DNA of 64,000 nt, from contig CALVJL010000003.1 in NCBI GenBank assembly GCA_944332075.1, forward strand, positions 62,001-126,000, read 5' to 3'. The stretch comes from an uncultured Bacilli bacterium. GTDB lineage: Bacteria; Bacillota_I; Bacilli_A; RFN20; CAG-449. Positions 1-64,000 of this stretch are shown here, piece after piece. The notes below the pieces were generated by a model. That model had not been told where the DNA came from. It searched no databases and saw nothing but the letters and a program-made list of their open reading frames with translations. Both the position numbers and the translations under genes were made by a program. How positions within the stretch are numbered: position 1 is the first letter of the stretch; the number at the start of each line of letters is the position of its first letter.

Positions 1-38
1 CCAATGATGGTAGTTACGATTCTCGGGCTAACGACTAA
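1..38 (+). CDS. C-terminal end of an upstream gene (partial)
   Basis: An open frame entering from the left edge ends with TAA at 36-38, three bases before the yneF start, and encodes a tail ending SRAND. So close a spacing, with no promoter between, suggests a gene cotranscribed with yneF. Twelve codons are too few to name it. A second frame is also open across the edge, so the assignment is tentative. Confidence 0.3.
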   Translation, partial: NDGSYDSRAND

Positions 39-41
39 TTT

Positions 42-326
42 ATGTGGCAAACAATTCTCTATATATTAATCGGATTAATTGTTGGAGCTGTAGCGACATT
101 CTTCATTACTCGTTATTTCTTTACAAAACAATTAAAAGAGAATCCTCCGATTACTGAAAAGCAAATCAGAGTTATGTTCCAGAGTATGGGTATGCGTCCT
201 TCTGAAGCAAAAATTCAACAAGTCCTTCGTTCTATGGGAATTCAACCATCGACGAATCAAGAAAAAAAGCAACCATACATCAACGAAAATAAAAAGAAAA
301 ATAAAGAAGATTCTCAAGGTAAATAA
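42..326 (+). CDS. yneF: YneF family protein (UPF0154)
   Basis: Small protein of 94 residues with one N-terminal membrane segment (about residues 4-26) followed by a cytoplasmic part. The family hallmark is visible after the helix: NPPITEKQIRVMFQSMG, then a helical repeat ending in SMGIQP. UPF0154/YneF proteins are about 70 residues and of unknown function; this one has an extra lysine- and asparagine-rich tail of about 20 residues. No clear Shine-Dalgarno precedes the ATG, and the previous frame ends 3 nt upstream, which suggests translational coupling. A terminator follows at once. Family assignment is secure; function is unknown. Confidence 0.85.
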   Translation: MWQTILYILIGLIVGAVATFFITRYFFTKQLKENPPITEKQIRVMFQSMGMRPSEAKIQQVLRSMGIQPSTNQEKKQPYINENKKKNKEDSQGK

Positions 327-330
327 TTTA

Positions 331-356
331 AGCCCGTTAATCGGGCTTTTATTTTT
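331..356 (+). terminator. Rho-independent terminator after yneF
   Basis: Stem AGCCCG / CGGGCT around a TTAAT loop (331-346), followed on the + strand by TTTTATTTTT. Confidence 0.8.
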
Positions 357-374
357 ATTAACAAAGTATAAAGT

Positions 375-403
375 AAAAAAAAGAGGAATTATTTATCCTC
401 TTT
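375..403 (-). terminator. Rho-independent terminator of plsY
   Basis: On the minus strand AAAGAGGA (403-396) pairs with TCCTCTTT (387-380), followed by a T run. It overlaps the plsY stop codon at 389-391 and faces the yneF terminator, as expected between convergent genes. Confidence 0.7.
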
Positions 404-1123
404 TTCATTTTCATTTGAACAGTTAGATTCAGTTGAAGATGTTTTCTTCATTAACCATTTAGCTTTGTTTTCAGTTCCGTTTATTAATCTAGCGATATTT
501 TGATGATGCCTTAAGATTACGTAAAGAGCCACGAAGATTAAAAGCAGAGAGTAATAAATATCACCAACCATCGCAAAATTCATAAACATTTGTGAGAAAT
601 TAGGAATAAAGGAAACTCCAGCGACAACTATTCCGGCGGCCATTGAACCGACTGAAACGTATTTAGTAGTAAAGAAGAAGAGAGCAAATGCTGCAATACC
701 GATTAATGCGAAAAGATAATTTGTAGCGAATAAAATTCCAAACATGCAAGCAACTGCTTTTCCTCCGCGAAATTGAAAGAAAACAGGGAAAGTATGGCCT
801 AGACATGCTCCAACCCCGGCGATATAGACTAAATAAGATGGGTTAAGATATAAAATTTGATTGACCGCTGGTATTCGAGCGATAAGCAAGACAATCCACA
901 TTGCAATCATCGTCTTAAGCATATCTAAGATAATTGTAATTAAACCGATTTTTTTGCCAAGGACTCTACCGGTATTTGTCCCACCGGCATTATGTGATCC
1001 AAGAGTACGAACGTCGATATGAAAAAATAGCTTTCCGATAATAACCCCGTTAGAGATACTACCAAAAAGATATCCAATAACTAGCGAACAGATAACTGAA
1101 AGTATAATACTAAGAGCTTCCAT
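389..1123 (-). CDS. plsY: Glycerol-3-phosphate acyltransferase PlsY
   Basis: Integral membrane enzyme that transfers an acyl group from acyl-phosphate to glycerol-3-phosphate, the first step of phospholipid synthesis in most Gram-positives. The family signatures are visible: GSISNGVIIGK near the N-terminus, LGSHNAGGTNTGRVLGKKIG (about residues 41-60), and GHTFPVFFQFRGGKAVA (about 112-128), spread among roughly five hydrophobic segments. At 244 residues it exceeds the usual 190-210 because of a charged C-terminal tail rich in S, N, E and K. GGAGGT lies 7 nt before the ATG. It is divergent from eno; in Bacillus the homologue is divergent from parE, so eno appears to be inserted between them here. 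The second acyltransferase, PlsC, is also in this window. Confidence 0.93.
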   Translation of the reverse strand: MEALSIILSVICSLVIGYLFGSISNGVIIGKLFFHIDVRTLGSHNAGGTNTGRVLGKKIGLITIILDMLKTMIAMWIVLLIARIPAVNQILYLNPSYLVYIAGVGACLGHTFPVFFQFRGGKAVACMFGILFATNYLFALIGIAAFALFFFTTKYVSVGSMAAGIVVAGVSFIPNFSQMFMNFAMVGDIYYSLLLIFVALYVILRHHQNIARLINGTENKAKWLMKKTSSTESNCSNENEKEDK

Positions 1124-1264
1124 AAGAGTTTACCTCCGTTTATCTATTATACTGATTTTTTTAAATTTGTAATATATAAATATCCTCTTTTAAAAAATAG
1201 GCATATTTTTAAAAAGTGCAAATTAATAATGAAAATTGAAGTCGATAATATTTTACTTATTTAA

Positions 1265-2623
<1,359 letters not shown>

Positions 2624-2635
2624 TTAACAAAGAAG

Positions 2636-2664
2636 AACTATCCGGTTATCGGATAGTTTTTTTA
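2636..2664 (+). terminator. Rho-independent terminator of eno
   Basis: AACTATCCG (2636-2644), loop GTTAT, CGGATAGTT (2650-2658), followed by a run of T. Confidence 0.9.
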
Positions 2665-2818
2665 TGCAAAAAAATATGAAATAATAATATATATTCGCAA
2701 TATTTTAAAAAAATTTAATCTAAATATAGCAGTATCGATAAATTATATTTATTATAAATAAGGAAGTAAGATTTACTTACATAATTTTTTGGATATTTTT
2801 TATTATTTGAGGTAACAA

Positions 2819-4804
2819 ATGGCAAATAAAGATATTGAAATGGAAAAAAAGAAAGATGGTTATTCAGCATCAGATTTGACAGTCTTACATAATCTTGAAC
2901 CTATTACTACCCGTCCTGGTATGTATATCGGATCAACTGATTATTTAGGTACTCATCATCTAGCGTGGGAAATTATTGATAACGCTGTTGATGAAGTCGT
3001 CGCTGGATTTGGTAACACGATTAAAGTTACTATTAATGAAGATGGATCACTGACGATTGAAGATCAAGGCCGGGGAATTCCTTATGACTTTAATAAAAAA
3101 GAAGGTAAGGATGGTTTTGATATTATTTTCTGTACAATTCACGGCGGTGGAAAATTTACAGATAAAATCTATAAAACCTCATCTGGATTACATGGAGTTG
3201 GTGCAGCTTGCGTTAATGCTTTTGCTGAATTTTTAAATATTCGCGTTTATAAGGACGGAAAAATAATTGAAGGTGGTTACCGCGATGGTGGCAAGAAGAA
3301 AATTGCCCCACACGAAGTTGGAACGACCACTCGCCACGGTTCAATAATTACTTTTAAGCCAATGCTTGGAATTCTCACCGATATTACATGGCGTTATGAA
3401 CTATTTCAATCGCATCTCGATAATACCGCCTCTCAGTTGCCGGGAGTTACTATCTCTTTAGAGGATAAGAGAAGCGGAAAAAAAGAAACTTTTTGCTATG
3501 AAAACGGAATCTATGATTTTCTAAAGAAGAAAAATGAAAAAGGCGTTGCTCTTTGTCCAATTTGCCATGGCAAAGAAGGTGTTGACGGTGATACGATTGA
3601 ATTTGTTTTCCAATATTTAGATAAAGTCTATGATGAACATCTCTATTCTTTTGCAAATACCGTTTATACTCCTGATGAAGGATATCACGTTCAAGGATTT
3701 AGAACTGGTTTTAACAAGGCAATCAATGATTATGCTAAAGAAGAAGGATATATTAGAGGTTCTCAAAGAGTCGAACCTGACGATATCAAAGAAGGTTTAA
3801 CAGCAGTTATCTCAGTAATGATTAAGGAACAAGAACTGCACTTCGTCGGTCAAACAAAAGGCAAACTTGGAACAGCTTCAATCAAGCAACCAGTTCAAAA
3901 TTTCGTATACAATAAAGTCTATTATTATTTAAAAGAAAATAAACCTATTGCAACAAAGATAATGGATAAGATTATGACTGCTGCAAACGCCAGGGTAAAA
4001 GCTAGAAAAGCATCTGAAGAAGTTCGCGGCGGATCAATCAAGGCAAATGACCCTAAAGCTCAGCTTCAATTATCCGGCAAACTTGTTCCACCTAACTCTA
4101 AAGATTATTCTAAATGTGAACTATTTATTGTCGAAGGTGATTCCGCAGGCGGTTCCGCAAAGAAATGCCGCGATAAAACTTATCAAGGCTTATTGCCTCT
4201 GCGCGGTAAACCAAAAAATATTTCGACTGATGCCGAAGATGCTTTTATGAAGAATGAAGAATTATCGACATTAACTTACACCATCGGGACAGGTGCCGGA
4301 AAAGATTTTAATTATAAAAATCTGCGTTATGGAAAGATCATTATTATGACCGATGCTGATACTGATGGTTCGCATATTCAAAATCTATTGCTTAACTTCT
4401 TCTATAAGAAAATGCGTCCTTTAATAGAAAAAGGTCATATTTATGTTGCGTGCCCACCTCTTTACCGCGTTTATAAAATGTCTGGGAAAAAGGTTATTGA
4501 AGAATTTTGCTGGTCTGATCAAGATTTGGAAACTGCCAGAAAGAAAATTGGCTCAGGATATACCATATCCCGTTATAAAGGACTTGGTGAAATGAATGCC
4601 GATCAATTATGGGAAACGACAATGGATCCAAAGCATCGCCGTTTAATTCAAATTAAGATGAATAATGAAGATTCAGCTGGTGATAAAATAGATTTATTTA
4701 TGGGAAAAGATGCTTCTAGACGTCAAGAATGGATTAACGAAAATATTGATTTTTCCGATAAGTCTGATTTTATAGCTATCAAGAAGGAGAATGAACATGC
4801 CTAA
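2819..4804 (+). CDS. parE: DNA topoisomerase IV subunit B
   Basis: ATPase subunit of topoisomerase IV, which unlinks daughter chromosomes with ParC. The GHKL ATPase motifs are visible: IIDNAVDEV, DQGRGIP and SGLHGVGAACVNA in the first 140 residues. The transducer domain carries the FVGQTKGKLG loop. The Toprim domain has EGDSAGGSAK (about residue 438), PLRGKPKN and IMTDADTDGSHI (Mg-binding acidic residues). At 661 residues it is slightly longer than typical ParE. GAGGT lies 5 nt before the ATG. The gene overlaps parC and lies near plsY, as in Bacillus, which favours ParE over GyrB. Topoisomerase IV acts late in replication, and this gene lies about 7-9 kb from the candidate dif site. Confidence 0.95.
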   Translation: MANKDIEMEKKKDGYSASDLTVLHNLEPITTRPGMYIGSTDYLGTHHLAWEIIDNAVDEVVAGFGNTIKVTINEDGSLTIEDQGRGIPYDFNKKEGKDGFDIIFCTIHGGGKFTDKIYKTSSGLHGVGAACVNAFAEFLNIRVYKDGKIIEGGYRDGGKKKIAPHEVGTTTRHGSIITFKPMLGILTDITWRYELFQSHLDNTASQLPGVTISLEDKRSGKKETFCYENGIYDFLKKKNEKGVALCPICHGKEGVDGDTIEFVFQYLDKVYDEHLYSFANTVYTPDEGYHVQGFRTGFNKAINDYAKEEGYIRGSQRVEPDDIKEGLTAVISVMIKEQELHFVGQTKGKLGTASIKQPVQNFVYNKVYYYLKENKPIATKIMDKIMTAANARVKARKASEEVRGGSIKANDPKAQLQLSGKLVPPNSKDYSKCELFIVEGDSAGGSAKKCRDKTYQGLLPLRGKPKNISTDAEDAFMKNEELSTLTYTIGTGAGKDFNYKNLRYGKIIIMTDADTDGSHIQNLLLNFFYKKMRPLIEKGHIYVACPPLYRVYKMSGKKVIEEFCWSDQDLETARKKIGSGYTISRYKGLGEMNADQLWETTMDPKHRRLIQIKMNNEDSAGDKIDLFMGKDASRRQEWINENIDFSDKSDFIAIKKENEHA

Positions 4805-7358
4805 GAAAAAAGATGAAATCATTGAAGAAATAAATTCCCATGAAATGATTTTAGAAAATGAAATCGAAGATGTTTTAAGCAATGGTTTTGGGCGTTATTC
4901 AAAGTATGTTCTTCAAGAAAGAGCTGTTCCAGATGTAAGAGACGGACTGAAACCAGTTCAAAGAAGAATCATCTATACGATGTATTTAGAAGGTAACTTT
5001 GCCTCAAAACCAACTAGAAAATGCGCGCGTACTGTCGGTGCGGTCATTGGGCGTTTCCATCCTCATGGAGATACTTCTGTTTATGAAGCGATGGTTAGAT
5101 TGTCACAAGACTGGAAAATGCGGGTTCCATTAATTGATTTCCAAGGAAATAATGGATCTATCGACGGTGATGGACCAGCCGCTTATCGTTATACAGAGGC
5201 GAGATTAAGCGAAATCGCAGATGAGATGGTCAGAGATTTAAATAAAAATACTGTCGACATGGAATTAAACTTTGATGATCAGGAGCTAGAGCCGGTTGTC
5301 TTACCTTCGCGTTTTCCTAATCTTTTAGTTAATGGTTCGCAAGGTGTCGCCGTTGGAGCATCAACCGATATTCCACCTCATAACCTCGGAGAAGTAATCG
5401 ATGGAGTAATTTATCGATTGAATCATAAACGTTGCTCAGTAAGCGATTTAATGTCCTTTATCAAAGGACCAGACTTCCCTACTGGAGGAATAATTGTTAA
5501 TCCTCAGGATTTAATGCAAATTTATCAAAGCGGCAAAGGTTTAATCCGTTTAATGTGCCGTTATCATACTGAAGAGGGAAAAAATTTAAATTCTTTGGTT
5601 ATTACAGAAATTCCTTACGGCGTTGAAAAATCTTCTCTTGTTTTAAATATAGCTAAATGCCGCGTTCAGAATAATCTTGATGCAATTCTCGATGTCCGCG
5701 ATGAGACTGATAAAAACGGTTTAAGAATTGTTATTGAAGTCAAAAAAGATACTGATATTGATCAACTCACTAAGTTTATTATCTCAAAGGGGATCTTAAC
5801 CACATCAGTTAAATTTAATATGTTAGTTATCGATCATAATCGTCCGAGAACATTAAATTTGCTAGAGGCTGTGGATTGCTATATCGAACATCAAATCGAT
5901 GTTATAACTCGTAGATCAAAGTTTGATTTAAATAAATACGAAGAAAGATTACATATCGCCGAAGGTTTAATTAAAGCTTTATCAATCCTAGATGACGTTG
6001 TGAAAACAATTCGTCAATCAAAGGATAAAGCTGATGCTAGGACTCGCTTAATTAGCAATTTTGGTTTCTCTGAGAAGCAAGCTGAGGCCTTACTTAATTT
6101 GCAGTTATACCGCTTATCGAATACTGATGTAACAACTTTAGTGGCAGAAGGAAAAGATTTACGCGAAAAAATTGCTGATTTAAAAGAATTATTAGCTTCT
6201 CCGGAGAAGATGAATAAACTTATTGCTAGCGATTTGAAGATGATTAAAACAAAGTTCCCATCAGCTCGTCTAACTTCATTCCAAGAGGAAGAAATGGACT
6301 TAAAGGTCGATATGAAAGCTCTTGTTAGCAAAGATGAAACGATAGTAACCTTTACTAGAGATGGCTACGTTAAGAGAACCTCTCTCCGTTCATACTCAAG
6401 TGATGTAGCACCTGGTTTGAAAGACGGTGATGTTGTTAGAGGTGTAGTTAAATGCTTCACTACCGATAATTTGATTTTAATCACATCACAAGGTAATTTC
6501 TTACAGGTTCCAATTTTCCGTTTATCAGAAATAAAATGGAAAGATGAAGGAAAGCATATCAATGAAATTGGAGCTTTAGGTAATAATGAAAAGATTATTG
6601 GCGGATTTGTTGTTGAAGAATATAAAGAGGGAATCTTTGTTACAATGCTTTCTAAAAACGGTCAGATAAAGAGAACACCTCTTGAAGAATTCCAGACCAC
6701 TAGAATTGCTAGAACTGTTAAAGCCTTTAATTTATCGAAAGGCGACGAACTAGTCAAAATGGTCGTCACTAATGGTGAAAAGAATTTATTAATCGCCGCA
6801 TCTGATGGAACTACTTCGCTCTTTAATGAAAACGAACTAGAACCTTTATCTTTAAAAGCTGGTGGCGTTAAAGCCATTGCTAGACTATCAGATGATGCCT
6901 TTTTAGTGACGCTGCTTGCTCTTGATAAGAAAGAAACATTACTTGGAGTTATAGTAAAAGAGCAATCAGCTATAACAATTCGCAGCGATAAATTGACATT
7001 AGGAAAACGCATGGGTGTCCGCGATAACCTTTTCGGTGTTTATCTGTCTAATCCAGTTACTTTATTAGGTATTGTAGATTGCGATAAAAATAAGATTGCA
7101 GAAGTGGTTTTAACAAATCGTATCCGCGATAAAATTGATTTTGCAAGTGTGAGTAATAAACCTTTGGGAATGAAGCTTAAACCAGGAAATCTTGATTTAG
7201 CATCTAAAGAAAATATCAGTGATATTTCTTATTGCGATACTCCTGTTATCAATTCTGAAACTAAGGTTTCCCAAAACAAAAAGCAGTTAAAGAAAACTTC
7301 TGAAGAAAAGAAAGAAAAACGCGAATATTCACTTTCTGACTATATTGATTTTGATTAA
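4797..7358 (+). CDS. parC: DNA topoisomerase IV subunit A
   Basis: DNA-cleaving subunit of topoisomerase IV. The breakage-reunion domain is clear: GRYSKYVLQERAVPDVRDG, QRRIIYTM, RTVGAVIGRFHPHGDTSVYEAM, and the catalytic tyrosine in AYRYTEARLS (about residue 130). A coiled-coil gate and a divergent C-terminal beta-propeller follow. I see no GyrA box, which favours ParC. The C-terminus is lysine- and glutamate-rich. I chose ATG 4797 (MPKKKDE) because AAGGAG at 4784-4789 gives 7-nt spacing; the ATG at 4791 would sit one base from it. The start overlaps the end of parE by 8 nt, so the two are coupled. Length is 853 residues. Confidence 0.95.
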   Translation: MPKKKDEIIEEINSHEMILENEIEDVLSNGFGRYSKYVLQERAVPDVRDGLKPVQRRIIYTMYLEGNFASKPTRKCARTVGAVIGRFHPHGDTSVYEAMVRLSQDWKMRVPLIDFQGNNGSIDGDGPAAYRYTEARLSEIADEMVRDLNKNTVDMELNFDDQELEPVVLPSRFPNLLVNGSQGVAVGASTDIPPHNLGEVIDGVIYRLNHKRCSVSDLMSFIKGPDFPTGGIIVNPQDLMQIYQSGKGLIRLMCRYHTEEGKNLNSLVITEIPYGVEKSSLVLNIAKCRVQNNLDAILDVRDETDKNGLRIVIEVKKDTDIDQLTKFIISKGILTTSVKFNMLVIDHNRPRTLNLLEAVDCYIEHQIDVITRRSKFDLNKYEERLHIAEGLIKALSILDDVVKTIRQSKDKADARTRLISNFGFSEKQAEALLNLQLYRLSNTDVTTLVAEGKDLREKIADLKELLASPEKMNKLIASDLKMIKTKFPSARLTSFQEEEMDLKVDMKALVSKDETIVTFTRDGYVKRTSLRSYSSDVAPGLKDGDVVRGVVKCFTTDNLILITSQGNFLQVPIFRLSEIKWKDEGKHINEIGALGNNEKIIGGFVVEEYKEGIFVTMLSKNGQIKRTPLEEFQTTRIARTVKAFNLSKGDELVKMVVTNGEKNLLIAASDGTTSLFNENELEPLSLKAGGVKAIARLSDDAFLVTLLALDKKETLLGVIVKEQSAITIRSDKLTLGKRMGVRDNLFGVYLSNPVTLLGIVDCDKNKIAEVVLTNRIRDKIDFASVSNKPLGMKLKPGNLDLASKENISDISYCDTPVINSETKVSQNKKQLKKTSEEKKEKREYSLSDYIDFD

Positions 7359-7360
7359 TT

Positions 7361-7386
7361 AAGAGATGGCGACATCTCTTTTTTTG
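7361..7386 (+). terminator. Rho-independent terminator of parEC
   Basis: AAGAGATG / CATCTCTT stem (7361-7368 with 7373-7380) closed by a GCGA tetraloop of the GNRA type, followed by TTTTT. Confidence 0.85.
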
Positions 7387-7390
7387 TATC

Positions 7391-7440
7391 TAGATATTAG
7401 ATATTTAGATATTTATTTATAACTGTTTTTATATTAAAAT
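7391..7440 (+). promoter_or_regulatory. Candidate promoter and TAGATAT repeats upstream of yqeG
   Basis: Three copies of TAGATAT lie at 7391-7397, 7398-7404 and 7406-7412. They are followed by a -10-like TAAAAT at 7435-7440, only 6 nt before the yqeG ATG. The -35 region is weak. A transcript from here would start at or next to the ATG, matching the absence of a Shine-Dalgarno. The repeats could be an operator or merely AT-rich filler. Confidence 0.3.
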
Positions 7441-7446
7441 AAAAGT

Positions 7447-7977
7447 ATGAAAAGGTTTATCCCAAATTTTTATTGCAGTAATATATTTCAGTTGAGTAAC
7501 TCTTTTTTTATTGAAAATAAAATTAAATGCGTTTTATCTGATCTTGATAACACTTTAGATGTTTATAATGAACTAAATCCTTCTCAACGTGTTATAGAAT
7601 TAAAAGAGCGATTAGAAAAAATTGGCATTGAGTTATGTATTGTTTCTAACAATAAAGCGAAAAGAAAAGAAATTTATGCGAAAAGATTAGGGGTAAAATC
7701 GATATTTTCAGCACATAAACCAGGAGGTAAGCGCATTAGCAAATTTATCGCTGAATTGGGGTATGAAAAAGCTGATGTTCTCTTGGTAGGTGATCAACTT
7801 TTAACCGATGTCCTCTGCGGAAAAAATGCTGGAATTAAAGTTTGCCTTACAGATCCGATTAGTCACCTTGATCAATGGACGACACATTTTAATCGATTGA
7901 TTGATAGGCCTTTACGGAAACATCTAAAAAAGAAAGGGTATCTTGAGAAAGTGATGGTAAAAGATTATGGAAAATAA
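7447..7977 (+). CDS. yqeG: YqeG-family HAD IIIA phosphatase
   Basis: Haloacid dehalogenase-type phosphatase of the YqeG family, 176 residues, the usual size. HAD motif I is CVLSDLDNTLDVYN (nucleophile Asp in DLDNT, near residue 36), motif II is CIVSNN, motif III lysine is in SAHKPGGK, and motif IV is VLLVGDQLLTDVLCG. In Bacillus relatives it heads the same yqeG-yqeH ribosome-biogenesis cluster; the physiological substrate is not established, although PgpA-like lipid phosphatase activity is known in related families. It overlaps yqeH by 11 nt. No ribosome-binding site precedes the ATG. Confidence 0.9.
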   Translation: MKRFIPNFYCSNIFQLSNSFFIENKIKCVLSDLDNTLDVYNELNPSQRVIELKERLEKIGIELCIVSNNKAKRKEIYAKRLGVKSIFSAHKPGGKRISKFIAELGYEKADVLLVGDQLLTDVLCGKNAGIKVCLTDPISHLDQWTTHFNRLIDRPLRKHLKKKGYLEKVMVKDYGK

Positions 7978-9082
7978 AAATGAATTTATTAAATTATATT
8001 GCCCTGGCTGTGGAGCACTTCTTCAAAATGATGATCCTTTAAAAAGCGGCTTTGTACCTAAAAAATTAGAAGCAAAAAGCAATTTTCTCTGTCAGAGATG
8101 CTTCCGTTTACAGCATTACGGAGAGGCTTATGAAGATATTCATTATTCTAATGACTATCAGACAATTATTTCTAAAGCCAAACAAAGCGATGCATTGATT
8201 GTTTACGTTGTCGACCTTTTCGCATTTGACTGCTCAATTATTAATTCTTTAATTACAGCAATTAAGGATGCGAGAGTAGCAGTAATCTGTTCTAAGAGAG
8301 ACGTAATTCCATCTTCTGTAAAAGATGAAAAACTAATTAATTTCGTTCGTTATAGGTTAGAAGAAGTTGATATAAAACCTTTAGCAATAATGGTTTCTTC
8401 AGCGGTGAACAATTATAATCTCGACGAGATTCTTGAGACTTGTGAAGAGTTGAGAAACGGGCATGATGTCTATCTTTTTGGTGCTGTTAGCGTCGGTAAA
8501 TCTTCTTTAGTTAACGCTTTTTTAAAGATGTACGATAATAAAACGACGGAGATGATAACTACATCACCATATCCGGGCACAACTCTTAATGTCATTAGAG
8601 TACCAATTGATGAAAAATCATATGTCTATGATACTCCAGGTATTATGACTGAATCTTCTATTTTTGCACATGTTGATAGGAAACTTTTGAAATATGTTTT
8701 ACCGCGTAAAGAAATTAAACCACGCGTCTTCCAATTGTTAGGTAATCAATCGTTAATCGTTAATAATTTAGCGAAGATTGACGTTTATGATAAAGCCAAC
8801 TTAATCATCTTTATGTCTAACGATTTAGAAATCAGAAGAGCAAAACTCGAAAGATCGGATACGACATTTAATAATTTAATAAAAAATAAACAATTTAAAC
8901 TTCTTGATAGAAATGTCTTGTCAGCTGATGACTTACAAGAGCATAATCTTGACGTACCGCATCAAGACTGCGATATTGTTATTTCTGGGCTTTTATGGAT
9001 TAAAATCAAAGGTTCAGGTCAAAAAATCTGCGTTCGAACCTTAAAAGGAGTAGACGTAGTGATAAGGGAATGCAAAATATAA
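7967..9082 (+). CDS. yqeH: Ribosome biogenesis GTPase YqeH
   Basis: Circularly permuted GTPase needed for 30S subunit assembly. The N-terminal zinc finger has two Cys pairs: YCPGCGALL and LCQRCFRLQ (about residues 12-46). GTPase motifs come in permuted order: G4-like CSKRDVIP first, G5-like SSAVN, then G1 GAVSVGKSSLVNAF (about 168-181), G2 region with TTSPYPGTT, and G3 DTPGI. A C-terminal RNA-binding region follows. At 371 residues it is normal. It overlaps yqeG by 11 nt and is followed 1 nt later by yhbY. The aroE gene found between yqeH and yhbY in Bacillus is absent. Confidence 0.95.
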   Translation: MENKNEFIKLYCPGCGALLQNDDPLKSGFVPKKLEAKSNFLCQRCFRLQHYGEAYEDIHYSNDYQTIISKAKQSDALIVYVVDLFAFDCSIINSLITAIKDARVAVICSKRDVIPSSVKDEKLINFVRYRLEEVDIKPLAIMVSSAVNNYNLDEILETCEELRNGHDVYLFGAVSVGKSSLVNAFLKMYDNKTTEMITTSPYPGTTLNVIRVPIDEKSYVYDTPGIMTESSIFAHVDRKLLKYVLPRKEIKPRVFQLLGNQSLIVNNLAKIDVYDKANLIIFMSNDLEIRRAKLERSDTTFNNLIKNKQFKLLDRNVLSADDLQEHNLDVPHQDCDIVISGLLWIKIKGSGQKICVRTLKGVDVVIRECKI

Positions 9083-9083
9083 T

Positions 9084-9374
9084 ATGTTAACAAAAAATCA
9101 AATTCGTTATTTACGTTCGCTCGCGAACACTTGTGAAAATAAGTATCAAATCGGGAAATTTGAAATAAGCGATACAGTTATTGATTTATTAGATAAGGCG
9201 CTTCTTAAGCACGAATTAATTAAAGTTGTCGTCAACCAATCCGTTTCTGATAACAAGAGTGACTATGCTTATTTATTAAGTGAAGCTCTCCATTGTGAGC
9301 TCATTCAAATAATTGGTAACGTAATCGTTCTTTACCGTAAAAATTTAAAAGAGCCAAAAATTATCTTACCGTAA
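9084..9374 (+). CDS. yhbY: YhbY-family RNA-binding protein (CRM domain)
   Basis: 96-residue protein made of a single CRM RNA-binding domain, associated with pre-50S particles. It opens with LTKNQIRYLRSLANTCENKYQIGK, the typical YhbY N-terminus, and ends with IIGNVIVLYRKN, the conserved final strand. The GxxG loop is poorly preserved. It is packed between yqeH and nadD in the ribosome-biogenesis/NAD cluster. Confidence 0.9.
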   Translation: MLTKNQIRYLRSLANTCENKYQIGKFEISDTVIDLLDKALLKHELIKVVVNQSVSDNKSDYAYLLSEALHCELIQIIGNVIVLYRKNLKEPKIILP

Positions 9375-9375
9375 C

Positions 9376-10473
9376 ATGAAGAGATTACTTTATTTCGGAG
9401 GATCGTTTGATCCTATACACAATGCACATTTAAAACTAGCATCTCTGGCTAAAGACGCTTTAAATTGCCAGAAATGCTTTTTTGTGTTAGCGAAAAATCC
9501 GCGTTGGAAAGATCCAACATGCTCAGTAGAAGACCGTTTAAAAATGCTTCGCTTAGCAATTAAAGGACATCCTGGCTTTGCTATTTCTTTAATTGAATAC
9601 AATTCTGATAAGGATACGACCTATACCTATGACACGGTAAAAACGATTCTTAGGTATCACAAAAACGACCAACTATTCTATTTAATTGGTTCTGATCAGC
9701 TTGAGAAACTCGATAAGTGGTATAAAATCGATGAACTGTCAAAGATGATTAAATTTGTGGTTTTTAGGCGGAGTAATTATCCTCTTAACGAAGAGAATTT
9801 GAAGCGATATGATGTAACGTTACTTAACGCTGAAGAGATGGATATTTCTTCGACAAAAATTCGCTTATTAAATAATCTAGACTGTCCTAAACCAGTACTC
9901 GATTATATTGCAAAATATCAACTCTATTATACTTCACTTCTTAAAAATTATATTTCCAGTAAGCGATTAAATCATTGCTTTTCTGTAGCATCGTTGGCTT
10001 ACGATATTGCTTTAGCTAATCATAAAGATCCTTATAAGGCTTATCATGCTGGATTAATTCATGATATTGCTAAAGGTTTAAATAAAGAAAAAAGTTTAGA
10101 GCTCATGCAAAAATATTTTCCAAGTGAAATCGGAAAAGTTGGAGAATGGGGATATCATCAATTCTTAGCAGTTGTTATCGCCAAAGATATATTAAAAATA
10201 ACTGATGAAGAAGTATTAGAGGCAATAGAATATCACGCGACAGGAAAAAAACATATGTCGCCTTTAGCAAAAATTATCTATTGCGCGGATAAGATAGACC
10301 CGACAAGAGGATATGATTCAAGCGAATTAATAAAAAAATGTAAAGAAGATTATAAAGAAGGATTCAAGGCTGTTTTAAAAGCTAATATTGCCTATTTTAA
10401 GGAAAAGGGAATTGATTACTTAAACGACTACAGTAAGGAGTGCTTTGAATATTATTTAGGAGAAACTGACTAA
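9376..10473 (+). CDS. nadD: NadD-YqeK fusion: nicotinate-nucleotide adenylyltransferase with HD-domain hydrolase
   Basis: Two enzymes encoded separately in Bacillus are fused in this 365-residue protein. Residues 1-190 are NadD, which makes nicotinic acid adenine dinucleotide from NaMN and ATP: GGSFDPIHNAHLK (8-20) is the nucleotidyltransferase HxGH-type motif, with IGSDQL (104-109) and SSTKIR (158-163). Residues 193-365 are a YqeK-type HD domain: RLNHCFSVA (His200), HAGLIHDIAKG (His229-Asp230), YHATG, and YCADKIDPTR. YqeK proteins are diadenosine tetraphosphate hydrolases. No stop or frame change separates the halves. The ATG follows the yhbY stop by 1 nt; the stop overlaps the rsfS start by one base. 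Confidence 0.95.
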   Translation: MKRLLYFGGSFDPIHNAHLKLASLAKDALNCQKCFFVLAKNPRWKDPTCSVEDRLKMLRLAIKGHPGFAISLIEYNSDKDTTYTYDTVKTILRYHKNDQLFYLIGSDQLEKLDKWYKIDELSKMIKFVVFRRSNYPLNEENLKRYDVTLLNAEEMDISSTKIRLLNNLDCPKPVLDYIAKYQLYYTSLLKNYISSKRLNHCFSVASLAYDIALANHKDPYKAYHAGLIHDIAKGLNKEKSLELMQKYFPSEIGKVGEWGYHQFLAVVIAKDILKITDEEVLEAIEYHATGKKHMSPLAKIIYCADKIDPTRGYDSSELIKKCKEDYKEGFKAVLKANIAYFKEKGIDYLNDYSKECFEYYLGETD

Positions 10474-10811
10474 TGGAAGAATTAACATTAAATTTAATCA
10501 AAAAAGTTGTTGAAGATAAAAAATGTGAAGATATCGCTGTTTATGATGTGAGAACATCTTCACCAATTTGCTCATATATTGTTATTGCAACAGTAAATAA
10601 TGCGCGTCAAGGAAAAGCTGTTGCTGATCAAATCGAAGAGGAAGTCGAAAAATTAGGCGGCCATATTCACCACGTTGAGGGCGATGAACGTACTCCATGG
10701 ATTTTAATCGATGAAGGAGATATTATCATTCACCTCTTCACAGAGCAAGAAAGACAAAGAATTAATCTCGACGAACTCATCACTCAGGTCAATAATCATG
10801 CAAGAATATAA
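10473..10811 (+). CDS. rsfS: Ribosomal silencing factor RsfS
   Basis: 112-residue RsfS/Iojap protein that binds uL14 and prevents 30S-50S joining during starvation. Motifs visible are the DIAVYDVR segment, SYIVIATVNNARQGKAVADQI and the signature GGHIHHVEGDERTPWILIDEGDIIIHLFTEQER. Its start codon overlaps the NadD-YqeK stop (TAATG), so it is translationally coupled. The 3' end overlaps the nucleosidase start by 14 nt. Confidence 0.95.
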   Translation: MEELTLNLIKKVVEDKKCEDIAVYDVRTSSPICSYIVIATVNNARQGKAVADQIEEEVEKLGGHIHHVEGDERTPWILIDEGDIIIHLFTEQERQRINLDELITQVNNHARI

Positions 10812-11484
10812 TTTAATCATTATTGCGATGAAAGAAGAAGAAGAGGCGTTTATTAAGGCTTTTCCATTTGAAGTTAAAAATTTTAGCGATAATTTAAAAA
10901 CCTTCTCATACAAGCATGAAAATTTTCTAATTATGCGCGGTGAAGTCGGAAAAGGATCTACATGCTTTCATCTAGGCTATTTAGATGCAAGATATAAAAT
11001 TAAAAGAATATTTAATATCGGAACATCTGGTGGCATTTTTAGTAAGTTAAATATTGGTGATATTGTTATTGCTGATAAAGTTTGCTATATCGATGTCGAT
11101 GCTCGCGAATTCGGCTATGAATGTGGTCAAGTTCCAGGATTTCCATTATATTTTGAAGCAGATCAAAAATATATTGAAAGTAAATTAAATATTTTAAAAG
11201 AGTCAAACTTTTCATTTAAAATTTGGAATGGATTAATTGCATCTAGCGATACTTTCATGACAAGAGATAAGATTTCAAAATTTCCGATTTTAGAAATCAA
11301 GCCTTTCTGCGTTGAAATGGAAGCAGCTGCAGTAGGCCAGTCAGCATACTTAATGAAAGTGCCTTTCGTTATTATTAGATCAATTAGCGATATTATAACA
11401 AGACCAGAAAACGCTGATGATTCTGTCAAAAATATTGAGATTTGTTCGAAAAATTGTGCTGAAACATTATTAGCATTAATTTAG
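10798..11484 (+). CDS. mtnN: 5'-methylthioadenosine/S-adenosylhomocysteine nucleosidase
   Basis: Cleaves adenine from methylthioadenosine and S-adenosylhomocysteine, recycling the by-products of SAM use. The phosphorylase-fold motifs are present: IIIAMKEEEEAF at the N-terminus, NIGTSGGI, GDIVIADKVCYIDVDA, SSDTFM, VEMEAAAVGQ (substrate-binding Glu pair) and RSISD with the catalytic Asp. I chose ATG 10798 (MQEYNLI), giving 228 residues, the family norm; an earlier ATG would add 29 unrelated residues read from inside rsfS. It takes the place that the methyltransferase gene yqeM has in Bacillus. Its TAG stop is part of the first TAGTAT element of the repeat array downstream. Confidence 0.93.
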   Translation: MQEYNLIIIAMKEEEEAFIKAFPFEVKNFSDNLKTFSYKHENFLIMRGEVGKGSTCFHLGYLDARYKIKRIFNIGTSGGIFSKLNIGDIVIADKVCYIDVDAREFGYECGQVPGFPLYFEADQKYIESKLNILKESNFSFKIWNGLIASSDTFMTRDKISKFPILEIKPFCVEMEAAAVGQSAYLMKVPFVIIRSISDIITRPENADDSVKNIEICSKNCAETLLALI

Positions 11485-11566
11485 TATAATTTTTGTATAA
11501 ATATAGTTATAGTATTTAATTAGTATTTATTTAGTATAAAGTAATATATTAGTAGAAAATTAGTTG
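11482..11566 (+). repeat. Left TAGTAT array, 11-bp phased (terminus region)
   Basis: TAGTAT or near copies begin at 11482, 11510, 11521, 11532, 11550 (TAGTAG) and 11561 (TAGTTG). From 11510 the spacings are 11, 11, 18 and 11 bp, close to one helical turn. The array is the left half of an imperfect inverted repeat whose right half lies at 11742-11828, with the dif-like site between. All copies here point rightward. Confidence 0.6.
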
Positions 11567-11592
11567 ATTATTTCTATTATTATTTTCAATAG

Positions 11593-11623
11593 AAGAGAGT
11601 GGTTAATTTATCTCTCTTTTTAT
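11593..11623 (+). terminator. Rho-independent terminator of the yqeG-mtnN operon
   Basis: AAGAGAG (11593-11599) pairs with CTCTCTT (11612-11618) across a 12-nt loop, followed by TTTTT on the + strand. Confidence 0.7.
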
Positions 11624-11659
11624 TTGAACAATTGCACGTCTTGTTTTATATTATTATCA

Positions 11660-11687
11660 ACTTCGCATAATTGATATTATGTAAATA
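11660..11687. other. dif: Candidate dif site (XerC/XerD recombination site)
   Basis: A 28-bp sequence with the architecture of a chromosome-dimer resolution site. The XerC-type arm is ACTTCGCATAA (11660-11670), the central region TTGATA (11671-11676) and the XerD-type arm TTATGTAAATA (11677-11687). By eye against remembered reference sites, the Bacillus subtilis dif matches at 21 of 28 positions. The left arm shares CGCATAA with the E. coli dif and the right arm shares TTATGT with both. It lies exactly where gene orientation switches from rightward to leftward, 1.4 kb from xerD, in a gene-free region. The combination makes a functional dif likely; the recombination itself is not shown. Confidence 0.85.
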
Positions 11688-11741
11688 TTAGATTAATTTT
11701 ATAATTTATAATAAAAAGTAATTAGTATTATCAGTATTAAA

Positions 11742-11828
11742 TAACTTGAAATCTACTAATTACTTACTTTATACTGTTATATTACTATTGTATTACTATT
11801 CAACTAATAATCTACTAACTATTCACTA
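11742..11828 (-). repeat. Right TACTA array, mirror image of the left array
   Basis: Inverse copies of the TAGTA element begin at 11742 (TAACTT), 11753 (CTACTA), 11771 (ATACTG), 11782 and 11793 (both TTACTA), then 11801, 11812 and 11823. Spacings 11, 18, 11, 11 repeat, in mirror order, those of the left array. The longest exact match is TTACTTTATACT (11764-11775) against its complement at 11533-11544. An ungapped alignment of about 60 bp gives roughly 41 matches. No gene is encoded. Confidence 0.6.
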
Positions 11829-11840
11829 ATATATTAATTA

Positions 11841-11856
11841 TGCCATAATTATGGCA
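11841..11856. promoter_or_regulatory. 16-bp perfect palindrome beside the deoB stop
   Basis: TGCCATAATTATGGCA is a perfect palindrome 4 bp from the deoB stop codon. No T run follows on the minus strand, so it is a poor intrinsic terminator. It may bind a protein or merely protect the 3' end of the mRNA. Confidence 0.4.
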
Positions 11857-11860
11857 AATA

Positions 11861-13051
11861 TTAATCTTTTAGTAATTCATCGATAGTTGATCCGATTTGA
11901 AAATCTTTTTTCTCTAATTTAAAGTTTTCGATAATGGTTCTTCCCATATCGGCAAAAGAATTTCTGTCATCAATTCTTCTTCCGTTTTTAAATGATTTGC
12001 TATAAGCAATAAAAGGAACCTTTTCGCGGGTGTGATCTGATCCTGGCATTGTTGGATCATTACCATGATCGGCAGTAACGATTAATAAGTCATCATCCTT
12101 TAATAGTTTAATTAAATCACCTAAATCTTTATCAAATTCTTCGATGCATTTTCCGTATCCAAATGGGTTTCTTCTATGTCCATATTCTGAATCAAATTCA
12201 ACTAAATTGACAAAGCATAATCCTTTGAAATCTTCTTTAGCGATTTCTTGAGTGATTTCCATACCGTTATGATTTGATACTGTTTTAAAAGTCTTTGTCA
12301 CTCCAACACCATTAAATATATCATTAATCTTACCGACACAGATGACATCATAGCCATGGTCTTTCATCGTTTCCATATAAGTGTAAGAGGACGGGGATAA
12401 AGCATAATCGTGACGACGCGGCGTTCTAGTAAAGTTATCCTTATTTGTTCCAATAAACGGTCTAGCAATAACTCTTCCAACTTTATATTCCTCTTTCATA
12501 CAAAGCTCTCTTGCGACTTCGCATAAATGATAAAGCTCTGGTACAGAGACAACGGCTTCGTTTGCTGCGAGCTGGAGGACTGAATCAGCTGATGTATAAA
12601 GAATAATTTCTCCGGTCTTTAAAGTTCTTTCACCAAGCTGCTTAATAATTTCGGTTCCCGAGGCAGCAATATTACCAATATACTTTTTACCTGTTTTCTC
12701 TTCTAATTCATCAATTAATTCTTGAGGGAATCCTGTATCAGTGAAAGTCTTGAAAGGTTTTGTAGTTAAGACACCCATCATTTCCCAATGTCCAGTCATG
12801 GTATCTTTACCATTGCTCTCTTCATTCAATGCGCAGACATAGGAATTGACGTGTGAAACCTTTTTGGTTCCAATAATATCAGCATTAATATCATGTAGAC
12901 CTAACATATTCAAAGTTGGGATATTTAAGCCATTGCAACGCTCTGATACGTGAACGAAGGTATTTGCACCTTCATCATGGAATTTATCTGCGTCAGCCAT
13001 CGCACCGACACCTAATGAATCCATAACGATCAAAAATACTCTTTTAAACAT
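11861..13051 (-). CDS. deoB: Phosphopentomutase
   Basis: Interconverts ribose-1-phosphate and ribose-5-phosphate (and the deoxy forms), linking nucleoside breakdown to central metabolism. It is an alkaline-phosphatase-fold, Mn-dependent enzyme of the usual size (396 residues). Visible are [16 protein letters not shown] at the N-terminus (metal Asp), the phosphorylatable threonine region [13 protein letters not shown], and the metal ligands in [24 protein letters not shown] and [15 protein letters not shown] precedes the ATG by 5 nt. It is the last gene of the leftward asp23-deoB group and follows xerD by 12 bp; the xerD-deoB pair is conserved in Bacillus. Confidence 0.97.
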
Positions 13052-13063
13052 AATTCCTCCTAT

Positions 13064-13939
13064 TTATTTCATCATTTTATCATATTCACTAAGCAAATGT
13101 TTTGTTTCGACGTGAGTATAGATTTCTGTTGTTTTAATATCGGCATGCCCAAGCAAAGCTTTAACTGTTGATAATGAGCATCCATTTTCTAAAAGATGCG
13201 AAGCAAAGCAATGTCTAATAGTATGCGGCGATACCTTATTTATTATACCGATTCTTTCAAATGATTTCTTAATAATTAGATAAAATTCTTGTCGAGAAAT
13301 CATCTTTCCACGGTCGGATATAAATATTTGCTTTTCTTTTTGATATTTTGAATTACTTCTAACTTCATCAAGATATTTAATCAGATAGTTTTTAGCGACT
13401 TCGTCAATTGGAATAACTCTTTCTTTCGCACCTTTGCCTTTTACTTTTAATTGGCTCTTTTCCAAAGAAACCTCATTGAGTGTCAAAGATAAAAGCTCGC
13501 TAACGCGTAATCCGCAGGCATACATCAATTCAATCATCGCTTTATTTCGAATGTCTTTATTTGTCTCTAACGGTAAGGAATCAAGCATTTGCCGCATTTT
13601 CTCTTTGGAAATAACATAAGGAAGATATTTTCCTTTCTTATGGCTTTCTAATGAAGAAAAATCAAAGGCTAACTCAGCATGTAAAGAAAGGTAAACTAAG
13701 AAATTCTTTATTGATGAAAGCTTTCTAACAATCGATGAGGCTTCTAAATCTTCGGAATGGAGCTTTTCCAAGAAGTTATTTACTTTTTCGGGTAATAAGT
13801 CATCTTTCGTACTTTTATCGCCTAGAAAAGCCAAAAACTGCTTTAAATCGTTTTTATATGATTCAATAGTTGATTTAGATAGTCCTTTCTCGACAACAAG
13901 AGAAATTAAATACTCATCGAGATATTCTTTAAGAAGCAT
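13064..13939 (-). CDS. xerD: Tyrosine recombinase XerD
   Basis: Chromosomal site-specific recombinase that resolves chromosome dimers at dif. Residues 1-100 are the SAM-like core-binding domain (SKSTIESYKNDLKQFLAFLG); the rest is the catalytic domain. All catalytic residues are in place: Arg145 (CGLRVSELL), Lys169 (VKGKGAKER), His239 and Arg242 (SPHTIRHCFA), His265 (LLGHADIKT) and nucleophile Tyr274 (EIYTHV). At 291 residues it is typical. AAAGGAG lies just before the ATG, which overlaps the end of dinB. It is called XerD rather than a phage integrase because of its length and the conserved deoB neighbour. The candidate dif lies 1.4 kb away. No xerC is in this window. Confidence 0.9.
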   Translation of the reverse strand: MLLKEYLDEYLISLVVEKGLSKSTIESYKNDLKQFLAFLGDKSTKDDLLPEKVNNFLEKLHSEDLEASSIVRKLSSIKNFLVYLSLHAELAFDFSSLESHKKGKYLPYVISKEKMRQMLDSLPLETNKDIRNKAMIELMYACGLRVSELLSLTLNEVSLEKSQLKVKGKGAKERVIPIDEVAKNYLIKYLDEVRSNSKYQKEKQIFISDRGKMISRQEFYLIIKKSFERIGIINKVSPHTIRHCFASHLLENGCSLSTVKALLGHADIKTTEIYTHVETKHLLSEYDKMMK

Positions 13940-15107
13940 CTTTTTTCTCCTTTAAATCGCTTGCGAGCATCAATATATCTTTTTTAACTTTATGATTTAG
14001 TTGTTTTACTAATAATTTTGGGGAAGCCTTATTTTCTTTTTGAGCATCTAATAATGTCATTTGCACATACTTTTCTTTTTCATCAATCAAAGATGATAAT
14101 CCTACGCCTGCTAAGCGAAAAAGTTGAGAAGAAAATAGTTTATCGAAAAGTTCCATAGCTTTATCATAAATAACAACATAATCATTAGTCGGCTCAGATA
14201 GAGTAATTGAACGGGTAATGCTTTTAAAAGACGCATCTTTTAAAATTAAAATCACAGTTTTACCGACTTTTTTATCTTTCTTCGCGTCTAAAGATATTTC
14301 TTTGCTCTTTTGTAAAATCATCTGTCTTAATTCTTCATAATCGCTTGTATCGTAAAGAAATGTCGAGGTTGAAGATATTGATTTAGCTTCTCTTTGAACG
14401 GGATTAACTTCATCATCTCCCTCACCGCGAATCCAAGCCTTAACCTCATCATAAAATTTTCCAAGAATCTTTTTTAATGAAGGAGACTCATTAACGGCTA
14501 AATCGCCAATTTTGTAAATTCCTATTTCGTTAAGTTTTGGATATGTTTTTTTTCCAATTCCCCAAAAATCTTTAATTTTTAAAGGATACAATAACTCTTG
14601 GATTCGATCTTTAGTAATAATCGTTATTCCCATCGGTTTTTTATAATCCGACCCCATTTTAGCTAAAAACTTATTATTGGCTAATCCAATTGAAGACTGG
14701 AGCTTGGTCACTTGAAAAATTCTTTGCTGTAACGATTGTAAGTATCCAAATTTATCTGTAACAAATGAAAGAATATCGGTTAAATCTAAATATGCTTCAT
14801 CAATTGATACCTGCTCTAAAACATCAGTTACATTATGTTTAAGATAAGTAAAAAACTCCTCGCTTTTCTGATGATAAAAAGCGAAATCAACCGAGCGAAT
14901 AATCACATCTTTACAGGCTTTTTTAGCTAAATAAGTCGGCATGCCAGAATAAATACCATATTTTCTAGCTTCATATGTCGAAGTCGAAACAATCCCGCGT
15001 CGAGTATCAGAAGCGATAATCAAAGGTTTTCCTTTTAATGATGGTTCTTTTAATATCGCACAGGCAGCAAAGAATTGATTTATATCAATATGCATTATCC
15101 ATTTCAT
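13929..15107 (-). CDS. dinB: DNA polymerase IV (Y family)
   Basis: Error-prone translesion polymerase. It starts with IMHIDINQFFAACAI (first catalytic Asp and steric-gate region), continues with TYEARKYGI and the second acidic cluster SIDEAYLDLTD (catalytic Asp-Glu), then the helix-hairpin-helix thumb FWGIGKKTYPKLNEIGIY and a little-finger domain. I chose ATG 15107 (MKWIMHID), 4 nt after the recN stop; the longer frame would begin inside recN. Length is 392 residues. The C-terminus should carry a beta-clamp-binding peptide; VQMTLLDAQ near residue 352 is a plausible one. It overlaps xerD by 11 nt. Confidence 0.92.
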   Translation of the reverse strand: MKWIMHIDINQFFAACAILKEPSLKGKPLIIASDTRRGIVSTSTYEARKYGIYSGMPTYLAKKACKDVIIRSVDFAFYHQKSEEFFTYLKHNVTDVLEQVSIDEAYLDLTDILSFVTDKFGYLQSLQQRIFQVTKLQSSIGLANNKFLAKMGSDYKKPMGITIITKDRIQELLYPLKIKDFWGIGKKTYPKLNEIGIYKIGDLAVNESPSLKKILGKFYDEVKAWIRGEGDDEVNPVQREAKSISSTSTFLYDTSDYEELRQMILQKSKEISLDAKKDKKVGKTVILILKDASFKSITRSITLSEPTNDYVVIYDKAMELFDKLFSSQLFRLAGVGLSSLIDEKEKYVQMTLLDAQKENKASPKLLVKQLNHKVKKDILMLASDLKEKKDAS

Positions 15108-15111
15108 AAAC

Positions 15112-16764
15112 TTACTTATCGATAAGCGATTTCGCGGCATCTAAAGCCTCATCGGTGACTTCACCTGCAATCATTTTCGCAATAGCAATAATCTTATCCT
15201 CATTTGATAATGGATTAACAAGTGAATAAGTCCGGCCGTTTTCAGAAATCTTTTTAACTTCATAAGCCTGCTTAGATTGTGCGACTAAAGCCGGCAGGTG
15301 AGATATCAAAATAACCTGAGAATCAACGCTTAAGTCTTTCATCTTTTTTCCAAGCGATATTCCAACTTTTCCGGAAACTCCAACATCAATTTCATCAAAA
15401 ATTATGACATCTTTTGGAAGCAATTTATTAAATACGTATTTCAAAGCGAAATTTAAACGCGAAGATTCGCCTAGAGAAGCGGTCTTATCAAGCATCAAGA
15501 AACGTTCGCCTTCGTTAGCTCTCAACATAAAGACTATATCGTCATTACCATCATCATTAAATCTATCGCTTTTGAAGAAATCTATTCTAAATAATGCGTT
15601 TTTGAAATCTAAATCAATAAGTGTTTTATTAATTTCTGAGGCCAAATCAATACTATATTTCTGCCTAATTGATGTCATTTTATCTGCTAGATCAGTTAAT
15701 TTTTTTTCGCTTAAAAAGATTTTTGTATTAATTTTTTCCATTGCAGACTGGTAATCTTCAATCAGTAATAATTGCTCTTTCATTTTGTTTAATGAATCGA
15801 GAATATCCGCGGTTGTATATCCGTATTTTCTTCTTAATCCATGTAAAGTGAAAAGGCGGTCTTTAACTTCTTCAAGTTCTCTTTTTTTATCTTCTGATGA
15901 TTCAAAAATATTTTTTATTTCGCTATAGGCGTCATCTAAATCGTAATATGCTTGTTCAAATTGCGTTTTTAAAGTATTAGTCTCTTCATCATCAATTCGC
16001 GATAGTGCCTTTTTTGCTGAATAAAGGGAATCTTTCGCATTATCATAATAATTAAGAAATTCACTTAAGGTATCGCTTGTCCGCTCAAAATTAGATAAGC
16101 TTTCGCGACGCTTTTCTAAATCTTCCATTTCATTTTCAGCAATATGGAGATTTTCAAGTTCGGCGATATTCTTTTTCAAAGTCTCTTCGTCAGATATTTC
16201 CTCTGCTTGCTCTTCCTTCTCTTTTTTTTCTTTTAAAGCTTGCTGATAATTTAAATATTCACTGCGATAGTCTATGAAAATTTTCTTTTCTTCAGCTGAA
16301 GACTTATTTTTTAAATAAAGATCAAGCAGGTTTAATTGGTTTTCGTTATGAAGATAGAAAGCATCTTTTTGCTGAGAATGGATATCGATAACATAATCCA
16401 TTACTTTTCTAAGCAAGGTTAACGATGCTGAAGCATTGTTAATTTTAATCGTATTATGATTGTTTTTGTCAATTGTCCGAGAAATTATTAGGGTATGAGA
16501 GGAAAGTTCTTTACCGAGCAACTCAGAAATAAAATTTTCATTAACTTGGCTTTTTAAGATAAATGTGCCTTCAATAAACGCTTTATCTTCTCCAGTTCGA
16601 ATCTTTTCAAGTGATGATTTGCTTCCAGAAAGTAAACTTATCGCATCAATTAATATGGATTTTCCGGCGCCAGTTTCACCTATTAAAGCAATAAAAGAAG
16701 AATCTAGCGATAAATCTAGATCATCTATTAAGGCAAAATGTGAAATCTTTAAATGAGTAAGCAT
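15112..16764 (-). CDS. recN: DNA repair protein RecN
   Basis: SMC-like ATPase acting early at double-strand breaks. Walker A is GETGAGKSILIDAISLLSG (about residues 30-48). Long glutamate- and lysine-rich coiled coils follow (about 160-370). The C-terminal half has the ABC signature region DKTASLGESSRLNFALKYVF and Walker B VIIFDEIDVGVSG, then VILISHLP. The 550-residue length is typical. It overlaps the xseB stop by one base (TAATG) and sits in the conserved Firmicute xseA-xseB-recN neighbourhood. Confidence 0.96.
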   Translation of the reverse strand: MLTHLKISHFALIDDLDLSLDSSFIALIGETGAGKSILIDAISLLSGSKSSLEKIRTGEDKAFIEGTFILKSQVNENFISELLGKELSSHTLIISRTIDKNNHNTIKINNASASLTLLRKVMDYVIDIHSQQKDAFYLHNENQLNLLDLYLKNKSSAEEKKIFIDYRSEYLNYQQALKEKKEKEEQAEEISDEETLKKNIAELENLHIAENEMEDLEKRRESLSNFERTSDTLSEFLNYYDNAKDSLYSAKKALSRIDDEETNTLKTQFEQAYYDLDDAYSEIKNIFESSEDKKRELEEVKDRLFTLHGLRRKYGYTTADILDSLNKMKEQLLLIEDYQSAMEKINTKIFLSEKKLTDLADKMTSIRQKYSIDLASEINKTLIDLDFKNALFRIDFFKSDRFNDDGNDDIVFMLRANEGERFLMLDKTASLGESSRLNFALKYVFNKLLPKDVIIFDEIDVGVSGKVGISLGKKMKDLSVDSQVILISHLPALVAQSKQAYEVKKISENGRTYSLVNPLSNEDKIIAIAKMIAGEVTDEALDAAKSLIDK

Positions 16765-16997
16765 TAAATATCCTTATCCTGGCTTTCTTCTTCTGAGTAA
16801 GTCTTTACTTCACCATCTTCAACAATAAAAGAAAGTTTATTCATTGAATCGTTTAATTCTTTGTTTAAATCTTGAGAAAGGGTCTTTCCTTCTTGATACA
16901 AACTAATACTTTCTTTTAAAGTCAAAGAATCTTTTTCTAAAGCTTTAACAATTTCTTCTAACCTAGCAAGTTTTTCTTCAAATGTTTTATTTTCCAT
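16764..16997 (-). CDS. xseB: Exodeoxyribonuclease VII small subunit
   Basis: 77-residue helical subunit that binds the long helices of XseA. The family pattern is clear: TFEEKLARLEEIVKALEKDSLTLKESISLYQEGKTL. The C-terminus is acidic. It overlaps xseA by 11 nt and recN by 1 nt, so translation of all three is coupled. Confidence 0.95.
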   Translation of the reverse strand: MENKTFEEKLARLEEIVKALEKDSLTLKESISLYQEGKTLSQDLNKELNDSMNKLSFIVEDGEVKTYSEEESQDKDI

Positions 16998-18252
16998 TCT
17001 TCTCCACCTTCTCTTTCACTTCTGCTTTAATCAATCCATCCTTTAATTCTAAATCAAGTAAATCACCATTTTTTATTTCGTTTATTGAGGTAATAACTTT
17101 ATTATTCTTGATAATAACGCTATAGCCGCTCTCTAGCAAAGAAAATGGGTCGAGATAAGTTAGTTTATCATTAAGTGAGTTAATCTTCGTTAAAAGGGCT
17201 CTTATACGTTCAATCATTAATTTATGTAAGTTTTCCTGAGCATTAAGATAGGAATTATATTTTCTTTGAAGGATACTTTTCATAAAGAATGTTTGTTTAT
17301 CGTCAAGATGAGAAATGTCTGATTGCAAATTAAGTAAAATATTTTTTGGCGATTTTGATTCGATAAATTTCATTAAATATGCAATTTTTTCACTTAATAA
17401 GCGGTATCTTTTCTCTAAAGAATTATCAAGGCTTTCGCTTTGAAGTTTCACTAAGCGCATTAGTTCTTCTTTACTCGGAACAACTTTATTCGCAGCATCA
17501 GTAGGTGTTATTGCCTTACAATCAGAGACATAATCAAGCAGTGTTGTATCAATTTCATGGCCAATTGCCGAAATTAAAGGTATCTTTAACTGATAGCAGC
17601 GCCTAATTAATCCCTCATCATTAAAAACGCGCAAATCTTCTTTTCCTCCGCCGCCGCGGGTAATAACTAAAACGTCGAGCGAAAAATTTTCACTTTCATC
17701 AATGGCTCTAATAATATCATTTGGTGCATTTTCACCTTGAACTAGTGCAGGAAATATATAAACTTCAACTTTAAAGCGGTTTTTCAAAGTCGTTAAAAAA
17801 TCATGGATTGCCGCACCTTTTTTAGCGGTAATTAATCCGATTTTTTTTGGCAAAAATGGTAAAGGTTTCTTAGGCTTTGAAAGAATACCCTCTTCAGCTA
17901 ATTTCTTTTTTAAAAGGGCTAGCTTTAACAGATATTCTCCTTCACCATAGGGAAACATCTCTGTCACATATAGTTGGTATTGACCGCTTTTTTCATAGAC
18001 TCCAACTGTCCCTTTAACTAAAACTAAGTCACCATTTTTAATTGGAAAATTAACTTTGCGAGCATGAAAAGCAAACATCGCACATTTGATAAGAGCATTC
18101 TCATCGCTTAAAGAAAAATAAAAATGACCGGTATAATGTTTAGTTAAAGATGTAATTTCACCTAAAACCATGACAGACATTAGCCCGCCATCAGATTCAA
18201 TCAGACTTTTTATATGTAAAGTTAGTTCCGATACGGTGAGATAATTATTCAT
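16987..18252 (-). CDS. xseA: Exodeoxyribonuclease VII large subunit
   Basis: Catalytic subunit of exonuclease VII, which degrades single-stranded DNA from both ends. The N-terminal OB fold contains VLGEITSLTKHYTGHFYFSLSDENALIKCAMF; the catalytic domain has PKKIGLITAKKGAAIHDFL, RGGGGKEDL and SAIGHEIDTTLLDYVSDCKAITPTDAA; the C-terminal half is a long helical region that binds XseB. I placed the start at ATG 18252 (MNNYLTVSE), just after the nusB stop; a TTG three codons earlier overlaps nusB. Length is 421 residues, typical. Confidence 0.95.
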   Translation of the reverse strand: MNNYLTVSELTLHIKSLIESDGGLMSVMVLGEITSLTKHYTGHFYFSLSDENALIKCAMFAFHARKVNFPIKNGDLVLVKGTVGVYEKSGQYQLYVTEMFPYGEGEYLLKLALLKKKLAEEGILSKPKKPLPFLPKKIGLITAKKGAAIHDFLTTLKNRFKVEVYIFPALVQGENAPNDIIRAIDESENFSLDVLVITRGGGGKEDLRVFNDEGLIRRCYQLKIPLISAIGHEIDTTLLDYVSDCKAITPTDAANKVVPSKEELMRLVKLQSESLDNSLEKRYRLLSEKIAYLMKFIESKSPKNILLNLQSDISHLDDKQTFFMKSILQRKYNSYLNAQENLHKLMIERIRALLTKINSLNDKLTYLDPFSLLESGYSVIIKNNKVITSINEIKNGDLLDLELKDGLIKAEVKEKVEKNGK

Positions 18253-18253
18253 T

Positions 18254-18661
18254 TTAGTCAAGCGCCCGATCTAATACAGCATTAATAAATTTATAATCTT
18301 TTTCTCCGCAATACTTTTTAGCTAACTTAACCGCGACATCGATAACAATCGCTTTATCAACGTCTCCGACATAGCGATATTCGCCAATTGCCATCATTAA
18401 AACTGCGATAACTAAAAGATTAATTCTTTCAAACTTCCAAGTAGTGCAATATTCGCGAATTTCTTTTTCGAGATCACTAACATGTGAAAGGACTTTAATA
18501 GAGGTTTCTCTGATAAATAAACTGACTTCATCATATGGAGTATCTAGTGTCGTTTCAATCAAAGGAACTATCTCAAAAGATTTTCCCATGCGCATTAAAA
18601 ATAAAGATTGGTAGACGATAAATAATACTTTTTCTTGTTCTTGATTACGTGATTCACTCAT
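18254..18661 (-). CDS. nusB: Transcription antitermination factor NusB
   Basis: 135-residue all-helical protein that, with NusE (S10), binds boxA in rRNA leaders for antitermination. The C-terminal part carries the family pattern: NLLVIAVLMMAIGEYRYVGDVDKAIVIDVAVKLAKKYCGEKDYKFINAVLDRAL. The N-terminus is divergent. It lies between asp23 and xseA, the usual Firmicute order. Confidence 0.92.
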   Translation of the reverse strand: MSESRNQEQEKVLFIVYQSLFLMRMGKSFEIVPLIETTLDTPYDEVSLFIRETSIKVLSHVSDLEKEIREYCTTWKFERINLLVIAVLMMAIGEYRYVGDVDKAIVIDVAVKLAKKYCGEKDYKFINAVLDRALD

Positions 18662-18690
18662 AATATTATCTTTCCTAAAAAAATGAGGAT

Positions 18691-19026
18691 TTATTCAATC
18701 CCCATCACCTTAACATTGACTGAGAACGGAATAAATTCCGTCATCGAAGAGATTGCATAAGCGACTTCTTCTTGAATAGCTAAGCAAACTTGATTGACAT
18801 TAGCTTCCGAGGAGATAATGACTTCGACGTCACAGTTTAGACGGTTATTTTCGATTTTACATTGAATTGGACGATGCAATAAAAATAAAAACTTTTCTGG
18901 GGATTTTTTTAATTTAACCCCTTTGATTTTTTCAATTGCAATGGAAACAATTTCATCAAAAACGTTATTGGCTATTGCCAAAGTTCCCCGTTTTGCATAA
19001 TTTTGAATGTAGACGTATTCTGCCAT
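18691..19026 (-). CDS. Asp23/Gls24 family envelope stress protein
   Basis: Small protein (111 residues) of the Asp23/Gls24 (DUF322) family, related to Bacillus YqhY, usually placed beside nusB and linked to envelope stress or lipid homeostasis. Characteristic are ANNVFDEIVSIAIEKIKGV at the start and VCLAIQEEVAYAISSMTEF towards the end. I chose ATG 19026 (MAEYVY), preceded by AGGTGA with 5-nt spacing; the longer GTG start overlaps that ribosome-binding site. A sigma-A promoter lies just upstream, so this heads the asp23-deoB group. Confidence 0.9.
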   Translation of the reverse strand: MAEYVYIQNYAKRGTLAIANNVFDEIVSIAIEKIKGVKLKKSPEKFLFLLHRPIQCKIENNRLNCDVEVIISSEANVNQVCLAIQEEVAYAISSMTEFIPFSVNVKVMGIE

Positions 19027-19043
19027 ATGTATCACCTGCTTTT

Positions 19044-19072
19044 ATTTTAAAAAATTATTTATAATGTTGCAA
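19044..19072 (-). promoter_or_regulatory. Candidate sigma-A promoter of the asp23-nusB-xseAB-recN-dinB-xerD-deoB operon
   Basis: On the minus strand TTGCAA (19072-19067), 17-nt spacer, TAAAAT (19049-19044), about 18 nt before the Asp23 ATG. The eight genes downstream run to deoB with gaps of at most about 30 bp and no terminator that I can see. Confidence 0.5.
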
Positions 19073-19086
19073 CTATTTGCGTGATT

Positions 19087-19575
19087 TTATAGATAAGTAA
19101 AATCACTATTATCGACATAGTATGCTTCGCGCGGAAGATTATCTCCGCTGATAAGAAATTTAAGGGAATCGCTCCTATCAGCAATTAGGTAAGTAATGCG
19201 AAAACCCCTAAGCGCAAAATTATTAGCGTCATTTTCTTCGCTTAAGGTAAACGAATCGGAAAAATATCCTAAATTTGCAGCTTGAACATTATCAGAAAGC
19301 GAATACGAAGCATTGACGACGATTAACTTTAAATCTTTAATTTCTAAATTTTTGTAAGTTATCAATAATGAAACATCATAATATCCGCTTTGCCTGCTTT
19401 CAAATGAGGTGACCGAGTAATTAAACGGCGCCTCGTCAAGCGATGAATAATCATTTTGATTAAGTAAAAATTGTAAATCGCTTTGATAAATATCCGCGTA
19501 ATTTTTGTCGGTTACGCGATAACCATTACAGGAAACCAACAAAACCAGTGATAATAAGTAAATAAGCTTCTTCAT
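19087..19575 (-). CDS. Putative lipoprotein of unknown function
   Basis: 162-residue protein with a lipoprotein signal: MKKLIYLLSLVLLVSC, a lysine-lysine start, a hydrophobic core and an LVSC lipobox with Cys16. The mature part is soluble, rich in Ser, Tyr and Asp, with no motif I recognise; the predicted strand-rich segments (YYDVSLLITYKNLEIKDLKLIVV) could form a small beta domain. I chose ATG 19575, right after the leuS stop, instead of a start eight codons earlier that overlaps leuS and has no signal-peptide logic. It is probably cotranscribed with leuS. Confidence 0.65.
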   Translation of the reverse strand: MKKLIYLLSLVLLVSCNGYRVTDKNYADIYQSDLQFLLNQNDYSSLDEAPFNYSVTSFESRQSGYYDVSLLITYKNLEIKDLKLIVVNASYSLSDNVQAANLGYFSDSFTLSEENDANNFALRGFRITYLIADRSDSLKFLISGDNLPREAYYVDNSDFTYL

Positions 19576-19576
19576 A

Positions 19577-21979
19577 CTATTTAGCGACAATATTAACAAT
19601 CTTATTCTTTACGACAATAACTTTTTTAATTTCTAAACCGGCTAATTTACCTTTAATTATTTCGTTATTTAAGGCAATTTCCTTCACTTCATCTTCTTGT
19701 TGATCGACTTTGATTTCAATTGTTGCCCGAAGTTTACCATTTACTTGGACACCAATGGTTATTGTTTGCTTAACTAGTTTATTTTCATCGTAAGTCGGCC
19801 ATTTCTGATAGTCAACTATCTCTGTTTCGCCTGTCATCTGGTAGAGTTCTTCACCTAAATGTGGGCAGACACAAGAAAGCATTTTAGCAAAATCCTTTAA
19901 ATATGGAACATATATTTCTTTAGCTTTATAGCAGTCGTTAATGAAAACCATCATTTGAGCTAAGGCCGTATTGAACTGCAAATTTTCAAAATCATGATCA
20001 ACCTTTTTAACTAAAAAGTTAAAGGAATAATCAAGCTCTCCATTATTTTCATTACTCCATTTATCGGTAAATTCTTTTTCACTATAGAGGCGGTATACGC
20101 GGTCTAAGAAGCGTTTAGCTCCGTCTAATCCGCTATTTGACCATGGAAGTGAGGCTTCTAATGGACCCATAAACATTTCATAGAAGCGTAAAGCATCAGC
20201 TCCATAACCCTTTACAATATCATCAGGATTGACGACGTTACCGCGAGATTTTGACATTTTCTCACCATTTTCACCAAGAATCATTCCTTGATGGAAAAGT
20301 TTTTTAAATGGTTCTTTGCATTTTACTACACCGATATCATAAAGGAATTTATGCCAGAAGCGAGCATATAAAAGGTGAAGAACCGCATGCTCAGCTCCGC
20401 CGATATATAAATCAACTGGTAACCAATGTTCAATTAATTTTGGATCAGCTAGAGCTTTAAGGTTGTGTGGATCGATATATCGAATATAATACCAGCACGA
20501 ACCAGCCCATTGCGGCATTGTATTAGTTTCTCTCCGACCCTTCATTCCGTCAATAGTAACTTCAAGCCAATTCTTAGCATGTGCTAACGGAGATTCGCCT
20601 TCTCTTGATGGGGCAAAATTATCAACTTCTGGTAAAGTTAATGGTAATTCATCTTCTGGAACGGCACGAATGGTTCCGTCTTCCATATGAATTAGAGGAA
20701 TTGGTTCGCCCCAATATCTCTGACGCGAAAAAAGCCAGTCGCGTAATTTATAATTAACTTTTCTTCTGCCTTGTTTTAATTCAATAAGTTTATCGGTTAT
20801 CGCTTTCTTTGCTTCAGCGATATTCATTCCGTCAGCAAACGAAGAATTAATATGTTTTCCATCTCCCTCATATGCTTTTTCAGAAATATCACCTTCAATG
20901 ACCTTGCGAATAGGCAAATTATATTTTTTAGCGAATTCGTAGTCGCGTTGATCATGGCTTGGTACTGCCATAACGGCACCAGTACCATAACTAGCTAAAA
21001 CGTAATCACCGATATAAACCGGAACTTCTTCCCCATTAATTGGATTTATGCAATATGCACCAGTAAAGACGCCAGTTTTATCTTTATTTAAATCCGTACG
21101 TTCCATATCGGATTTGGTTTGACATCTTTTGATATATTCATCAACAGCAGCTTTTTGCTCTGGTGTAGTGATTTTTTCAACTAATGGATGTTCCGGCGCT
21201 AAGACACAATACGAGCACCCGAATAAAGTATCCGCTCTCGTTGTAAAGACAGTAAAAATATAATTTGTACCTTTAACTTTGAAATCAACTTCTGTACCTT
21301 CGCTGCGGCCAATCCAGTTTCGTTGCATTTCTAATGTCGATTGCGGCCAATCTAATTCATCTAAGCCTTCCAATAACTTATCAGCATAAGCTGTAATTTT
21401 TAAAACCCATTGACGCATTGGCTTTCTGATAACCGGGAATCCACCGCGTTCACTCTTGCCATCAATAACTTCTTCATTAGCCAAGACAGTTCCTAAATCT
21501 GGACAGTAATTAACAGGGACATAACGAACTTCAGCTAATCCTTTTTCATACATTTTTAAAAAGATCCACTGCGTCCATTTATAATAATCCTCATCAGTTG
21601 TTCTTATTTCCTTACTCCAGTCATAAGAAAAACCTAACATCTGCATTTGCTCGCGGAAATGGTCGATGTTTTTATAAGTAAATTCTTTTGGATGATGACC
21701 GGTTTTTAAAGCGAATTGTTCTGCTGGTAAACCAAAAGCATCAAAACCCATTGGATGCAAAACATTGAAGCCTTTCATTCTTTTCATTCTCGCGACGATA
21801 TCGGTCGCAGTATATCCTTCTGGATGTCCGACATGTAATCCTTGTCCTGATGGATATGGAAACATATCTAGCACATAATATTTCGGTTTAGAAAAATCAT
21901 AGACATCGCAAAAATAGGTTTGGTGATCAGCCCAGTATTTTTGCCATTTTTTTTCAATATTTTGATAATCGTAACCCAT
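19577..21979 (-). CDS. leuS: Leucyl-tRNA synthetase
   Basis: Charges tRNA-Leu. Class I signatures: the HIGH-type [21 protein letters not shown] (about residues 42-62) and [10 protein letters not shown] (about 575-584). The CP1 editing domain is present ([44 protein letters not shown]). At 800 residues it matches bacterial LeuRS. GGAGGT lies before the ATG. It has its own promoter; I did not find a T-box in the short leader, unlike valS. Confidence 0.97.
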
Positions 21980-22018
21980 CGGGAAACCTCCAATTCTACA
22001 ACATTATTTAACTAACTT

Positions 22019-22047
22019 AGTATAAAATAAACCTCTTTATTATTCAA
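22019..22047 (-). promoter_or_regulatory. Candidate sigma-A promoter of leuS
   Basis: On the minus strand TTGAAT (22047-22042), 17-nt spacer, TATACT (22024-22019), about 40 nt before the leuS ATG. The -35 box overlaps the end of the preceding gene. Confidence 0.5.
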
Positions 22048-22957
22048 CTTGATTATCACTGCTTCCATCTTTACTGATAAAGACATTTTCTACATTTCTA
22101 ATCAGGGCAAACATTTTTTCATGGAAACTTCGCATACTTAGAATTTTCTTTTCAAAAATTTCTGATGATACACGGTGGAAAATTCCATCGACAAAAGTCA
22201 TTTTTAAATCTTTAACAAAGAGCAAAAGGTGCTCATCATCAAACACGAGATTGATTTTATGGTTAAAATAATTATCGATTTCAATAAATGATTTAATACC
22301 TCCATTATCCATAAAATCATAAATTTTATTACCTGAAGCATAGATATAAAAATTATCTGATAATGAATAAGACGCGAAACCATAAGCATTAAGAGCTTCA
22401 TTTTCATAATATTTTTTCGCATATACTTCCTCATCGCAAATTTGAAAGAAAAAGTTTGTCGCGACATTAAATTCAGAAATAAATATCATTCCGTATCCAG
22501 TTTTGACATGGTCATTATAACGCACGAGATAAATATCAAAAGATCTTTCACTAGTCGCATCGGAATAAGCCTCTAGATAGTAAAATTTTTTGAGAAAAAA
22601 TATTTTTTTTAAATAATTATCGCGTTCTTGATTAATGATAATGTTATTATCTAAAAGATATATCTCTTCAAGTTTGCATTCATTTAAGAAAATTTTTTTA
22701 TATTCATCAAGATAAATTTTATTAAGCCTTAATGCATAGAGGAATGCTGATAAAACAATTAAGATGGTAATCAAAGCAAAATATAAACTAACAAAATATA
22801 TTAACCCGTGAATAATTTCTCTTTTTTCTAGGTATTTGAGTAAAAAATATCCACCAAAAAGCAAGATGACGAAAATTACGATAAAAATCGATAGTTTTAG
22901 AAAAGAAAAAAACTTGATCCTATTTAATTGCTGAACGCGAACTTCATAGTTTTTCAT
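22040..22957 (-). CDS. Membrane protein, DUF3137-like, downstream of the JetABC genes
   Basis: 305 residues. A basic N-terminus is followed by two membrane helices (about residues 17-40 and 50-75), then a long cytoplasmic part with alternating strands. The pattern (about residues 120-250: YLVRYNDHVKTGYGMIFISEF, then ASYSLSDNFYIYASG and INLVFDDEHLLLFVKDLKM) recalls DUF3137 proteins, but I cannot confirm this. It ends beside the leuS promoter. It lies 54 bp after the small membrane protein that follows jetC, so membership of the jet operon is possible. It has no Toprim motif or other resemblance to JetD. Confidence 0.55.
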   Translation of the reverse strand: MKNYEVRVQQLNRIKFFSFLKLSIFIVIFVILLFGGYFLLKYLEKREIIHGLIYFVSLYFALITILIVLSAFLYALRLNKIYLDEYKKIFLNECKLEEIYLLDNNIIINQERDNYLKKIFFLKKFYYLEAYSDATSERSFDIYLVRYNDHVKTGYGMIFISEFNVATNFFFQICDEEVYAKKYYENEALNAYGFASYSLSDNFYIYASGNKIYDFMDNGGIKSFIEIDNYFNHKINLVFDDEHLLLFVKDLKMTFVDGIFHRVSSEIFEKKILSMRSFHEKMFALIRNVENVFISKDGSSDNQVE

Positions 22958-23011
22958 AACTCAATTATAGAAGATGCGTTTTAACATTTAAACAGAGATC
23001 AAGTATTTTAA

Positions 23012-23461
23012 TTAATCATTATATCGCGAATTATCGAGATTCTTTTTTCTTTTTTTCTTCTTTCTAACGAAGATTAAGCAGATGAGGAACAATCCGCCGT
23101 AGATAATTAGCATAAAATAATTATCCCAGGTGAGAAAGTTTGTCAACGGCTCAGTATTATTTAAGAAATTTCCAATAAATACGGCAAGAGCATTACTTAA
23201 GTAAGCATGAAATGTTGCTAATGGAAGAGAAATAGCATTTAATGCTTGATCTAAAAATGCCCCAATATGATTTAATCCTTTCAAATTATCAGTCAACACG
23301 CCGGTCGACGATAAATAATAAAGACCGTTTGAAAGGAAGAAAAGGAAGAAAAAGAACGTGAGAAAACGTGTTTTTTTGGCTATCACGACGATGAGAACCA
23401 TTAAAACAATCAATACGACAAGAAATATCAGACTATTTAATAAAAGGTCTAATCCATCCAT
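23012..23461 (-). CDS. Small three-helix membrane protein cotranscribed with jetC
   Basis: 149 residues with three strongly hydrophobic segments (about 8-28, 33-51 and 114-132) and a lysine/arginine-rich C-terminus right after the last helix, which by the positive-inside rule is cytoplasmic. The loop between helices 2 and 3 (about 60 residues) is only mildly polar. The AGGAGA ribosome-binding site overlaps the jetC stop codon and the ATG is 11 nt after it, so coexpression with jetC is likely. I recognise no family. It stands where type II Wadjet operons normally encode the JetD nuclease. Confidence 0.65.
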   Translation of the reverse strand: MDGLDLLLNSLIFLVVLIVLMVLIVVIAKKTRFLTFFFFLFFLSNGLYYLSSTGVLTDNLKGLNHIGAFLDQALNAISLPLATFHAYLSNALAVFIGNFLNNTEPLTNFLTWDNYFMLIIYGGLFLICLIFVRKKKKRKKNLDNSRYND

Positions 23462-23472
23462 AAGAGTATCTC

Positions 23473-26400
23473 CTATTCACCATGATACACGAATGGATCC
23501 ATATGCGAAACATTTTCTTGAGGTTTTCTTGTAACAACTAAGGTTCTATCAACAACAGTCGAGATATCGAGAACTTTCTCTGGTGGTGCTGAAATAATAA
23601 CCTGCAAGTCGAAATCTTTTAAAATCTTAATCGATTCAACGATTCTGTTACGGTCCATCTTTGAGAAGGCTTCATCGAATATGACTAATCTGATGCAGTT
23701 AGAAATATTCTTGTTGGCTTTTACGCGGTAAAGCTGCGAGAAGGAAGCTAAGATAGAAATATAGAATGGTGTTTGTGTTTCACCTCCGGAAGCCTTTTTA
23801 ATATTTCTCGCTAAGGAATAGACGGCTCCGTCTGGTTTCTTAACTTTCAAGTCGAAGATTAAATATGAGCGATAATCTGTGAATTTTTCAATATTTTGAG
23901 CGACTTGTTCAGCTTTATCTTTACCTTCTCCATCCGAGATTAAACGGAATAAGTTATCCATAACATCTTTATGTTTGAGTAAGAAAGCCTCGTCATCACT
24001 ATCAACATCAAGCAACATCTCATCGGTAATCATATTGTAATAATCAATATATTGTGGATTTGGTTGAATTGTGAATTCATAAGAGTCTTGGCCGAAATGG
24101 GCATCTTTTAAAGCTTCATTAAGTTCACCAATTTGTAAACGTGCCTGTTCAATAGCGGTTTTTAACTTAAAGATGAAATCATCCTTAAATTCTTTAGTAG
24201 CCTTTTGATGAGCATCTTCGATTTTGACTAAATATTGCGGAAGTTTAACATCGCGCAAAGTTGTTAATTCTCTTTCAAAATCATCATTATCTTCTTTAGT
24301 AATATCATAAGATAACTTATAGGTAATAACGTAAGAAGAACGGCGATCTTTCAATTGTTCATTAAGGTTTCTAATTCTGTTTTGAACTTTTGAGTAGATA
24401 TCATCATATTTCAAACGGATATCAGCTAACGATAGATTGCTAGCGAGTTCGCTATCAAAGGTTGGTTTGGCTGTTTGCTCGACCCATTCCTTATCAAATG
24501 AATTTTCAATTTCTTCCATATAAGCTGAAGACTTCTTCACTTCTTGTGGAATTTTTTCTTCTTTTGTGACTTTAATATTGTTCTGTAAAGCACCTTTTTC
24601 GAGGATTAATTCATTTTTCTGGTTGTTGAGTTGTTCAATATCCGTATCAATTCTCTTAATTTTTGTATCAGTAGTTTGAAGGTCTTGGCTTGTACCAGCT
24701 TTTAATTCTTCTTCGTACTGCTTAAGATTATTCTTCAATGAAGTAAGTAAATCGCTGCTATCGAGTTGATTAAGGCAAATCATCTGCTCTGATTGCGACA
24801 TAATATCGAGTTCTTTAGCCTCAGATAAAGTATCTACTAATTCTTTTAAAGCACCGATTGATTTAGCTTCTAAGTCGAGTTCCTTCATTCTTTGATCGCG
24901 GACTTCACGCGAAACAGATCTTCCTATCAATGGATAGCGATAAAGGCGATCTGGAATAACAAATGAAGCAAATGAACGATAACCAATGCAGGAAGGACAA
25001 ATACCATGTCCGGATTCTCTAGCTTCTTGGAAGGTTTCGCACTTCGTTAGTCTACCAATCAAGAAATTAGTATAGTCGCGCGCACCTTTATGATCAGTGA
25101 TGATTTCTTCAGCCAAAGAATTTTCTTCAGCTTCAAAATTATGTTGAGCTAATGCTCTTTCATCGACTAATCCTGTCCGGTGATAGCCGTTTCTCTTCAT
25201 AATGCCTGGCAATAATTTATTAGCGACTTCATAATATTTATCCTTAACGAATAAATTAAGCTTTTGAGCGGAAATAAAACCTTCGATTGCATTAATCCAG
25301 CGTTTATTGCGAATATCGACTAAATCAGCATAAATTAAGACATCAACTTTTTCATGGAAGTGATCTTCAAGAGCCAATTTTAATTGATTTCTAACATTGA
25401 GAAAGGCGTCATCATAATATTTGCCGCTGCTTGAAGTAACAAGTGTTTGCTTTTGCTGACTAATTCTATTGATAACCATGCCAATAGAAGATTTTAAAAC
25501 GCTATATTCTTCAATAACGACATTTTTAAAATCGCTTATTGACGATGAGAAGTTTTTGAATAATTCTGGTGTCAAAGAACCTGAATTTAAAGCTTCTTTT
25601 GTTGTCATTAACGCTTTATCAAGATTAGCGCATTCCAGTTCGAGATGTTTTAATGAATCTAATACTTTGTTATCGTCAGTATGCTCAGCAGAGCTCAAGC
25701 ATAGTGAATTAATCTTATTTTCATAATTGAGGAAATTATTAACATATGTGTTAATACGCGTATATAATGCCTGGAGATTTTCTTCAATCTCATGAACTTT
25801 TCTTTCAGCATCCTGATAAGATTTTCGTAAATCTTGAGTTAATTTATAGTTATCGTTAGAAAATTTATAGGCGATTAAGGTTTGTTTTTGTTCTTCAAGA
25901 GATTCAATATCGCTTTCGATTTCTCTAATTGAAGAATCAATTTCCGCGATTCTTTCCTCAGCGCGACTAATATCATTATGATAAGAAGCGATATAATCAG
26001 AAGAAATCTGTAAGAAAATTCTCTTTGAAATATATGATGCTAAAGACATTTCCTTACGCTTATCAACTATTTGCTGATAAATATTATGAATCTCCTCAAG
26101 AGATCTAATTTTAACCATCATCTCATCAGCTTCAATTTTTAAGCGTTCATATGAGGTAATATTTGATTTCATTGATTCGATGTTAATGTCATTAGGAACA
26201 TCGCAAACATATTCGGTGATAAAAGATTCAATATTGGTGATAGGAATAAATGAGACCGCCTTTTTAAAGAGCGAGAAATACTTTTCCTTAAGATTACCAA
26301 ATTTTTCTTTAATAACTTCTTGGTATTGCGCGTTTGAATCGCAGAAAATAAATTTATCGCTATCATAATTTGCAGCAAAGTACTCTTGTAAAGTCTTTTG

Positions 26401-26841
26401 CGACATCGGAACGCGATCAATTAAGAAATGGTTTTCTGGGAATTTATCTTCAAGGTAGAAAAAACGATGCTGTTCAGATCCATCATCGAAAACATCAAAA
26501 ACGACACCGACAGTGAATGGTTGATTCAAGACATCATCAAAAAATTCAAGAGCGATATAGGAAGTAAAACGGCCCGTTCTTAAGAATTTTGTCGATCCAT
26601 CTTCATTATCACCAACTTCACAGCGCAAATATCCTTTTAAAGTACGACCAGATTTTTCATTAGCTGCTTTGTTAAAAGACCGACCATACGTATCGCCGAG
26701 CAAAACAACTTGCATAGCATCGATAACAGTCGACTTACCAGCTGCATTAACACCGGTTAAAAAGTTTAACATGCCGAATTCAACTTCAATATTTTGAAAA
26801 TAGTGCCAGTTGATCAGACGCAATTTAGTTAATTTTTTCAT
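23473..26841 (-). CDS. jetC: JetC/MksB-like SMC ATPase of a Wadjet-type condensin
   Basis: Large SMC-like protein (1122 residues), the motor of a JetABC/MksBEF complex that extrudes DNA loops. The N-terminal head carries FLTGVNAAGKSTVIDAM (Walker A Lys36), the C-terminal head KKASGGETQTPFY (ABC signature, 1018-1021) and RLVIFDEAFSKMD (Walker B, Asp1056-Glu1057). Between them are two long coiled-coil stretches. A hinge-like middle region holds Cys601, His612, Cys615 and Cys618 (HGICPSC), a possible zinc site. It overlaps jetB by 4 nt. In known Wadjet systems the complex senses closed circular DNA and JetD cuts it. JetD is absent here, so a chromosome-organising role is equally possible. Confidence 0.88.
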   Translation of the reverse strand: MKKLTKLRLINWHYFQNIEVEFGMLNFLTGVNAAGKSTVIDAMQVVLLGDTYGRSFNKAANEKSGRTLKGYLRCEVGDNEDGSTKFLRTGRFTSYIALEFFDDVLNQPFTVGVVFDVFDDGSEQHRFFYLEDKFPENHFLIDRVPMSQKTLQEYFAANYDSDKFIFCDSNAQYQEVIKEKFGNLKEKYFSLFKKAVSFIPITNIESFITEYVCDVPNDINIESMKSNITSYERLKIEADEMMVKIRSLEEIHNIYQQIVDKRKEMSLASYISKRIFLQISSDYIASYHNDISRAEERIAEIDSSIREIESDIESLEEQKQTLIAYKFSNDNYKLTQDLRKSYQDAERKVHEIEENLQALYTRINTYVNNFLNYENKINSLCLSSAEHTDDNKVLDSLKHLELECANLDKALMTTKEALNSGSLTPELFKNFSSSISDFKNVVIEEYSVLKSSIGMVINRISQQKQTLVTSSSGKYYDDAFLNVRNQLKLALEDHFHEKVDVLIYADLVDIRNKRWINAIEGFISAQKLNLFVKDKYYEVANKLLPGIMKRNGYHRTGLVDERALAQHNFEAEENSLAEEIITDHKGARDYTNFLIGRLTKCETFQEARESGHGICPSCIGYRSFASFVIPDRLYRYPLIGRSVSREVRDQRMKELDLEAKSIGALKELVDTLSEAKELDIMSQSEQMICLNQLDSSDLLTSLKNNLKQYEEELKAGTSQDLQTTDTKIKRIDTDIEQLNNQKNELILEKGALQNNIKVTKEEKIPQEVKKSSAYMEEIENSFDKEWVEQTAKPTFDSELASNLSLADIRLKYDDIYSKVQNRIRNLNEQLKDRRSSYVITYKLSYDITKEDNDDFERELTTLRDVKLPQYLVKIEDAHQKATKEFKDDFIFKLKTAIEQARLQIGELNEALKDAHFGQDSYEFTIQPNPQYIDYYNMITDEMLLDVDSDDEAFLLKHKDVMDNLFRLISDGEGKDKAEQVAQNIEKFTDYRSYLIFDLKVKKPDGAVYSLARNIKKASGGETQTPFYISILASFSQLYRVKANKNISNCIRLVIFDEAFSKMDRNRIVESIKILKDFDLQVIISAPPEKVLDISTVVDRTLVVTRKPQENVSHMDPFVYHGE

Positions 26842-27464
26842 TCTGCATCCTCCATAATTTCTTCATCCGGAAGCGATTCAACTTGTTTGTAAAGGCTTTG
26901 AATAACTTCATAATCAACCACAAATGCAATTGAAGGATTAATATAGAAAGTTAAATTTTTCTCATAAAAATCCCCGCTTATTCTCGTAATAATATTATGT
27001 TGCTCTAAAAAGCGATATGACGATTCAAGTGATGAATAAGATACTCTCTTATCTTGACGAATTAAATGCATATTTATCAAACACTGCATCAACTCATGGC
27101 TAGTAAAGCGGACAACTTGATTAAGCGCATCATCATTATTTTGAGTTTCGTAAACATACCTCAAAGCAAAAATAACTAAAGAAGTTTTTAAATCTAATTT
27201 CAAATGATTTTCTTCATATTCATTTTTAATCGAAATTACCCCGCGCGATGAGTCTTTATTTACAATCCAACCTGATAAAGAAAGATAATTTGAAACTAAA
27301 TCGAGGTGGCGTTCAATAAAGGAATATTCTTTGCTCGCCCGCATCATTTTAGCATTGCGGTCATAGTAATCTCTAAGAATGAAACTTTTCAACATCAAAG
27401 TATTGACCACATGGGCGAATTCTTCTTTTTCAACATTTCGCAATTGTTCGTATTCTTCTAGCAT
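26838..27464 (-). CDS. jetB: JetB/MksE-like subunit (DUF4194)
   Basis: 208-residue winged-helix kleisin partner of the KITE/MksE type. Typical JetB features are the N-terminal FAHVVNTLMLKSFILRDYYDRN, the middle ALRYVYETQNND and RFTSHELMQCLINMHLIRQDKRVSYSSLESSYRFLEQHNIITRI, and the acidic tail. I chose ATG 27464 (MLEEYEQL) because AGGAGA sits 8 nt upstream; the TTG two codons earlier overlaps the jetA stop. It overlaps jetC by 4 nt and follows jetA by 2 nt, so the three subunits are tightly coupled. Confidence 0.85.
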   Translation of the reverse strand: MLEEYEQLRNVEKEEFAHVVNTLMLKSFILRDYYDRNAKMMRASKEYSFIERHLDLVSNYLSLSGWIVNKDSSRGVISIKNEYEENHLKLDLKTSLVIFALRYVYETQNNDDALNQVVRFTSHELMQCLINMHLIRQDKRVSYSSLESSYRFLEQHNIITRISGDFYEKNLTFYINPSIAFVVDYEVIQSLYKQVESLPDEEIMEDAE

Positions 27465-27466
27465 CG

Positions 27467-28897
27467 TCAATTCTCCTTCTTAGTATAGATATAATCTGGT
27501 GCGTTAACTTTATCATTGACATCGATGTTGACGTTTAATTCATCTTGACGATCCATATCGTAGAAACTAATCGGCGCTGTCGCTTTGATTGCTCCAAGCA
27601 TCAAATAGAGGAAATCATCAACATTATCAACTTTAAAATCGTGAACGTGTATTTGTTTTTTATCTTGGAAATTTTCTGCCATAAATTCCATGACTCTCTC
27701 ATCGGAATAACGCGCTGTCTCAGCCATTGCCATCGTCATTTGCGAATCATCGAAGATATGATCATCATCAGGTAAAGGCAGAGGATCAGAGAAAAACTTT
27801 TGATTTCTTTCATATGGTTTTCTAAGCGACCCTTCATCGTAATAACCTTGTGTGTAGAGTTTTATCGATGAACCAAATGCCCGAATAATATTTGGATAAG
27901 AAGAATTTTTATCCTGCTCATTTTTGGAAAGATTTCTAGCTAACACGGTAAATATCTTTTCAAGTTTACCCTTAACTGATTTATCGTGATTATTAAGGAA
28001 GATGACTTTATCAGCTGAAGCCTTAACATATTCTGACTGCGAGACATCAATATTATTAATTTCAGTAGAAAGTCGAAGATAAATATCTTGAATCCTAGTA
28101 ATCTTTTTTACTACGTCATCAGTAGCCTCTAATCGCGACTTGACCGACTTATTTTCTTTAAGGCATTGATCAATTAATTTTTCGCGGACTGTGTCAACTT
28201 CTAACCAGCGTTTTAAAATTGAAGAAATCGGTCCGTGGTAAAGCGTGATTGAATCATGTGTTTTTAATGGATGGTATATTGGGTCGACAACATCTTCACG
28301 GCAGATATCAAAATGCTGTTTAAGAACTTCGTTAGGCTCAAACATATCGCTGAGCTGCCGTTTATAAACTTTAATTGAATGATCGAGTTTAGCTACCTCA
28401 ATTGCTAAAGATTCTGTATTATTGTAAGCATTTTCTAGGGTTTTATACATCGATTCATCTTGATTATCGTCTTCGTATTTTAAATCGGCATATGTTGTAT
28501 GAACATAGCTAACATAATGATTTGCAGTAGTGTCGGCAAATTCATAAATCAGTTTTAACATATTAACCGAATATGAAGGTAGCAAGATATATTCAGTTCC
28601 GGTTTTCGTATCGTAATCGATATAAATCCAACCTGTTTCTATCAAGCGTTTAACAATCTGATTAGCTTTTGCACCAATTGAGGACTCGCTTTCAACACCA
28701 TCTTCTTCATCGACATAAGAATTTAAATCATCGCCGGAACGACTTTTTAATAATTCAACATAATCATTTTTTCTTATGCGCGCACGATAAAGATTTAATG
28801 CATCGTAAAGCACGATTAAAGCATCGCCATAAACGCCCTTGTTACGCGATGCTAAAATTGAAAAGAAATTATCCGGTAATTTTGCAAATAAATTCAT
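27467..28897 (-). CDS. jetA: JetA/MksF-like kleisin of a Wadjet-type condensin
   Basis: 476-residue kleisin-type subunit. The beginning LFAKLPDNFFSILASRNKGVYGDALIVLYDAL is the recognisable JetA N-terminus. A central helical region and a C-terminal segment (YLMLGAIKATAPISFYDM) follow. It ends with TGA, evidence for the standard code. The ribosome-binding site GGTGAT is close to the ATG. It is the first gene of jetA-jetB-jetC, the type II Wadjet order. The flanks (plsC upstream, leuS downstream) are housekeeping genes, not a defence island. Confidence 0.86.
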   Translation of the reverse strand: MNLFAKLPDNFFSILASRNKGVYGDALIVLYDALNLYRARIRKNDYVELLKSRSGDDLNSYVDEEDGVESESSIGAKANQIVKRLIETGWIYIDYDTKTGTEYILLPSYSVNMLKLIYEFADTTANHYVSYVHTTYADLKYEDDNQDESMYKTLENAYNNTESLAIEVAKLDHSIKVYKRQLSDMFEPNEVLKQHFDICREDVVDPIYHPLKTHDSITLYHGPISSILKRWLEVDTVREKLIDQCLKENKSVKSRLEATDDVVKKITRIQDIYLRLSTEINNIDVSQSEYVKASADKVIFLNNHDKSVKGKLEKIFTVLARNLSKNEQDKNSSYPNIIRAFGSSIKLYTQGYYDEGSLRKPYERNQKFFSDPLPLPDDDHIFDDSQMTMAMAETARYSDERVMEFMAENFQDKKQIHVHDFKVDNVDDFLYLMLGAIKATAPISFYDMDRQDELNVNIDVNDKVNAPDYIYTKKEN

Positions 28898-28926
28898 AGT
28901 ATCACCACTTTTAATATTACCCCTTT

Positions 28927-28949
28927 TTTAATATATTTCATATATTAAA
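28927..28949. promoter_or_regulatory. Palindrome upstream of jetABC (possible operator)
   Basis: TTTAATATAT and ATATATTAAA form perfect 10-bp arms around a 3-bp centre, 30-50 bp before the jetA ATG. On the minus strand no T run follows it, so it is an unlikely terminator for plsC. It could be an operator; being pure A/T, chance is possible. Confidence 0.35.
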
Positions 28950-28960
28950 GAATTTATTTT

Positions 28961-29707
28961 TTATTTTTTTTGAATGTATTCAGAATCAAGTTTTTTTAAT
29001 TCCTCAAGTTTCTCAGAAATCATTAATTTTATCTTATCAGCAAGCTCTTGAGTGTTCATATTTTTATACTCATCGTATGTTAACGGATCAAAGATATGAA
29101 TAAATACTGGCTGTTTCTTCAAGTTAGAACTTTTTGAATCAAGTATTCGAAATGACCCCCACATCGCAACTGGAAAAATATCAACCTTGGCTTGCATTGC
29201 CATCTTTAATGAGCCAGCCTTAAATTCACCAAGAGTATGATCTTTATCTTTGCTTCTTGTTCCTTCAGGAAAAATAACCCATTTTTTATTATCTTGCAAA
29301 AGCGATGTTCTAACCTGTTGCATCACTTTGATTTCTTGTCTAAGATTTTCTCTTTCCAGATAAAGTCCATCTATTGCCTTAATGACTTTTCCAACATAAA
29401 TATATTTTTCGGCTTCTCTTTTAGCGACGAAAGTGGTTATTTGCGGAGAAATAGCAATCATCATCAATGCATCCATAAAAGATTGATGATTAGGCGTTAA
29501 TAAATAACTAGGCTGAACTGGCAATGTTTTTTTCCCGGTTAAAATAATTTCGACATTTAGAGCATTAATGGTATGAATTATGATTTCACGCATTTGATTA
29601 TAGCGTTTCTGCAAAGAATAATTTTGTTTTGAAGCGCGGTAAATAAGTGGGTATTTCCTAATCAAATACGGCACTGCCCGAAAAACATAACCGAGATATT
29701 TATTCAT
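28961..29707 (-). CDS. plsC: 1-acyl-sn-glycerol-3-phosphate acyltransferase
   Basis: Makes phosphatidic acid from lysophosphatidic acid. The acyltransferase block I is TPNHQSFMDALMM (His-x4-Asp, about residue 73), block III is FPEGTRSKDKD, and block IV is KVDIFPVAMWG. A hydrophobic or amphipathic N-terminus suits a membrane-associated enzyme. At 248 residues it is typical. It lies 8 bp after the SSB-like gene and 63 bp before jetA. Confidence 0.9.
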   Translation of the reverse strand: MNKYLGYVFRAVPYLIRKYPLIYRASKQNYSLQKRYNQMREIIIHTINALNVEIILTGKKTLPVQPSYLLTPNHQSFMDALMMIAISPQITTFVAKREAEKYIYVGKVIKAIDGLYLERENLRQEIKVMQQVRTSLLQDNKKWVIFPEGTRSKDKDHTLGEFKAGSLKMAMQAKVDIFPVAMWGSFRILDSKSSNLKKQPVFIHIFDPLTYDEYKNMNTQELADKIKLMISEKLEELKKLDSEYIQKK

Positions 29708-29715
29708 AAAGCCTC

Positions 29716-30012
29716 CTATAAGCCACGCTTATTGAACTGGTAATCGGCCCCGGCAATATACATCAGAGCTTCGACGATGATAATAATTTTTCCTTCGTAA
29801 ATTTCTAATCTACCATCGATTGAAATCAAGGTACCTTTTTTATACGAAAACAACGAATTACGATCATCGCGCGACCACATCATCAAAGGAAATATATCTT
29901 TTGGATAAGATCCTAGATCATCTTTATATTGACGCGTGACTTCAATATAACGAATTGGAGATTTACTCTCTCTATCAAGCAAAACTCCGTTTAGTGAGAC
30001 ATGATTAATCAT
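29716..30012 (-). CDS. Short single-stranded-DNA-binding (OB-fold) protein
   Basis: 98 residues resembling SSB: INHVSLNGVLLDRESKSPIRYIEVTRQYKD, then FPLMMWSRDDRNSLFSYKKGTLISIDGRLEIYEGKIIIIVEAL, which follows the OB-fold strand order and the GTLISIDGRLE strand of bacterial SSBs. It lacks the acidic C-terminal tail of a replicative SSB, so it is probably an accessory SSB, like the short SsbB of Bacillus. ATG 30012 is supported by GAGGTG with 7-nt spacing; five more upstream codons are not. Confidence 0.7.
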   Translation of the reverse strand: MINHVSLNGVLLDRESKSPIRYIEVTRQYKDDLGSYPKDIFPLMMWSRDDRNSLFSYKKGTLISIDGRLEIYEGKIIIIVEALMYIAGADYQFNKRGL

Positions 30013-30045
30013 AGCAAAACACCTCACTTATATTTTACCATGCTA

Positions 30046-30075
30046 AGAAAAAACCGCGTCCGCGACTAATCGCAG
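30046..30075 (-). terminator. Weak terminator-like hairpin after pulA
   Basis: On the minus strand CTGCGA / TCGCGG around TTAG, then ACGCGG and a run of six T. The T run starts about 6 nt after the stem, so the fit is imperfect. Confidence 0.3.
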
Positions 30076-30083
30076 ATAAGTCT

Positions 30084-32222
30084 CTACCTAGTAACAATAG
30101 TTAAAGAGATTGGTTCAATGGTTAACTTCTTAATTTTGTTATTACCTTGAACTAGACCATTTCCGTCGAAAAGTAATCGGAACTCATCGCCTAGAGGATA
30201 ATCAATTACTGCATTAGAAGGATTGATATAAACCCTAACCTCTTCCAAAGCTCCAATTTCTTTTCCGTGATAAGAAATCTCTAGCGCTCCAGATGGTAAA
30301 TCTTTAAAAGAAATAGTTTCCTTAATCTTTTCCTTACTAGCTAAATGGAAAAATGGATAAGATTTTCGTAAAGAAATAATATCTCTAAGATATGTAACCA
30401 AATCAAATCTTTGATCCATTAAATCATAATCAAACCCATTGATATCATCCATCGCATTATAAGAATTGTAAATACCCTTTTTCGATTTGCCGATTTCCTG
30501 TCCTTCATGAATAAATGGAAGGCCGCAAGATAAAACCAAGGCTCCGTTAAGTAATTTAATTCTCTTTAAAAGCAATGATTCACTTTCGTAAGCATTAGAT
30601 ACTAACATTTTATCGAATACAGTCGCGTTATCATGGCACTCGATGAAGTTGATTGATTGAGTGACTTCTTTAAAAAGAGGTGGGAAACCAAGAGGTAACG
30701 CTGATCCTAAAAAGCAGTGTTTAAATCCATCGATATAGTTTGTATCGCCAAGCAAATAACCTTTGACCCAGAGATCGTAGTCGCCAGATTTACCCTTAAC
30801 GGTATCTCTATAGCGATCGTTAAAGAAGCCGATACCGGACATTCTTAAGGCGTTATTAAGATTACTTCTCTGAGATGAAGGTAAGGTTGTCGGCATATCC
30901 CAGCCTTCGCCATACATAATAAAGTCGCTTTTAACTTCTTGACATCTTCTCTTTACTTCAAGAATCGTATCAATATCGATTAAGCCCATTAAATCAAAAC
31001 GGAAGCCATCAATGCCAAATTCTTGAACCCAATATAAGCAAGAATCAACAATAAATTTTCTTGCCATCGGATGGGAAGTATTAAACTCGTTACCGCAATA
31101 AGAACCATTTGAAAGATTCCCGTCATCGCGGAAACGGAAATAATAAGATGGGCATACTTTTTCAAAGCAAGAAGATTCCATATTGAAGACATGATTATAG
31201 ACAACATCCATAATTACTCTGATTCCAGCTTTATGCAAAGCTGCTACCATCTTCTTCATTTCGATAATTCTCGCATATGGATCTTTTGAATCGGAAGAAT
31301 AGCTGCCTTCAGGCACATTATAATAAAGAGGATCATATCCCCAATTATAATTTTCAAATTCATTGACATCGCATCCGGTGCAGAAATCAAAAGACGGCAT
31401 TAATTGCACATGAGTTACGCCGAGATAGCGTAAATAATCAAGGCCAATTGGATTATTATTACGAGTTTTACAAGATGGTTGAGCCAATCCTAGAAATTTT
31501 CCTTTATGGATTATTGATGTTCCGTTTTGGCTAGTCATATCGCGGACCGAGCATTCATAGATAATGCAGTCGGAAGGTGATGATAATTTAGGCAAATAAG
31601 ATTCATTTAAATCAATAACCACTTCACGCGGGTCGACGATAACACCGACACTCGACTGGCTAGTGACTGCTTTACAATATGGATCATTAGCAATTGTAAG
31701 TTGACCATTAATTCTAACTAAAAAATAATATTGACATTTTCCTAAGTCACCGCTCGCACGTCCCTGAAATACACCAGTATCGGTATTTTTTTCTAGGGTA
31801 ACAATGTTTTCTTTTCCCTCTTTGATATATACGCAATACGCTGAAGAAGCTAATGGTGAAAAGAGGCGGAAAGTCGTGTAGTATTTATGAAAATGAGCTC
31901 CCATTACATCATCGCTTTTATATAAAGAACAAATTCGATCATTTCTCAAAAGCACTGACATATTGAGATAGCAGCAAAGATAGCGATCATCATAAACCTT
32001 ATATTCGGCACCGATAGTTAATGATGGAACATTTGTCAAAACATAATGAAAGTGGTGTCCAGTTTCGCGAGCATCCTGAATAGTTAATTCACAAATTCGA
32101 ATATCATCGCAATAAAGATAGAAGTGTTTTGCGTACTGGTTTGTATAGACCTTGTGAACATGGACAGAGATAGAATTATCTTTGTTTAAGGTCGCATTAA
32201 GAATCTCATCAAAATTTGTCAT
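30084..32222 (-). CDS. pulA: Type I pullulanase (GH13 debranching enzyme)
   Basis: Hydrolyses alpha-1,6 branches in pullulan, glycogen or starch. There is no signal peptide, so it is probably intracellular and acts on glycogen or imported oligosaccharides. Residues 1-200 are beta-sandwich domains. The GH13 barrel follows with the pullulanase signature YNWGYDP (292-298) and conserved regions IMDVVYNH (337-344), GFRFDLMG (nucleophile Asp410), YGEGWD (acid/base Glu439) and ECHDN (Asp531). Length is 712 residues. GAGGAT precedes the ATG, which lies 2 nt after ftsK. No other glycogen genes are in the window. Confidence 0.93.
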   Translation of the reverse strand: MTNFDEILNATLNKDNSISVHVHKVYTNQYAKHFYLYCDDIRICELTIQDARETGHHFHYVLTNVPSLTIGAEYKVYDDRYLCCYLNMSVLLRNDRICSLYKSDDVMGAHFHKYYTTFRLFSPLASSAYCVYIKEGKENIVTLEKNTDTGVFQGRASGDLGKCQYYFLVRINGQLTIANDPYCKAVTSQSSVGVIVDPREVVIDLNESYLPKLSSPSDCIIYECSVRDMTSQNGTSIIHKGKFLGLAQPSCKTRNNNPIGLDYLRYLGVTHVQLMPSFDFCTGCDVNEFENYNWGYDPLYYNVPEGSYSSDSKDPYARIIEMKKMVAALHKAGIRVIMDVVYNHVFNMESSCFEKVCPSYYFRFRDDGNLSNGSYCGNEFNTSHPMARKFIVDSCLYWVQEFGIDGFRFDLMGLIDIDTILEVKRRCQEVKSDFIMYGEGWDMPTTLPSSQRSNLNNALRMSGIGFFNDRYRDTVKGKSGDYDLWVKGYLLGDTNYIDGFKHCFLGSALPLGFPPLFKEVTQSINFIECHDNATVFDKMLVSNAYESESLLLKRIKLLNGALVLSCGLPFIHEGQEIGKSKKGIYNSYNAMDDINGFDYDLMDQRFDLVTYLRDIISLRKSYPFFHLASKEKIKETISFKDLPSGALEISYHGKEIGALEEVRVYINPSNAVIDYPLGDEFRLLFDGNGLVQGNNKIKKLTIEPISLTIVTR

Positions 32223-32224
32223 AA

Positions 32225-34639
32225 TTAATCCTCGCTTTGGTTATCTTCATTTAAGTATTCATCTGACAGAGCGCGCCTGCCGTTTCCTTTAATTATAATT
32301 CCGTCTTCTTCTAAAGCATCTAATAACCCATCAGCTCTAGCAAAGCCAATTTTAAAAGCATTTTGAATCTTTGTTGGAGTACATTTACCAGTTTCTAAAA
32401 CATAATTTTTGACTGCTGGATATAGTTCATCATCATGGAAATCTTTAACGCTTTCATTAATCAAATCATAAGCAGTTGGAGCCTTTGATGATAAATCAAA
32501 CTTTGGATCGTAATGAACTACCGCATATTTTTTAATATGTTCACAGACAGCATAGATTTCTTTTCCATCGATATAAGCTGACTGGACTCTAAGCAGTGAT
32601 TTCGGTGAAGGCAAACGGGCGAGTAAGTCTCCTTTTCCCATTAAGTTTTCCGCGCCATCTTCATCAATAATAATTCGTGACTCCAATGACGATGAAACCG
32701 ATAAAGCGATTCTCGAAGGAATATTTGCTTTGATTTCACCAGTAATGATTTTGGCTGATGGTCTTTGGGTAGCAATGACCATATAAATTCCACACGCACG
32801 AGCTTTTTGAGCCAAGCGTTGAATAAATTTGCTTGTCTCTTTATCGCCATCAGACATAAAGTCAGCAAACTCATCACAAATCATAACAATATATGGTATC
32901 TTTGGATAATTTTTTTCTTCGCAAACTTCAAGATATTCTTTATAGTTAGCAGCACCTTCGCCCTTTTCAGCAAATAAATCGTAACGGCTTTCCATTTCTT
33001 CAACTAATTTTTTCAAGGCAATTTTTCCTTGATCAGTCGATGTGATAACCGGGCAGAGCAAATGCGGTAAATTTTGATAACGCAAGAATTCAACTCGCTT
33101 AGGGTCGATAAGCATAAGTTTTAATTCATCTGGTTTATTTCTCATTATTAATGAGGTAATAATGTTATGAATAAATACTGATTTACCAGAACCTGTAGTT
33201 CCAGCGATTAATAAGTGAGGCATATCATCAAGTTTGCAAGAAATAACTTTACCTGAAATATCTTTGCCCAATGGGAACAATAATTTATCTTTGGTATTAT
33301 CAGCAATTGACTGCATACAATCTTTAAATGATACTAAATCGGAAGTTTTGTTTCCAACTTCAATTCCGCATGTATCCTTACCTTCAATAATTGTTTCAAT
33401 TCTTACTGTTTTATTACCTTCTAAGCGAACTCCTAAATCAGTTTCAAGATTATTGAGGACACTAGTTTTAACATTGTGGTTGAGTTTCACATCAAATCGA
33501 GTGACTGAAGGGCCAATCGTATAAGAAATAACTGATGCTCCGATATCAAAGTCGCGGAAGCATTCGTTTATTTTCTTAGCTCTCTCATCAGCAATTGCAA
33601 TTTTTTCTTGTAAATTATTATTTACGACTCTATCTTTTAGCAAATCAAGGCTCGGATAGACGTATGGTCCATCGTATTCTTCTTCTGGAGTAATTGTTTC
33701 GATTGTTTCTTTTTCTGATTTTTTATTAAAGAAAGAATCAAACTTATCGTTTTTATAGGTATCGACAATTCTCGGCTCTCTCTTATTAGTTTTCTTTTCT
33801 TCCATTTTTTTCATCGCTTCTTCATGTGAAGGATCAGAGAAAGAAAACGAATTTGGTTTGATTTCTTCTTTAACTAAATTAACATCATTGACAATCGGTT
33901 CTTTGATATTCTCAACGAGTTTTTCACTTGGTTGGGCAATTTTCTTTGTTGGTACATAGGCTTCCATCTCTTCTTCAATCTTTTCAACATGAATTTCTCT
34001 TTTTAATGGAGATTCAATACTCGGAGAAGAATAATCCGTTTCGGTCTTTTTTAATTCCTTTTCTTTTTCACGAATAGTCTTAACTTCATTTTTTACGCTG
34101 ACTAAATGCGAGATTAACTGACTTATCGGCAGAAGCAAAACAAAGACTGCTCCTAAGAAAATTAATAAAGCCGAAACAATCAAAGAACCAATACTAGAAA
34201 AGGCAGTAGTTAAAGCCGCCGAAAAAAAGTATCCGACAAATCCACCATTAAGAGATGAGACAATATCACCAAAAGAAGTAAAAGCAAAATTACTAGACTT
34301 TATAGAACTAACTAAATCATTGTAGAAAGAGAAAAAATTACTCATATTGAGTCCATCGCTCTGACTAAGTCCTATAGTTAATCCTAAGAAAAGTAAAATT
34401 ACTCCGGTTAACGAAATAATTTTAATCTTCTTGCGAATAAAAATTCTATTAAGTCCATCAAGAAAGAGAAAAATACTTACTAAAAAATAAATTGCTCCAA
34501 AAAGATATGCTAAAACAAATGTTAGAAACTTAGAAATAAATCCAACATTGATGAAAGCGATAATAGCAATAACGATTTCTAAAATACCAAATAATATTCT
34601 TGTAACCCTCAAAGAGGTCTTATTTTTTTCTTTCTTCAT
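32225..34639 (-). CDS. ftsK: DNA translocase FtsK/SpoIIIE
   Basis: Septal DNA pump that moves chromosome ends away from the closing septum and, in many bacteria, activates XerD at dif. The N-terminal 185 residues contain about four or five membrane helices; a charged linker (about 190-340) is rich in E, K and S. The motor has Walker A IAGTTGSGKSVFIHN (about residue 478) and Walker B-like YIVMICDEFADFM, plus IATQRPSAKIITG. The C-terminal winged-helix gamma domain (KCTPTKIQNAFKIGFARADGLLDALEEDGII) reads KOPS/SRS sequences. Length is 804 residues. No Shine-Dalgarno precedes the ATG. It lies 21 kb from the candidate dif. Confidence 0.95.
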   Translation of the reverse strand: MKKEKNKTSLRVTRILFGILEIVIAIIAFINVGFISKFLTFVLAYLFGAIYFLVSIFLFLDGLNRIFIRKKIKIISLTGVILLFLGLTIGLSQSDGLNMSNFFSFYNDLVSSIKSSNFAFTSFGDIVSSLNGGFVGYFFSAALTTAFSSIGSLIVSALLIFLGAVFVLLLPISQLISHLVSVKNEVKTIREKEKELKKTETDYSSPSIESPLKREIHVEKIEEEMEAYVPTKKIAQPSEKLVENIKEPIVNDVNLVKEEIKPNSFSFSDPSHEEAMKKMEEKKTNKREPRIVDTYKNDKFDSFFNKKSEKETIETITPEEEYDGPYVYPSLDLLKDRVVNNNLQEKIAIADERAKKINECFRDFDIGASVISYTIGPSVTRFDVKLNHNVKTSVLNNLETDLGVRLEGNKTVRIETIIEGKDTCGIEVGNKTSDLVSFKDCMQSIADNTKDKLLFPLGKDISGKVISCKLDDMPHLLIAGTTGSGKSVFIHNIITSLIMRNKPDELKLMLIDPKRVEFLRYQNLPHLLCPVITSTDQGKIALKKLVEEMESRYDLFAEKGEGAANYKEYLEVCEEKNYPKIPYIVMICDEFADFMSDGDKETSKFIQRLAQKARACGIYMVIATQRPSAKIITGEIKANIPSRIALSVSSSLESRIIIDEDGAENLMGKGDLLARLPSPKSLLRVQSAYIDGKEIYAVCEHIKKYAVVHYDPKFDLSSKAPTAYDLINESVKDFHDDELYPAVKNYVLETGKCTPTKIQNAFKIGFARADGLLDALEEDGIIIKGNGRRALSDEYLNEDNQSED

Positions 34640-34749
34640 AAATTAATAATACTATGTTTTTTCTGAGATAAAAAGATTATCATAAATACTTTAATAATTT
34701 ATTTTTTTGATATATATCTAGATATTTTTTTCTTTTTCGACAAAAGAAA

Positions 34750-34773
34750 AAGTTTGCTTTTAGGGGCAAACTT
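34750..34773 (-). terminator. Rho-independent terminator of the mraZ-rsmH-ftsL operon
   Basis: On the minus strand AAGTTTGC (34773-34766) pairs with GCAAACTT (34757-34750), followed by TTTCTTTT. The stem begins inside the stop codon of the last gene. Confidence 0.8.
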
Positions 34774-34978
34774 ATTCATACTTTTTTTGATTCTTCCAAA
34801 GGTAGATAACAGTAAATAAACATCCGATCACGATGATTATTGAGCCATATATCACATATGGAAGAATATTTGGTGCGAGTTGCATGTAATTCGATATCGC
34901 CTTAATGGCAATAAACCCGATCAGCAATGCAAGCATAGAGATATCGCACGCGAGTAAAATTCTTAATGCTCTCTTCAT
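34772..34978 (-). CDS. Small two-helix membrane protein at the end of the mraZ operon
   Basis: 68 residues with two hydrophobic helices (about 5-27 and 36-59) and a basic, aromatic C-terminus (KNQKKYE). I recognise no family. It occupies the position where the division penicillin-binding protein gene (ftsI/pbpB) follows ftsL in a classical dcw cluster, but is far too small. The start at ATG 34978 (MKRALRI) is supported by AGGGG about 10 nt upstream. A terminator follows directly. Confidence 0.55.
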   Translation of the reverse strand: MKRALRILLACDISMLALLIGFIAIKAISNYMQLAPNILPYVIYGSIIIVIGCLFTVIYLWKNQKKYE

Positions 34979-35007
34979 CTCGATCATTCCCCTTTTCGTT
35001 TTCACGA

Positions 35008-35235
35008 CTAATCGATAATGACGATATCATCTGCTTCTTGACTTTGCACTTGATTTTGAACCCGCTCGCTTTGGGTCATCGCAACAGCTAATTCCTGATT
35101 GGTGTTAATGATGTTAAATAATGAGGCTCCACCAATTACGATAGTAAGCAAGAATAGCGCTAGTCCGACAATACCTAAACGGAAGCAGATATAATCAAAC
35201 TTCGTTTTATTTACTTTGCTGGTTTTGTTTTTCAT
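35008..35235 (-). CDS. ftsL: FtsL-like division protein
   Basis: 75-residue bitopic membrane protein: a basic cytoplasmic N-terminus, one helix (about residues 20-42), then a short polar heptad-like segment (NTNQELAVAMTQSERVQNQVQSQ). The topology and place right after rsmH are those of FtsL, part of the FtsQ/DivIB-FtsL-DivIC complex. Sequence conservation in FtsL is too low to prove it. The external part is shorter than usual, and no mur gene follows. Confidence 0.6.
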   Translation of the reverse strand: MKNKTSKVNKTKFDYICFRLGIVGLALFLLTIVIGGASLFNIINTNQELAVAMTQSERVQNQVQSQEADDIVIID

Positions 35236-35240
35236 AAATT

Positions 35241-36164
35241 CTACTTCCTTTCTAGCACGCGGAGATGTGCGCTTTTACTACGCGGATTGGCTTCAATCTC
35301 TTCTTTAGAAGGGTTAATCACCTTTCTGGTAACTAATGTGAATTCCGTTTTACGAGGTTCGCTAGGTAAGGTGCGAGATCCTTCCCCTTGGTAAGTGTAT
35401 TTTCGGAAAATATTTTTCACGATTCGGTCTTCGAGGGAATTAAAGGAAATAACGCAGAGACGACCATGGTGATCCAGCATATTAATCGCGGCTTCTAAAC
35501 CTCTTTCTAGAACTGCGAGTTCATCATTGACCTCAATTCTAATCGCCTGGAATACTTGTTTAGCCGGATGGCCTTTCTTTTCCAAAGCTTTAAACGGTAA
35601 TGAAGCTTTAATTATATCGACAAGTTCAAATGTTGTCTCAATTTTTTTCTTTAATCGTTCCCTAACGATGTTAGAAGCGATTTGATAGGAGTATTTCTCC
35701 TCGCCATACTCTTTGAAGATGCGTGTTAACTCTTCAAGAGAATAATCATTGACTACTTGATAAGCAGTTAAATTTTTATCGCGATCCATTCTCATATCAA
35801 GCTTTGCATCGTAACGATACGAGAACCCGCGGTCACCTTCGTCAAACTGAGCTGAGGACACACCGAGATCGAAGATTGCACCGGATATTTTATCCACATT
35901 TCTCTTTTTTAATTCTGAAGCGAGATTTTCGAAGTTGGCATGAATAATTTCGTAACGCGAAGATATCTTTGCTAGACGCGCTCTACTTTCTTCAATTGCC
36001 TGTTCATCTTGGTCAAAGCAGTAAAGGAATCCATCCTTGAGTAGCGACAAGATCTTAGAGGAGTGCCCTCCGCGACCTAATGTAGCATCAACATATGTGC
36101 CGCTTGGGTTAATCTCAAGATTAGCTATGGTTTCCTGAAGGAGGACAGGAACATGGCTATACAT
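35241..36164 (-). CDS. rsmH: 16S rRNA m4C1402 methyltransferase RsmH
   Basis: SAM-dependent methyltransferase modifying N4 of C1402 in 16S rRNA. MYSHVPVLLQETI is the canonical N-terminus; then VDATLGRGGHSSKIL (SAM motif), GAIFDLGVSSAQFDEGDRGFSYRYDAKLDMRMD, GHPAKQVFQAIRIEVNDEL and VISFNSLEDRIVK. ATG 36164 gives 307 residues, the usual size; longer frames run backwards through mraZ out of frame. It overlaps mraZ by 8 nt. Confidence 0.96.
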   Translation of the reverse strand: MYSHVPVLLQETIANLEINPSGTYVDATLGRGGHSSKILSLLKDGFLYCFDQDEQAIEESRARLAKISSRYEIIHANFENLASELKKRNVDKISGAIFDLGVSSAQFDEGDRGFSYRYDAKLDMRMDRDKNLTAYQVVNDYSLEELTRIFKEYGEEKYSYQIASNIVRERLKKKIETTFELVDIIKASLPFKALEKKGHPAKQVFQAIRIEVNDELAVLERGLEAAINMLDHHGRLCVISFNSLEDRIVKNIFRKYTYQGEGSRTLPSEPRKTEFTLVTRKVINPSKEEIEANPRSKSAHLRVLERK

Positions 36165-36603
36165 TCTTATCTTCCTTTTGTGCGATAGCCTGTGCATTGG
36201 CTTCGAATGACGCATCATCATTAGCTGAGACTTGTGAATAGATATCTTTGTCCCAGATCTCAACGTGATCATAATTACCGACGACAACAACATCTTTGGT
36301 GATGTGAGCTCTGGAAAGATGATCCTTGCTGAGTGTGATCCGTCCGACTTTATCGAATTCATAATCCATTGAGGAAGCAAAGAAAGTTCTCTTGTAGGTT
36401 CTCTCTTCTGGCACTAATTCGTTAAGTCGAGCATTTTTTTCACTTAATTCAATGAAGGTTTCTTCTGGATATAAGCAAAGGCAATTATCAAAACCTTTGG
36501 TAACATAACATCTACTACCAATTATATCCCTCATTTTCTGAGGAAGTATTAATCGCGACTTCTCGTCGAGATGGTAAAAGTATGTTCCAAAGAATATTTG
36601 CAT
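36157..36603 (-). CDS. mraZ: Transcriptional regulator MraZ
   Basis: 148-residue protein with two SpoVT-AbrB half-domains (GTYFYHLDEKSRLILPQKMRD and DKVGRITLSKDHLSRAHI). MraZ forms a ring and represses its own operon by binding GGG-type repeats in its promoter. ATG 36603 (MQIFFGTY) matches the family start and has GGGAG upstream. Four GGG elements overlie the promoter just upstream, consistent with autoregulation. Confidence 0.95.
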   Translation of the reverse strand: MQIFFGTYFYHLDEKSRLILPQKMRDIIGSRCYVTKGFDNCLCLYPEETFIELSEKNARLNELVPEERTYKRTFFASSMDYEFDKVGRITLSKDHLSRAHITKDVVVVGNYDHVEIWDKDIYSQVSANDDASFEANAQAIAQKEDKNV

Positions 36604-36613
36604 TACACTTTCT

Positions 36614-36657
36614 CCCACCAGATACCCTTATTATACCCTAATCTCCCACTTATGCAA
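36614..36657 (-). promoter_or_regulatory. mraZ promoter with MraZ-box repeats
   Basis: On the minus strand TTGCAT (36657-36652), 16-nt spacer, TATAAT (36635-36630). TGGG or AGGG elements lie at 36648-36645, 36639-36636, 36628-36625 and 36617-36614, at 9- to 11-bp steps, two in the spacer and two after the -10 box. This resembles known MraZ operators of regularly spaced GGG repeats and predicts autorepression. Confidence 0.7.
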
Positions 36658-36716
36658 TAGATTTTATACATTATTTGCTAAAAATTGATTTTTGCCTATA
36701 AATTTAGTCAGAAAAA

Positions 36717-36741
36717 AAGTTCAGGCTGCAAACCTGAACTT
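36717..36741 (-). terminator. Rho-independent terminator of the ftsQ-yceD operon
   Basis: On the minus strand AAGTTCAGG (36741-36733) pairs with CCTGAACTT (36725-36717), loop TTTGCAG, followed by TTTTT. It directly follows yceD, so rpmF, the usual next gene, is not here. Confidence 0.9.
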
Positions 36742-36749
36742 ACCACATT

Positions 36750-37259
36750 TTAACTTTTTTTCTCGTCATCGCTAAACATTGAAGCTAAATCTGAGAATGG
36801 AGAAGTATTTTCTTGATGCTTTTTATACATATCTTCAGTAATTACTTCCCACCCGTCTCCACTAAAGGTCTCTTTTTCATCTTCACCAACAATTTTTAAA
36901 GGGAGTGACGACAAAATTAAAGATGTTACCAATTCATCAAGATCGAGCTCATCGCCTTCGAGAATATATATATCGTCGCTAAGGTCTTCTTCTTTATCGT
37001 ATGCAATCGTGAGGTCATCATTAACATTTAACGGATAGGTTAATGGCTTTAACGTTCTTGTTGAAGCTAAGGTTAACGTTCCTTTAATTTCAATTTTCAT
37101 GATAGTTAAATATGAAACATATTGAACAGTAACTTTTACTTTTAGAGGTGATGATTCTAAAATTAACTGATTATTATCAATGACTTCTTTTGGTAATATG
37201 AAATCAAAAAGGTATTCTCTAATCTTGTTTGAAGTCAATTCCTGCTTAGATAATTTCAT
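36750..37259 (-). CDS. yceD: YceD family protein (DUF177)
   Basis: 169-residue protein of the YceD/DUF177 family, linked to 23S rRNA metabolism and normally next to rpmF (L32). Visible family traits are the two-strand start ending in PLKVKVTVQYVSYLTIMKIEIKGTLTLASTRTLKPLTYPL and the acidic central DLSDDIYILEGDELDLDELVTSLILSSLPLKIV. The usual Cys pairs of bacterial YceD are missing, as in some Firmicute members. It overlaps thyX by 14 nt and ends the ftsQ-ftsA-ftsZ-pheST operon. Confidence 0.75.
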   Translation of the reverse strand: MKLSKQELTSNKIREYLFDFILPKEVIDNNQLILESSPLKVKVTVQYVSYLTIMKIEIKGTLTLASTRTLKPLTYPLNVNDDLTIAYDKEEDLSDDIYILEGDELDLDELVTSLILSSLPLKIVGEDEKETFSGDGWEVITEDMYKKHQENTSPFSDLASMFSDDEKKS

Positions 37260-38130
37260 TGATGTATCCTTTCTTTAAAAAATATTCTCTCACTTGATTC
37301 ATAATAAAGCGGATATCCGGATGAGCGCGCTCTGAGCAGCGCAATTCAAAAATTAATTTCCATTCTTGAATTGATGCAGTAACAACGATTTCAGTTTTTA
37401 ACGAATTCGGTAAAACGCTTCTTGCCACCTGCGGAGTTGTGACATTTAAGAGTTCAAAATAAGATTTTTCGGCGTTTTCCATCGCCTTAGTCCAAATTGG
37501 TAATCCTTCATCTGGTAAAGTAATCGGCTTAATAACAGAAATTTCATTATTGAACTTATCTTTTGAATAATTGCAATAGCGAGTCGATTCTTGTGAGTAA
37601 CTAGCTAAGCGATGGCGAACTAATTCATGAGTAACTCCGCGATCGGTAATCAAGCTAATAGTCACATATTGATGCATTTCTCTCTCGCTGGCTGATAAAA
37701 GTGAAAAGTCGGTTATTAATTCAATTTTAAACTCTTCTTCTCCGCGTTTTTTATCAAAAAGTAATGGGTAATTTTTTTCTAAGAAATAAGCGAAGGTTTT
37801 TAATTCGCTAGGAAAAACATCTTTTTGGTATTGCGTTAAAAATGCGCGGACATTAAATGAGACAAGAGGTTCGCTTTCGTATGAAAGATGAAAAAACGGA
37901 ACATCGATCTCTTTTAATATATGATAGTATGGTTCCTCTAAACGGAAACAAAAGTTATAATGCTCTAAAACTGAGCCATGGTTGTTAAGGCAGATTTTCT
38001 TAACAAATTGATAAGCGGAATCCTCAGTTATTTTATCCTCGGATTTATAACAAACTCTTCCGCACATCTCAATTTTTTGGTAAAGGCGGTTTTCCGTTAT
38101 TTCTTTAAAACTAGGACTGACGATTTTCAT
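37246..38130 (-). CDS. thyX: Flavin-dependent thymidylate synthase ThyX
   Basis: Makes dTMP from dUMP using FAD and methylenetetrahydrofolate. The ThyX motif RHRLASYSQESTRY (RHRxxSxxxxSxR type) is unmistakable, preceded by DRGVTHELV. Length is 294 residues, with a longer N-terminal part than the shortest ThyX proteins. The alternative ThyA was not seen in this window. It overlaps both neighbours (HAD gene by 4 nt, yceD by 14 nt), so it is translated as part of the division/pheST operon. Confidence 0.95.
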   Translation of the reverse strand: MKIVSPSFKEITENRLYQKIEMCGRVCYKSEDKITEDSAYQFVKKICLNNHGSVLEHYNFCFRLEEPYYHILKEIDVPFFHLSYESEPLVSFNVRAFLTQYQKDVFPSELKTFAYFLEKNYPLLFDKKRGEEEFKIELITDFSLLSASEREMHQYVTISLITDRGVTHELVRHRLASYSQESTRYCNYSKDKFNNEISVIKPITLPDEGLPIWTKAMENAEKSYFELLNVTTPQVARSVLPNSLKTEIVVTASIQEWKLIFELRCSERAHPDIRFIMNQVREYFLKKGYINEII

Positions 38131-38846
38131 TTAAATATTCTCCTAATATAATCATATAATTCCTGGCTAGTGCCCTTGTTAACAACATTTTTCTCATTTC
38201 CATGACGCGAAAGTAGGCAATCGGTTACTAAATATGTTTGACATCCGAGCATACTAGCGCACATATCTTCTTCGACATCATTGCCAATCATTAGCATTTC
38301 TTCTGGCTGAATTTTTAATCTCTCAAGAATTTCGTGATAATAATTTAAATCTGGTTTAATATAATGAAAGTCTTCGCCAAAAGTGACAAAAAGAAAATCA
38401 TTATAGTTGATATCACCCCATTGCATTCTCGCTAGAATCCCTTCATGCGGAAATAAAGGATTTGTCGCAATAATCATTTTGATATTTTTTTCTTTTAAAT
38501 ATTCAATTACTTTTTTTAAATTCGGATTACCAACGACTAAATCTTTGAGAGAATTAAAATCGGTTTGATAGTATTCGCTGACAAGTCTCTTCATTAAATC
38601 TTTATCAAAAGGAAAATAATTTTCTAATGCTTGATAAAATTTATCATAGGCTGAACTGCCATTATCGATTTTCAAAATATCTTCCATTGATTGCAAAAGT
38701 CCGTATCCAAACGTCTTTTCATCAATAGCGAGTTCGCTATGATTGCAAAGATATTTATATAATGATTTGAGATATGCTTTAATAAATTCTTTAATGGAAA
38801 AATCAATTAGTGTTCCATCAAGATCAAAAGCCACAACTTTAATCAT
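38127..38846 (-). CDS. HAD-superfamily hydrolase
   Basis: 239-residue phosphatase-type HAD protein with an alpha-helical cap. Motif I VVAFDLDGTLIDF (nucleophile Asp8), motif II IIATNP, motif III Lys in IKPDLNYYHEIL and motif IV MIGNDVEEDM are all present. The substrate cannot be told from sequence. It overlaps pheT and thyX by 4 nt each. Confidence 0.85.
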   Translation of the reverse strand: MIKVVAFDLDGTLIDFSIKEFIKAYLKSLYKYLCNHSELAIDEKTFGYGLLQSMEDILKIDNGSSAYDKFYQALENYFPFDKDLMKRLVSEYYQTDFNSLKDLVVGNPNLKKVIEYLKEKNIKMIIATNPLFPHEGILARMQWGDINYNDFLFVTFGEDFHYIKPDLNYYHEILERLKIQPEEMLMIGNDVEEDMCASMLGCQTYLVTDCLLSRHGNEKNVVNKGTSQELYDYIRRIFK

Positions 38847-41227
38847 GATCTTAAATAAGCTCCTAACTTTTTGTTAAGAACGCTAATAATTGTGTTTTCT
38901 AATGGATCAATATCACTATCAGATAAAGTCTTATCAAGTGATTGATAAGTAATACTTAAAGCTAATGACTTAAAGCCTTCTTCGATGTGTTCACCTTGAT
39001 ATACATCAAAAATTTCAACGTTCTTAACTAACGTCTTACCTTCTTTTTTAATCAACTTGACAACTTCTCCTGCGCTGATATCTGTCTTTAAAACAAAAGC
39101 ATAATCGCGTGAGATTGCTGGATAACGTGAAATTTTTTCCATCTTTTTTACCGATGTCTTTAATTCTAAGAATTTATCTAAATTTATATCAAGAATGTAG
39201 GTTTCACCGATATCTTCACTTAGCGAAGGATGAATTTCACCCATTACTCCGACTAATGTATTTCCAAAATAGATACCAGCCGAACGACCTGGATGGAGGT
39301 ATGGAGACTTAATTAAATTAATTTTATAACGATTCTCATCAATTGAAAGCAATGACATCATTGATTGGAAGAGTCCCGAAACATCGTAAAAATCATATTT
39401 GCGAGTTGCCATTTTTCCTCGAGAATAATCTTCACCTCTTAAAGCGATAGCTAATTCATTATATGATTGCTTATCGGTCGTAATTTCAGAAATCTCAAAG
39501 ATTGCCAAATTTTCATTTTGGTGAGCGATGTTATATTTTAAGACATTAATAAGCGAAGGTATTAACCCTCTTCTCATGACGGAATGGTCGCTAGTCATCG
39601 GGTTCATTACTTTTATTTCAGCATCCTCGTTTAAGAAAACTAATTGTTTGTTTTCTTCAGGTGAAACCAATGTATAGGTCATAACCTCGTGAAGCGAAAC
39701 AGCGATTAGATGTTCACGAATTCTTTTTAACAAGACTTTCTTTTCATCAAGTCCGCCTAAAGTTGTTTCCATGCTCGGCAAAGTCGCTTTAACTTTGTCT
39801 AATCCGAGAAGACGAATTACCTCTTCACTTAAATCAGCGTCGCAGTGTAAATCAATGCGGTAAGATGGAACGACAGCAGTAAATTTATCGCCGTCATCAA
39901 TAACTTCTATCTCTAATCTTTCTAAAGTATTTTTAATCTCTTCTTTAGTAAAATCGGTTCCAAGACGGCCGTTAATATATGAATATGTGCAAGCAATTTT
40001 TGTTTTGTCATGTGAAAGATGATCTTCATTAACCATTGCGCAAACAATTTTAGCATCGGCTAAGTCTTTTAAAAGTTGCACAGTCAAATTTAGAACATAC
40101 TCGGTTTGATGAGGATTAATCCCTTTAATAAAGTGCGCAGATGAATCAGAAGCTAAGCCTAAACGCTTGGAAGTTCTTCTGACATTTACCCCATTAAAGT
40201 AAGCAGCTTCAACCGCAATATTTTTTGTATTGGAATTAACTGCACAACTCTCGCTTCCCATAACTCCGCCAAGGCAACCAATCATTTTATCGTTTTTAAT
40301 AACGATATCACCTTTTTGTAATTGGTAAGTTTTTCCATCAAGAGCAGTGAATGGTCCTTCGTAATCGCTACTTACTTCAAAATTTTTCGAACCGAATAAA
40401 TCAAGATCATACATATGAAGAGGTTGTCCGGTAGTAACCATAATAAAATTACCAATATCAACAATATTATTAATTGAGCGGATTCCTTGTCCTTGCAAAG
40501 CTCTCTTAAGCCAAAGAGGAGATTCTTTTACTGTAAGGCCTTTGACTTCAGTTAAAGCGAATTGCTGACACTCATCAGTTGAAATTTTGACAGTTAAATC
40601 ACTCTTATCGGTTAAAATTTCTTTCATCTCCGGTAGAACAACTTTTCTTTGAAAAAGCGCGCCGAGCTCTTTAGCTAAGGCAAAAATTGATAAGCAGTCC
40701 GGACGATTAGCTAAAACATTGATGTCTAAAATGACATCATCAAGTCCTAAATATTCTAAAACGTTCTCATTTCCAACCACTGCATCGCTTGGAAGTTCTT
40801 CAATTCCGCTAAGTTGAGCTGGCGTTAACTCAGCTTTATCAACGCCGATTTCGTATAAAGCGCAGCACATTCCATTTGATTCGACATTTCTAATTTTTGA
40901 CTGTTTAATTTCAACATTATCAAATCCTAAATGTGCCCCAACCATTGCGACAATTACTTTTAAGCCAGTTCTGGCATTAGGTGCTCCACAAACAATTTGC
41001 TTAATTCCATATTTTGGTCCGAGATCAACTTTTAGAACATGCAAGTGATCAGAATCAGGATGTTTTTCACATTCTAAAATTTCACCGATTATTAGGTGAT
41101 CGGCCTTTGCTAAAGGTCTAATTTCTTCAACTTCAAGTTGAGCGAAGGTTAATTTATCCGCAATTTCTTCAGGAGTTAGATTGCTCAAATCAACATATTT
41201 TTTTAATAAATTTAAACTTGCTCTCAT
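38843..41227 (-). CDS. pheT: Phenylalanyl-tRNA synthetase beta subunit
   Basis: 794 residues. The N-terminal OB-type tRNA-binding domain contains HLIIGEILECEKHPDSDHLHVLKVDLG; the B3/B4 editing domain (about 210-390), B5 domain and class II-like core follow, and the C-terminus is the anticodon-binding FDX-ACB domain (ISRYPAISRDYAFVL). Length is typical. It follows pheS by 2 nt. Confidence 0.96.
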   Translation of the reverse strand: MRASLNLLKKYVDLSNLTPEEIADKLTFAQLEVEEIRPLAKADHLIIGEILECEKHPDSDHLHVLKVDLGPKYGIKQIVCGAPNARTGLKVIVAMVGAHLGFDNVEIKQSKIRNVESNGMCCALYEIGVDKAELTPAQLSGIEELPSDAVVGNENVLEYLGLDDVILDINVLANRPDCLSIFALAKELGALFQRKVVLPEMKEILTDKSDLTVKISTDECQQFALTEVKGLTVKESPLWLKRALQGQGIRSINNIVDIGNFIMVTTGQPLHMYDLDLFGSKNFEVSSDYEGPFTALDGKTYQLQKGDIVIKNDKMIGCLGGVMGSESCAVNSNTKNIAVEAAYFNGVNVRRTSKRLGLASDSSAHFIKGINPHQTEYVLNLTVQLLKDLADAKIVCAMVNEDHLSHDKTKIACTYSYINGRLGTDFTKEEIKNTLERLEIEVIDDGDKFTAVVPSYRIDLHCDADLSEEVIRLLGLDKVKATLPSMETTLGGLDEKKVLLKRIREHLIAVSLHEVMTYTLVSPEENKQLVFLNEDAEIKVMNPMTSDHSVMRRGLIPSLINVLKYNIAHQNENLAIFEISEITTDKQSYNELAIALRGEDYSRGKMATRKYDFYDVSGLFQSMMSLLSIDENRYKINLIKSPYLHPGRSAGIYFGNTLVGVMGEIHPSLSEDIGETYILDINLDKFLELKTSVKKMEKISRYPAISRDYAFVLKTDISAGEVVKLIKKEGKTLVKNVEIFDVYQGEHIEEGFKSLALSITYQSLDKTLSDSDIDPLENTIISVLNKKLGAYLRS

Positions 41228-41229
41228 AA

Positions 41230-42264
41230 TTACTCCTTATCAAATTGTTTGAGGAATCTCAAATCGTTAGTATAGAATCGGCGAATATCATCAACGCCAA
41301 ATTTTAACATAGCTGTTCTTTCAATACCAATTCCAAAGGCAAATCCTTGATAAACTTTAGTATCAAATCCACACATTTCTAGGACATGTGGATGAACCAT
41401 TCCTGCACCGAGAATTTCAATCCAGCCAGTTCCTTTACAAAGTGAGCAGCCTTTTCCTCCGCATTCAAAACAGGAAATATCAACTTCAACAGATGGTTCG
41501 GTAAAAGGGAAATATGATGATCTCATTCTAATTTTTCTCTTTTCACCAAACATTTTTTTAGCGAATAATTCTAAAGTTCCTAATAAATCACCAAGTGAAA
41601 TATTCTTATCGATAACTAAGCCTTCAATTTGACCAAATTGATGAGAATGGGTTGCATCGTCATCGCGGCGATACACTTTACCAGGAGAAATAATTTTAAT
41701 TGGACCAACTCCATGTTTGGCTAACATAACTCTAGCCTGAACTGGTGAAGTTTGACTACGTAAAAGGTTATTATCGTCAATAAAGAAGGTGTCCTGCATA
41801 TCGCGAGCCGGGTGATCCTTTGGTACATTTAATAATTCAAAATTAAAGTGATCAGTTTCTTTTTCCGGACCTTCTACTATTTGATATCCCATAGAAGTGA
41901 AAATATCACTAATTTCATCAACGATGGTAGTAAAAAGATGCTTTGAACCGCGTAAATAATTTCTTGGAGTTAATGTAATATCAATTTTTTCTTTTTCAAG
42001 TTTTTCTTCAAGAGCCTTTTTAGCTAAATCTTCTTTTTTTGCTTCTAAAGCAGAATTAATATCATTCTTTGAAGTATTGATTAATTGTCCAAATGCAGCT
42101 TTTTCATCTTTAGAAAGTTCTTTCATATGGCTCATAAAAGACATTAATTCACTTTTCTTTGAAAGATATAAATTTCTAATATCGTTTAATTTATCAAGAT
42201 TATCAGCATTAGCAATAGCTTGTTTTGCTTCGCTAACAATTTGTAAGATTCTTTTTTCCTTCAT
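41230..42264 (-). CDS. pheS: Phenylalanyl-tRNA synthetase alpha subunit
   Basis: 344-residue catalytic subunit of PheRS. An N-terminal coiled coil (about 1-90) precedes the class II core: [33 protein letters not shown] (motif 2) and [22 protein letters not shown] (motif 3). A Cys-rich insertion [14 protein letters not shown] is present. It follows ftsZ by 2 nt. Location of pheST inside a cell-division operon is unusual. Confidence 0.96.
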
Positions 42265-42266
42265 AA

Positions 42267-43394
42267 CTATTCCTCATCGCTATTTTGTTCTTTTTTCTGA
42301 TTAAGGAAAAATGGGAGAACATTATCATCTTCCTCTTCATCAGCATCTTGATGATCAACCGGTTGAGCGATAACTGTTTCATTATTCTCAGCTAACGGAT
42401 CAAATTCGCTATCAAATTCTGTAGCGACAATAGAGATTAACATTTCGTCATTAAGTTCATCGTTCATCTGAACACCAAAAATAATATTTGGAGTATTTTC
42501 TGAAGCTGATGTTATATAATCAATAGCTTCTTTAACCTCATCAAGGGAAACATTCGTTCCGCAAGTGACATTAGCAATAATTGAATGCGAACCTTTAATT
42601 GAAGCTTCAAGCAATGGTGAAAGTAAAGCGCTAGACGCAGCATCTGTAGCTTTTTTCGGTCCCTTACCAGAGCCAAAACCGATAAGTGCTAAACCCTTGC
42701 CTTCAAGTGTTGCTTTAACATCAGCAAAGTCAAGGTTGATAACTCCTGGTAAAACAATTAAATCGGTAATAGTTTTAACTGCTTGTACTAAGACGCGATC
42801 AGCTTCAGCAAAGGCTTCTTTAAATGGACGAGTACCATTCATCATCATCAATTTATCGTTGCTTACTATAATAATTGCATCGACATATTGTTTTAAATCA
42901 TTGATTCCATCAATAGCATTTTTTCTACGTTTTTCGCCTTCAAAAGAGAATGGTCTAGTGACGATAGCAACGGTTAATGCTCCGACATCTTTTGCAATTT
43001 TAGCTACGACAGGAGCAGCACCAGTACCAGTTCCACCGCCCATTCCAGCAGCGATGAAAACCATATTAGCACCTTCAAGAATTTCTCTAATTTCTTTTTC
43101 AGAAGCTTCAGCGGCGATTTTACCAACTTTTGGATTACCGCCAGCACCTAAACCATGAGTAACGTCTTTTCCTAAGATTAACTTATGTTCCGCTTTTGAT
43201 GAAGCTAACGCTTGAGCATCAGTATTGCAGGCATAAAAAGTAACACCTAATAAATTTTCAGCGACCATTTGATTAACAGCGTTTGATCCGCCACCACCGC
43301 AGCCGATGACAACAATTCGCGCTACCGGCTCTAATGCGGAGAAGGATTCTTCCTTTTTTGTTTCTTCAACTTGTTGTAATGTATATTCGTCCAT
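42267..43394 (-). CDS. ftsZ: Cell division protein FtsZ
   Basis: Tubulin-like GTPase that forms the division ring. The GTP-binding residues are visible: [14 protein letters not shown], the tubulin signature [30 protein letters not shown] and [11 protein letters not shown] (T7 loop). After an acidic linker, VLPFFLNQ resembles the C-terminal peptide that binds FtsA. Length is 375 residues, normal. It lies directly after ftsA. Confidence 0.97.
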
Positions 43395-43408
43395 AAATCT
43401 ATCTCCCC

Positions 43409-44611
43409 CTATAATTCTTCATCGAATTTATAATTTTGTTTTTTGCTAACTTTTTTATTATCAACGCGGGTTATGGAAGAAGTAATAGTTTCTTCCTCAA
43501 CAACTGGTGTTCGCTTTGATTCGTATTTTATTATTCCGAGAACGGAAATCATGTTTTTATTGCGCGCTCCGATATTTTCCATATCGAAATTTAATACTGT
43601 CCGATTAAGCGCATTAGCTAAAAGCATGTAGAAGTTATTGAGATTGCTCGTTCCACCGATAACGATTAGCGGCAAATTCTCACTACCTTCAAAATCACTT
43701 TCTAAGAGATCTCTTACTTTTTCTAGATTTCTCTTAAGCACATCTTTAATTGCTTGACGCAAATCGTCAAAGGTGATTTTGCCTTCAATATATAATGGGA
43801 ATGCAGGCGACTTTTCCATTCCATAGCGACATTTTAATAATTCAGCTTCGTTATAGGAAAGGTTAAATCTTCGACCTATTTCATTTGTAATATCATCTCC
43901 GCCGAAAAGAATTGTCTTACTATCAATAACTTGTGTTTTATTGTGAACAAAGGAAACTGTCGTTAATTGATAACCAATATCGAGTAAAATATATGACTCC
44001 GGCATTTTCGCTTTAGTTGAAAGATATAATGCTGCGGCATGAGATGATGGAACAAGATGTTTTAAAGTCAAACCGCTTTGGGAAATTAGATGCTTGACAG
44101 CATTAACAAGCGGCGTATCTAGAGCATAAATCGCGCCATGTAAAGAAAGTGACTGCGATATTTTTCCAAGAGGTTCTTCATCATAACGCTCTGTTTCATT
44201 GATGATATAAGTATCCGGCACAATATCAATAATTGTTAAATCCTTATATAGCGAAGCATTACTCTTTTTCATCGCCGTTAAGATATTCATCGTATCGACA
44301 TGTTGAATAACATTGTTTCCGTCAACGGTGATTGTTGTTCCGGTATCAACTTTACAAAGCATATTAATTGACGGCAAAGCAACGGTTACATCAGTAAAAT
44401 GAATTTTTAAGTGATCCTCAATTTCTTTAACAACGCTTTGAAAAGTTTTCAAAACTAAAGGCTCATCAATAATCATGCCGTTTTTTAAACCGTGGCAATC
44501 AGCTTCAACTTTATCAAGTACATAAATTTGATTATTGAGACAAAAACCGGCTAGGCATTTAATTGCCCGTGAAGTGAATTCAACTCCAAGATAATAATTG
44601 CTATTCTCCAT
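43409..44611 (-). CDS. ftsA: Cell division protein FtsA
   Basis: Actin-like protein tethering FtsZ to the membrane. YYLGVEFTSRAIKCLAG is the phosphate-1 loop; ESYILLDIGYQLTTVSFV the phosphate-2 loop, and LPLIVIGGTSNLNNF the adenosine motif. The C-terminus (KKVSKKQNYKFDEEL) is poor in the usual membrane-targeting amphipathic helix. Start ATG 44611 (MENSNYY) has GGAGG 10 nt upstream; three upstream codons starting with TTG overlap it. Length is 400 residues. The start overlaps ftsQ by 11 nt. Confidence 0.9.
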   Translation of the reverse strand: MENSNYYLGVEFTSRAIKCLAGFCLNNQIYVLDKVEADCHGLKNGMIIDEPLVLKTFQSVVKEIEDHLKIHFTDVTVALPSINMLCKVDTGTTITVDGNNVIQHVDTMNILTAMKKSNASLYKDLTIIDIVPDTYIINETERYDEEPLGKISQSLSLHGAIYALDTPLVNAVKHLISQSGLTLKHLVPSSHAAALYLSTKAKMPESYILLDIGYQLTTVSFVHNKTQVIDSKTILFGGDDITNEIGRRFNLSYNEAELLKCRYGMEKSPAFPLYIEGKITFDDLRQAIKDVLKRNLEKVRDLLESDFEGSENLPLIVIGGTSNLNNFYMLLANALNRTVLNFDMENIGARNKNMISVLGIIKYESKRTPVVEEETITSSITRVDNKKVSKKQNYKFDEEL

Positions 44612-45422
44612 CTTTATCAAGCCTCCATTCTGAAGTAATTTCCTGGTTATTGTTTACTAAGCGAAAATATAACGAATAATATTTAATTTGTTGATTTCCA
44701 AAACTACTTTGGGATAATACCATTTTACTTTTATCTATTTCGTTATATACATTTAGAACATTATTTTTTCTTAATTGTCCGAGATAATAACTTAAGGAAA
44801 ATTCATCATCAAAACTGAATCTTACCCTGATAAAATTATCATCTGCAAATGAGTAATAAAAATAAAATTCCCCATCATACTGCGATAAAGAAATATATTC
44901 AGAATTTTTTTCTAAAGCGTTGAGATTTGCCGAAATGATTAAAGATTTTTCGTAAGAAGTCAAATCAGTTGGCACCTCACCTAAAAATTCTGGAGCGAGA
45001 AGGCTTTGCTGCTGATAGTAATCGTTTGTAGAACCTTCAACTACTTCCCCATCATACAAATAGCAAGAAGAGTCATTAACAAACGAAACAGCTTTTTCTA
45101 AAAAACTAATTTTGAAAGTTAACGGATTTAGAGTCACATCAATATTAGTTAATTCGCTATGAGACTTTAATTTTGTCTCAATATCTTTGCTATTTAAGGA
45201 AAAAACGGACGTGTTTTCATCAATATCTAGATAATTAAGAATTCTTTCCTTGTTTAAAGCGATACCTCCATCAATTATTAGTTTTCCCGCCTTCGAAGTT
45301 GGTGATAGCAGATACAAAAGCAAGCAAAGAAACATCGCTATTACAAAGGCAAAGCGAACAAAAAAATTGACTAACTCTCGACGATTTTTTTTCTTCACTA
45401 AAATCTGATAAGAATTTTCCAT
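44601..45422 (-). CDS. ftsQ: FtsQ/DivIB-type division protein with POTRA domain
   Basis: 273-residue bitopic protein: basic N-terminus, one membrane helix (about residues 19-41), then an external POTRA-like domain (LIIDGGIALNKERILNYLDIDENTSVFSLNSKDIETKLKSH, ITVTLNP-type strand and FLEKAVSFV) and a beta domain. The position before ftsA-ftsZ supports FtsQ/DivIB. ATG 45422 (MENSYQIL) is 7 nt after AAAGGT. Confidence 0.75.
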   Translation of the reverse strand: MENSYQILVKKKNRRELVNFFVRFAFVIAMFLCLLLYLLSPTSKAGKLIIDGGIALNKERILNYLDIDENTSVFSLNSKDIETKLKSHSELTNIDVTLNPLTFKISFLEKAVSFVNDSSCYLYDGEVVEGSTNDYYQQQSLLAPEFLGEVPTDLTSYEKSLIISANLNALEKNSEYISLSQYDGEFYFYYSFADDNFIRVRFSFDDEFSLSYYLGQLRKNNVLNVYNEIDKSKMVLSQSSFGNQQIKYYSLYFRLVNNNQEITSEWRLDKDGE

Positions 45423-45474
45423 ACCCAGTACCTTTTTTAATCTTACCATAATTAAAAGTAAAAAGTTTATCTTT

Positions 45475-47007
45475 TTAAGGTTTAATTTTGATAATTCTTA
45501 ATTGAGGAGTAATATGCGAGTTAAACACGTTTTTTTCTAAATTTCCTAAAAGCAAGCAAGTCTCCGCATTTTCCGGTTTTTTCATATTGAAACCAATAGC
45601 AGAAAATGACTGATTATTGACTTTTAGGTGTTGATTTTCTTTACCAATTGGCGACAAAAAAGATGTATTGATTCTAATGCCGAGCAATGGTTCAGGGAAT
45701 CCTTGTCCAAATGGTTTAAAAGTTTCAATTGTTTGAATATTTTCTAATGTAATTTCATTTTCTGAAATATCAATATATTCATCATCTTTTTCTTCAATGA
45801 CTTGTTTTTTCATGAAAAGATTGCCAGTTTCTATAAAGCTCGTTAAATCTTCTTTTTTTAAAGATAATCCCCCTGCGCTATGATGTCCGCCACCAGTCAA
45901 TAAATAAGATTTTTCTTCTTCAAGCAAAGAAAGAATATTAAAATCATTCGCAGTGCGAATTGATCCTTTAATAACTCCCTTTTCACTAGAATCAGTTAAA
46001 ACAATTGAAACTTTGTGATACAAATTTGCTAGTTGACCGGCCAAAAGACCAACAAGCCCCTCTTTCAAATCTTTTTTATAATACACAATCAAATGCGCAT
46101 CTTTAAAATCCGGTAGAAGTTTAATTTCTTGTCGCAAGAGAATTTTTCTTTTCTCATTAACCGCGATAATTTCCTCGGCAATATTTGAATCATCATTCAA
46201 AACAAATTCGACTAACCGAGATATTACGGCTTTTTCCAACATTCTGCCATATGCATTAAGTTTTGGTATAATATCAAATCCTAAAACTTTTTCATCGATA
46301 TATGCCTGATTAGTCAATTTCCATAAACTGTTATTCTTATTAGAATTTAAAGCTTTTATTCCTAATCTTACTAATATGCGGTTATAAGATTTTAATTCCA
46401 TCATATCGGAAATTGTAGCCGTCATCGCTAGGATTAAATTTTTTTCGTCGATTCCATCAAGAAGCAATCGCGAGACCATAAATGCGACATAAGAAGCACA
46501 ATTAAGAACATTTTTTTCCTTTTTTAAATACGGATGAACAATAATTGCTCGCTGATCAGGACTTCTTTCAAAATCATGATGATCAAGTATTAAAACTTTA
46601 ATTTCCCTATCCAAGAGAAAATGTACCGCTTCATCTTGGTGAACACCATTGTCGACCAAAATTACCAAATTATACCCTTTATCAGCAATTTGTTGAGCCC
46701 GTGTAAGATTAATACCATAACCATCAACATAACGCGACGGCAAATAATATCCTCTTTTTCCCCCAAGCAAATTCAAAGTATTAACCATTATCGATGTTGA
46801 GCAAATTCCGTCGACATCATAATCTCCATATACCATTATTTTTTTATTCTTTGATAATGCATTCTTGATTAAGGATGCAGCTTCTTGAATGTTTAAAAAA
46901 TTATTAGGGTCTTCTAAATCAAATGTATCGATATCCCGGGTCATTACCTCATATTCTTGCGATGAAAGATGGTAATAATTTAAAAGTTTTTCTAAGAATG
47001 AATTCAT
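45475..47007 (-). CDS. recJ: Single-stranded-DNA-specific exonuclease RecJ
   Basis: DHH-family 5'-3' exonuclease. Motif I MVYGDYDVDGICSTSI, motif III LILDHHDFE and the DHHA1 signature LTGGGHHSAGGLSLKKEDL are present; the last part (FGQGFPEPLLGI, then ending in PQLRIIKIKP) is the OB-fold typical of RecJ. At 510 residues it is shorter than most RecJ proteins (about 560-780), mainly by lacking a C-terminal extension. Confidence 0.88.
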   Translation of the reverse strand: MNSFLEKLLNYYHLSSQEYEVMTRDIDTFDLEDPNNFLNIQEAASLIKNALSKNKKIMVYGDYDVDGICSTSIMVNTLNLLGGKRGYYLPSRYVDGYGINLTRAQQIADKGYNLVILVDNGVHQDEAVHFLLDREIKVLILDHHDFERSPDQRAIIVHPYLKKEKNVLNCASYVAFMVSRLLLDGIDEKNLILAMTATISDMMELKSYNRILVRLGIKALNSNKNNSLWKLTNQAYIDEKVLGFDIIPKLNAYGRMLEKAVISRLVEFVLNDDSNIAEEIIAVNEKRKILLRQEIKLLPDFKDAHLIVYYKKDLKEGLVGLLAGQLANLYHKVSIVLTDSSEKGVIKGSIRTANDFNILSLLEEEKSYLLTGGGHHSAGGLSLKKEDLTSFIETGNLFMKKQVIEEKDDEYIDISENEITLENIQTIETFKPFGQGFPEPLLGIRINTSFLSPIGKENQHLKVNNQSFSAIGFNMKKPENAETCLLLGNLEKNVFNSHITPQLRIIKIKP

Positions 47008-47024
47008 CGTTTTTTCCTCAAAAA

Positions 47025-47044
47025 AAGGTCGCAGAAGCGACCTT
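47025..47044 (-). terminator. Rho-independent terminator of secDF
   Basis: On the minus strand AAGGTCGC (47044-47037) pairs with GCGACCTT (47032-47025) around TTCT, followed by TTTTT. It separates secDF from recJ. Confidence 0.9.
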
Positions 47045-47049
47045 ATTTA

Positions 47050-49671
47050 TTAATCATTGATACCTGGAATAATAATTTCTTCAGGTTCCGCACCTTTATT
47101 ACGATTTTGTTTAGCTAATTTTTCTCTCTTAGCCATCAATTTTTTAGCTCTTCTTTCTTTAAGTTTGGTATTTTTAAATTTCTTTTCAAAGACAGAAGCT
47201 AAAGGTGTAACCATGAAAACAGCAAATACGCCATTGATGAATAATGTAATCGCGAAGACGATATAAATATTCATCATTCCAATTGGTGAGAATGGAATTA
47301 ATACAAGAGATAAAACGGTGAAACAAGCAAATGATAATCCCATCTGTGTAACATTGCGCTTATAAGCTTTTTCAAGTAATTCCACTCTTTGATCGCTAGT
47401 AGTAATTTTAATCTTAGATTCATTTTTAAGTTGATTTAGTGATGTACCAAATGGAATCATAAATAGCAATGAGAGAAGCATTCCGCCAAGAATAGCAATT
47501 CCAAGATAAGCCGAGGTCTCAAAGCGAGCTAAAGATAAAATCGCAATAGCAATAAACGTTGAACCAGCAACAGAGATCATTGATGCTAAAGCCATCGTAT
47601 AACGATATCTTATTAAGAAGTAAACAAAGACAATACCTAATGAAACACCCATCAAAACAAATGTATTATAGAAATCGCTTGTAACAATACCAGGAGTAAC
47701 AGTATATGAATTGATCATTGGTCCTTCGTAACCTTCCATCGCATCAAAGGTTCTAACAAAATTATCAAGTGCGATATATGTTTCGCTATCAAGTGATAGA
47801 GGTGATGATAAATCAGCGTAGAAATATAAATATGTATCTCCATCTTGTCCAAAAGGATTTTCCATATTTGTTACGACCCAAGAATTTGTTACTTCAACTT
47901 CGCCAAATGAATTAATATAAGCGACAAAATTATCTAATTGGGTTCCTTCAACAGGTGTGAAATTATCTGGCATTTTTTCCTCAAAGAGAGTTTCAATGCT
48001 TGTCCTAACTTCAATTCTGCCAAATGGTTCAAATGAATTATAGTTAAATGCACCAGCGGTGAATCCTAATGTAATTAAAGAAACAGCTGATAATGCAACT
48101 AGTCCGAGATAAACTCCTAAAGTGGCCTTAAATCCTTTTTTAACATTTAATTTTTGAATTGAATTTTCTGGAACTAAACTTGTTCCGTCACCAGAATCAT
48201 TAATGTATTTATCATTGATACGATATAATTTATGTTTAGTTTCTAGTTTACTGTTAAAGAGGAAATGATTGAGAATACGTGAAACTAAGAAAACCAAAAT
48301 AACGTTGAGCAATGATGAGAAGACAAAGAATAATGCGAAGTTTTGAATACTTTGACGAGATAATAAACTAAGGACAATACCTAATACCAAGAAAATAACG
48401 GTGGTATCAGCAGCGGTAGAAATTGTTTTTCTAAATCCTTCTGCAGAAGCTTTGCTAATAACTCTGCCGAGATAAACTTCTTCTTTGATTCGGCGATAAT
48501 AAACACATAACATGTTCACTGCAAATCCAAAAGTCACAACGATAGAAATAATAGTTATTGGGTTAACGATAAATCCAAATAGATTGAGAATGAACATATC
48601 AGCAAGAGCTGTTAAGGCAACTCCAATAGCACCCGAGATTGCCATAAAGCCATATGATACTAATAAAAAGATGCAAACTAGCAAAGTGCTAACAATAAAT
48701 GTTACATTCATCCACATCACAGCATCGCTACCATATTCCGGAGTATAGCTGCGGCGATATACTTCAGTAATTTCATAATTACTTAAACTCTTTTGATTGA
48801 ACATTCTTTCAAATGAATGAGCAGATTCAGCGTTCATCAAAATTGTCGATTCTGTGTTTGCTGCATATCCATAGGCTGCGAAAGTTAGATAATAGCGCGC
48901 ATCTTCGCCTTCGCCTTCAACTGTAAACGTTGAATTGTCAACGCCTTCGCTTTCGCCAGTTGTTGTTTTCCAAACGCGATGTGGATCATATGCTGATGAA
49001 GTCGTTGTATCATCGCTTGATGATTCAGATAAATCAATAACTGCTAAAACCTTGCTTTGAAGTTGTTCGCCTGTCATACCAAATGTTTCTGAAACATAAT
49101 TAGTATCAGCTAAATCAGTATAGTCTAAATCATCAGTTTTTCCTTGCCATAAGACAAGTAATGAATTTCCAACTTCATCTTTAGCATTATTGATAACGCC
49201 TTGTACTTCTGAAGTAACTTCAAGACGGATATATGCTTGATTTTGATAATTGTATAAAACTTCAGCAGATCCTGGAATAATCGGGTCGCTATCAGTTCCA
49301 TCAGTACCATCAGTAGTATAGAAAGAGAAATTACCAGATGATCCGACACTTCTTAAAATATTGTCAACGCTATTAGAATTACGTGAACCTAATACGATTT
49401 TAACTTCGTAATTATTTTCTCCATCGGATGCCTTTTGAATGCTATAATTCGTAGCACCAGAAGCTTCGAGACGATCACCCATAACGCTAACAACGTTATC
49501 GATATCAATTGTAGTCTCTTCATTACCAGCACCGGAAATTTTATATAAAACTTCTGTACCATTAGCAAATTCCTGGGAATATGAGAGGTTTTCATTAATC
49601 CCTTGAACATTAAATAGCACCAATCCGAGCATGGAGATCGTCAAGACGATAAATGCAATTAATCGACGCAT
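47050..49671 (-). CDS. secDF: Protein translocase subunit SecDF (fused)
   Basis: Single polypeptide combining SecD and SecF, as in Bacillus, which uses the proton motive force to complete protein export. An N-terminal helix is followed by a large external P1 domain (about residues 30-310), a block of membrane helices (about 320-475), a second external domain with GRIEVRTSIETLFEEK (about 530-650), and a second block of helices (about 660-850). RND-type motifs such as the helix-rich stretch after SGAIGVALTALADMFILN are present. Length is 873 residues, longer than typical (about 740-760), with the excess in the P1 domain (Ser/Thr/Asp-rich). AGGAGG precedes the ATG. Confidence 0.9.
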   Translation of the reverse strand: MRRLIAFIVLTISMLGLVLFNVQGINENLSYSQEFANGTEVLYKISGAGNEETTIDIDNVVSVMGDRLEASGATNYSIQKASDGENNYEVKIVLGSRNSNSVDNILRSVGSSGNFSFYTTDGTDGTDSDPIIPGSAEVLYNYQNQAYIRLEVTSEVQGVINNAKDEVGNSLLVLWQGKTDDLDYTDLADTNYVSETFGMTGEQLQSKVLAVIDLSESSSDDTTTSSAYDPHRVWKTTTGESEGVDNSTFTVEGEGEDARYYLTFAAYGYAANTESTILMNAESAHSFERMFNQKSLSNYEITEVYRRSYTPEYGSDAVMWMNVTFIVSTLLVCIFLLVSYGFMAISGAIGVALTALADMFILNLFGFIVNPITIISIVVTFGFAVNMLCVYYRRIKEEVYLGRVISKASAEGFRKTISTAADTTVIFLVLGIVLSLLSRQSIQNFALFFVFSSLLNVILVFLVSRILNHFLFNSKLETKHKLYRINDKYINDSGDGTSLVPENSIQKLNVKKGFKATLGVYLGLVALSAVSLITLGFTAGAFNYNSFEPFGRIEVRTSIETLFEEKMPDNFTPVEGTQLDNFVAYINSFGEVEVTNSWVVTNMENPFGQDGDTYLYFYADLSSPLSLDSETYIALDNFVRTFDAMEGYEGPMINSYTVTPGIVTSDFYNTFVLMGVSLGIVFVYFLIRYRYTMALASMISVAGSTFIAIAILSLARFETSAYLGIAILGGMLLSLLFMIPFGTSLNQLKNESKIKITTSDQRVELLEKAYKRNVTQMGLSFACFTVLSLVLIPFSPIGMMNIYIVFAITLFINGVFAVFMVTPLASVFEKKFKNTKLKERRAKKLMAKREKLAKQNRNKGAEPEEIIIPGIND

Positions 49672-49801
49672 ATATTTCCTCCTAAAAGTTCATAATCAAG
49701 AACAATTCCTTTTATATATTAATAATATATAAACAATTGCTTTTTTAATATACAACTAATAATGTTTATTTTCAACAATAACAACGACTTTTCTAACCCA
49801 T

Positions 49802-50809
49802 TTACCTTAACAATGAAGCGAATGTATTTATTTTTAAATGCTCATACGCTTTTTCGGTGGCGACTCTTCCGCGCGGAGTTTTATTAATTAATCCAAGTTT
49901 CAGTAAATATGGTTCATATACTTCTTCAAGATTTCTAACTTCTTCACCAATTGTTGAAGAAAGAGTTTCTAAACCAACCGGTCCACCATTAAATCGCTTA
50001 ATGAGCGCTTCAAGGTAGTGAAGATCAATTTCGTCAAGACCTAATTCATCAATTTTCAAGCGCTTTAAAGCATCTAGAGCAATATTTTCATCAATATATG
50101 TCTGATCATTGAAAGTTGCAAAATCGCGAACACGACGATAGATTCTGTTTGCAATACGCGGAGTTCCACGGCTCCGTTTTGCAATTTCTTCAGCGCCTTC
50201 TTGTGAAATTGGCATTGAAAAAACACGGCTTGTCCTTTTTATGATTTTCATCAATTCTTCTAAAGAATAGTAATCTAACCTATGAGTTATACCGAAGCGG
50301 TCACGTAGTGGCGAAGTTAAATCACCAGGTTTGGTTGTTGCCCCAACAAGCGTGAATGGCTTTAACTGAATCGTAATATTTCTAGCATCCTCATCACGGC
50401 CTAGCAAAAAGGTTAGTTTATAATCTTCCATTGCTTCATAAAGTATTTCTTCAACTATACGAGGTAAACGATGTATTTCATCGATAAACAAAACATCACC
50501 TTCGCCAAGATTTGATAAAATCATCGCTAAATCCGCTGGTTTTTCAATTGATGGACCATTAACCAAACGAATATTACTATTCATTTCGTGGGCGATAACA
50601 TAAGCTAATGTTGTTTTGCCCAATCCAGGCGGACCATAGAGCAAAATATGATCAAGAGGTTCATCACGGTTGATCGCTGCCTTGATAAAAACGCAAAGAT
50701 TTTCTTTAAAATCTTCTTGTCCGACATACTCATCCAAAGTCAATGGTCTCAATGTGAGGTCGACTTCTTCTTCTTTATTTTCCAAAACTGGGTCTAATAA
50801 TCTATCCAT
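49802..50809 (-). CDS. ruvB: Holliday junction helicase RuvB
   Basis: AAA+ motor for branch migration. Walker A ILLYGPPGLGKTTLAYVIA, Walker B LFIDEIHRLP, sensor-1 VGATTKPGDLTSPLRDRFG, and a C-terminal winged helix with PRGRVATEKAYEHL. Length is 335 residues. Its start overlaps the ruvA stop by one base. No ruvC is in the window, as in most Bacillota, which use RecU. Confidence 0.97.
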   Translation of the reverse strand: MDRLLDPVLENKEEEVDLTLRPLTLDEYVGQEDFKENLCVFIKAAINRDEPLDHILLYGPPGLGKTTLAYVIAHEMNSNIRLVNGPSIEKPADLAMILSNLGEGDVLFIDEIHRLPRIVEEILYEAMEDYKLTFLLGRDEDARNITIQLKPFTLVGATTKPGDLTSPLRDRFGITHRLDYYSLEELMKIIKRTSRVFSMPISQEGAEEIAKRSRGTPRIANRIYRRVRDFATFNDQTYIDENIALDALKRLKIDELGLDEIDLHYLEALIKRFNGGPVGLETLSSTIGEEVRNLEEVYEPYLLKLGLINKTPRGRVATEKAYEHLKINTFASLLR

Positions 50810-51396
50810 TATTTACCTGCCTTTTTTAAAACTTCAGAAACAATTTCTGATGCTGATAAAGTTTCGGGTATTTTTAAAAGATAACTATCGATATCACCTT
50901 TTTTGAATCCAAGTGAAAGTAAAACTTTTTTTGCATCTTCTTGATTTTGATTAAGAGATAAAGAAAGATTATTTTGATTCAAAGCAATATTAGTTAATGT
51001 AGAAGATCTTAGCGATCCTTTTAAATCAAGAATAATTTGTCCTGCCGCTTTAGCTCCAATTGACGGAAGTTTTTTTAATGCTTTAATATTATCTGTTTCA
51101 ACCCAAGTTAAAAATTCATCAACAGAAACATTATGAAGAGCGCTTATGGCTGTTTTTGGTCCAATCCCTTTAACAGTGATTAATTTATTAAAAAGATTTT
51201 TCTCTTCTTTTGTCCGAAATCCCACAAGTAATTCATCATCATCTTTAACGATATGCTGAGTGTAAACAAGCATTTCCTCTCCGACAATAAAATCATGTGG
51301 ATTGATAATTGATATTTCAAAACCGATTCCTCCAACATCAATCACCGCCATCTCATCGGTAACGAGGCTAACTCTTCCGCGTAAATAATAATACAT
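50809..51396 (-). CDS. ruvA: Holliday junction DNA helicase subunit RuvA
   Basis: 195-residue subunit that recognises four-way junctions and loads RuvB. The N-terminal OB domain begins MYYYLRGRVSLVTDEMAVIDVGGIGFEI; the paired helix-hairpin-helix motifs are LITVKGIGPKTAISAL and LKKLPSIGAKAAGQIILDLK; the small C-terminal domain (ALLSLGF-like KKVLLSLGFKKGDI) binds RuvB. GAGGT precedes the ATG. Confidence 0.96.
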   Translation of the reverse strand: MYYYLRGRVSLVTDEMAVIDVGGIGFEISIINPHDFIVGEEMLVYTQHIVKDDDELLVGFRTKEEKNLFNKLITVKGIGPKTAISALHNVSVDEFLTWVETDNIKALKKLPSIGAKAAGQIILDLKGSLRSSTLTNIALNQNNLSLSLNQNQEDAKKVLLSLGFKKGDIDSYLLKIPETLSASEIVSEVLKKAGK

Positions 51397-51413
51397 TTCT
51401 TACCTCTATTAAA

Positions 51414-51458
51414 AAAGCGTACCCGCTTTCTTTATTGTAAACTTTTTCGGTACGCTTT
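51414..51458 (-). terminator. Terminator-like hairpin after obg
   Basis: On the minus strand AAAGCGTACC (51458-51449) pairs with GGTACGCTTT (51423-51414), a perfect 10-bp stem with a 25-nt loop, followed by TTT. It separates obg from ruvA. Confidence 0.65.
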
Positions 51459-51461
51459 GCA

Positions 51462-52739
51462 TTAGGAATAATATTCAAATTCAAAGTCACAAAGGGTGAC
51501 AGTGTCACCATCTTGAGCCCCCATCTTAGCTAAGGCTTCATCAACGCCGAGTTTTCTAAGCGTGGCAATTAATCTTTCAATTCCTTCATCAGTTGATAAA
51601 TTGATCAAAGAATAAGTCCGCTCAATTCTTTCGCCTTGAATTTTAAAGCGATGGGCTCCTGTTCTGACGATTTCAAATTCTTTCTTCGCCTCTTCAAGAG
51701 CATCATAGACTTTGACCTTTTCTCCCTTATCTTCATATATAGGGAAATAATCAGTTTGCTTAACTAAATCAGCAAGATAATATAATAATTCCTTGATGTT
51801 TTCATGAAGTAATGAAGAAATTAAAAATACTTTATAATTTTTTTCTTCCAATACTTTAGCTATTTTTTCAGCCTTTTGACGAGATTCTTCGTCTTCAACT
51901 TTGTTTATCGCTACAACCATTGGCCTTTCAAGAAGGTGATAGCCATATGTGTCAAGTTCATGATTAATATCTTCAAAATCCTTCAATGGATCTTCTCTTT
52001 CAATATCGAGAATATGCAGTAAAACTTTACAGCGTTCAACATGTCTAAGAAAAGTTAATCCTAAACCCTTACCCTCAGATGCACCTTTAATCAAACCGGG
52101 TAAATCTGCTATAACAAAATGATTATCCTCATCTAATTCAACCATTCCTAAAACCGGGACAATGGTCGTGAACGGATAGTCACCGATTTCTGGTCTAGCT
52201 GACGATACCACATTGACAAAAGTGGACTTTCCAACGCTTGGAAATCCGACAAGACCAACGTCAGCGATTAATTTTAATTCTAACGTTAAAACTTTTTCTT
52301 CACCAGGTAAACCATTTTCTGCAATTCTTGGTGCCCGGTTGCGCGATGAAGCAAAGCAAGCATTTCCACGTCCGCCACGGCCGCCTTTACAAATCATGAA
52401 AGTTTGATTTTCTTCTTTCATATCAACAATAAAATTATGTCCTGGTTCTTGATAAACAACCGTTCCGATTGGTACTTCAAGATAGATATCTTTACCCTTA
52501 GCACCATACATTTTTTTCGCCATGCCATCTTCACCATCGCTAGCAATGACTTTCCGAGCATGACGATAATTAATCAATGTCGAAGTATGATTTGTTGCTA
52601 CAAAGTAAATAGATCCGCCGCGGCCACCATTTCCGCCGGAAGGTCCACCCCGCTCAACAAATTTTTCATGATGAAAAGCGATGGCACCGTCTCCGCCTTT
52701 TCCTGATTTGACAGTTAATTTTGCCCGATCGATAAACAT
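51462..52739 (-). CDS. obg: GTPase Obg/CgtA
   Basis: Ribosome-associated GTPase for 50S maturation and stress control. Residues 1-160 are the glycine-rich Obg domain (FIDRAKLTVKSGKGGDGAIAF, GGPSGGNGGRGGSIYF). The G domain carries GFPSVGKSTFVN (G1), DYPFTTIVPVLG (G2), IADLPGLIKGAS (G3) and AINKVE (G4). A C-terminal OCT domain follows. ATG 52739 (MFIDRAKL) has GGAGG with 7-nt spacing. Length is 425 residues. Confidence 0.97.
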   Translation of the reverse strand: MFIDRAKLTVKSGKGGDGAIAFHHEKFVERGGPSGGNGGRGGSIYFVATNHTSTLINYRHARKVIASDGEDGMAKKMYGAKGKDIYLEVPIGTVVYQEPGHNFIVDMKEENQTFMICKGGRGGRGNACFASSRNRAPRIAENGLPGEEKVLTLELKLIADVGLVGFPSVGKSTFVNVVSSARPEIGDYPFTTIVPVLGMVELDEDNHFVIADLPGLIKGASEGKGLGLTFLRHVERCKVLLHILDIEREDPLKDFEDINHELDTYGYHLLERPMVVAINKVEDEESRQKAEKIAKVLEEKNYKVFLISSLLHENIKELLYYLADLVKQTDYFPIYEDKGEKVKVYDALEEAKKEFEIVRTGAHRFKIQGERIERTYSLINLSTDEGIERLIATLRKLGVDEALAKMGAQDGDTVTLCDFEFEYYS

Positions 52740-52754
52740 TACTTTTCCTCCTTT

Positions 52755-52781
52755 AAAAAAGACCACCATTTTCTGGTGGTC
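52755..52781 (-). terminator. Rho-independent terminator between rpmA and obg
   Basis: On the minus strand GACCACCA (52781-52774) pairs with TGGTGGTC (52768-52761), loop GAAAA, followed by TTTTTT. The obg ribosome-binding site follows at once, so obg needs read-through or its own promoter. Confidence 0.85.
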
Positions 52782-52786
52782 ATTTA

Positions 52787-53074
52787 TTACATTTCTACTG
52801 GATAAACAGAAGCTTGTTTTCTCTTTTTGCCAACTCTTTCGAATTTGACAATTCCATCAACTGTAGCGAAGATTGTGTCATCTCCACCGCGCATGCAATT
52901 TACACCTGGATAAATTTTTGTGCCGCGTTGACGATAAATGATTGAACCAGCAGTAGCGAATTCACCATCAGATTTTTTTGCGCCTAATCTCTTTGATTCT
53001 GAATCACGGCCGTTCTTAGTAGAACTGACACCTTTCTTCGAAGCAAATAATTGAATATTTAATAAAAACTTCAT
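52787..53074 (-). CDS. rpmA: 50S ribosomal protein L27 (with cleavable N-terminal extension)
   Basis: 95 residues. The N-terminus [18 protein letters not shown] has the extension seen in Firmicute L27, cut after the Phe before ASKKG by the protease Prp encoded next door. Then come [37 protein letters not shown] and GRG-like strands. ATG 53074 is preceded by GAGGTG with 6-nt spacing. Confidence 0.96.
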
Positions 53075-53091
53075 TTTTTGCACCTCTTTCA

Positions 53092-53379
53092 TTACTTGAT
53101 CTTGATATATTGAGGATATGCTTCTTCTAAGGTTTTTAACTGAATAAGCATCGTTCTTAACGTTTCATTATTCGTGTTATTAACCTCAACATAAGCATCG
53201 CCCTCAGCGAGATGAATCACCTTAATTTCATCATCCCGTAAGGCATTAAAGCCTCCTGTAACGATTGCCGAAGCCGCAGCGCAGACAAGATCTTTTCCGC
53301 ACTCAGCATAATCAGCATGTCCGGAAATCTTCAAACCGATGATTTCCTGGTCTTTTTTGATTAAAGTAACTTTAATCAT
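53092..53379 (-). CDS. prp: Ribosomal-processing cysteine protease Prp
   Basis: 95-residue protease that removes the N-terminal extension of L27, essential in Staphylococcus. The catalytic His and Cys are visible in [23 protein letters not shown] (His21, Cys33). It lies between rplU and rpmA as in other Firmicutes; the prp/L27-extension pair is intact. Confidence 0.92.
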
Positions 53380-53385
53380 CGATAA

Positions 53386-53694
53386 TTAAGCATTGATGGC
53401 TTTAATCGTTAACCGAGTGTATGGTTGACGATGGCCGCTTAACCGACGGTAATTAGCTTTGCTCTTGTATTTGAAAACAAGAACTTTCTTTTCTTTTCCT
53501 TGCTTGTCAATAGAAGCAGTAACAGTGGCATCTTTAACATATGGTGCACCGACTTTTAACTTATCACCGCTTACTAAGAGAACCTTATCAAAAGTGACTT
53601 CTGAATTAACTTCTCCTTCGATTTTTTCAACGTAGATAGTTTGACCTACTTCGACCTTGACTTGCTTTCCGCCAGTCTCAATAATTGCGTACAT
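53386..53694 (-). CDS. rplU: 50S ribosomal protein L21
   Basis: 102 residues. Canonical start [25 protein letters not shown] and end [29 protein letters not shown] 53694 has GGAGGTG at 6-nt spacing; nine upstream codons are not supported. It heads the rplU-prp-rpmA group and is preceded by a leader region. Confidence 0.97.
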
Positions 53695-53800
53695 TTTCGC
53701 ACCTCCTAATAATATAGTCATGACTCGCTCTTAAGGTAGATTTTCATCTTTAAAAGACCTCTTCAATGCGGTTGGGCCCCTATATTAGGCTACAACATAG
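53695..53800 (-). promoter_or_regulatory. Probable L21-type leader of the rplU operon
   Basis: About 100 nt of structured, relatively GC-rich sequence precede rplU, with GGGGCCCAACCGC near 53770-53785 and AGAGGTCTTTT near 53755. In Firmicutes this position carries the L21 leader, an autoregulatory RNA. I base the call on position and composition; I could not check the consensus. Confidence 0.5.
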
Positions 53801-53845
53801 TTAAAATATCATTTTTCTTTAATTTTAGCAATGAAAATTTAACAT

Positions 53846-54540
53846 TTAGAAAAGATTATTTTCCTGATATTTTATTTCTTTGTTTAAAGATAAAGAAAAG
53901 AAACTATTTTTACCAATTATTAAATGATCGATTAAGGTAACATTTATCATACCTAATATGACTTGGATATTTTTTGTCTCTTCCAAATCGCCGCGCGACG
54001 GTGAAAGGTTATCTGATGGATGATTATGGGCGATATATAATTTTTTTGCATGGTGAAAAAGGCATTCTTCCATGATTTTTTTGGGATACAAAGAGACGCT
54101 GCTTTCACCTCCGCTGGCTACAACTTCTGCATATAACAGTTTTTGATTTTTATCAAGCATTATTAAAGCAAGATGCTCTTCTTTTTTTTCACAAATTAAA
54201 CTTTTAAATATATTTCCGGCACCTATTAAACTAATAGTTTCTTTGGCTAATGCCTCTTGTTTTTTACTCGCAAATAAATTTCATTAATTGCAGTAATTTT
54301 AACAGCTTTAGCTAATTTTATTCCATCATTTGACATTAGTTCATCAAGTGATAACTTTAAAATTTCGCTGAGGCTACCATATTTTTTTATAAGTCCATAA
54401 CTAATATCAAAAACATCTTTATTTTTATTTCCATAGCCGATTAATATAGCGATTAGTTCGATATCGCTCAATTGATCAATTCCCGTCAGTAATGCTTTTT
54501 CTCGCGGTCTTTGTTGCTTGATAAGATTTTTTATTCCCAT
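53846..54540 (-). CDS. radC: RadC (JAB-domain) protein split by a frame change
   Basis: The frame from 54540 encodes the RadC helix-hairpin-helix part (RPREKALLTGIDQLSDIELIAILIGYG) and stops at 54247. The frame ending at 53846 encodes the JAB metalloprotease-like domain with the motif AHNHPSDNLSPSRGD. The second frame reads back open across the junction, starting with KQEALAKETISLIGAGN, so both halves belong to one normal RadC of about 230 residues. At the junction the first frame reads GTA AAA AAC (heptamer A AAA AAC at 54265-54259), a classical -1 slippery sequence. A -1 slip joins the halves exactly. Alternatives are a one-base deletion (pseudogene) or a sequencing error in the A run. The function of RadC is unclear. 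It overlaps the leader peptide by 10 nt. Confidence 0.75.
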
Positions 54541-54704
54541 GTAAATTTAAATCCGCCCGGTAATGTAGTCGAACCCTCACTCGACATAAATAACCGATAA
54601 ACTATTACAGCAACTATCGCCGCGACCATAACAGCCATGACTGCAGCAACCGTTAGTTCTCCTCCTTTAAGATTTTTCATTTCTTCTATAGTTAATTCTC
54701 TCAT
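54531..54704 (-). CDS. Small peptide with a double-glycine leader (bacteriocin/pheromone-like)
   Basis: 57 residues. The first 15, MRELTIEEMKNLKGG, fit the double-glycine leader pattern (L-x-x-E-L-x-x-I-x-G-G type) of bacteriocins and quorum peptides exported by peptidase-containing ABC transporters. The rest is a 42-residue piece with a hydrophobic Ala/Val/Ile/Met helix (about 19-36) and a Gly/Ser/Thr-rich end. ATG 54704 has AAGGAGGA with ideal spacing, and that ribosome-binding site lies within a terminator hairpin. No transporter, immunity or regulator gene is nearby. It could be a pore-forming bacteriocin-like peptide, a signal, or a simple membrane peptide; only the leader resemblance is seen. 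Confidence 0.65.
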   Translation of the reverse strand: MRELTIEEMKNLKGGELTVAAVMAVMVAAIVAVIVYRLFMSSEGSTTLPGGFKFTWE

Positions 54705-54740
54705 AAAAAAATCCTCCTTATTTAACAAATAGGGAGGATT
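54705..54740 (-). terminator. Terminator of valS whose 3' arm is the next gene's Shine-Dalgarno
   Basis: On the minus strand AATCCTCC (54740-54733) pairs with GGAGGATT (54717-54710); an inner TATTT / AAATA stem extends it to 13 of 14 pairs around a GTT loop, followed by a T run that abuts the ATG of the leader peptide. The same GGAGG is that peptide's ribosome-binding site. The structure should both stop valS transcripts and hide the ribosome-binding site in any read-through RNA. Confidence 0.8.
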
Positions 54741-54757
54741 GAACAAATGTGATTAAA

Positions 54758-57334
54758 TTAATTTAAAATATCGCGCTTCTTTTGATACTCAGCAAGTTCC
54801 TTGAGGTATTTTTCACGTTTAGCTTTTTCTTCATTAATTTTCTTTTCTGGAGCCTTAGCGATGAACGCAGGATTATTTAACATTTTATCACCGCGAAGTA
54901 ATTCGCTCTTAATAGCTGAAATTTTATCATCAAATTTCTTTTTCAAAAGCTCTTTATCGAGGTCTTCTTCAATATAAAGTTCACCGATATAGTAAATTGA
55001 TGAAAGATCCTTCTTGCTTTCATCGTCAATAATAACTTCATTAGCAAAAGTGAAACGTTTAAGATATGGCAAGATTGTTTGGAAATCAAAGCTACCAACG
55101 TGATTAAGATATAGACGAACTTTGCTATTTGGTGCTAAAGAATTATCAACTTTGAATGAACGAACATCCTTAATCATAGAAATTAGAGATGAAACGATTT
55201 TTTCACTTTCTTCAGAAACATATTTTTCTTCATATTCTGGATACTTTTCAAGGCAAATTGATTCACCATGATAAGGTAAATTAAGATAGATTTCTTCGGC
55301 GATAAAAGGAGTATATGGATAAATCATTAAAATAATTGATTTTAAAACCTTCAAAAGAACTTTTTTCGTCTCATGATTCATTGTAACTTTACTAAGTTCA
55401 AGATACCATGAGGTGAAATCATCATAGACGAAATTATAAAGGTGAGTTGACGCATTAGCAAAATCATATTTTTCCATGTTAATTGTTACATTGGTAATCG
55501 TCTTTTCTAAACGTGTCAAAATATATTTGTCAATTAATGAAAGTTTGGATAGATCAATTTCTTCATCTAATTTTTCTTCGCCTTCAAGATTAGATAAAAC
55601 AAAGCGCGAAGCATTCCAAATTTTATTGAGGTATGCTTCACTAGATTTAACTTTTTCATCACTATAGCGAGTATCGAGTCCAGGTGAAGTTGATGTCGTT
55701 AAGAAATATCTTAATGCATCAACACCATATTTCTTAATAACGTCAAAAGGATCAATTCCGTTACCTAGTGATTTTGACATTTTTCTTCCTTGCTCATCTC
55801 TAATTAATCCATGGATTAAGCATTTCTTGAATGGAGCTTTATCAGTAAATTCTAAGCCCTGGAAAATCATTCTTGAAACCCAGAAGAAAATAATATCATA
55901 GGCGGTAACCATTATATCTAAAGGATAATAACGCTTTAAATCAGCTGTCTCATTAGGCCAGCCTAATGTTGAAAACGGCCAAAGCCCAGACGAGAACCAG
56001 GTATCAAGAACATCTTCATCCTGAACATAGTTTTCCATATCAGCAGGTGGTTCTTCGCTAACGAGAATAGAACCATCCTTCTTACTATAATATGCCGGTA
56101 TTCTATGACCCCACCAAAGCTGACGAGAAATGCACCAATCATCACAATCACTCATCCAGTTTTCAAAAATCTTATTGAATCTTTCTGGTATAAATTCAAC
56201 TTTATCCTCGGTATTTTGATTTTCTAATGCTCTTTTTGCTAGTGGTCCCATTTTAACAAACCATTGTTTTTTTAGCATTGGTTCAACAACGGCATGGCTT
56301 CTTTCCGAGTGCCCGACTTGGTGGACGATATCTTCAATTTTGACTAAATATCCGTCTTGTTTTAATTTCTCAACTAATTTTTCACGGCAGACATAGCGGT
56401 CTAAGCCAACATATTCAGCTGGGCAGTTTTCATTCATCGTCGCATCATCATTCATAATGATTGGATGAGCAAGATGATGTCTTTCACCAATTAAGAAATC
56501 GTTAGGATCATGTGCCGGGGTACATTTCATGACGCCGGTACCAAAATTTAAATCGACATATTCATCAGCGATAACCGGAATTTTTTCACCATTAGCTGGA
56601 TTGATTACTTCTTTTCCAATAATATCAAGATAGCGTTCATCTTTAGGATTGACAACCAAGCAAACATCACCAAACATCGTTTCAGGACGAGTTGTGGCAA
56701 TTAAAAGATTCTTACTGCCATCGACTAATGGATAATTAAAATAATAAAATTTACCTTTATCATCTTGGTGAATAACTTCAATATTTGATAGAGCCGTTTT
56801 AAAGACTGGATCCCAGTTAATAATTCTCTCGCCGCGATAAATTAAACCTTTATTGTATAAGGTCACAAAAACATGGCGGACTGCCTTATTTAAACCATCA
56901 TCAAGAGTAAAACGTTCACGAGAATAATCAAGGGATAAACCCATAACAGCCCATTGCGAATGGATGGTTTTAGCATATTCCTTTTTCCATTCCCAAGCCT
57001 TTTCTAAGAATTTTTCCCTTCCTAAATCATAGCGAGAAATACCCTGTTCGCGAAGTCTTGCCTCAACCTTAGCTTGCGTTGCAATTCCTGCGTGGTCCAT
57101 TCCCGGTAACCAAAGAACATCGTAGCCTTTCGCTCTTTTATAACGCGCAATAATATCTTGAACTGTGGTATTCCATGCATGGCCAAGATGTAACATACCT
57201 GTTACATTTGGTGGCGGAATAACCATTGAAAATTTTGTTTTTGTTTCATCGCCAGCTAAAAAATATCCCTTGTCTTTCCAAGTTTGATACTTGCCCTGTT
57301 CAACTTCATTATGGTCGTAATGAGTTTTTAGCAT
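54758..57334 (-). CDS. valS: Valyl-tRNA synthetase
   Basis: Charges tRNA-Val. HIGH-type motif PPPNVTGMLHLGHAWNTTVQDI, editing domain (TTRPETMFGDVCLVVNP; GTGVMKCTPAHDPNDF), and KMSKS in GRKMSKSLGNGIDPFDVI. The C-terminal coiled coil (KKKFDDKISAIKSELLRGDKML) is typical of ValRS. ATG 57334 (MLKTHYDH) has GGGAGG with 5-nt spacing. Length is 858 residues. It is controlled by an upstream T-box. Confidence 0.97.
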   Translation of the reverse strand: MLKTHYDHNEVEQGKYQTWKDKGYFLAGDETKTKFSMVIPPPNVTGMLHLGHAWNTTVQDIIARYKRAKGYDVLWLPGMDHAGIATQAKVEARLREQGISRYDLGREKFLEKAWEWKKEYAKTIHSQWAVMGLSLDYSRERFTLDDGLNKAVRHVFVTLYNKGLIYRGERIINWDPVFKTALSNIEVIHQDDKGKFYYFNYPLVDGSKNLLIATTRPETMFGDVCLVVNPKDERYLDIIGKEVINPANGEKIPVIADEYVDLNFGTGVMKCTPAHDPNDFLIGERHHLAHPIIMNDDATMNENCPAEYVGLDRYVCREKLVEKLKQDGYLVKIEDIVHQVGHSERSHAVVEPMLKKQWFVKMGPLAKRALENQNTEDKVEFIPERFNKIFENWMSDCDDWCISRQLWWGHRIPAYYSKKDGSILVSEEPPADMENYVQDEDVLDTWFSSGLWPFSTLGWPNETADLKRYYPLDIMVTAYDIIFFWVSRMIFQGLEFTDKAPFKKCLIHGLIRDEQGRKMSKSLGNGIDPFDVIKKYGVDALRYFLTTSTSPGLDTRYSDEKVKSSEAYLNKIWNASRFVLSNLEGEEKLDEEIDLSKLSLIDKYILTRLEKTITNVTINMEKYDFANASTHLYNFVYDDFTSWYLELSKVTMNHETKKVLLKVLKSIILMIYPYTPFIAEEIYLNLPYHGESICLEKYPEYEEKYVSEESEKIVSSLISMIKDVRSFKVDNSLAPNSKVRLYLNHVGSFDFQTILPYLKRFTFANEVIIDDESKKDLSSIYYIGELYIEEDLDKELLKKKFDDKISAIKSELLRGDKMLNNPAFIAKAPEKKINEEKAKREKYLKELAEYQKKRDILN

Positions 57335-57344
57335 AATTTCCTCC

Positions 57345-57548
57345 CAAAAATAAAAAAACATCCTCTAAAAGGACGTCGTTAACGCGGTACCACCTTTTTT
57401 CGGCCATCGGCCGCTCTCAATTAATAACTTTAACGCAGTTAGCGAAGATTCCTCTTAGTCTCGATAGCGACGCCCGCTAACCGCCTTATCTGCTTCCACC
57501 ATCCAGACTCTCTAGAAATTTAAGTTTCGCGGCCTCTATCTCATCGAC
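57345..57548 (-). promoter_or_regulatory. T-box riboswitch of valS
   Basis: The T-box sequence GGTGGTACCGCG (57394-57383) is perfectly conserved, preceded by AAAAA. Upstream are GGATGGTGGAAGC-type stem I elements. The terminator ACATCCT / AGGACGT stem (57358-57364 with 57370-57376) with a T run follows. Uncharged tRNA-Val should bind, form the antiterminator and turn on valS. I did not resolve the specifier codon by hand. Confidence 0.93.
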
Positions 57549-57554
57549 GCTATA

Positions 57555-57583
57555 ATGATACTTGGTTTTCTTTTTCCTATCAA
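57555..57583 (-). promoter_or_regulatory. Sigma-A promoter of the T-box/valS transcript
   Basis: On the minus strand TTGATA (57583-57578), 17-nt spacer, TATCAT (57560-57555). Transcription would start about 7 nt later, just before the first leader stem. Confidence 0.6.
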
Positions 57584-57594
57584 GACAAAAAAGA

Positions 57595-57619
57595 AAAGTA
57601 GCCAAAGTTTGGCTACTTT
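57595..57619 (-). terminator. Rho-independent terminator of lon-engB
   Basis: A perfect 12-bp inverted repeat (AAAGTAGCCAAA with TTTGGCTACTTT) overlaps the engB stop codon; on the minus strand it is followed by TTCTTTTTT. Confidence 0.85.
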
Positions 57620-58185
57620 AAGATATATTCATTTAATCTCTCTTGTAAAGAATTGATTTGTTTTCGATTATTAACCGAGAAAAGTAAATAATCTTTTATT
57701 TGATTTTGTTCCGCCTCTTTCTTAATTTTTGCTAATTCGCTCTGCTTGAGCTTATCGCTCTTAGTAAAAATAATTAAATACGGATAAGGAAGAGATTGGA
57801 GAAAATTTATTGTCTCTAATTCATCGCTTGCAATATCGCGGCGCGAATCGATGAGATAACAAATCAATCGCAGTTCTTTATGATTAGTTAAATAACGCTG
57901 CATCATCATCTCAAAATCATCTTGAGAATACGCAATTCTCCGATATCCAAAACCAGGTGCATCGACTAAATAAAATGTTTTATCAATAAGATAGTAATTA
58001 ATTAGGGTTGTATGACCAGGCGTCTGTGAGACATAGGCGAGATTTTTACGGTTTGTCAAAGCGTTGATTAAAGATGATTTTCCAACATTCGACTTTCCGA
58101 TAAATAAAACCTGTGGGTAATCATAGAGATGTTCGCTTGTCGAAGATGAAGAAATAACAAATTCAGCATTATTAAAATTAATCAT
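57613..58185 (-). CDS. engB: Ribosome biogenesis GTPase EngB/YihA (YsxC)
   Basis: 190-residue GTPase for late 50S assembly. G1 FIGKSNVGKSSLINAL, G2 region QTPGHTTLI, G3 VDAPGFGYR, G4 IFTKSDKL, G5 SVNNR-like. ATG 58185 (MINFNNAEF) is supported by GAGG about 9 nt upstream; the TTG start two codons earlier is not needed. It overlaps lon by 8 nt. The lon-engB (lonA-ysxC) pair is conserved in Bacillus. Confidence 0.94.
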   Translation of the reverse strand: MINFNNAEFVISSSSTSEHLYDYPQVLFIGKSNVGKSSLINALTNRKNLAYVSQTPGHTTLINYYLIDKTFYLVDAPGFGYRRIAYSQDDFEMMMQRYLTNHKELRLICYLIDSRRDIASDELETINFLQSLPYPYLIIFTKSDKLKQSELAKIKKEAEQNQIKDYLLFSVNNRKQINSLQERLNEYILK

Positions 58186-60529
58186 TTTCAAGAGCCTCTT
58201 TCAATGCATCATCAACTGAAGAAATTAAGACAAACTTCAAGTTCTTTAAAACGACAGGAGCTAAATCAGCTAAATTACGTTCATTTTCTTGAGGAATTAA
58301 AACTTTTGTAATTCCAGAGCGATAAGCCGCTAAAGTTTTCTCTTTTAATCCGCCAATTGCTAATGCTTTACCTCTAAGAGTAACTTCACCAGTCATAGCG
58401 ACATTGGAGAGAACTTTTTTATGTGAACACGCTGACACAATTGCAACTGTCATCGCAATACCTGCTGAAGGACCATCTTTTGGAACAGCGCCTTCTGGAA
58501 CATGGATATGAATATCATTTTCCAAGAAGAGTTTTGGATCGATATTATAGCGAGCGGCATTTGCTTTGACATAGTCAAGAGCAATGGTTGCCGACTCTTT
58601 CATGACATTACCTAAATTACCGGTTAAAACTAGACCGCCTTTTCCAGCAAAATAATTGACTTCAATTGGTAAAATATCGCCGCCAACCTGAGTATAGGCT
58701 AATCCGGTAACAACACCAACTTGGTTTTCTTTTTCTTTTAAAGATACGTCGAATATTTCTGTTCCGAGATATTCTTTAACTTTTGGAATGTCAACAGTAA
58801 CAATTTTATCAAGAGAATTATTCTTTAACATATCAACTAATGCTTTACGAATAATTGTTCCAATTTTCCTTTCAAGTTCACGGACTCCAGATTCTCTAGT
58901 GTAGTAATCCATGATGTAATAAAGAGCTTCATCGGTAAAGATGATATGACTTGGATCAATACCGTTTTGTGAGCATTCCTTTTTGATTAAATGCTCAACA
59001 GCGATATGATATTTTTCTTCATTTGTATAAGTATTTAATTCGATTAATTCAAGCCTGTCGCGCAACGCAGCTGGAATATTATCAAGGTAATTTGCAGTAG
59101 CAATAAAGAGAACCTTGCTTAAGTCATATGGCTCTTCAAGATAATTATCTTGGAAGAACGAATTTTGCTCAGGATCGAGGACTTCAAGCATCGCCGAAGC
59201 TGGATCACCATGGATATTGCTAGTCATCTTATCGATTTCATCAAGTAAGAAAACTGGATTAACCACACCAGCTTTTTGCATTCCTTTAATGATCTTGCCA
59301 GGCATTGAAGCAACATAAGTTCTTCGATGGCCGCGAATCTCAGCTTCATCGCTAGTTCCGCCTAATGATGCTTTAACAAATTTTCTATTTAAAGCGCGAG
59401 CAACGGATTTAGCTAACGAAGTTTTACCGGTTCCTGGAGGTCCATAAAGACAAAGAATCGGAGCTTTCAAAGAATTTGTTACATTCTTAACAGCTAAGTA
59501 CTCTAAAATTCTTTCTTTGACCTTTTCAAGACCATAATGATCTTCATTTAAGACATCTTCAGCATGTTTTATATCATTATTATCGATACTTTCTTCGTAC
59601 CAAGGTACGCTCATCATCGTATCGATATAACCTTTCGCCATCGAATATTCTGCTGACGAAGTTGGTAATTGATTTAAGCGTTTAATTTCACTTTTAATCT
59701 TAGCTTTAATATTTTCTGGATATGGATTACTATCAAGTCTCTTCAAATAAGCTTCGACAGAATCGCTATCCTCGCTCGGATCAAGCTTATCGAGTTCGTC
59801 TTCAATTGCTTTCAATTTTTCACGAAGAATATATTCGCGTTGTTGTTTTTCACTTTTTGTACGAATCGCGTTATTGATTGTCGCATTAATTTCATCTTCA
59901 ATTTGACCTTTGCTTAATTCATTAGAAATAGTAACAAATCTTTGATTAAGCGAAGTCTCTTCGAGAAGAGCTTGCTTCATTTCAATTGGTAATTCGAGAT
60001 AAAAACAAATTTGGTTAGAAGCCTCTTCCATTCCAATTCCTTTTTGAAGGCGGTAAATAACCGGACGTGGAAGAAGATTTGGAATTTGTGAATTACTAAC
60101 GAGAGTGAGAACGTTAAGATAATTATTTTCAAGCGATTGATAATCTTCGCCATTTTCTAGCGGATAATCCATGTATTCACAATCAAAACATGGTTTGTCT
60201 TGATATGTAGAAGTTGATATTTCAGTGCACTTTACCCGTTTTAAACCAGTGACGCGCATCCGATATGTTCCATTAATATCTTTAGCCGATTCAATATGGC
60301 AGAGCGTTCCAACCCGATAGATATCATCAATTGTAGGTTCGTTGATGGCGATATCCTTCTGGGTAACGACAACAATGTCTCCATCAAATAAATCGAGAGC
60401 TTTATTCATTGCAGCTAAAGAGAAAAGACGGCCGACATCTATTGATGCAATCGGCCCTGGGAACATTACTAATCCCCGTGTAATCAATAACGGAGATGAT
60501 TTAACTGCAGTATTTTCTAAGTTAGGCAT
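58178..60529 (-). CDS. lon: ATP-dependent protease Lon
   Basis: Cytoplasmic AAA+ serine protease. N-terminal LON substrate domain (about 1-200), coiled coil (about 215-265), AAA+ module with CLYGPPGTGKTSLAKSVA (Walker A) and VFLLDEIDKM (Walker B), and the C-terminal protease domain with the Ser/Lys dyad: catalytic Ser in VPKDGPSAGIAM and Lys in GGLKEKTLAAYRSGI. Length is 783 residues. AAGGAGG precedes the ATG. I see no CIRCE element upstream. Confidence 0.97.
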   Translation of the reverse strand: MPNLENTAVKSSPLLITRGLVMFPGPIASIDVGRLFSLAAMNKALDLFDGDIVVVTQKDIAINEPTIDDIYRVGTLCHIESAKDINGTYRMRVTGLKRVKCTEISTSTYQDKPCFDCEYMDYPLENGEDYQSLENNYLNVLTLVSNSQIPNLLPRPVIYRLQKGIGMEEASNQICFYLELPIEMKQALLEETSLNQRFVTISNELSKGQIEDEINATINNAIRTKSEKQQREYILREKLKAIEDELDKLDPSEDSDSVEAYLKRLDSNPYPENIKAKIKSEIKRLNQLPTSSAEYSMAKGYIDTMMSVPWYEESIDNNDIKHAEDVLNEDHYGLEKVKERILEYLAVKNVTNSLKAPILCLYGPPGTGKTSLAKSVARALNRKFVKASLGGTSDEAEIRGHRRTYVASMPGKIIKGMQKAGVVNPVFLLDEIDKMTSNIHGDPASAMLEVLDPEQNSFFQDNYLEEPYDLSKVLFIATANYLDNIPAALRDRLELIELNTYTNEEKYHIAVEHLIKKECSQNGIDPSHIIFTDEALYYIMDYYTRESGVRELERKIGTIIRKALVDMLKNNSLDKIVTVDIPKVKEYLGTEIFDVSLKEKENQVGVVTGLAYTQVGGDILPIEVNYFAGKGGLVLTGNLGNVMKESATIALDYVKANAARYNIDPKLFLENDIHIHVPEGAVPKDGPSAGIAMTVAIVSACSHKKVLSNVAMTGEVTLRGKALAIGGLKEKTLAAYRSGITKVLIPQENERNLADLAPVVLKNLKFVLISSVDDALKEALEND

Positions 60530-60554
60530 AGGGTTTTTCCTCCTTCCGACGAAA

Positions 60555-60578
60555 AGGAATAATACCTGCTATTATCCT
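60555..60578 (-). terminator. Weak terminator after tig
   Basis: On the minus strand an AGGATAATA / TATTATTCCT stem with one bulge and a GCAGG loop, followed by TTTTC. It overlaps the tig stop codon. Confidence 0.35.
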
Positions 60579-61851
60579 AATCGTTGTTATTTGCAAGAAT
60601 GAATTTTGTAAATAATTCTTGTCTAATTTGTCTTAATAATTCATTTTGTTGAGGTTCGAGAGCTTTTCTGATATCTTCAACTTTCATTGAATAAGTCTTT
60701 GCGAATTCCTCGTATTTATCGTTAAGTGCTTTGCTATCGACAATAATATTTTCCTTACGGCAAATCTCATCGATAACTAAAGAAGTTTTGATGCTCTTTA
60801 AAGCTTCAGCCTTAATTTGATCATGATACTTTTCAAATGTAAGACCGCTAACATTTAAGAAATCTTCAAATTTGAGTCCATTGGATTCAACTTGTTTTCT
60901 AACTCTATCAATTTGAGCAGCTGTTTCATCTTCAACGATTGAATCAGAAATTTCAACAACTGCGTTCTCAACGCACTTATCAAGAATTTCATTTAGGCGA
61001 GTTTGCTCATTGCTTTGTGTTTTTCTATTCTTTAAGTCTTCTTTGACATGAGCTCTTAATTCATCGATAGTGTTGACATCTTTATAGTTGAGTTCCTTAA
61101 CGAATTCTTCATTTAATTCTGGAAGAACAACTTGCTTGACGTCGTGGCACTTTACAACAAACTTAGCATCTTTACCGGCTAATGATTCAACATAGTTAGC
61201 AGGGAAAGTGACGTTGATTGTTCTTTCTTCACCAGCTTTAATTCCAATTAAAGCATCTTCAAAACCAGGGATGAAGGAATTAGAACCTAATTTAAGTTCA
61301 TAATTTTTAGCTTCTCCACCATCAAAAGGAATATCGTTTACATAGCCCTTAAAATCAATAATAACAGTGTCACCTGAAGCAGCTTCACCATCTTTGATTT
61401 CCATAGTAGCTTGTTGATTTCTTAATTTTTCGATTTCTTCATCGATTTCTTTTTCAGTTACTCTAACAGCTTTCTTAGCAACTTTAATTCCTTTATATTC
61501 ACCTAAAGTGACTACTGGAGCTAAAGCGACTGTTACAAAAGCTTCTAATTCACTATCTGTAAGTTTTGTAATGCTTAATGCAGGTTGAGCAATAGGATTA
61601 AACTTTTCTTGTTCCATTACTTCGCGATATGCAGCATTAATTAAATTCATTAATGCCTCATGTTTAACATCGCTAGGATTAATATGTCTCTTAGCGATAT
61701 TATCTGGTACATTACCAACGCGGAATCCATCAACTTTAAGTTTTGCTTTTAATTTATTGAATTCTTTATTTTGAGCCTTAGTCCATTCATCTTTGTCTGC
61801 GACAAAAGTGATAATGGCTTCAGCTGGTTTTCTTTCAATTTTCTTTTCCAT
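60577..61851 (-). CDS. tig: Trigger factor
   Basis: Ribosome-associated chaperone and prolyl isomerase. N-terminal ribosome-binding domain with the exposed signature FRVGNVP (GFRxGxxP type), FKBP-like domain with DTVIIDFKGYVNDIPFDGGEAKNYELKLGSNSFIPGFEDALIG, and a helical C-terminal chaperone domain. ATG 61851 (MEKKIERK) has AAGGAG upstream; the longer frame adds 16 residues with no family support. Length is 424 residues. The tig-lon order, without clpX between, is noteworthy. Confidence 0.96.
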   Translation of the reverse strand: MEKKIERKPAEAIITFVADKDEWTKAQNKEFNKLKAKLKVDGFRVGNVPDNIAKRHINPSDVKHEALMNLINAAYREVMEQEKFNPIAQPALSITKLTDSELEAFVTVALAPVVTLGEYKGIKVAKKAVRVTEKEIDEEIEKLRNQQATMEIKDGEAASGDTVIIDFKGYVNDIPFDGGEAKNYELKLGSNSFIPGFEDALIGIKAGEERTINVTFPANYVESLAGKDAKFVVKCHDVKQVVLPELNEEFVKELNYKDVNTIDELRAHVKEDLKNRKTQSNEQTRLNEILDKCVENAVVEISDSIVEDETAAQIDRVRKQVESNGLKFEDFLNVSGLTFEKYHDQIKAEALKSIKTSLVIDEICRKENIIVDSKALNDKYEEFAKTYSMKVEDIRKALEPQQNELLRQIRQELFTKFILANNND

Positions 61852-61885
61852 TTTAAAAATATACTCCTTCTTTAAAGCATAAACT

Positions 61886-61914
61886 ATTTTACATAACAAT
61901 GCTAATTATAACAA
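61886..61914 (-). promoter_or_regulatory. Candidate sigma-A promoter of tig
   Basis: On the minus strand TTGTTA (61914-61909), 17-nt spacer, TAAAAT (61891-61886), about 35 nt before the tig ATG. Confidence 0.5.
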
Positions 61915-61960
61915 CAAAATATTATAAAATTTCTTCTTTAAATGATAAAGTAACCTTCTC

Positions 61961-63061
61961 TCAAAGAGAGAAAGTTTTTAAAAAATTCCATGCAGAGATG
62001 ATAACATCATCCATGTCGAAATATTTATATTGACCCAATCTGCCACCAAAGAATACTTTTTTCTCATTCTCAGCAAGTTCCCTATATCTATTGAATAAAC
62101 GAGAATTAGTTTCATCGTTAACTGGATAATATGGTTCATCACCAGTTTCAAATTTTTTAGAGTATTCCTTAGATACAACGGTTTTAGGCGAAGTGCTATC
62201 AAATTCAAAATGCTTATGTTCGATGACTCTTGTATAAGGAACATCATAATCTGTGTAATTCACGACAGCATTACCTTGATAGTTGTCACAATCGAGAACT
62301 TCCGTTTTAAAATAGACAGTTCTGTATTCAAGATGACCAAGCGAATAATCAAAATATTCATCAATTGCACCAGTATATATGATGTAGTCATATTCATTAA
62401 GGTACTCTTGTTTTCTATCGAAGAAGTTAGTTGATGTATATACTTTAATACCCGAAAGCATTTTTTCGATAATTTGCGTATATCCACCAATAGGAATGCC
62501 CTGATAGCGATCATTGAAATAATTATTATCAAAAGTAAATCTTACCGGTAGTCTCTTAATAATAAAAGATGGTAATTCAGTACATGGTTTTCCCCATTGT
62601 TTAGCAGTATATCCCTTAATTAATTTTTCATAAATCGTTTTTCCGACAAGATTAATAGCCTGTTCTTCTAGATTAGTAACATTTTCTAGATGATAATTTT
62701 TCTTTTCTTCTTCAATTCTTTCTTTAGCTTCTTTCGGTGTTTTAACATTAAAAAGTTTAGAGAAAGTATTCATGTTGAACGGTAAATTATATAGTTCATC
62801 TTTATAGATAGCGATAGGGGAATTTATATAATTATTGAACTCAGCAAATTGATTTACATAATTCCAAACTGCTTTATCGGAAGTATGAAAAATATGAGCT
62901 CCGTAGCGATGAACATTAATATTTTCAATTTTTTCAGTATAAATATTTCCTGCGATATGATCTCTTTTTTCAATAACAGTTATTTGATAGCCTTTCTTAT
63001 TCAATTCATAAGCGCAGACCGCACCAAATAATCCACTTCCAACTATTAATACTTTTTTCAT
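61961..63061 (-). CDS. glf: UDP-galactopyranose mutase
   Basis: FAD enzyme converting UDP-galactopyranose to UDP-galactofuranose for surface polysaccharide. Rossmann FAD motif VLIVGSGLFGAVCAYEL, followed by HIAGNIYTE and the conserved HRYGAHIFHTSD; active-site region FTLDNNYF-like VRFTFDNNYFNDRYQGIPIGGYTQI; the end FFGGRLGQYKYFDMDDVI is the conserved FAD-binding C-terminus. ATG 63061 lies 1 nt after the glycosyltransferase stop, with GGGGAT upstream; the longer frame overlaps it. It ends with TGA. Length is 366 residues. Confidence 0.96.
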   Translation of the reverse strand: MKKVLIVGSGLFGAVCAYELNKKGYQITVIEKRDHIAGNIYTEKIENINVHRYGAHIFHTSDKAVWNYVNQFAEFNNYINSPIAIYKDELYNLPFNMNTFSKLFNVKTPKEAKERIEEEKKNYHLENVTNLEEQAINLVGKTIYEKLIKGYTAKQWGKPCTELPSFIIKRLPVRFTFDNNYFNDRYQGIPIGGYTQIIEKMLSGIKVYTSTNFFDRKQEYLNEYDYIIYTGAIDEYFDYSLGHLEYRTVYFKTEVLDCDNYQGNAVVNYTDYDVPYTRVIEHKHFEFDSTSPKTVVSKEYSKKFETGDEPYYPVNDETNSRLFNRYRELAENEKKVFFGGRLGQYKYFDMDDVIISAWNFLKTFSL

Positions 63062-63062
63062 A

Positions 63063-64000
63063 TTATCCCCATTTCGTAATTTTACAAACAATTTTGTAAC
63101 CAGTCATTACAGCAAAGCGTCTCAATGGAGGTATCAAAATCATTGGGAAGGCAACTTGTGAACGATGGTATATCTTATTATACAATTTTTTATTCTTAGT
63201 CTTAAACTCTTTTAAAAATGCATTATAAGCTAATTTCTTTTCATTGTTGTATTCAGCATAAACGAAGCACATTGTTAAAAAAGAATAAATCCCGAGCATA
63301 TGAAGAAGGTATTTTCTCTGCTTCTTTTGCATTTTTTTGAAATCATCGAGAGTAAACATATTAATGCACAATTCACGCATAACGCGAAGTTGCTGATCAT
63401 AGCGAGATGCCATGTTATGGAGATTAACAGATTGATCTGATCTTCCAATAAAGTAACGGTATAATGGTAATTTCATAAAATACATTTTGCTAACAAAAGC
63501 TAATGGTTTGAAAGCAAAGATGTTATCGACATAGAATGTTTTTTCCAGCAAGCGAATTTTGCTTCTTTTTAATAAATTCAAGGAATATGTCATTGCATGC
63601 ATTAACACATATTGACCCGTCTTAAAATGGTTAACTTCATTCCAAGAAAAAATTTTGTTTACTGGAAAACGATGTGAATAATCCATTTCGTATTGTTCAT
63701 TTAATGTCACGTTCTCATAAACAAAATTTGTAAAATAAACATCGATATCGAGATGTTTTTCATAATTTTCCTTGATTTTATTTAAATACGTTTGATAGCT
63801 AGAAACATCGAGCCAGTCATCCGAATCAACAACCTTAAAATATAATCCGGTAGCATTATCTAGTCCGGCATTAATCCCCGATCCATGTCCGCCATTTTCT
63901 TTATGAATCACTTTGACAATTGACGGATATTTTTCTTTATATTCATCAGCAATTTTACCCGTTTCATCAGTTGATCCATCATCAACAATAATGATTTCAA
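63063..64000 (-). CDS. Family 2 glycosyltransferase (5' end outside the window)
   Basis: Partial: at least 312 residues, N-terminus cut by the right edge. The GT-A fold is clear: EIIIVDDGSTDETG (nucleotide-binding DDG), HKENGGHGSGINAGLDNATG, and VVDSDDWLDV (DxD metal site). The C-terminal part is helical and basic, without an obvious membrane helix. With glf directly downstream it probably builds a galactofuranose-containing cell-surface glycan. The acceptor is unknown. Confidence 0.88.
   Translation of the reverse strand, partial: EIIIVDDGSTDETGKIADEYKEKYPSIVKVIHKENGGHGSGINAGLDNATGLYFKVVDSDDWLDVSSYQTYLNKIKENYEKHLDIDVYFTNFVYENVTLNEQYEMDYSHRFPVNKIFSWNEVNHFKTGQYVLMHAMTYSLNLLKRSKIRLLEKTFYVDNIFAFKPLAFVSKMYFMKLPLYRYFIGRSDQSVNLHNMASRYDQQLRVMRELCINMFTLDDFKKMQKKQRKYLLHMLGIYSFLTMCFVYAEYNNEKKLAYNAFLKEFKTKNKKLYNKIYHRSQVAFPMILIPPLRRFAVMTGYKIVCKITKWG

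Follow-up and report, generated by a model that had tools for sequence, protein, structure and literature searches.

Accessory DNA beside Xer sites is known from plasmids, and chromosomal dif is not known to require anything beyond XerCD and an FtsK-type translocase. We also know of no MatP outside Gammaproteobacteria. At the plasmid sites cer and psi, accessory proteins act on adjacent sequences (PMC5357621). The dif region described here resembles cer (ColE1; ArgR, PepA) and psi (pSC101; ArcA, PepA) in combining a Xer core with one-sided DNA, predicted in this case to bind protein, within ~200 bp. It differs from both in having a chromosomal dif as its core, no ARG box, a DnaA-box-like site and additional arrays across the terminus, and it differs from psi in that three array-bearing genomes lack OmpR-type proteins, the class to which ArcA belongs. 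The RTP/Ter system of Bacillus subtilis and the Tus/Ter system of Escherichia coli share with the present arrays the arrangement of asymmetric sites, mostly in gaps, over the terminus around dif. However, Ter of B. subtilis is a 32-bp pair of imperfect inverted repeats (PMC13220808), whereas the arrays consist of 11-bp direct repeats of mixed polarity in genomes in which RTP was not found above cut-off. The matS sites of the MatP macrodomain are likewise a family concentrated around dif, but matS is a 13-bp palindrome, in contrast to direct-repeat arrays in a different phylum, one copy of which is in register with dif. Among the open-access papers searched, none describes such a dif-side element in its title or abstract. 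Judged from sequence comparison, a dif-side array and a DnaA-box-like element locked to the same helix face point to an undescribed terminus protein complex in one order of gut Bacilli.

The window, the whole stretch of 64,000 nucleotides that was analysed (genome G000, contig C3), contains the replication terminus of a gut Bacilli metagenome-assembled genome. The 28-bp sequence ACTTCGCATAATTGATATTATGTAAATA at 11660–11687 (+ strand), read as XerC arm ACTTCGCATAA, centre TTGATA and XerD arm TTATGTAAATA, is an XerCD/dif site, having both arms, a switch of GC skew from positive to negative at the same place (~11.5–12 kb of the window) and a xerD gene, which encodes an XerD-like tyrosine recombinase of 291 aa (13064–13939, − strand; PF00589 and PF02899), the genome having three tyrosine recombinases in total. 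The site sits between convergent genes, a phosphorylase-superfamily gene of the MTA/SAH nucleosidase-like kind (10711–11484, + strand; PF01048), whose 3′ end lies on the XerC side, and a phosphopentomutase-like gene (11861–13051, − strand; PF01676), whose 3′ end lies on the XerD side. The same 28-bp dif was found in 68 of 84 of the first loci and in 36 of 41 relatives. Immediately beyond the phosphopentomutase gene, at 11841–11856, stands a perfect palindrome, TGCCATAATTATGGCA; CATAATTATG is reminiscent of the dif arms, and a sequence similar to the palindrome recurs at G000:C13:15956. Wadjet (Jet) genes lie ~12–17 kb from dif at 23473–28897 on the − strand, with JetA (PF18982) at 27467–28897 and a large SbcC-like ATPase at 23473–26841.

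Two arrays flank this dif, both reading toward it. The XerC-side TTAGTA array (11482–11565, + strand) has TAGTA cores at 11483, 11510, 11521, 11532 and 11550 and TAGTT at 11561, and the XerD-side array (11743–11829, − strand) has, in + strand letters, AACTT at 11743, TACTA at 11754, TACTG at 11772, TACTA at 11783 and 11794, ACTAA at 11803, TACTA at 11814 and CACTA at 11825. The initial annotation, which had described mirror-image arrays around a dif-like site, was right about the left series, the presence of a good dif between both series and the mirrored steps (11, 11, 18, 11 on the left; 11, 18, 11, 11 on the right), though the right-hand cores begin one base higher than it had listed, and the arrays run past its listing, to 11483 on the left and to 11803, 11814 and 11825 on the right. 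The mirror it called exact is exact in spacing and not in the elements themselves, 3 of 10 being degenerate (two right, one left). Its longest inverted match is genuine, as AGTATAAAGTAA at 11533–11544 (+ strand) and its copy at 11764–11775 (− strand) are exact reverse complements; this is a local feature at genus level, with AGTATAAAGTAG as its counterpart in locus L005. In inverted register, the arms of the window are 68% identical over 56 bp. The number of element pairs 11 bp apart in 11485–11860 was reached by 0 of 3000 dinucleotide-preserving shuffles, in a test run both with exact TAGTA and with TTAGTA allowing one mismatch. Strict symmetry about the terminus, as proposed, is not supported, because the mirror axis (11654.0) and the centre of dif (11673.5) are 19.5 bp apart and the form found across the order is one-sided. 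Close arrays on the XerC side occurred in 8 of 97 flanks, all of family f1 and only in the genus of the window and one sister genus (g1 and g4), too few independent cases for a helical-phase estimate. Since the mirrored form is thus confined, the mirror is, as read from these sequences, a local elaboration, and the conserved entity is the one-sided element.

Relatives were collected with phosphopentomutase as bait, which gave 80 loci, and with the dif pattern among 41 relatives, which gave 30 further loci. Of 96 dif flanks, 73 had TAGTA repeated two to six times at exact 11-bp steps on the XerD-arm side, reading toward dif. Most often the array takes the form TTAGTAG-N4-TTAGTAG in 2–6 copies, ~100–145 bp from dif. 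TAGTA reached a density of 7.8/kb on the XerD side compared with 0.87/kb elsewhere, and 73 TAGTA pairs exactly 11 bp apart were counted there. Of the 24 genomes from the order of the window, 19 had a strict composite (two TAGTA 11 bp apart, then 104–134 bp, then the dif core), the genus of the window itself matching through its XerC-side array; among 174 other Bacilli there was 1 match, which resembles chance, and the reversed control gave 1 of 198. Families f2, f3 and f8 of this order carry dif but lack the array; for f2 this rests on loci L057 and L062, which have dif sites similar to those of f2. The initial annotation had held that relatives keeping dif and lacking the elements would speak against it; the elements persist beside dif, and the proposal survived this comparison, which is a stronger test of the array than shuffles. 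Different genomes have different genes next to the array (phosphopentomutase, ABC permease, substrate-binding lipoprotein, PemK-like or cNMP-binding regulator), and the distance from array to dif nevertheless keeps its steps. As the neighbouring gene varies and the intervening sequence is mostly unalike, it is dif, not a gene, that the register follows. In locus L016, a PemK/MazF-like gene (8984–9523, + strand; PF02452) stands directly before the array, and in several other genomes PemK-like-looking open reading frames do so, a cNMP-binding regulator or ABC permease taking this place elsewhere.

Between array and dif, most relatives carry WTGTGGAWAAC (consensus of 64 flanks, array strand), usually ~94 bp from dif. 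By its sequence this is a match to the DnaA box 9-mer TTWTCCACA, and the oriC boxes of the same organisms have the same sequence as the dif-side box. In the first set, GTGGAWA reached 3.2/kb against a background of 0.054/kb, a 58-fold enrichment. The box was absent from 13 of 58 non-redundant array flanks, and no DnaA-box-like site was found near dif in the window or its genus, which is why the initial annotation missed it.

Distances among array, box and dif cluster at steps of one helical turn (10.5 bp). After removal of similar flanks, which left 80, this three-part phasing gave R=0.68 for array to dif (n=58), R=0.58 for box to dif (n=50) and R=0.72 for array to box (n=45), values reached by 0 of 50,000 jittered sets, although the corresponding p values are too small because the genomes are related and their independence is overstated. 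Typical positions from dif are −109, −120 and −130/−131 for the array and −93/−94, or about one turn either way, for the box, and the array-to-box distance is mainly 25–27 or 37–38 bp, one turn apart. The same phasing is seen in families f1, f4 and f5. The suggestion in the initial annotation that helical phasing reflects a protein on one DNA face gains from this, since a phased array is tied to dif and kept beside it in relatives. We take the shared register as the strongest sign of contact among the proteins predicted on array, box and dif. In architecture, and with binding as a prediction, the array accords with cer and psi, being DNA that lies beside a Xer core in helical phase with it.

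We weigh most heavily, though tentatively and with a rough probability of 45%, the reading that array, box and XerD arm are parts of a single nucleoprotein assembly, which would dock on, or loop to, XerCD–dif and aid dimer resolution or terminus handling. The families that have dif alone, the flanks without a box and the arrays remote from dif speak against this reading. A dedicated sequence-specific protein would bind the array cooperatively on one DNA face, one helical turn per unit, and DnaA, or a protein of the same specificity, would occupy the box. The assembly on array and box would contact XerCD at dif and control dimer resolution or terminus handling, so that the array would serve as accessory sequences for a chromosomal Xer site, as at plasmid cer and psi. 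The same protein may bind further arrays within ~50 kb to either side of dif, and in this way mark the terminus region or fold it. The SMC/XerD unloading platform and the FtsK docking zone put forward in the initial annotation are possible versions of this assembly. It is also possible, but somewhat doubtful, that the arrays represent a new kind of terminus element, in which a dedicated protein other than RTP, Tus, MatP or Rok would read an 11-bp direct-repeat code and, tied to dif through DnaA and phasing, would couple the replication initiator to dimer resolution at the far end of the chromosome.

Further arrays are gathered around the terminus. In the 13 genomes whose dif lies on a long contig, 87 arrays were counted; 56 of them lay within 50 kb of dif, where 7 were expected (8% of the DNA), and the other 31 lay more than 50 kb away or on other contigs. 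The same junctions recur across genomes, namely after plsY, after lepA, between glyS and dnaG, between aspS and tkt, and before dxs or dinB; the genome of the window also has the lepA-site array (G000:C3:21395), 52 kb from dif. A DnaA-box-like site accompanied 4 of 83 outlying arrays, all at plsY, and was absent from 79. As the outlying arrays mostly lack a box and lack dif, the putative array protein must also act without XerCD. The plsY array lies directly 3′ of the plsY stop codon, on the XerC side, 8–10 kb from dif, and points away from it (G044, G045, G046, G051, G055, G056, G057 and others); in four genomes it is followed by the DnaA-box-like site. The plsY array and the dif array bracket a segment that carries parE and parC (topoisomerase IV) in the gene order of the window.

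This distribution would also be expected if the arrays marked the terminus domain as matS-like binding sites for a nucleoid protein whose role is to fold or insulate ~100 kb of DNA around dif or to unload SMC or Jet complexes there, the dif copy being simply the central one and having no role in Xer recombination. The excess within 50 kb of dif and the recurrence of the same gene junctions in different genomes favour such a marker, and XerD at dif is described as unloading SMC in B. subtilis (Karaboja 2021, as cited in PMC12322038). We nevertheless consider it rather unlikely, because by itself it leaves unexplained why array and dif are in rotational register and why the dif copy has a box, and because matS is palindromic whereas the array is a direct repeat. 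The replication fork trap named in the initial annotation, with polar Ter-like sites facing inward, fares worse and appears improbable. In its favour, direct repeats have a polarity, nearly all genomes have the dif-adjacent array pointing toward dif, and all 7 arrays of G003 and 8 of the 9 of G005 point that way. However, when the dif copies are set aside, 39 of the 57 outlying arrays point toward dif and 18 away, which is no more polar than gene orientation (84–93% of coding bases co-oriented), an array pointing away is conserved 8–10 kb from dif in at least eight genomes, and no RTP (PF02334) scored above cut-off among 31 genomes, with the B. subtilis control scoring positive.

Direct repeats of 11 bp resemble OmpR/PhoB-type boxes, and a number of arrays extend into the stretch ahead of a start codon (dxs, dinB), as would be expected of transcription-factor operators gathered by chance near the terminus. 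This explanation is nonetheless quite improbable, as G028, G035 and G060 carry the array without any OmpR-type domain, arrays also lie between convergent genes or opposite to both neighbours, and the dif copy has no gene to serve, its distance being set by dif. An element of DnaA alone, either a BUS-like site with TAG trios or a DnaA-titration site, is more improbable still. TAGTAG can be read as two DnaA-trios (3′-GAT-5′ consensus, PMC8287927) followed by a DnaA-box-like site, and BUS likewise combines TAG-containing repeats with a DnaA box. In BUS, however, at least three contiguous DnaA-trios lie 0–16 bp from the DnaA box (PMC8287927), whereas here the units are spaced 11 bp apart, the box mostly starts 25–38 bp after the start of the last TAGTA across a long stepped spacer, and the element lies at the terminus instead of at oriC, an arrangement outside the definition of BUS. 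Furthermore, no TAGTA arrays were found at oriC in nine dnaA loci, and hardly any outlying array has the box. Neutral or selfish short repeats spreading in intergenic gaps would fit the wide variation in copy number (6–8 near-identical units in G051) and the location of arrays mostly in gaps, but they would not be expected to keep a register to dif, conserved junctions and a restriction to the terminus over many genera, and this reading, the least probable of all, is already disfavoured.

Returning to the docking assembly, profile searches for RTP, OmpR-type proteins and Rok found no array-binding protein. Two sub-threshold PF02334 matches that were read from the DNA look Asp23-like. The OmpR-type domain searched for was PF00486 (Trans_reg_C), and its absence from three array-bearing genomes led us to reject these regulators. 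In B. subtilis, Rok favours TACTA/AACTA, is found together with DnaA and serves as an anchor of loops (PMC6212790, PMC11841835), and the first two of these properties made it an attractive candidate. Unlike in B. subtilis, whose control scored positive, the Rok winged helix (PF23159) did not exceed the cut-off in any of 18 genomes of the order, and genome-wide avoidance or depletion of TAGTA was not found. Arm sites of a Tn916-type integrase were rejected, as no extra long integrase is common to the array-bearing genomes, G028 and G035 having recombinases of only 272–316 aa. An autoregulated binder gene 3′ of the outlying arrays was likewise rejected, the downstream genes being dxs, dinB, recN and others with no single regulator, and so was an RNA element, given that no Rfam match was obtained and arrays also run opposite to both neighbouring genes. 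Among small proteins common to three terminus regions, no candidate new DNA-binding protein stood out.

If the proposed assembly exists, chromosomal dif can own an accessory complex, consisting of a phase-locked array and a DnaA-type box, across many genera, and a genome-wide terminus mark would be present in a lineage without RTP and, as far as known, without MatP. The array would then give a direct way to fish out its protein, and by connecting DnaA with dif the assembly would be relevant to how cells couple the close of one cycle to the start of the next. Two further observations concern the form and place of arrays. On many contigs of genome G051 (locus L031), arrays have grown to 5–8 near-identical 11-bp units, CTAGTAGGTTT or CTAGTACATTT. 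In the genome of the window, a two-copy TTAGTA array lies at G000:C4:97132, between serS-like and nrdD-like genes and 9 kb from dnaA (C4:106004).
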